Numbered from the stretch's first letter, positions 1 through 40,078 are shown. The stretch is 40,078 bases of DNA from a bacterium (GCA_030649835.1 JAUSES010000004.1:1-40078), one strand, 5' to 3'. Numbers and translations: made by a program. Notes: generated by a model not told the origin, from the letters alone.

Positions 1-374
1 ATGTAGCTCGCTGCAAGTGCGCGGAATGAATCTGATAGGTCAACATAGCGGTAGAGATAGCTTTCAATCTCAAGGCGGAGTGTTTCTCCATCCCCAAAGT
101 TTTCTGGCTTGCCGGGAAGTAGCACCGCACGATGTTTGATGAGATTGTTTTTTGCAGAGACAGGTACGAGGACAGTATCTCTGTCAACAGGAAGCGAATC
201 CACGAGGGTGGTGGCTCCGTTTTCATAGACGGCAAGTCGTGTTCTTTTTTCTTCTGATAAATATACAAGCTCAACAATTCTTCCATCAGGGAGCACTCTT
301 GAAACCGTGGGCACTTCATGCACGAATGATTTTTGTTTTTCTACTTTTTCCTCTTGTGTTTTTTGTGGTGTCAT
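1..374 (-). CDS. Partial CDS running off the left edge; hypothetical, mobile-element-associated
   Basis: Manual minus-strand translation from ATG at 374 is open to the window edge: MTPQKTQEEKVEKQKSFVHEVPTVSRVLPDGRIVELVYLSEEKRTRLAVYENGATTLVDSLPVDRDTVLVPVSAKNNLIKHRAVLLPGKPENFGDGETLRLEIESYLYRYVDLSDSFRALAASY. Not in the ORF track because it is truncated. Confidence 0.7.
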   Translation of the reverse strand, partial: MTPQKTQEEKVEKQKSFVHEVPTVSRVLPDGRIVELVYLSEEKRTRLAVYENGATTLVDSLPVDRDTVLVPVSAKNNLIKHRAVLLPGKPENFGDGETLRLEIESYLYRYVDLSDSFRALAASY

Positions 375-481
375 GCACTTACGGTAGCGCGCGCTTGATG
401 CAGCACCAAGTGGTGAGAATGTGCTGTTTGGGCAAACTCTCCCTTCTATTTTATTACCCCCGCGCAAGCAACAATGGGTAC

Positions 482-685
482 ATGGAACCAAATACTGAAC
501 AACGGGAGTTTTCTTCTTTGATTGAGCGTCTCATGCCCAAGGCATCCATCAAAGAAAAAGAGATTGCTCAAGCAAATCTGAATACATTTATGGAGGTGAT
601 GTACCGCATCTACCAACGCTTTGAGGCGGAGGGTCGGTTCCCCCTTCCCGAAGATGGGTCATTGACTAAATCGGTAGATATGTAA
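482..685 (+). CDS. Small hypothetical protein (67 aa) just upstream of the recombinase
   Basis: In-frame ATG at 482 inside the 152..685 ORF (MEPNTEQREFSSLIERLMPKASIKEKEIAQANLNTFMEVMYRIYQRFEAEGRFPLPEDG...); 21 nt from the recombinase ORF, same strand. Confidence 0.55.
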   Translation: MEPNTEQREFSSLIERLMPKASIKEKEIAQANLNTFMEVMYRIYQRFEAEGRFPLPEDGSLTKSVDM

Positions 686-706
686 TGAATATACCTATAG
701 ACAATC

Positions 707-2191
707 ATGAAAATTTACTATGGGTACGTTCGGGTCTCAACAGTGCGGCAAGGGGAACGCGGTTCTTCTCTTCAAGAGCAACGTGAGGCTATAGGCCACT
801 ATGCACAAAGACAAGGTCTGGTAATTTCGGAGTGGTTTGAAGAAAAAGAAACGGCAGCAAAACGTGGGCGTACCATTTTCAACAGAATGCTTGCTTCACT
901 TGATCAGGGTAAAGCGATAGGTGTCATCATTCACAAGATTGATCGTAGCGCTCGCAACCTGCGGGACTGGTCAGATTTAGGCGAACTCATTGACCGTGGC
1001 ATAGAGGTGCACTTTGCACATGAAAGTCTTGATATGAATTCTCGTGGAGGCAGGCTTGCAGCAGATATCCAAGCGGTCGTCGCATCAGACTATATTCGCA
1101 ATTTGCGAGATGAGGTGCGTAAAGGATTTTACGGACGACTTAAGCAGGGATATTATCCACTCCCTGCTCCGCTTGGATACACCGACAACGGTGCCGCAAA
1201 ACCGAAAACGCTCAACTCGAGTGTCGCACCACTTGTGCGTAAAGCATTTGAACTCTATGCAACAGAGAGACATTCATTTGAAACACTCCAGAAGGAATTG
1301 ACACGATTAGGCTTGCGAAATCGTAATGGCGGTATTGTTTCTCGAAACGGCATTTCAACCCTGCTCAACAACCCATTTTATATCGGTCTTATCAACATCG
1401 AAAAAACAGGCGAACATTTTCAGGGAAACCATGAGCCGTTAATTCCAAAAAGCCTCTTTGATCGAGTGCAAGTACTCCTTCGGGGCAAACGAAAAATCAC
1501 CGGCCTTAAGCATTCTTATACCTACCAAAAAATGTTTCGCTGTGAGACCTGCGGATATGGCCTCATAGCAGAGCGCCAGAAAGGATTTATCTACTACCGC
1601 TGCCATACGGGAGCTTGCCCAACTACTTCATTCCGAGAAGAAGCCTTGGAAGAAAAGATTTTCAAGGCTCTACGAACATTTAAGTTTACATCTGAGGACC
1701 TGGTAAATTTCGACGAAGAATTTAAAAAGTTTGGGAAAAAATATATCAAGGATGGGGAAACCATTGCTCAGTCGCTTCGTTTGAGTATTAGCCAGACAGA
1801 AAGCCGCCTGGAGGTGCTTACTGATGCTTTTATTGATCGCATGATAGACAAAGAAACCTATGAAGCAAAGAAGGCAAAGCTCCTGCTCGAAAAAGCAGGG
1901 TATGCTGAAAAAATGCGCGATATTGAATCAGGAAAAGAAATTATTGCACACAAGGTGCAAAATTTCCTCGAACTCCTCAAACGCATGGCGCATATGGATG
2001 AATTAGAAAATCCAGCCGAAAAGCGCGATTTAGTAAAAAGCGTAACCTCGAACTTGCGTGTTTCTCCAAAAGACCTTGCTGTCTCTTGGGTTTCTCCCTT
2101 TGACACCCTCGAAAAATACGAGGCTGTCACTTGCGGTGGACCCGAGGAGAGTCGAACTCCTTACCTCCGGAGTGCAAAACCGGCGCTCTAG
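707..2191 (+). CDS. Large serine recombinase (resolvase domain, recombinase domain, zinc ribbon, coiled coil)
   Basis: YGYVRVSTVRQGERGSSLQEQ (resolvase N-terminus), IHKIDRSARNLRDW, recombinase domain (APLVRKAFELYATERHSFETLQKEL...LLNNPFYIG), zinc ribbon (FRCETCGYGL...YYRCHTGACPT), coiled-coil C-terminus. Confidence 0.95.
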   Translation: MKIYYGYVRVSTVRQGERGSSLQEQREAIGHYAQRQGLVISEWFEEKETAAKRGRTIFNRMLASLDQGKAIGVIIHKIDRSARNLRDWSDLGELIDRGIEVHFAHESLDMNSRGGRLAADIQAVVASDYIRNLRDEVRKGFYGRLKQGYYPLPAPLGYTDNGAAKPKTLNSSVAPLVRKAFELYATERHSFETLQKELTRLGLRNRNGGIVSRNGISTLLNNPFYIGLINIEKTGEHFQGNHEPLIPKSLFDRVQVLLRGKRKITGLKHSYTYQKMFRCETCGYGLIAERQKGFIYYRCHTGACPTTSFREEALEEKIFKALRTFKFTSEDLVNFDEEFKKFGKKYIKDGETIAQSLRLSISQTESRLEVLTDAFIDRMIDKETYEAKKAKLLLEKAGYAEKMRDIESGKEIIAHKVQNFLELLKRMAHMDELENPAEKRDLVKSVTSNLRVSPKDLAVSWVSPFDTLEKYEAVTCGGPEESRTPYLRSAKPAL

Positions 2192-2210
2192 CCAAGTGAG
2201 CTACGGGCCC
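2137..2210 (-). tRNA. tRNA-Ala (anticodon TGC)
   Basis: Reverse complement GGGCCCGTAGCTCACTTGGCTAGAGCGCCGGTTTTGCACTCCGGAGGTAAGGAGTTCGACTCTCCTCGGGTCC+A folds as a cloverleaf; loop TTTGCAC gives TGC; acceptor has the G3:U70 pair diagnostic of Ala. Confidence 0.93.
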
Positions 2211-2314
2211 ATGAAAACAGGTGATAGTTTGTAGCAATTAGTTATTAGGAAATTCAAAACCTGTTCACTACAACCTAAAAACTACTAACTAAAACCTACT
2301 CACGCTATTCTACC

Positions 2315-3280
2315 TTATTTTTTCTGTAATGCAAGGGTAAGGACGTATTCAACAAAATTAGGAAACTCTAGCCCTTTTAATGCAAGTGATTTAATGAGAA
2401 GCGAAGTGTCGGTCAATCCCGGCAAAGTATTGACCTCAAGGAGGTACGGCCCCTCATCGGTCATAATAAAATCATACCGCGCATAATGCCGAGCGCCTAA
2501 ATGCGTATGTGCAAGTAGCGCTGTTTCCTCGAGTGCACGACGTTCGGACTCACTCATGCGTGCAGGACCCACAGGATGTGACAAATTTTTATACTTTTGG
2601 TCATAGTCAAAAAGCGTTCCCTCGGGCAAAAGTATTTCAAGCGGGGGTGTGGCGTATGACCCAGCTCTGCCCGACGAATCCACCACACCAAGGGTCACCT
2701 CACGTCCACTCACATACTCCTCCACCATTGCTTTTTCAGAATACGTCAAGGCCTTTTCAATCCCCGCGACCAAATCCTTCTCGTTGTGCGCAAGCGAAAG
2801 CCCTACCGACGAACCCCCCGAGAGTGGCTTTACCACATACGGCGCGCGAATCTCTTGTCCAACACGTGCAACGACTTCACTCACCTCTTCCCCACGCGAA
2901 ACCACCACACCCTTTGGCACTTTTATTCCCACCGCAGAAAAATACTTCTTCGCAAGCTCTTTGTTCATGCCTATCGCTGAAGGAAGCGCTGTGGAGCCAG
3001 TGTATGGTATATCAAATATTTCTAAAATCTTTTGCACCTTACCGTCCTCACCAAACTCCCCATGGAGCGCGTTAAAAACCACATCCACGTGTTGCAAAAG
3101 CTTCGCAGGGGTAGTTGGTCTGCCATCAATAAGCCACTCACCTGCGTTGGTAATCAAAATATCATGCACTTCATATTTGTCACGCGGAAGCGCATTGATA
3201 ACATTGCCCCCTGTCCGAAGCGATACATGATACTCGCTCCCCAACCCCCCGCGCATCACCCCTACTCTAAGTTTGCTCAT
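2315..3280 (-). CDS. ddl: D-alanine--D-alanine ligase
   Basis: ATP-grasp Ddl motifs (HGEFGEDGKVQ, VVKPLSGGSSVG, YARYDFIMTDEGPYLLEVNTLPGLT). Start placed at MSKLRVGVMRGG, preceded by TATACT-6 nt-ATG. Confidence 0.95.
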   Translation of the reverse strand: MSKLRVGVMRGGLGSEYHVSLRTGGNVINALPRDKYEVHDILITNAGEWLIDGRPTTPAKLLQHVDVVFNALHGEFGEDGKVQKILEIFDIPYTGSTALPSAIGMNKELAKKYFSAVGIKVPKGVVVSRGEEVSEVVARVGQEIRAPYVVKPLSGGSSVGLSLAHNEKDLVAGIEKALTYSEKAMVEEYVSGREVTLGVVDSSGRAGSYATPPLEILLPEGTLFDYDQKYKNLSHPVGPARMSESERRALEETALLAHTHLGARHYARYDFIMTDEGPYLLEVNTLPGLTDTSLLIKSLALKGLEFPNFVEYVLTLALQKK

Positions 3281-3435
3281 GAGTACAGTATACCCTTCAC
3301 GCTCATTTTTGCCCAGAGAGTTTAGTGGGGACAACACTTTTATGTGGCTAATTATTTCTAAAATTACCATATATAAAAAGTAGGTGTGGGGGTATACAAT
3401 ACACCTGTCTCTAAAAAACTACCAAATTATTTTTA

Positions 3436-3493
3436 TCAGATTATTTAATCACCTATTCTACCTATCGGTAGAATAGGTGATTAAATAATCTGA
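3436..3493. repeat. Perfect 27-bp-arm palindrome, 4-nt loop
   Basis: TCAGATTATTTAATCACCTATTCTACC - TATC - GGTAGAATAGGTGATTAAATAATCTGA. Confidence 0.95.
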
Positions 3494-3530
3494 TTGATTT
3501 TCAAGCTATTTCTGGTACTATATCTGCACT

Positions 3531-3611
3531 GCCGGAGTGGCGGAATGGTAGACGCGCACGACTCAAAATCGTGTATCGAAAGGTGTGGAGGTTCGAGTCC
3601 TCTCTCCGGCA
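3531..3611 (+). tRNA. tRNA-Leu (anticodon CAA)
   Basis: GCCGGAGTGGCGGAATGGTAGACGCGCACGACTCAAAATCGTGTATCGAAAGGTGTGGAGGTTCGAGTCCTCTCTCCGGC+A; long variable arm; loop CTCAAAA. Confidence 0.95.
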
Positions 3612-3619
3612 CAAAAATT

Positions 3620-3883
3620 ATGACTATTGGTTACATTACAATTGCACTTTCTTTACTTGTTACGGGAATCGGTATGACTTCACAAGCTAGGAAAAACTAT
3701 CTTAGGAAGAGTACTGAGGGACTTTCTTTTATGTATTTCATACTCCTTGCGGTGTCTTATTCTTTTTGGGTATATTACGGCTTTTCAATATTTGATTATG
3801 TATTAATTATTCCAATGGCAGTTGGAGCGTTAGTATCCTATATTATTGTTTTCCAGATCTACTATTACAAATCCGTGAAATAA
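3620..3883 (+). CDS. PQ-loop / SemiSWEET-like three-TM half-transporter (87 aa)
   Basis: MTIGYITIALSLLVTGIGMTSQARKNYLRKSTEGLSFMYFILLAVSYSFWVYYGFSIFDYVLIIPMAVGALVSYIIVFQIYYYKSVK: SemiSWEET length and topology. The ORF-track start at 3494 lies in the tRNA, so ATG 3620 is used. Confidence 0.7.
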   Translation: MTIGYITIALSLLVTGIGMTSQARKNYLRKSTEGLSFMYFILLAVSYSFWVYYGFSIFDYVLIIPMAVGALVSYIIVFQIYYYKSVK

Positions 3884-3908
3884 GGCGCGGTTCAACTAAC
3901 ACTCTAAA

Positions 3909-3940
3909 GGGGGCGCGACCCTTGGTCGCGCCCCCTTTTT
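3909..3940 (+). terminator. Strong intrinsic terminator
   Basis: GGGGGCGCGACC-CTT-GGTCGCGCCCCC followed by TTTTT. Confidence 0.92.
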
Positions 3941-3970
3941 GACTTTAAGACTTTTGACCTTCGACTAGTT

Positions 3971-4591
3971 TTAAATCTTCCCCACCAAGTCCAGCCCTGG
4001 CTTCAATGTGTCATCCCCCGGCTCCCAGCTTGCGGGACACACATTGCCACCGTGCTCACGGACAAACTTCGCAGCTTGTAGCTTGCGTACAAGCTCTGTT
4101 GCGTTTCTTCCTACACTGTTATCATTCACCTCCACGATACGAAGCACTCCATCTGGGTCAACGACAAATGTTCCACGAAGCGACAAGCCCTCTTCTGGAA
4201 TGTACGTGCCGAACACATGACAGAGCTCGTGACGCGTATCGGCAAGCATTGGAAATTTAATTTTTTTAATAGCTTCGGATGTATCATGCCATGCTTTGTG
4301 AACAAACACTGTGTCGGTAGAAACCGAAAGCACTTCTCCACCGAGCTTCTGAATCGCCTCATAGTTGTCTGCCATTTCCTCAAGCTCCGTTGGACATACA
4401 AATGTAAAATCCGCAGGATAGAAAAAGAGAATAAGCCACTTCCCACGGTAGTCTGAAAGTTTAATCTTTTTTACTTCTTCATCATGGAACGCTTCCACCT
4501 CTGCATCTGGAATAACGTGCCCTATTTCTGCAAAAATTGGCTCGTCAATTTCGCAGCCACCGCAACATTCATTCATATCTTTGTGATTCAT
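3971..4591 (-). CDS. 2-Cys peroxiredoxin (AhpC/Prx family)
   Basis: FFYPADFTFVCPTELEEM (peroxidatic Cys) and GNVCPASWEPGDDTL (resolving Cys). Confidence 0.93.
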   Translation of the reverse strand: MNHKDMNECCGGCEIDEPIFAEIGHVIPDAEVEAFHDEEVKKIKLSDYRGKWLILFFYPADFTFVCPTELEEMADNYEAIQKLGGEVLSVSTDTVFVHKAWHDTSEAIKKIKFPMLADTRHELCHVFGTYIPEEGLSLRGTFVVDPDGVLRIVEVNDNSVGRNATELVRKLQAAKFVREHGGNVCPASWEPGDDTLKPGLDLVGKI

Positions 4592-4641
4592 GGTAATAAT
4601 TGTTAATTTGATAATACTTTATATATAGGTAATATAGCAGA

Positions 4642-5583
4642 GTGAACAACAAAACAAAAATAGCCTTCAGAACCCACCCCCAGGTCATTGCAGTAGTTGG
4701 GCCCACTGCATCTGGCAAAAGCGCCCTTGCGGTTGAAATAGCGCGTCTTGTGGGTGGAGAGGTTGTTTCAGCTGACTCGCGTCAGATCTACGTAGGTCTC
4801 GATATTGGCACAGGCAAAGTCACCAAAAAGGAAATGGGTGGTGTCCCTCATCACCTGCTCGATGTAGCCAATCCAAAGAGAAAAATGTCAGTAGTACAGT
4901 ACGAGAAGCTTGCATCACGTACAATTCAGGATATTTTGAAACGTGGCAAGGTCCCTATCATTTGCGGAGGAACGGGGCTCTATGTAGATGCACTCCTCAC
5001 GACTGCCACATTTCCTGAAGTACCGCCTAATAGCAGGCTTCGCGCTTTGCTTGAAAAACTTTCCACCGAAACACTTTTCAAAAAACTCTCCAAACTCGAC
5101 CCTGCGCGCGCAAAAACTATCGACGCCAAAAATCCTCGCCGTCTCATTCGTGCTATTGAAATAGCATTAGCGCTTGGCAGTGTGCCTCCGCAGACCACAC
5201 CAATTGAACAATACGACACACTCTGGATCGGTCTCGCCTTGCCCCAAGATGAGCTCAACGCGCGGATTACCGCACGCCTCCACTCCCGCATGCGCCGTGG
5301 CATGGTCGCCGAGGCGCGTCGCCTCCACGCACAAGGGCTCTCGTACAAACGCATGGATTCCCTTGGCCTCGAATATCGCTTCCTCGCAGAGTTTCTCCAA
5401 AACAAAATTTCAAAAGAAGAGCTACTCGACCTTCTCGATATCGCAATCCGCCAATACGCAAAACGCCAAATAGTTTGGTTTAAGAAAAGTGAAAAGATCA
5501 GATGGTTTAAACCAAATGAGACAAAGAAAATTGAACAATTAGTTTTGCGCCACACGAGCTCAACACCCCAGAGAACCCATTAA
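4642..5583 (+). CDS. miaA: tRNA dimethylallyltransferase
   Basis: VVGPTASGKSALAVEIARL, GEVVSADSRQIYVGLDIGTGK, ICGGTGLYVDALL. GTG start. Confidence 0.95.
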   Translation: MNNKTKIAFRTHPQVIAVVGPTASGKSALAVEIARLVGGEVVSADSRQIYVGLDIGTGKVTKKEMGGVPHHLLDVANPKRKMSVVQYEKLASRTIQDILKRGKVPIICGGTGLYVDALLTTATFPEVPPNSRLRALLEKLSTETLFKKLSKLDPARAKTIDAKNPRRLIRAIEIALALGSVPPQTTPIEQYDTLWIGLALPQDELNARITARLHSRMRRGMVAEARRLHAQGLSYKRMDSLGLEYRFLAEFLQNKISKEELLDLLDIAIRQYAKRQIVWFKKSEKIRWFKPNETKKIEQLVLRHTSSTPQRTH

Positions 5584-5942
5584 GCCTTCTCCTCTGTACC
5601 AGGCTCCATGTCGGTGTCCGTATTTGTCTCTGTCTCTGTGTTCGTGTTTGCACTAATGTTTGTCTCGGTGTCTGTATTTGTGTCTAGCTCGATATTTTTC
5701 TCGGGCTCAAGGCGTTTTTTAGAAATTCGTGCACCACTACTTTTTCTCCTTCGTATTTCCGGAGGCCCTTTTTTCACTGCCTGCTTACGCTTCGTGGTTT
5801 TTTTCCCAATCTTTTTTGCTGGCTTTCTTTCAGTTTTTTTTGCTATCTTTTTTACTTTATTGCCACTTTTTTTTATTGTCTTCTTAACTTTTGACATCAC
5901 CTTCTTCACTTTCGCTCTAGCTTTTTTTACTATAGTAATCAT
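5580..5942 (-). CDS. Lysine-rich histone-H1-like protein with acidic Thr/Asn/Glu/Asp repeat tail
   Basis: MITIVKKARAKVKKVMSKVKKTIKKSGNKVKKIAKK...ending NIELDTNTDTETNISANTNTETETNTDTDMEPGTEEKA. Start at ATG 5942. Confidence 0.7.
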   Translation of the reverse strand: MITIVKKARAKVKKVMSKVKKTIKKSGNKVKKIAKKTERKPAKKIGKKTTKRKQAVKKGPPEIRRRKSSGARISKKRLEPEKNIELDTNTDTETNISANTNTETETNTDTDMEPGTEEKA

Positions 5943-6285
5943 GATATTAATAATTATTAAAATTGCGTAATTGAAATCGAGCCCCACTATACTAAAAAAC
6001 CACAGTCGATCACTAGACTAAAGACGAGTGATGAATGGGGTGATTACAAATCGTTCATATAAAGTGAAGAGGTTAATACGGGCACACGAGGAACGCTAAC
6101 GCTTCTCTCCCTCGACTCTAATCTCGTCGTCACTCGATTAGGTCTGGGCACCGCCTCGCAGTCTCGCAAGCTTGCTTGACAATGCTCCGGCGTTCGAGTC
6201 CTCGACGCAAGGCATGCAGATGCCAAAAACATGAGGACGCGTCCCCGAGTTACTAATTCGCTTTGCTCATATAACTGGGTACAAT

Positions 6286-6351
6286 ATTAGCTCCTCGACT
6301 CGGAAATAAGAAAATTGTCTTTTCTCATTTCTCTCGTTCTACGTCGCCAAT
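6286..6351. repeat. Dispersed ~66-bp structured repeat, copy 1
   Basis: ATTAGCTCCTCGACTCGGAAATAAGAAAATTGTCTTTTCTCATTTCTCTCGTTCTACGTCGCCAAT; matches 32535-32603 over its length with substitutions. Confidence 0.75.
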
Positions 6352-6629
6352 AAGTACTCGCGGACACACCTCGGCGACCCAGTGATTACAACGGGTGCCC
6401 GCCTGCGGGCCCACGAGGAGTCTCTCGGCCTACTGCCGCAGTACAGCTTTGCCATTTTTTCGAACTAGTAAATTCTCAAAAATATGGCAGAAGCTTTTCG
6501 AGTCCTCGAGGACTCTGCCCCAAGTTACTAAGTGTGCTCATGTGAGTACACATTGCGCGCACTAAGTACTTCCGGCCCTGGCTCAGCGACAAGCACTCAC
6601 TTCGTTCGTCTTGTATACCGCTTCCGCCT

Positions 6630-6718
6630 TTCGAGTCCTCGTGGGCCACGCAATAATAATAAAACAGGATACTGCGAGAGTATCCTGTTTTATTATTGCG
6701 GGCCCACGAGGACTCGAA
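6630..6718. repeat. Giant hairpin (~40-bp arms, 5-nt loop) that includes the 3' end of tRNA-Trp and its terminator
   Basis: Left TTCGAGTCCTCGTGGGCCACGCAATAATAATAAAACAGGATACT, loop GCGAG, right AGTATCCTGTTTTATTATTGCGGGCCCACGAGGACTCGAA. The arms are near-perfect reverse complements. Confidence 0.92.
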
Positions 6719-6769
6719 CCTCGGTCTGCGCGTTTGGAGTGCGATATTCTACCACTGAACTATGGGCCC
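6699..6769 (-). tRNA. tRNA-Trp (anticodon CCA), anticodon stem atypically weak
   Basis: GGGCCCATAGTTCAGTGGTAGAATATCGCACTCCAAACGCGCAGACCGAGGTTCGAGTCCTCGTGGGCCC+G; loop CTCCAAA gives CCA; discriminator G fits bacterial Trp; two mismatches in the anticodon stem. Confidence 0.8.
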
Positions 6770-6809
6770 TAATGAAACCGAGTATATCAAAATTTACTCA
6801 AAAATGGAA

Positions 6810-7940
6810 TTATCGATATATCCGCTTAATCAATGGATTCAATCGCGTAAGGATTTCGTACGCACTCGTGTCTGCGAGGGTGGCAAGCTCACTGGCTTTT
6901 ATTTCTTCTTTTCCAGACTTGCCAATGAGCACCACCTTGTCACCGACCTTTACACGCGGAATGTCCGTAACATCAATCACAATCATATCCATTGATATAC
7001 GCCCCAAAACTTTTGCGCGCTTTCCTCGTACAAGGACACCGGAGTTATTGGAGAGAGCCCTAGGATATCCGTGCCAATACCCTATGGGGCATACAGCGAT
7101 GCGTGTTGTTTGTTTTACTCGGTGAGTCAAATCATAACCAACACCTTCACCCGCGGAAATTACTTTCACTTCTGAAATAATTGTTTTCCACGAGAGCACG
7201 GGCTTTAGTAATAAACTTTTTTTCTTTGCCTCTTCTATCTCACTAGATGGCCATACTCCGTACATTCCGATACCAATACGTGTCATATCAAAATGCGCTT
7301 CTGGAAATGCAATTGTTCCTCCTGTTGCTCCTGCGTGAGTCAACAAAGAAAAACCTGCTTGCGACAAACACAATCGCCATTTTTCAAACTCTGCAATCTG
7401 ACCCTTCGTAAACTTTCGTTCGTGCGCATCTTTTGCCGCTGCAAAATGTGTATATAAGCCAACAACATTAGCTTTTGAGCCTTCCAACATTTTAAAAACC
7501 CTTCTGCTGTCTGAAAAGAGAAACCCCTGCCGATGCATCCCAGTGTCCACTTTTAGATGAATGCGAATTTTCCTAGCGTAAGAGGATTTTAGAAAAACAC
7601 GGAGTCCTTCAATACTTGAGATCGTGAGATGAATATTTGTACTAACTGTTTTTGAAAATAATTCGGGGAGCGTGTACCCGAGCACAAGAATTTTCTTCTT
7701 AATTCCTGCTTTTCGCAGAGAGAGTGCCTCTACAAGTGAGTCCACAGCAAGCATGTCCACTCCAAGTTTTTCAAGTTCGCGGGAAAATTCAATTATGTTA
7801 TGCCCATATGCGTTGGACTTTACCACTCCCATTATTTTCACATTTTTGGGAACAAGTTTTCGAAAAGTACGGTAGTTCGTGCTAATCGCCTTTGTATCTA
7901 TCTCAATCCATGTGCGGAGGCCTGTGTGATTAACTTTCAT
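6810..7940 (-). CDS. alr: Alanine racemase
   Basis: WIEIDTKAISTNYRTFRK..MGVVKSNAYGHN (PLP lysine), TRIGIGMYGVWPS, LGRISMDMIVIDVTDI. Start at MKVNHTGL (7940). Confidence 0.93.
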   Translation of the reverse strand: MKVNHTGLRTWIEIDTKAISTNYRTFRKLVPKNVKIMGVVKSNAYGHNIIEFSRELEKLGVDMLAVDSLVEALSLRKAGIKKKILVLGYTLPELFSKTVSTNIHLTISSIEGLRVFLKSSYARKIRIHLKVDTGMHRQGFLFSDSRRVFKMLEGSKANVVGLYTHFAAAKDAHERKFTKGQIAEFEKWRLCLSQAGFSLLTHAGATGGTIAFPEAHFDMTRIGIGMYGVWPSSEIEEAKKKSLLLKPVLSWKTIISEVKVISAGEGVGYDLTHRVKQTTRIAVCPIGYWHGYPRALSNNSGVLVRGKRAKVLGRISMDMIVIDVTDIPRVKVGDKVVLIGKSGKEEIKASELATLADTSAYEILTRLNPLIKRIYR

Positions 7941-7965
7941 ACCACCTAGCATATCATAAAATAAA

Positions 7966-7991
7966 ACCCAGCCCCTCAAGAGGGGCTGGGT
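7966..7991 (-). terminator. Intrinsic terminator downstream of rpmG
   Basis: Minus strand ACCCAGCCCCTCTTGAGGGGCTGGGT followed by TTTATTTTATG. Confidence 0.88.
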
Positions 7992-8026
7992 AAGAAAAAT
8001 ATGGTCACTTTGCTCCCTATTTTTAC

Positions 8027-8185
8027 TTACTTCTTTGCCTCCTTGTGTACGGTATGCTTCTTACACCAATTACAGTATTTGTCGAGCTCAATTTTACGCT
8101 CAACAAGCTTCTTGTTCTTGCGGGTCCAGTAGTTTACGCGTTTGCAGGTCTTGCACGCGAGTTTGATAAGTTGGTCTTGTGACAT
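8027..8185 (-). CDS. rpmG: 50S ribosomal protein L33
   Basis: Manual translation (below ORF-track size): MSQDQLIKLACKTCKRVNYWTRKNKKLVERKIELDKYCNWCKKHTVHKEAKK*; zinc-binding CXXC pairs. Confidence 0.93.
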   Translation of the reverse strand: MSQDQLIKLACKTCKRVNYWTRKNKKLVERKIELDKYCNWCKKHTVHKEAKK

Positions 8186-8383
8186 GGTTTTCCCATCCTA
8201 CTACAAGCGAACAAAAAAGGCAAATTTTTTGGGTTCTTCGACAATTAGTGTGGTGGATAACTAACAAAGACGGCTCTGTTAGGCTGTAAAAAGGTCAGAA
8301 CCAACTCAAATCATCGCTAGACACCCCGCAGATCATACAAGGCTTCCTTCTTATAAGAAATTTGTCAAAATATACTTTAAAAA

Positions 8384-8526
8384 CTTTGAATTACGAAACT
8401 GCAATATCCCAGCATCGTCTTTGCGAGCAGAGCGAAGCAATCCAGGATTATGCTCGATAAACTCTGGATTGCCACGTTGGATTACCAACTCGCAAAGACG
8501 GAAAACTAGAGTTTCGTAATTCAAAG
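8384..8526. mobile_element. MITE-like palindromic element, copy A (143 bp)
   Basis: TIRs CTTTGAATTACGAAACT / AGTTTCGTAATTCAAAG; flanked by the 7-bp direct repeat TTAAAAA (8377-8383 and 8527-8533). Confidence 0.9.
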
Positions 8527-8640
8527 TTAAAAACAACGATTTTTAAATTTTAGGTAAATTAGCCATTAAAAGCTGAGTTAAATCTTCCACACTAATTGTT
8601 GTAGAACCATTTTTGAACTTATTCAGTATCAGATAATTGC

Positions 8641-10713
8641 CTATTTTACCAACTGCTCCCTAAGCATAATTATCTCATCACGAAGTATCGCCGCGGTTTC
8701 AAAGTCGAGCTCCTTCACTGCTTTGCTCATTTCCTTCTCCTTCAGCTTCAAAAGTTTTTGAGGGTCTTTTATGAAAATTTGAGAGTCAATATTTAAGTTC
8801 ATCTTGACCGCTTTCATATGGTCAGTTTCAAGATGCTCAGTAATATCCTTGATTTGTTTAATGATTGTTTTTGGAGTGATGCCGTGTTCTTTGTTGTACG
8901 CAACCTGTATCGCACGACGACGACTTGTTTCTTTGACTGCGCGCTCGATGGAACCAGTTATATTTTCGGCATAGAGGATTACGCGCCCTTCTACGTTACG
9001 CGCAGCACGACCTATTATCTGAATAAGCGCTGTCTCAGAGCGAAGAAAGCCCTCCTTGTCTGCGTCGAGAATACCAATGAGCGTCACTTCTGGGAGGTCG
9101 AGCCCCTCACGGAGGAGGTTCACCCCAACAATGCAGTCAAAAGTACCCCTTCTGAATTCAGTCAGAATCTGGATGCGTTCAATCGTTTTTATGTCGCTAT
9201 GTAAATACTCGGCTTTGATACCCTCCCCTTTTAGATACTCTGAAAGATCCTCCGCCATTTTTTTGGTAAGAGTAGTAGCAATGACACGCCCGCCTTTTTG
9301 TACTGCTTTCTTTGTTTCTGAAATGAAATCTTGAATTTGACCCCTATACTCGCTTTGCGGGTCGGGCGAACCGCCCATGGAAGTTTTGGCGGTTTTAGCC
9401 TTGTATGCTCCTTTTTCTAGAATTGGACGAATTGATATTTCAGGATCAATGAGGCCTGTCGGGCGAATCACCTGCTCTACTACCTGAGAGCTGTTTTCCT
9501 TTTCGTAGGTAGAAGGTGTAGCTGATGTGAAAATCATTTGACCCACACGCTCATGGAACTCCTCCGAGCGAAGGGGCCTGTTGTCCATTGCGGACGGCAA
9601 GCGAAAACCAAATTCAACGAGTGTCTTTTTGCGTGACTGGTCCCCTGCATACATACCACCGATTTGCGGAATGGTCACGTGCGACTCGTCTATGACAGTA
9701 AGGAAGTCTGGCTTGCCGTCCTTTGTGCGGGGAAAGTACGAGAGTAGAGTATCGGGTGCCGAACCCGCCGGTCGCCCTGACATTGGCCGTGAATAGTTCT
9801 CTATACCACTACAGTATCCCACCTCACGGATCATGGCGAGGTCGTAGGTGGTGCGACGCTTTAAACGCTCTGCCTCAAGGAGCTTCCCTTCTTTCTCAAA
9901 CTTTTTGAGCTGGGCATCAAGCTCTGTCTTAATGACTTTCATCGCACGTGCCTTTTCCTTGTCGTTGGTAATAAAGTGCTTGGCTGGGAAAACAAAAATG
10001 GACTCTGGGGTGTCTGTAATTCTTTGTGATACTGGATCAACTTTATTAATTAATTGTATCCCTCTTGCATCGAGTGTTAGGCTCCAAACTATTTTCTCAG
10101 ACACTGGCATTATCTCGATAAGCGCACCAATGGAGCGAAATGTTCCCGGCGTGAGGTCAGCGTTTGTGCGGGTGAAATGAATGTTGATGAGGTTCATCAT
10201 GAGGCTTTTGCGGTCAATTTTTTGACCAGCAAAAAGTTTCATATTTTCTTTTTCATATTCTGCAGGCGAGCCCAAACCATAAATACAAGAAACTGATGCC
10301 ACGATGATGACGTCTTTCCTTGTGAGAAGCGCCTGTGTGGATGCGTGGCGAAGGCGGTCAATCTCTTCGTTAATCTGCGCATCCTTCTCAATGTATGTGT
10401 CGGTCGTCGGCATGTACGCCTCCGGCTGATAGTAGTCGTAGTATGACACAAAGTAGTGCACCGCATTGTTGGGGAAAAACTCTTTGTATTCCTGCGCGAG
10501 CTGAGCGGCAAGCGTTTTGTTGTGTGCGATGACAAGAGTGGGCTTGCCTACAGTGGCGATGATATTCGCCATGGTAAATGTTTTCCCCGAACCCGTCACA
10601 CCGAGGAGTGTCTGCGCCCGCATCCCCTTTTTCAACCCACCCAAAAGCTCCTTGATCGCCTTTGGCTGATCCCCCGCAGGAGGCCACGCTGATTTTAGGT
10701 TAAATACTGGCAT
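8641..10713 (-). CDS. uvrB: Excinuclease ABC subunit B
   Basis: LLGVTGSGKTFTMANII, YFVSYYDYYQPEAYMPTTDTYIEKD, DCIVGVNLLREGLDLPEVTLIGILDADKEGFLRS, C-terminal UVR motif. Start MPVFNLKS. Confidence 0.98.
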   Translation of the reverse strand: MPVFNLKSAWPPAGDQPKAIKELLGGLKKGMRAQTLLGVTGSGKTFTMANIIATVGKPTLVIAHNKTLAAQLAQEYKEFFPNNAVHYFVSYYDYYQPEAYMPTTDTYIEKDAQINEEIDRLRHASTQALLTRKDVIIVASVSCIYGLGSPAEYEKENMKLFAGQKIDRKSLMMNLINIHFTRTNADLTPGTFRSIGALIEIMPVSEKIVWSLTLDARGIQLINKVDPVSQRITDTPESIFVFPAKHFITNDKEKARAMKVIKTELDAQLKKFEKEGKLLEAERLKRRTTYDLAMIREVGYCSGIENYSRPMSGRPAGSAPDTLLSYFPRTKDGKPDFLTVIDESHVTIPQIGGMYAGDQSRKKTLVEFGFRLPSAMDNRPLRSEEFHERVGQMIFTSATPSTYEKENSSQVVEQVIRPTGLIDPEISIRPILEKGAYKAKTAKTSMGGSPDPQSEYRGQIQDFISETKKAVQKGGRVIATTLTKKMAEDLSEYLKGEGIKAEYLHSDIKTIERIQILTEFRRGTFDCIVGVNLLREGLDLPEVTLIGILDADKEGFLRSETALIQIIGRAARNVEGRVILYAENITGSIERAVKETSRRRAIQVAYNKEHGITPKTIIKQIKDITEHLETDHMKAVKMNLNIDSQIFIKDPQKLLKLKEKEMSKAVKELDFETAAILRDEIIMLREQLVK

Positions 10714-10804
10714 GAGTTGACAATATAGCACGAAAGAGTGGTTATTGATAATAATTTGCTTAACAATTATTTATTGTCGTCAACAGGTCGAAACCAAAGT
10801 TACA

Positions 10805-10945
10805 CTAAAATCCAAAAATGAAAAAAGCAACAAGTGCAAGCGATGCGAATATTAGCAATTCAAAAATACTAGTTACAACAAAATCTTTTAGCCCTGCAAA
10901 AAATTGGACGTTCACAACGTGTAAAAAATGTTTTATTTTTTCCAT
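10805..10945 (-). CDS. Small single-TM peptide (46 aa)
   Basis: Manual translation: MEKIKHFLHVVNVQFFAGLKDFVVTSIFELLIFASLALVAFFIFGF*. Confidence 0.45.
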   Translation of the reverse strand: MEKIKHFLHVVNVQFFAGLKDFVVTSIFELLIFASLALVAFFIFGF

Positions 10946-10983
10946 ATTTTATATTTTGTGTAGCATGTCTTAAAAAAGGCATG

Positions 10984-11307
10984 CTACTGCTCCTTACTTC
11001 TTCCATTAAAATATTTCAAAATCTCTATCAGACCTTTGTGTAAAAAGAAGATTATGATTGGAAGAAGTAGAAGAGAAAAAAAAGTAACAATAACTAAAAA
11101 AGAAGTTAGAATATCCTTTCCCGATAAGATCAGGAAAACAGAAAAAACCATAGCTGCAACAATCTCAGCTAAATAGAGAGATAAAATAAAAGATGCTCTC
11201 GATTTTTCAGCAGGAGGTTTTTTTAGTGTTTGTTTTGGTTCTATCATTTTAAAAAACGCGTGAAAATGGGAGTTAGGATTACTTATCTTTATTCTTTGAT
11301 TGATCAT
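10984..11307 (-). CDS. Small membrane protein (two predicted TM helices)
   Basis: ASFILSLYLAEIVAAMVFSVFLILSG...ILTSFLVIVTFFSLLLLPIIIFFL; start may be internal Met at 11247. Confidence 0.6.
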   Translation of the reverse strand: MINQRIKISNPNSHFHAFFKMIEPKQTLKKPPAEKSRASFILSLYLAEIVAAMVFSVFLILSGKDILTSFLVIVTFFSLLLLPIIIFFLHKGLIEILKYFNGRSKEQ

Positions 11308-11695
11308 CGAGCTTAAAAGAATACTGATAGTTTGCGTACAAGAACAGACCGAAAATCAGGTTTCCAAAAAGTAGCGCATAAACTGCTCCTAGTTCGTGAG
11401 ATATTGTATAAGAGTAGACCGTCATTATATTTTTAAGAATCAAAATAAATACACCCGCATAAAAAAAAGTTCTCCAAAATTGAGCATTCTTTATTTTGCG
11501 TAAAAAAACTACATTAAATAAAAAAATGGAAGAAATAGCATAATATGCTATTTCTGGCGATACTTTATTGAAACCAAAATAAAGTTTGTTCATTAAAATA
11601 TTAAAAACAGAAAAAGTTATATTGAATAAAAAAAGTAACGCCAACATAAACATTATCACATAAAAAATGTTGTCACCTATATTTGATTTTTCCAT
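11279..11695 (-). CDS. Small multi-TM membrane protein
   Basis: MEKSNIGDNIFYVIMFMLALLFLFNITFSVFNILMNKLYF...; about four hydrophobic segments. Start ATG 11695, 17 nt beyond the terminator hairpin. Confidence 0.6.
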   Translation of the reverse strand: MEKSNIGDNIFYVIMFMLALLFLFNITFSVFNILMNKLYFGFNKVSPEIAYYAISSIFLFNVVFLRKIKNAQFWRTFFYAGVFILILKNIMTVYSYTISHELGAVYALLFGNLIFGLFLYANYQYSFKLDDQSKNKDK

Positions 11696-11711
11696 AATTT
11701 TAAAATTGATT

Positions 11712-11746
11712 AAAAAAGAGGGGTAGATAATATAATCCACCCCTCT
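11712..11746 (-). terminator. Intrinsic terminator after the putative precursor-peptide gene
   Basis: Minus strand AGAGGGGTGGATTATATTATCTACCCCTCT then TTTTT. Confidence 0.8.
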
Positions 11747-11764
11747 CATTGTTAATTATCCCGT

Positions 11765-12088
11765 TTAAACGGGCAACCCTATCTCCCTTGCAAAAATAAT
11801 CAAGGATGGACTACTTGTCACCCACTGAGGATCTGTGATCCATTTGTAATACATATAGGTGACACTTACAAGTGTCCACACCCCCATCACCACGACCCAG
11901 TTTTCTCCCCTAACTTCCCCCGCTTTCTCATCCGAAAGTGGCATGAGTTGCATCGCATCAATTTCCGATAGGGTTGCGGTGGGATTTGCAGCAAGCGAAG
12001 TGTTAACTTCGCTTGCGTAGGTCGCTGTTGTAAACAAGGTGGTACAAGCAAATACCACCGCCAAAAGTAAAGCTGTTACTTTTTTCAT
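11765..12088 (-). CDS. Secreted precursor-like peptide: signal peptide, double-glycine-like leader motif, Trp/Tyr-rich hydrophobic core
   Basis: MKKVTALLLAVVFACTTLFTTATYASEVNTSLAANPTATLSEIDAMQLMPLSDEKAGEVRG-ENWVVVMGVWTLVSVTYMYYKWITDPQWVTSSPSLIIFAREIGLPV; SD AGGGAG 7 nt before ATG 12088. Confidence 0.65.
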   Translation of the reverse strand: MKKVTALLLAVVFACTTLFTTATYASEVNTSLAANPTATLSEIDAMQLMPLSDEKAGEVRGENWVVVMGVWTLVSVTYMYYKWITDPQWVTSSPSLIIFAREIGLPV

Positions 12089-12185
12089 CTGTATACTCCC
12101 TAATTTAAGTTGAAGGAACTGCTTTTCAGACACGATGACCTGTATCTGATATAAAATATACACGAAGCGAGTTTTGAAATCAATA

Positions 12186-12214
12186 TTGACAGGGGGGGGA
12201 AGGTAAGGTATGAT
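12186..12214 (+). promoter_or_regulatory. Consensus sigma70-like promoter for the barrel/C39 operon
   Basis: TTGACA (12186-12191), 17-nt spacer containing a G8 tract, TATGAT (12209-12214). Confidence 0.8.
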
Positions 12215-12280
12215 GGCGAAAGTTAGTGAATCACCTTGGTGGTTTACTTTTTTGTTCTTAAATATAGATGGGAGAAATAA

Positions 12281-13114
12281 ATGAAAGTAAAGCTGATAGC
12301 TGTATGCGCCTTACTGATTGTTACAACCTCTGCGCTTGCTGAAGAAGCAATCCCGGTAACCAATCAAGATGAACTCGGTATGGACCAAAAACTTGCGCGC
12401 GTATACGACCTATATCGTAAAGGCGACACAGTTTCACTCAAGCCGAGCGAAATGCAGATGGGTGTTGGTGTGGCCTACACAACTAGCAACAAAGAAACAT
12501 TTGGTTTACGGCAGAGTGCTCGCACTCTCTCGACACAAGTTTTTGCAAGTCGTGGTATTGGTTCTGGTATGGAAGTTTCTGTGTCTGTACCGTATCTTGC
12601 GCAATCACAGCGTGTTGAAACATCAAGCGAGGCACTTGCAAGAAATGAGCTTTACGGTATAGGTGACCCAACAGTGCGAGTCATGAAGATACTTTCGACG
12701 AAGGAGGTAAGTACAACGGGGATTCTCTCGGTGTCACTTCCTTGGGGAAAAGACGAGCTCTCTCGCAGGGAGACTCACACTTCTCTGGGTGCAAGCTGGA
12801 GCAAGGTTTTACGTCCGGCGTTTATAACGGGAGGTCTCACGTGGGAACGTGATTGGAAAAGCGATGTCAATGGTCTCGGCTACAATGCGGGACTTGGCTT
12901 TTTTCTCAACCATGCTCTTTCGGTTGGTGGTGAACTGTCGGGTGTTGCAGTGCTTAATCCAAAAATGGGAGCAACGCGAGACAGCATGGCACTAGGTCTC
13001 AAGGTTGCATATCAAACAGTACCAGACTTTGGTGTTGTTGTGCTTACAAACTTTGCAGTTGCAACTGACACACCGCAATCAACAATTGGTGTTACCACCT
13101 ACTGGAGGTTTTGA
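12281..13114 (+). CDS. Signal-peptide-bearing beta-barrel-like (outer-membrane-type) protein
   Basis: Signal peptide MKVKLIAVCALLIVTTSALA|EE; then alternating amphipathic strands (MEVSVSVPYL, TGILSVSLPWG, HTSLGASWSKV, NAGLGFFLNHALSVGGELSG, MALGLKVAYQ) ending TTYWRF with C-terminal Phe; SD GGGAG. Confidence 0.72.
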   Translation: MKVKLIAVCALLIVTTSALAEEAIPVTNQDELGMDQKLARVYDLYRKGDTVSLKPSEMQMGVGVAYTTSNKETFGLRQSARTLSTQVFASRGIGSGMEVSVSVPYLAQSQRVETSSEALARNELYGIGDPTVRVMKILSTKEVSTTGILSVSLPWGKDELSRRETHTSLGASWSKVLRPAFITGGLTWERDWKSDVNGLGYNAGLGFFLNHALSVGGELSGVAVLNPKMGATRDSMALGLKVAYQTVPDFGVVVLTNFAVATDTPQSTIGVTTYWRF

Positions 13115-13764
13115 TGAAAAAAGTATGGACGTTGGCTCTTGTTTTACTCACTCTCTCAAGTCCAACTCGGGCATCACCTGATGCGCCATGGACATGGGAG
13201 GAAGTGCGCTTTGGCGGAATAATGGAGCAAGGTCTAGATAATTCCTGTGGCCTTGCATCACTTCTTACTATCATGCGGACACACTTCGGTGATGAGCGAT
13301 TTGACGAACAGTCGCTTCTCAAAAAATATATGGATGATGCTAGCGAAGCAGAGCTTGCTCTATCCATGAGAAACGGACTTTCACTCCTTGAGCTCGAGAA
13401 ACTCACACAGTCAATCGGATATACCACGGCAAAAAAGGTATTAACTTTGGGAGAACTTGAACGACTTATATCTTTTGTCCCCGTTCTTGTGTATCTTGAG
13501 ATCGGAAAACTGCGACACTTCACTGTAGTACGCGGAGTAAACAAAGAGTCTGTTCTTTTGGGAGATCCCTCGCGCGGAAATGTAGAATACTCGCGCGATG
13601 AATTTATGTCTGAATGGAAAACATTAAAAGATTTCCCAGAAAAAACAGGAGTGGCGTTAATTATCGTACGAAACGAAGGAGTGTTTGCGCAAAAACTTCT
13701 CAAGGAACCAGCATCTTACGACTCTGCATCTTTTATTGAAATACGAAGACAAATGATTAAATAG
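13114..13764 (+). CDS. Secreted C39-family cysteine peptidase-like protein
   Basis: Signal peptide MKKVWTLALVLLTLSSPTRA; C39 Cys motif GLDNSCGLASLLTIM and HFTVVRGVNKESVLLGDPSRG (His/Asp region); ATG overlaps the upstream TGA; SD GGAGG. Confidence 0.85.
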   Translation: MKKVWTLALVLLTLSSPTRASPDAPWTWEEVRFGGIMEQGLDNSCGLASLLTIMRTHFGDERFDEQSLLKKYMDDASEAELALSMRNGLSLLELEKLTQSIGYTTAKKVLTLGELERLISFVPVLVYLEIGKLRHFTVVRGVNKESVLLGDPSRGNVEYSRDEFMSEWKTLKDFPEKTGVALIIVRNEGVFAQKLLKEPASYDSASFIEIRRQMIK

Positions 13765-13774
13765 CAAGGCTTAG

Positions 13775-13800
13775 AGGCGAATCAATTTGATTCGCCTTTT

Positions 13801-13803
<3 letters not shown>
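13775..13803 (+). terminator. Intrinsic terminator after the C39 gene
   Basis: AGGCGAATCA-ATT-TGATTCGCCT followed by TTTTT. Confidence 0.85.
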
Positions 13804-16207
<2,404 letters not shown>

Positions 16208-16210
16208 TTT

Positions 16211-17050
16211 TTAGTAAAAATAATGCGCACGGGCAACTGATAGTGCCCCATAAAGGCCACCAAAATCATCGAGTTCAGCTTTTTCAATCTGTGGTGCTGT
16301 GGGAAATATTTTTAGAATATCGGCGAGATGCTTGCGTACAGCTTCTACGGGGATCCCCACCTCCTTCATCATTGAACCACCGAGTACAATAATATCTGGA
16401 GACCAGTGAACAATTGTGTTGTTGAGCCCATACGCCAGAAATTTTGCAAGTTCGTCCCACACCTTCTCGTCATGAATTTCAAATGGCTTCATGCCAAAAC
16501 GTTTTTCAATGGCTGTTCCAGAAACATATGCCTCAAGATCGTTCCCTTCACAGGTAGGGCATAGTGTGTTGTCGGGGTCAATGATTTGGTGTCCGGGTTC
16601 AAAGCCGATTGCATTTCTGTCTATTTCACCATCTACGATGCGCGCACCTCCCACACCAGTACTAATGGTCATGTAAACGACGATTTTTTTATCGCGTCCG
16701 GCACCAAAATTTGCCTCACCGAGGCCTACGAGTGCCGCATCGTTATCTAGCTCTACTGGGACTTTGTATGCCTCTACGAGGGAGTTTTTTAGATCATGAC
16801 CGACCCACTCGCCTAGATTTGGACTCTTCAAAAGCCCTGTCTTTGCTTCATTGAGCGGACCTGCAATACCTCCTACAATGGCATCGATGGGCTCACCATT
16901 TGAAAGATTCTCAATGATACGCTTGAGTGTATCAATGCCCTCATTAAAATTTTTCGGCGTAGAAACAACCACCGGAGTAGTTAGGAATTTTTTACGGTCT
17001 GCAGAAACCACCCGCATTTTTGTACCTCCAATATCAAACAGAATAAACAT
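16211..17050 (-). CDS. ROK-family sugar kinase (glucokinase-like)
   Basis: FDIGGTKMRVV, VELDNDAALVGLGE, STGVGGARIVDG, GFEPGHQIIDPDNTLCPTCEGNDLEAYVSG. Confidence 0.88.
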   Translation of the reverse strand: MFILFDIGGTKMRVVSADRKKFLTTPVVVSTPKNFNEGIDTLKRIIENLSNGEPIDAIVGGIAGPLNEAKTGLLKSPNLGEWVGHDLKNSLVEAYKVPVELDNDAALVGLGEANFGAGRDKKIVVYMTISTGVGGARIVDGEIDRNAIGFEPGHQIIDPDNTLCPTCEGNDLEAYVSGTAIEKRFGMKPFEIHDEKVWDELAKFLAYGLNNTIVHWSPDIIVLGGSMMKEVGIPVEAVRKHLADILKIFPTAPQIEKAELDDFGGLYGALSVARAHYFY

Positions 17051-17099
17051 ATCCTCTATTCTATCAGGTGAAGCTCAAAAAACCAAAAGTAGATATTAA

Positions 17100-17281
17100 C
17101 CTTGAATTACGAAATACCGTATTCTCGTATCGTCTTTTGAATTAGCAGATTCACGTTCTGGACGCAGACTTTTGGACGAAGACTTTCAGAAGCAATCTAG
17201 GATTATATGTGATGAACTCTGGATTGCTTCGCAGGAGTACCTACTCGCAAAGACGGGGAATTGGAGTTTAGTAATTCAAAG
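17100..17281. mobile_element. MITE-like element, copy C (182 bp, with extra internal sequence)
   Basis: CCTTGAATTACGAAAT...AATTGGAGTTTAGTAATTCAAAG; flanked by the 6-bp direct repeat TATTAA. Confidence 0.82.
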
Positions 17282-17283
17282 TA

Positions 17284-18540
17284 TTAAATACGTCCTCTTG
17301 CGCGCATGGCCTCAAGAATACGTTCCACACCAATGAGAAATGCTGCGTCGCGGAGAGAAATGCTGTGTTTTTTTGCACGGGCCCAAACTTCAGTGAACGC
17401 ACCCTGCATTATGGGTTTCAACTTCTCTAGAACCTCCTTTTCTGTCCAATAAAAATTCATACCGTTTTGCACCCACTCAAAGTAGCTTACAGTCACTCCA
17501 CCCGCATTTGCCAACACGTCTGGAACCACCGTGATTCCACGCTTGAATAATATTTCATCGGCCTCAGGCGTCGTGGGGCCGTTTGCTATTTCAAGGATAA
17601 TTTGAGCTTTTATTTTTTCCGCATTACTTTTATGAATAGCTCCGTCTAGCGCTGCAGGAATTAGGACATCGCATTCACATTCAAGTAGTTCCTCGTTCGT
17701 AATTATTTTTAGACTAGAATCGACTTCTTCAGCAGCACTTTCGACTGAGCCTTGCTCCACTTTAGTAGCAAAAATTTTCTCCGGATCAAAACCGTTTACA
17801 TTATAGATGCCACCTTTACTATCAGACACTGCGACTATTGAATACCCCAGAGCATGCAGAATTCTTGCAATATGATAGCCGGTGTTTCCAAATCCCTGTA
17901 TAGCAACTTTCAGGGGGTTCTTAGCAATATTTGCAGTCTCTAAAAGTTTTTCAAGAACATACACCCCACCTTGACCTGTTGCAGGTGTTCGCCCCAGACT
18001 TCCCCCAAGAGTGATGGGTTTTCCAGTGATAACCCCCGGCTCACTTCGTCCGGTATTTTTTTCAAACTCATCCATTATATACGCCATTATCTGTGGCGTT
18101 GTGTACATGTCTGGTGCAGGGATGTCCTTATCCTTTCCGATGTCTTCCACCATAGCATGCGCCCACGCACGCGAAACCTCCTCAATTTCTTTTTCTGAAA
18201 AATCCTTTGGGTTAAATTGGACGCCACCCTTTGCCCCACCAAGAGGAATGTTCACTACAGCACATTTAATAGCCATTGCAGCAGCAAGCGCTTTTACTTC
18301 ATCGAGATCAGCTTCTGGATGGAAACGAATCCCACCCTTGTATGGACCTCGCGCATTATTAAACTGTACACGATACGCAAGAAACTCCTTTTCACCAGAT
18401 GCTGTTTTTACTTTGATTTTCTTCTCAATAATTTTATCGGGAGTGACGAGTGCGTGTATTTCCTTGTCGTTAAGATTAAGAATTTTCGCCGCCTTTTTAA
18501 GGTTTGTTTGATAGTTTTGAAATGGTGTTCGTGTGTTCAT
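17284..18540 (-). CDS. gdhA: Glu/Leu/Phe/Val dehydrogenase (glutamate dehydrogenase)
   Basis: GPYKGGIRFHPEADLDEVKALAAAMAIKCAVVNIPLGGAKGGV, IQGFGNTGYHIARIL, VLANAGGVTVSYFEWVQN. Confidence 0.95.
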   Translation of the reverse strand: MNTRTPFQNYQTNLKKAAKILNLNDKEIHALVTPDKIIEKKIKVKTASGEKEFLAYRVQFNNARGPYKGGIRFHPEADLDEVKALAAAMAIKCAVVNIPLGGAKGGVQFNPKDFSEKEIEEVSRAWAHAMVEDIGKDKDIPAPDMYTTPQIMAYIMDEFEKNTGRSEPGVITGKPITLGGSLGRTPATGQGGVYVLEKLLETANIAKNPLKVAIQGFGNTGYHIARILHALGYSIVAVSDSKGGIYNVNGFDPEKIFATKVEQGSVESAAEEVDSSLKIITNEELLECECDVLIPAALDGAIHKSNAEKIKAQIILEIANGPTTPEADEILFKRGITVVPDVLANAGGVTVSYFEWVQNGMNFYWTEKEVLEKLKPIMQGAFTEVWARAKKHSISLRDAAFLIGVERILEAMRARGRI

Positions 18541-18553
18541 TTATGCAGGACAA

Positions 18554-20548
18554 TTAATTTTCTTGATACATCGGGTTACACTTTAGACAAATGCCGAGCT
18601 CCTCGAGACGGTCAAGATATTTTACGATAGTGATAATGTACTCTGAGTGACTCCATGTGAGTGGTGTTGCGGAGAGAGGTGCGCCACTGTACGGGTGAAG
18701 CTGTTCAGGAAAAAGTCCCGATGAGGTGGCGTATTTTGTTGCCCACGCAAGCCATGTATGTACCGGAGTAAAATCAGCAACATTTTTTGCACGGGCAATA
18801 TAGTATTCTGCGAGCCACAGTGACGTAATGATCCACGGGTTACCCGGTACGCCGGTCGTGTCACGGAAATAAACATCTCCCTCGTAGCGCGCTACTCCAC
18901 CAATGGATGTTTTTAGTAAAAGTCGCTCCTCCACCTGCTTGATGGCGCGGGTAAGGCGTGCATCGTCAACATCAAGAACACCAAAAGCAAACGCCGCATA
19001 GATGCTTGACATATCTAGGGTGCGGTCATACGTAATCACACCACCTTCGGTTACATTTATCATCTTAACAAAAATCCCCTGTTCCTCGTCGTATAAATAA
19101 CTCAACATTGCCTGACGTATTTCAAAAGCGCCGGTTGCGTATTTTTGCTCACTCTTCTCCTTTCCCAAAAGCTTTGAGAATTTTGCAGCGCAAGTAAGCG
19201 CCTGGTACACCGCACCCGCAGTAAAGGTGTGAATACCAAACTTCTCCTCCCATAGGTCATATGATGCGCGTGGAAGACGGGTTTCTGGATCGCGGTAGGA
19301 AAGCATAAAATCCGCAGCCTGTTTTATCAGTGTTCCAAATACTTTTTCAATAAACTCCAGGTCTTTAGACTGCTCATAGTGTCTCCAGAGCGCAATAAGC
19401 ATGAGCGCTGTTTCGTCTTCTTGGATAGGAAGCTCGATCTTCCCGTTTCTCATCCATGGGTGCCACGAGCTACCGAGTGATTCATCGGGACGATACTTGT
19501 GCATAAAATACCCATCATCAGTAATGACATTATTACAAAAATTAAAAAAACGCTCTGCTACATTAAAGTTTCCCGCAAGATCAAAAGCCATTGCAGAAAA
19601 TGCGCCGTCGCGTGGCCACATGTAGCTGTACGTATCTCGTCCGTTTTGGAGCATATCCGAGTCAGCCGAGGCAATGATGGCTCCTCTGTTGTCAGCATGT
19701 GAACGGATGACAAGAAGCGAACGCTTAAAAAGTGATATCTCATTTTTTTTGAGACCGTAAAAAGTAAAATTGTATTTATTCACCCACGCACGCCAGTAGT
19801 CGTGCGATGTCTTCACTAAGTGTTCTGGTTTTTTCTCTAGTACATACGCATTGAGAACGAGCGCTTCCTTGATTGACTCCGCAGCCACCATCCAATAATA
19901 AATTTTCTTAGATTCATTTGGGGCAAGCTCAAGGTAAAACCCAATCACCGAGTCTGAGGGTCCATGTTCAATAAGGTTTTTTGAGAGCACTCCATCCTCG
20001 GCGTCTTTGAAGCTCCCTTCCTTCCCCTCTATATTAAAAATTCCTGCAGTGAAGTCATCAAAGCCACCATTTTCAGATGAACCGTTTGCGAGAAATACCC
20101 TCTTTCCATTGTAGTGAATCATCACATGGTTAATGGGGTCGAAATACGCGGTGTCCCCTCGATGCGACTCATATATCTCAAATTCATGCCCAAAAAATAG
20201 CTTGATAGTTCGCGTATGATCAGAATCGTTTGTTACCAAAATTTCACGAAGGAAGACATTTTTTTCATTATATACCGTGTCATTAAAATTTACCGTTACA
20301 CCGAGTGCGCTATTTTTCGCAATAGTGTCTCCAGAGAGAGATTCGTCTGAGGCTGTTATTCGGATATCCCAGTTTGGATGATCAAACCAGTTGAGTTGGT
20401 TGTCTGTAAAAACTCCCACACGATGCGTGTAGTGTCCCCCCACATGGTTTTCAAGTCCCACATATGGAAAATAAAAGTCACGCACCTGCGCGCGCTTGTC
20501 AGTGCAGACAAGAATATTTCCATTACCGAGCGAAAGGGACTTTGGCAT
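18554..20548 (-). CDS. Glycoside hydrolase family 15 (glucoamylase-like)
   Basis: YSYMWPRDGAFSAMAFDLAG, SSWHPWMRNGKIELPIQEDETALMLIALW, SYDLWEEKFGIHTFTAGAVYQAL. Start MPKSLSLG. Confidence 0.9.
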   Translation of the reverse strand: MPKSLSLGNGNILVCTDKRAQVRDFYFPYVGLENHVGGHYTHRVGVFTDNQLNWFDHPNWDIRITASDESLSGDTIAKNSALGVTVNFNDTVYNEKNVFLREILVTNDSDHTRTIKLFFGHEFEIYESHRGDTAYFDPINHVMIHYNGKRVFLANGSSENGGFDDFTAGIFNIEGKEGSFKDAEDGVLSKNLIEHGPSDSVIGFYLELAPNESKKIYYWMVAAESIKEALVLNAYVLEKKPEHLVKTSHDYWRAWVNKYNFTFYGLKKNEISLFKRSLLVIRSHADNRGAIIASADSDMLQNGRDTYSYMWPRDGAFSAMAFDLAGNFNVAERFFNFCNNVITDDGYFMHKYRPDESLGSSWHPWMRNGKIELPIQEDETALMLIALWRHYEQSKDLEFIEKVFGTLIKQAADFMLSYRDPETRLPRASYDLWEEKFGIHTFTAGAVYQALTCAAKFSKLLGKEKSEQKYATGAFEIRQAMLSYLYDEEQGIFVKMINVTEGGVITYDRTLDMSSIYAAFAFGVLDVDDARLTRAIKQVEERLLLKTSIGGVARYEGDVYFRDTTGVPGNPWIITSLWLAEYYIARAKNVADFTPVHTWLAWATKYATSSGLFPEQLHPYSGAPLSATPLTWSHSEYIITIVKYLDRLEELGICLKCNPMYQEN

Positions 20549-20738
20549 GAGTATAGTATACCCCCACACCTATTTTTTGCATAATGGATTTATACACATT
20601 TTAATATTTTCCGTCATTTATATTACAAGGACAAAATAGGTGTGGGGGGTATAGAAAAAACCTCCTTAGAATACAATGCCTTGCGCCATGTCAACAGGTG
20701 AAAAATTTCTATATCGCGTAATATAAAAATATTTAGCA

Positions 20739-20772
20739 CTACAGAGTCCAAGTCATGACTTGGACTCTGTAG
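20739..20772. repeat. Perfect 34-bp palindrome with zero spacer
   Basis: CTACAGAGTCCAAGTCA|TGACTTGGACTCTGTAG. Confidence 0.95.
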
Positions 20773-20810
20773 AGATAAATAATGGAGTGTAGGGGCACTA
20801 AAAAATAATA

Positions 20811-21362
20811 TCAAGAAATATTGAAGTGCTGTTTGAGTTTGCGCACCCCCTCAATCTCCTTTGCTTGGACGTATATAATGTGATCGCGGACATTAAAGAA
20901 TTCTCCAATAAAATCAATTTCATTTTTACAGAGATATGGGGCTACAAAAACAGATTTTTGGATTGGATACAGCCCAAGTTCTTTTATTTTTCGGCTTACA
21001 GCATCACGAGCCTTCTTTTTTGACTGAGGTATGTCGAACATTACAATCCGCCACCATCCATCCCATTTTTTAGGAACCTTCAATTTCATGTCATCAAGAT
21101 TGTATTGAAGAACTCTCCTCTTACCTGCGTTAGTGATTTCTATAACGTCTATAGCCCCTTTCTGGTAAATTTTTACTAGTTTCCTTTCCTGAAGATTTTT
21201 TAATGTCCTATTTATGCGAGAACGCTCCTGAGTGTTCCTTGTGTTAAAAAGCGGTATGACCTTAGTAAGTCCGGGCATAGCAACACAGGCAACAAGAAGA
21301 CCCGCACTCGCAAGACCCATCAGTACTTCCTTCGCAAGCTCCCCATGCTCATAATTTTTCAT
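20811..21362 (-). CDS. PaaX-like regulator: N-terminal winged HTH plus Cas2-like C-terminal domain
   Basis: RSRINRTLKNLQERKLVKIYQKG... (HTH) and WDGWWRIVMFDIPQSKKKARDAVSRKIKELGLYPIQKSVFVAPY (PaaX/Cas2-like ferredoxin fold). Confidence 0.75.
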   Translation of the reverse strand: MKNYEHGELAKEVLMGLASAGLLVACVAMPGLTKVIPLFNTRNTQERSRINRTLKNLQERKLVKIYQKGAIDVIEITNAGKRRVLQYNLDDMKLKVPKKWDGWWRIVMFDIPQSKKKARDAVSRKIKELGLYPIQKSVFVAPYLCKNEIDFIGEFFNVRDHIIYVQAKEIEGVRKLKQHFNIS

Positions 21363-21375
21363 ATCTTATATAATA

Positions 21376-21409
21376 TCACAGAGTTGCATCTATAGCTGTA
21401 ACTCTGTGA
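21376..21409 (-). promoter_or_regulatory. Inverted repeat at the promoter of the PaaX/Cas2-like gene (putative operator)
   Basis: TCACAGAGTT-N14-AACTCTGTGA, perfect 10-bp arms covering the expected -35 region; TATTAT -10 follows, 7 nt from ATG. Confidence 0.6.
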
Positions 21410-21452
21410 CTTTGGATAATAGCATAGGTAAACCAGTTGCTAGGTGTAGTTT

Positions 21453-22688
21453 TTACAAAATCTCCCTAACCTTAATTTTCTTTGCATATGTAGGGTGGCC
21501 GACGACACGGAGGCGTAGGTCCTGGAGCGCGTTCATGTAAGCAATAAACGCTTCATACGGAGTGTTGTAGGGGTTAAAATATTTGTGTACGTCACCGTCG
21601 TTAAACCACTTTGTGCACATATAGTAGAAGTGGTCGGAGGTTTGAAGCTTGCGCCAGTCACTTATGAGCTTCTCATCACCCGTAGCGAGAATATCCCCTT
21701 CGAGCTTGTACACGCTTTGTATTGCATCGTGTTGCATGGGGTTTGAGAGCCATGCAGAAAGGTCTCGCTCCACGTCTGCCCATGACATAAAGTTGTGCAC
21801 ATCGAGCTCAGATGCTGGCTCGTATCGTGCAATAGCCTCGCTCGGTGTCACAAAATCATTGTCGGGGTGTTTGTAAATTTCTTCCGGCAAATGACGGAGA
21901 AAATTAAAGATGCCTGTGTCTTCCCACTGGTGCTCACCAAATGTCTCATAGTCCATAAAAAGGTTGATCACATGCCCGTTGCCATTCACCTGATTTGCCC
22001 AATTGGCAAACTTTGGAGCAGTAAGCGGAAAGTCTTTCCAGTCTTTTGATGAAAAACGAAAAGCTATGTCATCTGAGAGTCGATAATTTTTTAGCAGAAG
22101 CTTTAGATTTTGGGTGCCTTGTGGCCGATACAAAAAGTTTGGGCTTCTCCACCCGAGCACGTGGTCGGCGCCCTCTGCGATAATTCCTTTGTACCCCATT
22201 TTTTCTACCTCCATCGCAAGCGCATTATTATAAATGAGCTCCGTGTTGCGGAAAACAGTTGGCGTCACGCCAAAAAGCTCCTCCACTTTGTCGCGATGCA
22301 TTTTTACTTGTCTGCGAAACTCATCAGGTGAGTACAGGAATGAAAGCGAGTGGTAGTATGTTTCAGAAAGCACCTCCACGCGCCCCGTTGCCACGAGCTT
22401 TTGGAAAGACTGCAGTGTCTCAGGACTGAACTCTTGTAGTTGGTCAAGAAAAACTCCCGAAAAAGAAAAACTTATTTTAAATTCCGGGTGCTTATTGAGA
22501 AGCTCAAGCATCACCGCATTTGCCGGCAGGTAGCACTTCCCCGCTACTTTGTTCAAAATTTTTTTGTTGTTGATGGAGCGATCTGAACTGTCATTAAAAT
22601 ATTCACTATCATTTCCAATATCAAAAACGCGATAGTCCTTTACGCGGTATGGTTGATGAACCTGGAAGTAGAAGCAGATGGAAGCCAT
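21453..22688 (-). CDS. Glycoside hydrolase family 57 (alpha-amylase/glucanotransferase type)
   Basis: ICFYFQVHQPYRVKDY, KISFSFSGVFLDQLQEF, GRVEVLSETYYHSLSFLYS, FMDYETFGEHQW. Confidence 0.9.
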   Translation of the reverse strand: MASICFYFQVHQPYRVKDYRVFDIGNDSEYFNDSSDRSINNKKILNKVAGKCYLPANAVMLELLNKHPEFKISFSFSGVFLDQLQEFSPETLQSFQKLVATGRVEVLSETYYHSLSFLYSPDEFRRQVKMHRDKVEELFGVTPTVFRNTELIYNNALAMEVEKMGYKGIIAEGADHVLGWRSPNFLYRPQGTQNLKLLLKNYRLSDDIAFRFSSKDWKDFPLTAPKFANWANQVNGNGHVINLFMDYETFGEHQWEDTGIFNFLRHLPEEIYKHPDNDFVTPSEAIARYEPASELDVHNFMSWADVERDLSAWLSNPMQHDAIQSVYKLEGDILATGDEKLISDWRKLQTSDHFYYMCTKWFNDGDVHKYFNPYNTPYEAFIAYMNALQDLRLRVVGHPTYAKKIKVREIL

Positions 22689-22779
22689 TGGGGGTAGGTG
22701 TTAGATATTAGTTGGTAGTTAGTAGCCAATAGGAAATGCAGATACATTGTACCAGATACAAAAATTATGCAAAAGAAAA

Positions 22780-22800
22780 GCGCACAGACTTGCAGTGCGC
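22780..22800 (-). terminator. Intrinsic terminator
   Basis: Minus strand GCGCACTGCAAGTCTGTGCGC then TTTTCTTTT. Confidence 0.8.
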
Positions 22801-22820
22801 TCCTTGTACTCAAAAAACTA

Positions 22821-23207
22821 TTAGAGTACATTGAAATAATCGCGCCGTAGTTTTTTTAAAAACTTCACGGCGTTCCTTGTGCCAGGATGATCATAGATAG
22901 CTACTGAATTCCGTAGTTCCTTTAAGCCCCGCAAGAAGTTATCTCGGCAGGTTTGAACATGGTAACAATTACGAACCCCAAAAACCATATCGTACTTTAC
23001 GTCATCATCAGTATTTCTTTCGAAACAGTTGAAGGCATCCCTGATTGCTTCTTCCGCCTTGGCGATTTTTGATACATCCGCAATCGCCATAACCGCCGCA
23101 TTGTAGAAGTCATTTCGGGCTTGATCAACTGGATACATCCAATGGTTTTGACCTTTCATCCTATCTATCCCTTCAAAAATATTTTTCAAACCCTCACGAG
23201 AAATCAC
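22821..23207 (-). CDS. Hypothetical protein (128 aa), GTG start
   Basis: Single ORF between a consensus promoter and a terminator. Confidence 0.65.
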   Translation of the reverse strand: MISREGLKNIFEGIDRMKGQNHWMYPVDQARNDFYNAAVMAIADVSKIAKAEEAIRDAFNCFERNTDDDVKYDMVFGVRNCYHVQTCRDNFLRGLKELRNSVAIYDHPGTRNAVKFLKKLRRDYFNVL

Positions 23208-23234
23208 GAGAGGAACTTTTACTGTGCTAAAACA

Positions 23235-23263
23235 AGCATAGCATCTAAGTGGCTTTTTGTCAA
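23235..23263 (-). promoter_or_regulatory. Consensus promoter with -35 box inside a perfect palindrome
   Basis: Minus strand TTGACA (23263-23258), 17-nt spacer, TATGCT (23240-23235); palindrome AAGTGGCTTTTTGTC-AAG-GACAAAAAGCCACTT at 23247-23279. Confidence 0.75.
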
Positions 23264-23326
23264 GGACAAAAAGCCACTTATGGATTGTATATATTATGCC
23301 TTTAATGTTAAAAGTCTTTAGTCGGA

Positions 23327-23364
23327 TTTAAAAAAAAGAAAACGCACAACGATTTTGATGTGCG
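23327..23364 (-). terminator. Intrinsic terminator
   Basis: Minus strand CGCACATCAAAATCGTTGTGCG followed by TTTTCTTTTTTTT. Confidence 0.8.
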
Positions 23365-23374
23365 TCCTGTGACA

Positions 23375-23761
23375 TTATCGATAGGGATAGAATCGAACCA
23401 TATCCATCATCACCGAATAAATGTCCTGTTGCTGTTTAACTGAATTATATTCTGTATGTGCTGTTCCTTGAGAAACACCCTCAAGTATGTGCGTGATTTT
23501 ACGAACATACTTCCGGTAAAACGCAAAGCGTGGATCACCTCTCGAAATACATCCGAATGTTGAATGGATCAAATCAGAAGCTCTTTTTGCTTCATCAGCA
23601 TTGAGCTGGTTCGCTGGCTTTTCCAACAGATGCTTCACCGATGAAACAAAAGCTATGATTTTCTCGTCCTTCGTTCCACGACTTTCCTCATCGAGTGGCT
23701 CCAGATTGATCTGGTCCACGTCTATTCCTCCCCTTCCACCCTGAACATTTACAATTGTCAT
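23375..23761 (-). CDS. Hypothetical protein (128 aa)
   Basis: ORF with SD-like GGAG/GAGG before ATG and a terminator downstream. Confidence 0.65.
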   Translation of the reverse strand: MTIVNVQGGRGGIDVDQINLEPLDEESRGTKDEKIIAFVSSVKHLLEKPANQLNADEAKRASDLIHSTFGCISRGDPRFAFYRKYVRKITHILEGVSQGTAHTEYNSVKQQQDIYSVMMDMVRFYPYR

Positions 23762-23875
23762 GACCTCTAACTCCTTCGAAATATATAATTAAACAAAAAA
23801 CTCTCAATAACTAACCCAACAACAGCTTATCATTAATGTAACTATTTAGATAGGCTGTCCGAGTAACTATTACTG

Positions 23876-25114
23876 CTAAATATGACGAAGCTTGCTGTCC
23901 TCTCCTATTCCACATTCGCATATAATTTTTTGATAGTACTCAATGCACTTTTTGCTTGAGGAGTCCCAGGTGACTTTCTTTACCTCCTCCCTACTATTAC
24001 CCCAAAGCGTCTGCCAGAGGGAGCGATGCGATATAACACCAAGGATTTTGTTTGCCATGTCTTCGGTATCCCAAAAGTCAGTCTTGAGTGCGTGGGTTAG
24101 CACTTCAGAAACGCCAGACTGTTTTGAAATGAGCACGGGAGCGCCAGAAATAATCGACTCAAGTGGCGTAATACCAAATGGTTCTGATACTGAGGGCATC
24201 ACAAAAAGATCGGCAATACGATATATGGCATTCAAATCATCCCCACGGAGAAAGCCCACAAAAATAACGTGGTCAGAAATGCCAAGTGATGCGGCTTCAA
24301 GCATCATTTGCCTTTCCATGTCACCTGAGCCTGCCACAAGAAAAAGTACATTTGATTTCACCTCAAGTACACGTTTCGCAGCGCGAATAAAATACTCGGG
24401 TCCCTTCTGAATAGTGATACGACCTGCAAAAAGAACAATTTTCTGTCCCGCTTTTTTGAGCTCAGAAAGTTTGTTGGGGATATTTGCATAGTCGCACTCA
24501 TCAATACCATTGTGTACCACCTCAATTTTCCACTCGGGGATACCATAATGCTGAACAATTTTTTGTTTTGTAAAATTCGAAACCGCAATGATGCCATCGG
24601 CGTAATTCATCGCATCACGCTCAATATTGTAAACATCCTGATTCACTCCCTGCCCGCCCGTGCGGTCAAACTCTGTAGCGTGCATGTGGAGAATGAGCGG
24701 TTTCCCCGAAACTTTCTTTGCTTCTACGCCAGCAAGAAAGGAGAGCCAATCATGTGCGTGAATGACATCAAACTTTTCTTTCTTTGCGATATCGCGCGCA
24801 CGGAGGGCATAGCGACGTACCTCTTGCATGAGTGTGCTTCCGTATATATCGGAGATAGTTTTATCACGTTCATGAAGATAACCCTTGGATGTAACGTATG
24901 GCCTGAGGGGTGTTTCTATTTCTAGAAATTTTACCTTGCGTGTATCAGCAAAAAGGATGTTCATGAAGCTGGCAGACACCCCGACCTTTTTAGGGAGGAC
25001 AAAAAGTACGTCAATTTTTCTATTTGCAAGCGCGCGGGTAAGTCCAAAACACGCAGTGCCGAGGCCACCGCTGTTATGAGGAGGAAATTCCCATCCGAAC
25101 ATAAGTACGCGCAT
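23876..25114 (-). CDS. Glycosyltransferase family 4 (glycogen-synthase-like)
   Basis: MRVLMFGWEFPPHNSGGLGTACFGLTRAL, DVIHAHDWLSFLAGVEAKK, FAGRITIQKGPEYFIRAAK, PSVSEPFGITPLESIISGAPV. Confidence 0.92.
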   Translation of the reverse strand: MRVLMFGWEFPPHNSGGLGTACFGLTRALANRKIDVLFVLPKKVGVSASFMNILFADTRKVKFLEIETPLRPYVTSKGYLHERDKTISDIYGSTLMQEVRRYALRARDIAKKEKFDVIHAHDWLSFLAGVEAKKVSGKPLILHMHATEFDRTGGQGVNQDVYNIERDAMNYADGIIAVSNFTKQKIVQHYGIPEWKIEVVHNGIDECDYANIPNKLSELKKAGQKIVLFAGRITIQKGPEYFIRAAKRVLEVKSNVLFLVAGSGDMERQMMLEAASLGISDHVIFVGFLRGDDLNAIYRIADLFVMPSVSEPFGITPLESIISGAPVLISKQSGVSEVLTHALKTDFWDTEDMANKILGVISHRSLWQTLWGNSREEVKKVTWDSSSKKCIEYYQKIICECGIGEDSKLRHI

Positions 25115-25287
25115 ATTTTTGTAAAGGTAACCTGATCATTGTATCACATACAAACAAGGATTCAGTTGTGAAGTTGTGGATAATTGTTTAAATTTACTTT
25201 TTTATACTAAAAAAGAGGCACATGGAGCAGAACCTGAGGCGATTATTAAGAGGCACGTCTAAAATTGCCGTAGTATCATAAAAAAGG

Positions 25288-25315
25288 AACGCCACATGTA
25301 TTACCATGCGGCGTT
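25288..25315 (-). terminator. Intrinsic terminator
   Basis: Minus strand AACGCCGCATGGTAATACATGTGGCGTT then CCTTTTTT. Confidence 0.78.
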
Positions 25316-25318
25316 TAT

Positions 25319-25567
25319 TCATTCCAATACTTCTGCATAGCATACTAGGTCTTGTAAAAAAACCCCGCCAAAATTACACACTGCTTCATCATTTGGAGCT
25401 GGGGCTTTATGTACTGACACGAAGTACCCTCTGTTTATATCCTCGAGCACTGTCACATGACGTGCACCACATTTTGGACACTCCTCGAGGGACCGATTTT
25501 CACCAAGCAGGAAAAGCTTTAAAACACTTTCATCTTTGAGTGGCAACACAATTGGGATGCTACACAT
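25319..25567 (-). CDS. Small zinc-ribbon-like hypothetical protein (82 aa)
   Basis: ECPKCGARHVTVLED; strong SD GAGGAGG; TTGACA-16-GATACT promoter upstream (25648-25621). Confidence 0.65.
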   Translation of the reverse strand: MCSIPIVLPLKDESVLKLFLLGENRSLEECPKCGARHVTVLEDINRGYFVSVHKAPAPNDEAVCNFGGVFLQDLVCYAEVLE

Positions 25568-25727
25568 TAGGAACCTCCTCGAAATTTACATTGTGAAAAG
25601 TACTGTTTGTTCCTCTAGAGAGTATCACAAAAGGTACCCCCTTGTCAAGCATATTCTTTTAGTGTAGACTGCAGAAATTATGGACCCCGTTAGAGTCGAC
25701 GGTGCACTTATTAGAAAATAGATAAAA

Positions 25728-26495
25728 ATGAAACCTCAAAAATATATTAAAAAAGAAGCCTCAAAGGAGCAGAGACAAGAGCGACCTGTCTCTAGCGGGG
25801 CGAGCTCACTAGAATTTCCTGTCCGTCTCAACCGTTACCTTGCCCACAAGGGGTTTTCTACACGCCGTGGCGCAGATGAGCTCATTACAAAAGGTTTGGT
25901 GAAAATAAACGGCAAAGTTGCTGTGCTTGGCGATAAGGTTGAAGTTTCAGAAAAAGTTATCGCAAAGATTGAGGGTTCGTATCGATATCTCGCCTATTAC
26001 AAACCTCGTGGCGTTTCCACCGACACACAAACAGAAGGCGAAAGTATCAAGTCCTCACTCCCTGCTCTCCGCGGCCTCTTCCCTCTTGGGCGCCTCGACA
26101 AGGACTCCGAAGGCCTCGTTATCCTCACAAACGACGGCCGTCTCACCGACCGCGTACTTTCTCCAGACCGCGTGCATGAAAAAGAATATTTGGTAAAGGT
26201 AGACAAAAAAATTACCGACACATTTATCCGCCACCTAGAGCGCGGTATTCTGATAGAAACATACAAGACCAAGCCATCAAAAGCACGCCGAGCAGGAGAA
26301 ACTCTTTTCCGTATTGTGCTTACCGAAGGGAAAAAGCATCAGATTCGCCGTATGTGCGCTGCCGAAGGCTACCAAGTCCTTGAGCTCAAACGTCTCCGCA
26401 TTATGAACATCAAGCTCGGCGACCTCAAAGAAGGCGCCTATGAGGAGATCGCAACCACTGACCTTGCAGAACTCAAAAAGAACATTGGACTCTAG
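25728..26495 (+). CDS. Pseudouridine synthase, RsuA/RluB family (S4 domain)
   Basis: RLNRYLAHKGFSTRRGADELITKGLVKINGK (S4), GRLDKDSEGLVILTNDGRL, EGKKHQIRRMCAAEGYQVLELKRLRI. Confidence 0.93.
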   Translation: MKPQKYIKKEASKEQRQERPVSSGASSLEFPVRLNRYLAHKGFSTRRGADELITKGLVKINGKVAVLGDKVEVSEKVIAKIEGSYRYLAYYKPRGVSTDTQTEGESIKSSLPALRGLFPLGRLDKDSEGLVILTNDGRLTDRVLSPDRVHEKEYLVKVDKKITDTFIRHLERGILIETYKTKPSKARRAGETLFRIVLTEGKKHQIRRMCAAEGYQVLELKRLRIMNIKLGDLKEGAYEEIATTDLAELKKNIGL

Positions 26496-27073
26496 TTTAG
26501 CGAAGAGATTGTATTAAGTGAGGCCGAATCAATAAGAGAATCCTTGTTTAACAAATTCACTAATGTTTTCATTTGATTGAGTGAAAGATTTCCTCCAATT
26601 CTAACTTGGTACTTATCCATATCAGCTAAACAGCCGACCATCACACCGTTGATTGAATTTATTTTTGCATTCACCGTGCTTCTTAATGTTCCGTTTTTAA
26701 AAATCATCAAAATTTGATCACTCACAATCTTCGTCCCTGTCTCGGGGTCTGTTATAACTTTTGCTTGGTTTAGTGGTGCCACTGTCCCAATTCCATCTTT
26801 CCCAACACAGAGATCGACACTATCAGTGGTGTTGATTTTTATGCCAGCACTACGAGTTATGCTTGTCTGAAAAGTGGGAGCAACTGTACTGGTTGACACA
26901 GCAGTCTTGTTTTGTGGAATAAGCAGAGTAGGTTCATTAGTAGTTGTGGCGAGCAATGCTTCAGTGCTAGCAGTCCTTGCAAAATCAGATTTCAGCTGAA
27001 AATACGCCCAGCCTAGTCTGCCTAAAACAGCGACGAGGATAATTCCGATTATGATAAATATGATTTTTTTCAT
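26492..27073 (-). CDS. Hypothetical membrane-anchored protein (one N-terminal TM)
   Basis: MKKIIFIIIGIILVAVLGRLGWAYF followed by a Thr/Ser-rich linker and a globular region. Confidence 0.7.
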   Translation of the reverse strand: MKKIIFIIIGIILVAVLGRLGWAYFQLKSDFARTASTEALLATTTNEPTLLIPQNKTAVSTSTVAPTFQTSITRSAGIKINTTDSVDLCVGKDGIGTVAPLNQAKVITDPETGTKIVSDQILMIFKNGTLRSTVNAKINSINGVMVGCLADMDKYQVRIGGNLSLNQMKTLVNLLNKDSLIDSASLNTISSLN

Positions 27074-27099
27074 TAAATTTTGTTAGATATACTATAGCA

Positions 27100-27513
27100 C
27101 TAAAACCCATCACTCGCCCATGATTTATTTTGTAAAATTGCATCACGGAGGGACACAGGAAAAACAACAGCATCACGGAGCTCGTCACGCGTGAGCCATA
27201 CAAATTCCAAATGCTCTTCCTTGCTTATGCAGTCACCTTTATTTATTAATGCGACTTCAAATACGAGGTTGATCTCATGCGTAGTCGCTCCTTTGTATTC
27301 ATATTTATTTTCGCTCGCACCTAAAAATCGCTTTACCTCACTTTTTTCGCCAAGTTCTTCTTCTATTTCACGCACGAGCGCATCTCCCGCGCTTTCGCCA
27401 TCTTCTATGTGACCACCAGGGAAAAAATAATTTTCTCGCCCCTTTCCTCGGCAAAGCAAAAACTTTCCATCTTCCTCTATAACCCCACGCGCAATGCATT
27501 CGATGGTACTCAT
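27100..27513 (-). CDS. NUDIX hydrolase
   Basis: GGHIEDGESAGDALVREIEEELGE (NUDIX box). Confidence 0.92.
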   Translation of the reverse strand: MSTIECIARGVIEEDGKFLLCRGKGRENYFFPGGHIEDGESAGDALVREIEEELGEKSEVKRFLGASENKYEYKGATTHEINLVFEVALINKGDCISKEEHLEFVWLTRDELRDAVVFPVSLRDAILQNKSWASDGF

Positions 27514-27854
27514 AGATGATTAGTAAAAACCATTACACCAATAGCCACGGACACCACCGACACCACAAATACAAACCCAGCCATCATATCTTTTATTTTA
27601 CCAATAACGGGGTCCATACTCGGCTCTATCTTATTGCACGTGTCCTCCACTGCGGTATTTAGAATTTCAGAAGACAGCACTGCTCCAATACAGACCAAAA
27701 CAAAAGCCCATTCAAGTTTTGTAAAACCTAAATAAATACCTCCACCGACCACAAGTAGTGCGATCACAGACTCAATACGAAAATTTACCTCCTCGCGCCA
27801 CACTGCGCTTATGCCACTCATTGCAAACCCAAAGCTTTTTATTAATTTAGTCAT
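27510..27854 (-). CDS. dgkA: Diacylglycerol kinase family protein
   Basis: WREEVNFRIESVIALLVV, SSEILNTAVEDTCNKIEP; three TM helices. Confidence 0.9.
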   Translation of the reverse strand: MTKLIKSFGFAMSGISAVWREEVNFRIESVIALLVVGGGIYLGFTKLEWAFVLVCIGAVLSSEILNTAVEDTCNKIEPSMDPVIGKIKDMMAGFVFVVSVVSVAIGVMVFTNHL

Positions 27855-27872
27855 TGTGCTAAGTATAACAGA

Positions 27873-28006
27873 CTTTTAATTGAAAACTACCGTATCTTTA
27901 CATCGTCTTTGCGAGTACTCGAAGCAATCTAGGGTTGCTTGTAATAAACTCTGGATTGCTTCGCTTTGCTCGCAAAGACGTACAACCGGAGTTTTATAAT
28001 AAGAAG
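27873..28006. mobile_element. MITE-like element, copy B (degenerate)
   Basis: CTTTTAATTGAAAACT...CATCGTCTTTGCGAGTACTCGAAGCAATCT...CTGGATTGCTTCGCTTTGCTCGCAAAGACG...AGTTTTATAATAAGAAG. Confidence 0.75.
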
Positions 28007-28022
28007 AACCGAAGAAAAAAAG

Positions 28023-28412
28023 TCATACTTGCCTTGCTTCCCACTTTGCAACTTCTCCCTCACTCATGCCAAGATAGTGCGCGACCTCATGAAATACAGT
28101 ATCACGTACCATATCTCTAACTTTTTCAAAATCACCACCAGCACTTCTCTCTGTCGGTCCCTGAAAAATAGTGATTACGTCGGGGAGTACCATACCCACA
28201 CCATAGTTGTCGCCTCTTTGGGTAAGGGGGACTCCTTTATATAGACCAAGCAAATCCTGTCCAGCAAGTAGATGGTTTTCTTTGCGTGTCTCTGGAGATG
28301 TCTCATCCTCAACGATGAATACCACGTTCCTTATTTTATCGTGGAACTGTCCCGGAACCTTTGCCAAACCATCTATGACCATTTGCTCAAACTCTTCGCG
28401 TGGAACTATCAT
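28023..28412 (-). CDS. Metallopeptidase family protein (minimal zincin-like)
   Basis: DTVFHEVAHYLGMSEGEVAKWE (HExxH with downstream acidic residue). Confidence 0.85.
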   Translation of the reverse strand: MIVPREEFEQMVIDGLAKVPGQFHDKIRNVVFIVEDETSPETRKENHLLAGQDLLGLYKGVPLTQRGDNYGVGMVLPDVITIFQGPTERSAGGDFEKVRDMVRDTVFHEVAHYLGMSEGEVAKWEARQV

Positions 28413-28882
28413 TTTGAAATCAGTAGTGTCACAAAATCAAGTACCTCCTCTCCGTGTCCTTCTGGTTTTACTTTTTTCCAAATGTGCACCACTTTTCCTT
28501 TTGGGTCAATTAAAAATGTCGTTCGTGACACACCCATATATTTTTTCCCCATAAACGACTGCTCTCCCCAAACACCAAGCGCCGTGAGTAACTCACGCTT
28601 CGTATCTGCCCAGAGTGGAAACTGTAGCTCGTGATGCTCGGCAAATTTACGATGAGAGTCTTCATCATCAGGGCTAATACCTACCACTAAAACTCCGAGC
28701 GCCTCAAACTCCCCATACACATCGCGAATACTGCACGCCTCCTTCACGCACCCCGGAGTTTCATCTTTTGGATACGCGTACAAAACTACATAGGAACCAA
28801 GTAGTTTACGCAAAGAAACAGACGCCCCGTCTTGGTCAAAAACAGAAATATCAAGTGGTGCTTTTTCTCCAGTTTTAATCAT
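28409..28882 (-). CDS. bcp: Thioredoxin-dependent peroxiredoxin, Bcp type
   Basis: VLYAYPKDETPGCVKEACSIRD, GVSRTTFLIDPKGKV. Confidence 0.92.
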   Translation of the reverse strand: MIKTGEKAPLDISVFDQDGASVSLRKLLGSYVVLYAYPKDETPGCVKEACSIRDVYGEFEALGVLVVGISPDDEDSHRKFAEHHELQFPLWADTKRELLTALGVWGEQSFMGKKYMGVSRTTFLIDPKGKVVHIWKKVKPEGHGEEVLDFVTLLISK

Positions 28883-28889
28883 ACAGTCA

Positions 28890-29144
28890 TTATACCACTT
28901 GCGAGTTTAAAAACGCTAGCTTCTCTTCTCTGGACCACCTTTTAAATTCCGCCTCACGGGCGCGTGCCGTTGCGAAGTCAGGAACTTCTTCAGAATATTT
29001 CAAAACTACGGGTCGGCGGATTTTTGTATAGTGGGCACCACTTTTTAGGTTATTGTGTCTGTGAAGTCGTTTTTTGAGATCATTTGTGCTCCCCGAATAA
29101 AAAGTACCGTCAGCGCATTCGAGAATATATACAAAATAGGGCAT
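28890..29144 (-). CDS. GIY-YIG nuclease family protein
   Basis: YFVYILECADGTFYSGSTNDLKKRLHRHN...GAHYTKIRRPVVL. Confidence 0.92.
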   Translation of the reverse strand: MPYFVYILECADGTFYSGSTNDLKKRLHRHNNLKSGAHYTKIRRPVVLKYSEEVPDFATARAREAEFKRWSREEKLAFLNSQVV

Positions 29145-29158
29145 ATTTTTATTAGATA

Positions 29159-29301
29159 CTTTGAATTACAAACTGCCAAATTCCTTCATCGTCTTTGCGA
29201 GTCGGTGTTCCGACGTGGCAATCCAGAAATTGTAGCGCAAAATCATGGATTGCTTCACTGCGTTCGCAAAGACGGAAAACAAGGGGTTCATAATTCAAAG
29301 T
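29159..29301. mobile_element. MITE-like element, copy E (143 bp)
   Basis: CTTTGAATTACAAACT...CATCGTCTTTGCGAG...GGATTGCTTCACTGCGTTCGCAAAGACGG...ATAATTCAAAG. Confidence 0.85.
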
Positions 29302-29312
29302 ACATATGCGGA

Positions 29313-30812
29313 TTAATCCAACATCTTATACAGCTTCTCCCATATTGCGTACATTGCGTACGTGTCTAGTCCACAATAAATTTTTAAGTCTTTTGCGATT
29401 TGAGCGCTTACTTCTGGAGGGGTACTCTTGGCGAGCATCTCCCCCCATGCATTTGAAGCTTGACCACCTTCTTTTATACCTAGCTCACTGTATGAAAGCT
29501 CTGGCACGAGTGCAGGTAAAACTTTTTTGATAGACGTGCTCCCGCGAAATTCGGGATGCACATAATGCTGTTTTTTAAACACATCCATTAGGTCATATAG
29601 GAGGCTGTTCACGCGATCCATCGTGGCCCTGTGTTCTGGCAGACGCTCTCCAAGCTCTCTATTAACCCCCGCTTCGAATGATTTGTTCCATGTGATGACA
29701 GTCCCTACGGCGCCAACATGCTCCTCGAGAAGCTCTGCGATGCTTGGCGATGGGTCGCTCATTTCCTCGTGCAGGTACTCCACGTGCTTCATTTCCGTAT
29801 TTGGTTTTTCCAAAATATGCAATGAAAACTGAAATGGAATGCGCTGATACGGGCGATACCCATCAAACAATGGAATTGCGGGAGCGAATGTTTCGTAGTC
29901 AAAAAAATAGAGTGGGAATTTCAAATTTTTTATTTCGTCGCTTATGCCATCAATGTCAATCATTGACTTCTGTCTACGATGCACTGCTATTTGATTTGTC
30001 TGAATATCAGAAAAATCCATGTCTTCGGGCACGTCATCTATTTTAAAAATTTTTGATTCGATCAGTTCTAGCAATTTTTTCTTACTTCCACCGATGCGGG
30101 AAATATCGTGCACAGAGTAATCCGGCACTTCGGGATTTGAATATTTAAATGTAGTACAGTGACGGCTCCTGCCAGTGTAGATGCACTCACAGCCACCTTT
30201 TGGCTCTATTTTCTCCGACAAATATTCACTCGCTGTTTTCATCTGATCCTCCACAAGTGCGAGCCCTGCAAGCACTATTTCTGTCTGGTCTTCAATAAGA
30301 AAAAGTTTTTCTATGTTGAGCGCACCCATGCGAACGTAATCTTTGTTTAGGTGTACAAGAAAGTATCGCCCCACAGGCACATCTGCGCGGGAAAGCACTG
30401 ATGCCTGAAACGTGAGGTCATCAATGTGGTTGTGGTCGGTACCGCTGTCTTTGAGCGAGTTGGTGCCTTTTATTTCGTACAAGTCCCAACTGCTTTCCTC
30501 TTTGTTCCACACGAGCACGTCATTACGGGCAATGAAGCCGTCTTCAATAAATGTCGCCTGAAAAATAGCAGAGGTGCGCTCCTCCATGAGCTCGCGCGTT
30601 TTTTCCACCGCTTCCTCCCCGCGCTCCATAACTTCAACTCCCTGTGGAAAAAGTTTTCTTGCCTCAGCTTCCACCTCATTCCCCTGCTCCATCAAGTTTT
30701 TTTCAAAGGCTGACAATTCAAACTTCTTCAATAGTTCAGGCTTGTGAAGTTTGAGCCACGCATTTTTAGCGCAAAAAACATAATCAAGAAAAATTGTCTT
30801 GGAGATAATCAT
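29313..30812 (-). CDS. DUF2779-like / RecB-type nuclease-like protein
   Basis: MIISKTIFLDYVFCAKNAWLKLHKPELL..., LYEIKGTNSLKD, FPLYFFDYETFAPAIPLFDGYRPYQRIPFQFSLH, CGLDTYAMYAIWEKLYKML. Start at internal Met 30812. Confidence 0.82.
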   Translation of the reverse strand: MIISKTIFLDYVFCAKNAWLKLHKPELLKKFELSAFEKNLMEQGNEVEAEARKLFPQGVEVMERGEEAVEKTRELMEERTSAIFQATFIEDGFIARNDVLVWNKEESSWDLYEIKGTNSLKDSGTDHNHIDDLTFQASVLSRADVPVGRYFLVHLNKDYVRMGALNIEKLFLIEDQTEIVLAGLALVEDQMKTASEYLSEKIEPKGGCECIYTGRSRHCTTFKYSNPEVPDYSVHDISRIGGSKKKLLELIESKIFKIDDVPEDMDFSDIQTNQIAVHRRQKSMIDIDGISDEIKNLKFPLYFFDYETFAPAIPLFDGYRPYQRIPFQFSLHILEKPNTEMKHVEYLHEEMSDPSPSIAELLEEHVGAVGTVITWNKSFEAGVNRELGERLPEHRATMDRVNSLLYDLMDVFKKQHYVHPEFRGSTSIKKVLPALVPELSYSELGIKEGGQASNAWGEMLAKSTPPEVSAQIAKDLKIYCGLDTYAMYAIWEKLYKMLD

Positions 30813-30832
30813 TTTGTTTGTCTCATTATAAC

Positions 30833-30858
30833 AAATAAACACCCGAAGGTGTTTATTT
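30833..30858 (-). terminator. Hairpin terminator overlapping the stop of 30853..31089
   Basis: AAATAAACACC-CGAA-GGTGTTTATTT, 11-bp perfect stem. Confidence 0.65.
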
Positions 30859-31089
30859 ATCAGAATCTGAATTCCTTGGCAACCAATCCATGAGTTTCTT
30901 GCGATGTTGGTCAAGGGACCACATGTCACCTTGGGTAAAAAGCGAGGTGTGCGCATCTCTAAATTTTTGTAAAAGCGCAGCGGTGACACGTGGCCAAGTT
31001 GCAGGCATGTTTTTGTTGTAGGATTCCAAAAATTCTGATACGGGGATTAAAACAGGCGCCTCCTTCATGTTTTTCTTAGTTTTTAACAT
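30853..31089 (-). CDS. Hypothetical protein (78 aa)
   Basis: ORF preceded by TGG-TAGTAT-AAACAA-ATG. Confidence 0.6.
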   Translation of the reverse strand: MLKTKKNMKEAPVLIPVSEFLESYNKNMPATWPRVTAALLQKFRDAHTSLFTQGDMWSLDQHRKKLMDWLPRNSDSDK

Positions 31090-31188
31090 TTGTTTATACT
31101 ACCACAAAAAGGCCACTAACGCTAATTTTTATAAGTACCCCTAATATACTAATATCTAAACCCACGGGCACGACCTACTCTACCGAAT

Positions 31189-31263
31189 CGTCTTTGCGAG
31201 TACCCGAAGCAATCCAAGACTAATCACCTACGCTCTGGATTGCTTCGGGTACTCGCAAAGACG
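31189..31263. repeat. MITE-family core, copy D (TIRs lost, perfect inner arms)
   Basis: CGTCTTTGCGAGTACCCGAAGCAATCC ... GGATTGCTTCGGGTACTCGCAAAGACG: perfect 27-bp arms. Confidence 0.88.
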
Positions 31264-31270
31264 ACAAAAA

Positions 31271-32080
31271 TTATAAGACTAGGTTTTTAAAGAGACTTGC
31301 GACAGTGACAGGCCCTACTCCGCCAGGTACGGGAGTCATAAAAAGGGCTTTTTCTTCACATGTTGGGTCAATGTCCCCCACGAGCTTCCCCCCTTCTTGC
31401 TCACTTGTGCCCGCATCAATGAGCATAACGCTGTTTTTTACCATCTCAGGCTTTATCCCACGGGGTACACCTGTCCCAGAAATAATAATGTCTGCATTTT
31501 TTAAAAGTTTCATTTTTTCCGCCTCATTCATTTTTATATCCACAATGTCATGTGCTACATTCACTTTTTTTAACATCAAATGAACCGGGATACCGACAAG
31601 TCTCCCTTGCCCCACAATGACTATTTTTTTGTTTGCAAATGAAACATTCTGTGACTGAAGTATCTCGTACACTGCTCCCGCAACCGGAGGAACCATTCCC
31701 GTTTTTCCATCGACATACGCCTCTTTCAAGGCCGTGCTAAGCACGTCAATATCCTTATCACGGGGAATGACATCGAGAACTGCCTGTGTGTCAATCCCTT
31801 TCGGTAAAGGCAACTGCACCACAATGCCATCATAGTCTTTTTCACCCAGTGTCTCGATGATAGTGACCGCCGTTTCTGTTGTAGTAATATCTGAATGTCT
31901 TTCTATCGTGACAATAATTCCTAGCTGTTCAGCGACAAGGGATTTTATTTTCACAAACTGTTCAGTAACGGGGTTCTCGTTAAAAATCACAAAGCAAACT
32001 TTTTTTGCAGGCAGAAAAAGAAGCTCCGTAGTGAGCTTTTCTAAAAGGCTCTTTGCTATTTTATTTCCATCGATGAGCAT
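31271..32080 (-). CDS. folD: Bifunctional methylenetetrahydrofolate dehydrogenase/cyclohydrolase
   Basis: YDGIVVQLPLPKGIDTQAVLDVIPRDKDIDVL, VIVGQGRLVGIPV, FMTPVPGGVGPVTVASL. Confidence 0.94.
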   Translation of the reverse strand: MLIDGNKIAKSLLEKLTTELLFLPAKKVCFVIFNENPVTEQFVKIKSLVAEQLGIIVTIERHSDITTTETAVTIIETLGEKDYDGIVVQLPLPKGIDTQAVLDVIPRDKDIDVLSTALKEAYVDGKTGMVPPVAGAVYEILQSQNVSFANKKIVIVGQGRLVGIPVHLMLKKVNVAHDIVDIKMNEAEKMKLLKNADIIISGTGVPRGIKPEMVKNSVMLIDAGTSEQEGGKLVGDIDPTCEEKALFMTPVPGGVGPVTVASLFKNLVL

Positions 32081-32082
32081 TA

Positions 32083-32469
32083 TTATTCTGTAGTTAACCC
32101 ATCAAAATGTTCATCCTGCTCATCTGCCTTGGTGTGGTGCACCGTCCCGTCCTTGTGTTCAGGTGGTGAGTAGAGGCTGTAGAGTTTTAGATTTTGAGTT
32201 CCGGTATTCACCACGTTGTGAAGTGTGCCCTGAGGAATTACGACCGAAAAACCATCGGTGACTACGTGTTCCACACCATCAAGAATAACCTTCCCTTCAC
32301 CCTCCTCAAAGCGTAAAAACTGATCAAGGTGATGTGTTTCCTTTCCTATCTCTTCGCCCGGAGCGAGGCTCATCAAAACGAGCTGGCTATTTCTTGCAGT
32401 ATAAAGCACGCGACGATAATCAGTATTTTCCTTCGTCGCTTTTTCTATGTTCGTGATGTATCCTTTCAT
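32083..32469 (-). CDS. Cupin domain protein
   Basis: APGEEIGKETHHLDQFLRFEEGEGKVILDG...SVVIPQGTLHNVVNTG. Confidence 0.88.
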   Translation of the reverse strand: MKGYITNIEKATKENTDYRRVLYTARNSQLVLMSLAPGEEIGKETHHLDQFLRFEEGEGKVILDGVEHVVTDGFSVVIPQGTLHNVVNTGTQNLKLYSLYSPPEHKDGTVHHTKADEQDEHFDGLTTE

Positions 32470-32534
32470 CTAACTATTGTACCATAAATTTTGCTTAGCT
32501 ATATAGGTCTCTGTGGCATAGACCACAGGGACCC

Positions 32535-32603
32535 ATATAAGCTCCTCGGCTCGGGAATAAGGAAGATTACTTTCCTATTTCTCTCGCACTACGTCGCTTA
32601 TAG
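32535..32603. repeat. Dispersed ~69-bp structured repeat, copy 2, overlapping the polymerase stop codon
   Basis: ATATAAGCTCCTCGGCTCGGGAATAAGGAAGATTACTTTCCTATTTCTCTCGCACTACGTCGCTTATAG; compare 6286-6351. Confidence 0.75.
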
Positions 32604-33842
32604 GAACAAAAGGTCGCGGTCCAGATCATCTGAATCAGTACCACCTCGCTTATGCTCAAGTGCGTTTTGACTTGAGGCGAGATAGACAATACGTTTTCCA
32701 AATTTCACCTGTAGGGCATCTATTTGTTTGTGTATCATGTCAAACCTATCCGCTTTTATAGTACCGCCAAATAAATCTTTTTGTGATGAATAGTTTCGAA
32801 GCAGGTCTACTAGAACTATCCCCGAAGTGCGATACAAAACTCCCCGCGCGTAGATTTTGTTAAAGTGCTCGTGCGCAAGCGAAACAAGGACTTCAGGAGA
32901 GCTTGATGGCACAGGGAGTGTAATTGTGTGACTCGAAATTTTAAAATCCTGACCCTTGAGAAATATGGTAAGTTTTTTGGGAACCAAGTTGTAGTGACGC
33001 GCCTTTGTGCACGCATCTTCTATGTGCCTTGAGAGCTGTGACCACAGAAAATTTTTATCGTTTGTTGTGGGGTGAAATGTTCTCGTTTTTTGTATTGATG
33101 AGTAGCTGGCTTTCGCTTCTGTGTCTACGTTGAGAAGCGAGGCTCCATGGAGCTCATGCCAAATAGTTTCGTAGGGTTTGGAAAGGCACGTGGTGACCCA
33201 CGCCAAATCCTTTGATGCAAAGTCAAATGCTGTCTGAACTCCGCGTCTCTGTAAAACTTCTGCCGTGCGCGGGCCTATCCCCCACACTTTTCCGACAGGA
33301 ACCTTTTTAAGAAATTCGCTCGCGGTGGCGATCTCTATCAATGTTAGGCCGTTTGGCTTCTGCCAGTTCGACGCGACTTTTGCCAAAACTTTTGTCGGCG
33401 CAAGCCCCACAGACACCGAGATGCCGAGCTCATCTCTGATGACATTCTTAATCTCCTGTGCAATTTCTAGATAACTTTTTTTGAGTGTACGATCGAGCCC
33501 CGTAAAATCGGCAAAGCATTCATCTATACTGTACTCCTCCACTCCGTATGCGTATCGATTTACAATCTCAAACATAAGACTAGAGTAGTGCACGTAAGAC
33601 TGATAGTCCCCGGGCAAAATAATTACCGATGGGAATTCTTTTTTCACTCTAAATATCGGCATACCACGCACAACCCCGAGAGCTTTCGCTTCGTATGAAA
33701 GTGCAGAGACGATTCCACGTTCCTCCCCAGTCACCACCGGCAACCCCTTGAGCTTTGGATTCTTCGCCACTTCCACACCCACAAAAAACGCATCTCCATC
33801 AATGTGAAAAATTACCTTTTCTTTTGGGGCTAAACTGCTCAT
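32598..33842 (-). CDS. Y-family DNA polymerase (DinB/Pol IV-like)
   Basis: IFHIDGDAFFVGVEVAKNP, EYSIDECFADFTGLDRTLKKS, SVGLAPTKVLAKVASNWQKPNG, GIGPRTAEVLQRRG. Start MSSLAPKEK, with TGG-TATAAT-7 nt-ATG. Confidence 0.93.
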   Translation of the reverse strand: MSSLAPKEKVIFHIDGDAFFVGVEVAKNPKLKGLPVVTGEERGIVSALSYEAKALGVVRGMPIFRVKKEFPSVIILPGDYQSYVHYSSLMFEIVNRYAYGVEEYSIDECFADFTGLDRTLKKSYLEIAQEIKNVIRDELGISVSVGLAPTKVLAKVASNWQKPNGLTLIEIATASEFLKKVPVGKVWGIGPRTAEVLQRRGVQTAFDFASKDLAWVTTCLSKPYETIWHELHGASLLNVDTEAKASYSSIQKTRTFHPTTNDKNFLWSQLSRHIEDACTKARHYNLVPKKLTIFLKGQDFKISSHTITLPVPSSSPEVLVSLAHEHFNKIYARGVLYRTSGIVLVDLLRNYSSQKDLFGGTIKADRFDMIHKQIDALQVKFGKRIVYLASSQNALEHKRGGTDSDDLDRDLLFL

Positions 33843-33923
33843 TAGTCTCATTATACCAAATCTCAAACTTTGAGTTTGGGACGAAGTTGGAACTTTTTTG
33901 AAAGAAGATTCACTTATTAATCC

Positions 33924-34409
33924 TTATTTTATGTCGTAGTTAATACCGCTAAGGTAGGCTGCAATATCTGGAGTCACTTGAACAACATCAATTGGGGCAA
34001 CTGGCTCATATGCTACTATTTCCTTACTATTTTTATCATCAACTTTCCTAAATTTTTCTCCTGGTAAGACATGAATATACCCAGGTGTGAATGTTACGTT
34101 TTCGCCCCCGACGCTCATTTCATCTTCGTTTGTTGAATTATAAAAAGCCCTCCAGCCATTTTTATCAGCATCTTTTTTGGCAAATAAAGCCATGAAAATT
34201 GATATGCGAATGTCATCAGTCGCATAAACGGCATTGAGATTTCCGGATTTTCTGTCATGGTTATCATCTTGTGCTTGCCTTGGTTCCAATACCTCAATTT
34301 TATTTTTTGAACCATGCAATAAGAATCCTTGCGAAACATAACCTTCAAGTTTCTGAAGAGTTATTTTCATGTCTAGACTTTCAAAAGATGTATTATCAAA
34401 TTTCTCCAT
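33924..34409 (-). CDS. Hypothetical protein, possible ADP-ribosyltransferase-like fold
   Basis: FLLHGSKNKIEVLEPRQAQDDN...NLNAVYATDDIRISIFMALFA. HGS...VYATDD resembles ART-like proteins; not confirmed. Confidence 0.5.
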   Translation of the reverse strand: MEKFDNTSFESLDMKITLQKLEGYVSQGFLLHGSKNKIEVLEPRQAQDDNHDRKSGNLNAVYATDDIRISIFMALFAKKDADKNGWRAFYNSTNEDEMSVGGENVTFTPGYIHVLPGEKFRKVDDKNSKEIVAYEPVAPIDVVQVTPDIAAYLSGINYDIK

Positions 34410-34431
34410 TTCCTTATTATACCAAATTTTG

Positions 34432-34502
34432 CTGGGGGACTAGGAATCGAACCTAAATTCTCGACTTCAAAGGTCGGTGTCCTACCATTAGACGATCCCC
34501 CA
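34432..34502 (-). tRNA. tRNA-Gln (anticodon TTG)
   Basis: TGGGGGATCGTCTAATGGTAGGACACCGACCTTTGAAGTCGAGAATTTAGGTTCGATTCCTAGTCCCCCA+G; U1:A72 and loop CTTTGAA. Confidence 0.92.
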
Positions 34503-34558
34503 ATATTCTATTTAATCATACACATTAACACGCACGAATCTTATCACACTATCCCCTT

Positions 34559-35254
34559 TTAGTCATTTTGGCATTGCAATGACTCGGTAATGCCGTTTAC
34601 CCACCCAGAGATGGCCCTAACTAGCCCCGAGCTTCGGCGGACCTTAATTCTAACTAAACCAAAATAATGTTCTCCAGTATTTTTTCTATTTGTTGACACT
34701 TTATTCCTCTTAAAATACACCTTATTCAATCTATCTTGAGTCACCATAAGATTTTTTGACCAATATTCAACGACTTCCTTGATTCTGCCATCACTCGTTT
34801 CATGAAGATAAATCTGAAAATGAATTCTTCCATCTTCAATACTGCACGAATCCCTAAGCCACGAAAGAAAAGTTATAAGCATTTTGGGGTCAGAGTTTGT
34901 GAACTGAATCCCAGACCCTGGGGCATCTTCTTTTTCTTTTGTACCTTCGGCCCAATAAAGAACAGTTCCGACTAGAAATAACTCCCGCTTAGAAATTACA
35001 CCTATCTGTTTTTCTGATTTATTAAGAATTTCTGATGTAATGTGTTTTCGCGCAGCCTTACGAGAAGCTCCTCCTCGTTTCCCTGCAGCGAGTTTCTTTG
35101 CAGTAAGTCTCTGTTGTTGTGGCTTCGATAAATTCACAGAACGCAACCATATTGAAAGCGTAGATTTTGCGACAGGTACGACTTCAAGAATTTCCGAATA
35201 GGACATTCCTTCCTTACGCAATTTTATAGCTTTTATTTTTTGTGTTGGTAACAT
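34559..35254 (-). CDS. HTH protein with LAGLIDADG-like domain
   Basis: IKAIKLRKEGMSYSEILEVVPVAKSTLSIWLRSVNLS (HTH) then ELFLVGTVLYWAEGTKEKEDAPGSGIQFTNSDPKMLITFLSWLRD. Likely ATG at 35254. Confidence 0.6.
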   Translation of the reverse strand: MLPTQKIKAIKLRKEGMSYSEILEVVPVAKSTLSIWLRSVNLSKPQQQRLTAKKLAAGKRGGASRKAARKHITSEILNKSEKQIGVISKRELFLVGTVLYWAEGTKEKEDAPGSGIQFTNSDPKMLITFLSWLRDSCSIEDGRIHFQIYLHETSDGRIKEVVEYWSKNLMVTQDRLNKVYFKRNKVSTNRKNTGEHYFGLVRIKVRRSSGLVRAISGWVNGITESLQCQND

Positions 35255-35301
35255 ATTGAACAAGGGTCTTACTTTTTAAGTATATACTGCCCTTGTTCAA
35301 T
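35255..35301 (-). promoter_or_regulatory. 12-bp perfect inverted repeat abutting the start codon of the HTH gene (putative autoregulatory site)
   Basis: ATTGAACAAGGG-N23-CCCTTGTTCAAT; spacer contains TATATACT on the minus strand. Confidence 0.65.
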
Positions 35302-35310
35302 TAGCAATGC

Positions 35311-36345
35311 CTACTTCCCTGCTATACGAAGTAGTGCCAACTCTAATGCGAGCCCTGGAACCACCGCCACGCGCACGCTTTCGTAAGCGCGAAGGACTTC
35401 TGCAAGTTCTTTTGACGTGATGGTCTGGATGGAATTTTTAGCGAGGTCAGCAATAAGTGCCATATCTTCTGTGGAAAAATCATTTGCCATTTCTTTGTGA
35501 GAATTTGGTACGAAGCGGAACATCATCACTGCGCGCATTTTGCGAAGCAGGAGGTCAAGAAATACCCGCTCCTCTACTCCCCTCTCCATTGCACTATGAA
35601 GAGAAGACAATCCTCCTTCGATGTCTCTTTTTGCTATGGATTGGAGAAATGAATTTACGAGCCGACTGTCTGGTGCTCCTGTTACTTTCTCTACTTCTTG
35701 TTGCGAAATCTTTTTATCTGATGAAGACGCAATAACTTTCTGTAAAATGCCGAGTGTGTCACGAAACGAGCCGTCACCAAGGAGCGCAATAAGGTCGGCA
35801 GACGCGGGCTCGAGTGTATACCCTTCTTTTTTGCTCACCGCTTCAACATGTATTTTTAGTGTTGCCTGAGATGGTTTTTCAAAACGAAAACTCTGACAGC
35901 GCGAAACTATAGTTTCTGGAATTTTATTTTCATCGGTGGTAGCGAGAATGAACACGACGTGCTTTGGAGGTTCCTCCAGTGTTTTCAAAAGCGCGTTGAA
36001 TCCACTTTTCGACATCATGTGAGCTTCGTCGATAATATACACTTTGTATTTTGAATGAAGTGGGACTGTATGCACGGCATCACGGAGTGCTCGTACGTCT
36101 TCAACTAAACCATTTGATGCAGCGTCTATTTCATAAATGTCATCATCATGAGAGCCTATAGCGCGAGCGAGGATACGCGCGATGGAAGTCTTACCAGTAC
36201 CGCGTGAGCCACAAAAAAGGTAAGCATGGGAGATTGAGCCACTCTTTATTGCTCCATGAAGAGCCTTGATAATTTGTTCCTGTCCTATTACCTCATCAAA
36301 GGTTTTTGGACGGTATTTGGTATAGAGTGCTAGATTTGATGACAT
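35311..36345 (-). CDS. dnaX: DNA polymerase III subunit gamma/tau (short form)
   Basis: LYTKYRPKTFDEVIGQEQIIKAL, LFCGSRGTGKTSIARILARAI, VYIIDEAHMMSKSGFNALLKTLEEPP. Confidence 0.95.
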   Translation of the reverse strand: MSSNLALYTKYRPKTFDEVIGQEQIIKALHGAIKSGSISHAYLFCGSRGTGKTSIARILARAIGSHDDDIYEIDAASNGLVEDVRALRDAVHTVPLHSKYKVYIIDEAHMMSKSGFNALLKTLEEPPKHVVFILATTDENKIPETIVSRCQSFRFEKPSQATLKIHVEAVSKKEGYTLEPASADLIALLGDGSFRDTLGILQKVIASSSDKKISQQEVEKVTGAPDSRLVNSFLQSIAKRDIEGGLSSLHSAMERGVEERVFLDLLLRKMRAVMMFRFVPNSHKEMANDFSTEDMALIADLAKNSIQTITSKELAEVLRAYESVRVAVVPGLALELALLRIAGK

Positions 36346-36410
36346 AGTGGGTAGAATATTGAATTTAGAATATGGAATCAAAATTCATTAACCTCCATTA
36401 TATCATAAAG

Positions 36411-36433
36411 AAAAAACCCCGCGAAGTGCGGGG
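36411..36433 (-). terminator. Intrinsic terminator
   Basis: Minus strand CCCCGCACTTCGCGGGG then TTTTTT. Confidence 0.88.
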
Positions 36434-36457
36434 CTGAACCATGGAGCGCGAGGATTT

Positions 36458-36634
36458 TTAATCCCCGCCTTTCATGAGGAACTCTGGCTGATACTTAAAA
36501 ACAGCATCATGCGCCATTTGCGAAATCCTCTTGCTAGTAAGAGGATTTGGAGCGGTCTCTTCTACGAGCGGGCCATTATAGGAAGGCATGTCTGCCCGCA
36601 TTTCGTTTGTGGGTAAAACTATTCCTGTTTTCAT
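36458..36634 (-). CDS. Small hypothetical protein (58 aa)
   Basis: MKTGIVLPTNEMRADMPSYNGPLVEETAPNPLTSKRISQMAHDAVFKYQPEFLMKGGD; SD GAGGAG before ATG 36634; own terminator. Confidence 0.6.
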   Translation of the reverse strand: MKTGIVLPTNEMRADMPSYNGPLVEETAPNPLTSKRISQMAHDAVFKYQPEFLMKGGD

Positions 36635-36698
36635 TACTAACTCCTCTCTTATTGAAATATCTATAAAAAGAGTAGCACGAATAGTCACGTCTGCAAAA

Positions 36699-37697
36699 TT
36701 ATTTTGTCTTCAAAAACTCCCGTGCGATACGCTCCACTTCATCTGCATTTTTGGCATCCATCATATGCACGCGGAGTTCTTTTGCGCCGTCAAAACCGTT
36801 TACGTATGCTTTGTAGTGTTTTTTCATTATTGCAAAATTTTTAATATCGCCTAAAAGTTTTTCAAAAAGATGTGTGTGTTCAATGAGAATTTCAAATTTT
36901 TCTGAAAGTGATGGCGGTGCTTTGCGTGTGCGGTCAAAAAGCCACGGCGTGCCAAACATTGCACACCCGAGCATCACCCCATCGGCACCAGTTGCGCGAG
37001 CCTTCCCGCCTGCATCAGCAAGGTCTCTCACGTCACCATTACCAATAATGAGCGTGCCAGTTCCCTCTGCGAGCTTCACTGCGCGCGCCACTTCTTCCCA
37101 CCGCGCTGGCACAAGGGAGAGTTCCTTGCGTGTGCGCGCGTGTACCGTAATTGCTGCGGGTTTTGTTTCCAAAATCGCGCCGAGCCATTGTTCTAAATTT
37201 TCTTTGTTGTACCCAATACGTGTTTTTACAGAGACAGGTAGCCCACCCGCGCCAGCTATGGTTGCCCGTATCACTTCCTGCGCATGTTTTATCTCCTTCA
37301 TATGCGCTGCGCCTGCTCCCTGCTTCTCAATACTTTTGTCAGGACAACCCATATTGATATCAATACCGTCAAAACCGAGCTTCTTACAGAGCTCGGCTGT
37401 CTTTTTCATGTTCTCTGGATTTGCACCAAAAATCTGCGCAACGATAGGATGCTCACGGTCACTGAAGGCGAGGTCTCGCTTCAACACTTCGCGCCCTGCG
37501 CTACAGAGACCATCAGCAGACACAAACTCTGTCCAAAATACATCTGGTCCACCACCACTCTCGCCGTGGCGACTATACTTTGCAATCATCTGCCGAAAGG
37601 CAGCGTCGGTTACATCCGCCATTGGCGCAGCAACAAAAAACGGCTTTGGTAAATCCGCCCAAAATCCCATGATTGGTTTTTGTAAGTCATTATTCAT
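36699..37697 (-). CDS. dus: tRNA-dihydrouridine synthase
   Basis: VAAPMADVTDAAFRQM, DGIDINMGCPDKSIEKQGAGAAHM, ITVHARTRKELS, IGNGDVRDLADA. Confidence 0.93.
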   Translation of the reverse strand: MNNDLQKPIMGFWADLPKPFFVAAPMADVTDAAFRQMIAKYSRHGESGGGPDVFWTEFVSADGLCSAGREVLKRDLAFSDREHPIVAQIFGANPENMKKTAELCKKLGFDGIDINMGCPDKSIEKQGAGAAHMKEIKHAQEVIRATIAGAGGLPVSVKTRIGYNKENLEQWLGAILETKPAAITVHARTRKELSLVPARWEEVARAVKLAEGTGTLIIGNGDVRDLADAGGKARATGADGVMLGCAMFGTPWLFDRTRKAPPSLSEKFEILIEHTHLFEKLLGDIKNFAIMKKHYKAYVNGFDGAKELRVHMMDAKNADEVERIAREFLKTK

Positions 37698-37720
37698 AAA
37701 ATGCACTCTAGCACAATTTC

Positions 37721-38566
37721 TCAATTTTCAAATCCAAAAATTACTTTATTGCCAAAACGCATATCTATATAAAGGAGCTTCTTTTTTGGTGAAATGTTGT
37801 CAGGAAACTGCGTGGGGATGGCAGTGACCAACCTTTTTAATAATACCTCCGGGCTTACCTGATCCTTAAATCGAATGCTCACATCTGCTAGATAAGGATA
37901 TTTTGCGCTTGAGCGAAGGGTAATTTCTGCTTCTTCCTCTGGCTTTATTTCAACACGATACGAGTCACCAATACTTTCACGAAGAAGTGAAACAAAATTT
38001 TTCGCTGTTGCAAATCGCTCATACGGAAGTGAAGCCCGCAGTGGCTCCCCCTCATTTCTTTCTACAAGTGTTCCATAAAACTCCACATAAACACCTCTTG
38101 AAAAAATCGGGGCCTGATCAAAGACAAATCCATCTTCATCAATAAACCAGCATTTTTTTTCTGACTGTTCGCCGTTACACCAGAGTGCGTAGGGAGCACG
38201 TTCTTTCACGGTGACCATGACTGCATGATTGTCAGTGCGAGAAACTGAAATGCTCTTAATGCGTGGAAATGTTGCGAGAAGCATTCTTTCTATGTCTTTT
38301 TTCGGATAGATATAACTATTATCATGCGCATACAAAAAAAAGTAACTCCCCTCGAGCTTCTGCCTCACCAACGAGCGTACAATATCCTCCTCGACGGCCT
38401 TTGCTCCAGAAATATCCACACGTTCTATGCGCCACTTTTCATTATGTGAAATACCTCCACCAGTTACAAAAAATATGAATGAAAGGAGAATAATAATCAC
38501 TACCCTACCAAACCAGACGCCGTATTGTTCCTGAGTGCGCGCAAATATATTTGCCAATAGGGACAT
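37721..38566 (-). CDS. ftsQ: FtsQ/DivIB-type cell division protein (POTRA domain)
   Basis: N-terminal TM, then WRIERVDISGAKAVEEDIVRSLVRQKLEGSYFFLY..IERMLLATFPRIKSISVSRTDNHAVMVTVKERAPYALW. Confidence 0.85.
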   Translation of the reverse strand: MSLLANIFARTQEQYGVWFGRVVIIILLSFIFFVTGGGISHNEKWRIERVDISGAKAVEEDIVRSLVRQKLEGSYFFLYAHDNSYIYPKKDIERMLLATFPRIKSISVSRTDNHAVMVTVKERAPYALWCNGEQSEKKCWFIDEDGFVFDQAPIFSRGVYVEFYGTLVERNEGEPLRASLPYERFATAKNFVSLLRESIGDSYRVEIKPEEEAEITLRSSAKYPYLADVSIRFKDQVSPEVLLKRLVTAIPTQFPDNISPKKKLLYIDMRFGNKVIFGFEN

Positions 38567-38583
38567 AGTTAAAGTATACCATC

Positions 38584-39849
38584 CTATCCGATCCTTTCCT
38601 TACCACCCATATATGGACGAAGGACTTCGGGTATGATAATGCTTCCGTCCTCTTGCTGAAAATTCTCAACAAGGGGCACAAGTATGCGCGGCATTGCGAT
38701 GGCGGTGTTGTTGAGCGAGTGAGCAAACCGTAGCTTGCCCTCACTGTCTTTGTAACGAATATTTAAACGACGTGTCTGAAAATCATGAAAGTACGAAGCA
38801 GAGTGTGTTTCGCGATACGTATTTTGAGAAGGCACCCACGCTTCTATGTCATACTTTTTTACTTGCCCAAGCCCGAGGTCGCCACCGCAGTTCAAAACCA
38901 CATGATAGGGAATGCCGAGCTTCTGCATAAGCTTCTCGGAGTTTTGAGTCAGGTGTTCATGGAACTTCACACTCTCTTCGTGGCTCGCTTCGCATAAAAT
39001 CACCTGCTCCCATTTGAAAAATTCATGCACACGAATGAGCCCCTTGGTGTCCTTGCTGTGACTCCCCGCTTCACGACGAAACGCTGGAGAGAATGAAATG
39101 TATTTTTTCGGCAAATCAGAAAGCGCGAGCACTTCATCCATGTGGTAGCCCATAGTAGCGACCTCGGCAGTACCCGCGAGGAAGTCTCCATCTTGAGTCT
39201 TGTACAAATCCTCCTCACCTTGTGGAAGGAACCCTGTGCCAATGAGTGACTCACGTCGTACCAATGATGGCACAATCATCGGCTCAAAACCATCGTTTGA
39301 AAGTTCGTTCAAAACAAACTGCGAGAGCGCAAAGACAAGACGTGCACCGTCCCCTTTTAAAACGTATCCTCTGAATCCAGAAACTTTTGTTCCACGCTCA
39401 AAGTCCGCCATACCGTGTTTTTCAAAAAGCTCAATGTGATCCTTTGGTGTGAATGAGAATGTTGGAATTGTGCCCCACGTGCGCACCTCGACGTTGTCCT
39501 TGTCCTCCTTTCCATCTGGTACCGACATGTCAGGGATGTTGGGCACCTGCACCATGAGACCGTGCCATTTCTTCATAACTTCAGTGAGCTCGGTTTCTTT
39601 TTGGATGAGGACATCCTTCATAGCCTTCGACTCAGCGATAAGTCTCTCTCGAGCTTCAGTATTTTCTGCGCGGGGCACTGCGTTTGCGATTTCGTTTTGT
39701 TTACCACGCATTGCCTCTACCTCGAGGAGAAGAGCACGACGGGATTCATCCACCGTCAAAAGCTCCTGCACATCAAAAACAATGTTCTTCTTTTCCGCTG
39801 CGTCCTTTACAAGGTCAGCGTTTTCACGGATGAATTTAATGTCTAGCAT
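38584..39849 (-). CDS. serS: Seryl-tRNA synthetase
   Basis: MLDIKFIRENADLVKDAAEKK, FRREAGSHSKDTKGLIRVHEFFKWEQVI, LNNTAIAMPRILVPLVENFQQEDGSIIIPEVLRPYMGG. The upstream 70 aa in the ORF track are MITE-derived. Confidence 0.97.
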   Translation of the reverse strand: MLDIKFIRENADLVKDAAEKKNIVFDVQELLTVDESRRALLLEVEAMRGKQNEIANAVPRAENTEARERLIAESKAMKDVLIQKETELTEVMKKWHGLMVQVPNIPDMSVPDGKEDKDNVEVRTWGTIPTFSFTPKDHIELFEKHGMADFERGTKVSGFRGYVLKGDGARLVFALSQFVLNELSNDGFEPMIVPSLVRRESLIGTGFLPQGEEDLYKTQDGDFLAGTAEVATMGYHMDEVLALSDLPKKYISFSPAFRREAGSHSKDTKGLIRVHEFFKWEQVILCEASHEESVKFHEHLTQNSEKLMQKLGIPYHVVLNCGGDLGLGQVKKYDIEAWVPSQNTYRETHSASYFHDFQTRRLNIRYKDSEGKLRFAHSLNNTAIAMPRILVPLVENFQQEDGSIIIPEVLRPYMGGKERIG

Positions 39850-39925
39850 ATAAACTAGAGTATATAGCAGTCCAACACGCACTGCAAACCTGTTCATTTG
39901 GTTATTGTGGGAGAGTATTTTTATA

Positions 39926-40068
39926 CTTTGAATTACGAAACTCTGGTTTTCCGTCTTTGCGAGTTGGTAATCCAACGTGGCAATCCAGAGTTTATCGAGC
40001 ATAATCCTGGATTGCTTCGCTTTGCTCGCAAAGACGATGCTGGGATATTGCAGTTTCATAATTCAAAG
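39926..40068. mobile_element. MITE-like element, copy F (143 bp)
   Basis: Reverse complement nearly identical to copy A; TIRs CTTTGAATTACGAAACT / AGTTTCATAATTCAAAG; flanked by the 7-bp direct repeat TTTTATA (39919-39925 and 40069-40075). Confidence 0.92.
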
Positions 40069-40078
40069 TTTTATATGG

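Follow-up and report, generated by a model that had tools for sequence, protein, structure and literature searches.

What might a reduced-genome bacterium, in an order in which Omp85 is missing, do with an exported peptidase, an outer-membrane-type barrel gene and a secreted peptide precursor? These lie in the window, by which we mean the whole stretch of DNA that was analysed (40,078 nucleotides), in an island flanked on the left by uvrB (8641–10731, minus strand) and on the right by tgt (13801–15075, minus strand). ORF calls in the window place five genes in this gap. From their sequences, we propose that the island is probably a bacteriocin-type toxin–immunity cassette that also carries genes for maturing its peptide outside the cytoplasm. 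The preliminary description of 10805–13764 had correctly seen a module here but overlooked two membrane-protein genes (11279–11695 and 10984–11307), the first of which proved to be a conserved part of it. A small ORF at the left edge (10818–10973) found no support.

The host genome and the uvrB–tgt gap

The host genome is 1.06 Mb in size with a completeness of 98%, and genome sizes across its order range from about 0.4 to 1.4 Mb; the small genomes of the host and of the order throughout fit the candidate phyla radiation. A monoderm wall has been reported for the few members of this radiation in which the wall has been described (PMC8871954). With a PF01103 profile that was positive in seven diderm controls, Omp85 was absent from the host genome and from the order at large (0/322 genomes), in line with the earlier suspicion that the host, if it belongs to this radiation, would lack a Gram-negative outer membrane.

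The island is absent from ten genus-mates, in which uvrB and tgt lie close together. Other small ORFs, unrelated to those of the island, occupy the uvrB–tgt gap in two genus-mates (L046 6684–8163 and L047 7227–8013), and the gap may thus be a common insertion site.

The exported peptidase and the barrel-like protein

The ORF at 13114–13764 (plus strand, best start ATG 13114) encodes an exported, stand-alone C39 cysteine peptidase of 216 residues that contains GLDNSCGLASLL, carries its own signal peptide and has no ABC-transporter domain attached. Its score against PF03412 is 64.5 bits (cut-off 22; 69.5 bits for the orthologue in a second genome, G055), which bears out the exported C39-like cysteine peptidase claimed earlier. 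The catalytic residues Gln39, Cys45, His135 and Asp151 are invariant among 11 aligned stand-alone C39 proteins, so that the alignment of catalytic Cys and His, put forward earlier as a check, is in register across all 11; the His and Asp of the window protein also align with those of ComA. Its predicted structure is of medium confidence (pLDDT 58.9), and the best Foldseek matches of the model are the peptidase domains of ComA and PCAT1. The best NCBIfam models are FapD (65.3 bits, cut-off 330) and FilB (47 bits, cut-off 475), both scores being far under the cut-off. Among the genomes searched, close orthologues occur only in the window and in G055. Other C39-like matches in the phylum were weak, partial or cytoplasmic-looking and were not counted as orthologues, and a 158-residue C39 protein in G202, without a signal peptide and adjoining an AAA protein and an aminotransferase, was rejected as one. 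Host contig C23 encodes an 889-residue repeat protein, one stretch of which weakly resembles C39 (L104 25–2694; 18 bits, under the cut-off).

The peptidase gene starts within the stop of the gene before it, at a TGATG junction, as the earlier report of overlapping barrel and C39 genes implied. That upstream gene (12281–13114, plus strand) encodes a 277-residue exported protein, a distant PF13557 relative, with a signal peptide and the C-terminal YWRF that had been described. The sequence evidence for a barrel is no more than suggestive, and we therefore use the term barrel-like. Against PF13557 (cut-off 22) the window protein, at 18.2 bits, stays under the cut-off, and the G055 orthologue, at 23.3 bits, passes it. 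Profile comparison by hhalign matched the protein, through 109 C-terminal columns, to barrel-type proteins beside plasmid C39 genes (probability 42%, E 2.7e-4), with both profiles ending together at the C-terminus. Its beta amphipathicity exceeded that of shuffles on the octanol scale (z 2.6) but not on the Kyte–Doolittle scale (z 1.0). Because the protein has too few relatives, an AlphaFold2 model built from a two-sequence alignment (pLDDT 31.5) was not usable. A search of the PDB with its profile and a tblastn search of plasmid records gave no matches.

The module recurs in G055, a genome of the same order and a different family, between ruvB and a yebC-like gene. The G055 proteins are 69% (C39) and 63% (barrel) identical to those of the window, and the layout is the same, with the C39 and barrel genes overlapping on one strand and a precursor and membrane protein divergent from them. 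Co-occurrence elsewhere, another of the checks proposed, was thus found at a different site, and recurrence of the whole arrangement at another locus of a second genome argues for more than chance. The earlier view that peptidase, barrel-like protein and a Sec-exported double-glycine-type substrate form one module stands: G055 preserves the order and overlap of the genes, the divergent promoter and the leader, and the layout also occurs on diderm plasmids.

The promoter previously described as TTGACA-17-TATGAT was confirmed at 12186–12214 (plus strand), where TTGACA (12186–12191) and TATGAT (12209–12214), 17 bases apart, form a promoter-like site for the barrel and C39 genes. Facing away from it, a TTGATT-17-TATATT site (12155–12183, minus strand) precedes the precursor gene, and the two divergent −35 boxes overlap in a palindrome, TCAATATTGA (12180–12189), that is conserved in G055. 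The equivalents there are TTGACA-17-TATTGT on the barrel/C39 arm and TTGACC-17-TACACT on the precursor arm, so that all four sites share a 17-base spacer. A run of eight G residues (G8, 12192–12199) lies in the spacer of the barrel–C39 promoter and is the sole run of G or C of at least seven in the window; changes in its length could switch this promoter, a possible case of phase variation.

The barrel gene is present in 2/397 genomes of the order. Between the window and G055, pN/pS is 0.31 for the barrel and 0.26 for C39, and synonymous change is near-saturated, which indicates that selection has kept both genes. An outer-membrane-type barrel gene under selection in a lineage without Omp85 is a puzzle, and one answer is that only the precursor and immunity part of an acquired diderm cassette works here, with the barrel a functionless passenger for want of Omp85. 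This explanation overlaps the bacteriocin-type reading and differs from it only on the barrel; the lack of Omp85 throughout the order, the ten genus-mates without the island and a third genome (G142) that keeps precursors with C39 and barrel undetected all speak for it. We nevertheless hold it to be unlikely, as the gene is intact in two families, its 63% identity, pN/pS and near-saturated synonymous change point to long retention by selection, and tblastn against plasmid records found no close diderm donor. A bolder answer, which we likewise regard as unlikely, is that the host, as a monoderm with a reduced genome, employs a true beta-barrel in a peptide weapon although it has no Omp85 machinery; the barrel might, for example, be released with the peptide and act on the outer membrane of Gram-negative neighbours, or be inserted in an unrecognised outer layer of the host itself.

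Precursors and small membrane proteins

The precursor gene (11765–12088, minus strand; best start ATG 12088, preceded by GGGAG) encodes 107 residues, comprising a Sec-type signal peptide at about residues 1–26, a leader that ends in LSDEKAGEVRG and a hydrophobic core; the tail of 46 residues reported earlier is exactly that long. Throughout, we assigned signal peptides and membrane spans by eye or from simple hydropathy. We identified seven precursors of this family in three genomes, one in the window, three in G055 and three in G142, which represents a third family; one G142 copy lacks its 5′ end. Convincing leader paralogues were found in only 3/397 genomes, with leader matches of E > 1e-4 taken as chance (G056, G202 and others). 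The G202 match lies inside a long ORF and was rejected.

Leaders in this family are conserved and cores are not. Identity over the last 38 leader residues is 42–100%, and most cores resemble one another no more than shuffled sequences do. The pattern is sharpest in G142, where the DNA of the three leaders is 98–99% identical and the identity stops at the Arg-Gly codons. Precursors are about 105–141 residues long, and their cores, of 44–79 residues, start mostly hydrophobic. In an alignment of 13 precursors that includes the plasmid systems compared below, the Gly is invariant and a Leu ten residues before it is nearly so. The LS...G leader of the window precursor is in the usual register of class II bacteriocins; at residue −1 of that register, however, most precursors of this family have Glu where Gly or Ala would be canonical. 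Because neither C39 nor barrel was detected in G142 beside its three precursors, the maturation genes are either not obligatory or have been replaced there. Between G142 precursors 2 and 3 lies a signal-peptidase-I-like ORF (L094 9750–10523). The third G055 precursor, on contig C10 (L095 4932–8747), has its own 168-residue membrane protein and transposase-like ORFs on its flanks, suggesting that the cassettes move.

A small membrane-protein gene follows five of the six complete precursors, the exception being precursor 2 of G142. In the window this gene (11279–11695, minus strand) encodes a multi-span protein of 138 residues, a candidate immunity protein, whose family extends to G055, with two copies, and to contig C9 of the host. 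The window protein is 44–46% identical to G055 12024 and to the C9 copy. The latter is an orphan partner (L096 2624–3013), with no precursor detected beside it; its identity is 79% with the G055 copy and only about 46% with that of the window. A second membrane-protein family is common to G055 and G142. Farther downstream of the window precursor, the gene at 10984–11307 (minus strand), which overlaps 11279–11695, encodes a two-span protein of 107 residues by hydropathy and may be a second immunity-type gene; its GC is 0.30, against 0.43–0.49 in its neighbours. We found no homologue of its product, and its membership in the module is therefore weak.

Proposed function and known systems

The proposed function starts from what the genomes display directly, namely the gene content, the conserved layout, the catalytic residues, the leader/core pattern, the adjacent membrane gene and purifying selection. 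The precursor would be exported by Sec and lose its signal peptide, after which the exported C39 peptidase, acting outside the cytoplasmic membrane, would cut next to the conserved Gly of LSDxxAxExRG and so remove what is left of the leader, about 35 residues. The product would be a short, hydrophobic, membrane-active core peptide that presumably kills, and the multi-span membrane protein, made together with the precursor, may shield the producer. By analogy to HmcD and FapF, the barrel-like protein, co-produced with the peptidase, could serve as an exit pore or a delivery partner. Conserved leaders with swapped cores and adjacent membrane genes, one of them an orphan, fit a bacteriocin–immunity system. 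The preliminary description had read the island as secreted-peptide maturation, and the features missing from it, the conserved-leader/variable-core pattern and the small membrane neighbours, both favour bacteriocin and immunity over generic maturation. Points against the reading are the Glu at residue −1, the three G142 precursors with C39 and barrel undetected, a membrane partner unrelated to the p250 immunity protein HmcI, and the small number of genomes (3/397) with convincing leader paralogues.

If this is correct, ultra-small bacteria hold peptide weapons and matching immunity, built on one leader with exchangeable cores. Such a system would bear on how ultra-small, probably host-attached bacteria compete and affect their neighbours. 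It would also supply a leader motif to search with (NPxAxxxxIxxxxLxPLSDxxAxExRG) and a defined enzyme–substrate pair, open to tests in ordinary laboratory strains with no need to culture the organism. Our literature search for bacteriocins in genomes of the candidate phyla radiation found nothing specific.

A peptidase, barrel and precursor could also build a surface structure or fibre of the Fap or Fil kind, with C39 maturing a subunit for fibres or adhesion and the barrel serving as its exit, on the model of the Pseudomonas amyloid system. FapD and FilB are the top NCBIfam matches of the peptidase, and FapD, a Sec-exported periplasmic C39 protein, is needed for secretion through FapF (PMC5557850). 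Both scores, however, fall far under the curated cut-offs, and precursors of about 105–141 residues with mutually different hydrophobic cores (44–79 residues), together with the failure to find a repeat-bearing subunit nearby, make a fibre distinctly improbable, quite apart from the adjacent small membrane proteins that it would leave unexplained.

Peptide signals, too, use double-glycine leaders. The trimmed, exported peptides might accordingly be signals or pheromones with the small membrane protein as their receptor or sensor, and ComA is indeed among the closest solved C39 structures. Given cores that are long (44–79 residues), hydrophobic and mutually unrelated, and with no regulator or kinase gene adjoining the module in either the window or G055, we find signalling very doubtful. 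A chimeric assembly, or Gram-negative contamination introduced by binning, would account for the presence of proteins of Gram-negative type in so reduced a genome, but is almost certainly wrong: uvrB and tgt follow the gene order of the genus, the barrel and C39 genes match host composition (though the two precursor-linked membrane-protein genes are AT-rich, at 27–30% GC), and conserved synteny on both sides, with an independent second occurrence elsewhere at 63–69% identity, answers the worry about a misassembly that had been raised.

Among known systems, PCAT/ComA-type ABC transporters that export class II bacteriocins have the C39 fold, the catalytic residues and the LS...G leader register in common with the window; the window C39 protein differs in being unfused and having a signal peptide, and the precursor in having a Sec signal peptide as well. 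That a Sec-exported C39 protein can act outside the cytoplasm together with a barrel has been shown experimentally for Pseudomonas Fap, where periplasmic FapD is required for secretion via the FapF barrel (PMC5557850). The window resembles Fap in this pairing and departs from it in the score of its peptidase (65.3 bits against a FapD cut-off of 330); neither the subunits FapB, FapC and FapE nor amyloid repeats were found in the window or G055 loci, which have small hydrophobic cores instead.

Closer in layout are plasmid-borne cassettes, in which, by tblastn in plasmid records, C39 relatives adjoin barrel-type genes. Unnamed cassettes with the same kinds of parts occur in Deinococcus (CP058537), Acinetobacter (CP127913 and CP114260), E. 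coli (CP051691) and C. jejuni (CP137885); in all of them a Sec signal is combined with a GG-type leader. The Deinococcus precursor, LSDEELDGVTGE, has Glu after the Gly, as do most members of the window family, and in Acinetobacter three precursors share a leader but differ in their cores, with a small gene nearby. Unlike the window, all of these hosts are diderm; C39 identity is about 25%, and the barrels were undetected by tblastn.

The closest known layout is that of the haemocin locus of Avibacterium paragallinarum plasmid p250, for which our comparison rests on the annotated record NC_005245. Besides HmcD and the C39 gene that overlaps it, this locus carries genes for an AAA ATPase, the hemocin precursor and an immunity protein. 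As in the window, a barrel or barrel-like gene overlaps the gene for an exported stand-alone C39 protein (by 17 nt in p250 and as TGATG in the window), and in the hemocin precursor a Sec-type signal peptide precedes a double-glycine-type leader, LSQKEMSEVKGG. The hemocin precursor is followed by the immunity gene, and that of the window by a small membrane-protein gene that is a candidate for this role. By contrast, the window precursor is divergent, whereas that of p250 lies in the same operon; the barrels are only distantly similar (hhalign 42%, E 2.7e-4); the membrane partner in the window is multi-span and unrelated to HmcI, in which the same test sees no membrane protein; and the window host belongs to an order without Omp85. 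The AAA ATPase (HmcB) is absent from the window and G055 loci, and for this reason we do not class the island as a haemocin locus. An AAA ATPase is also unannotated beside the Campylobacter and Deinococcus plasmid C39 genes, so that it is perhaps not essential to systems of this kind. On the strength of these sequence comparisons, we place the island as a putative variant of the haemocin-type layout, with p250 as its closest known counterpart.
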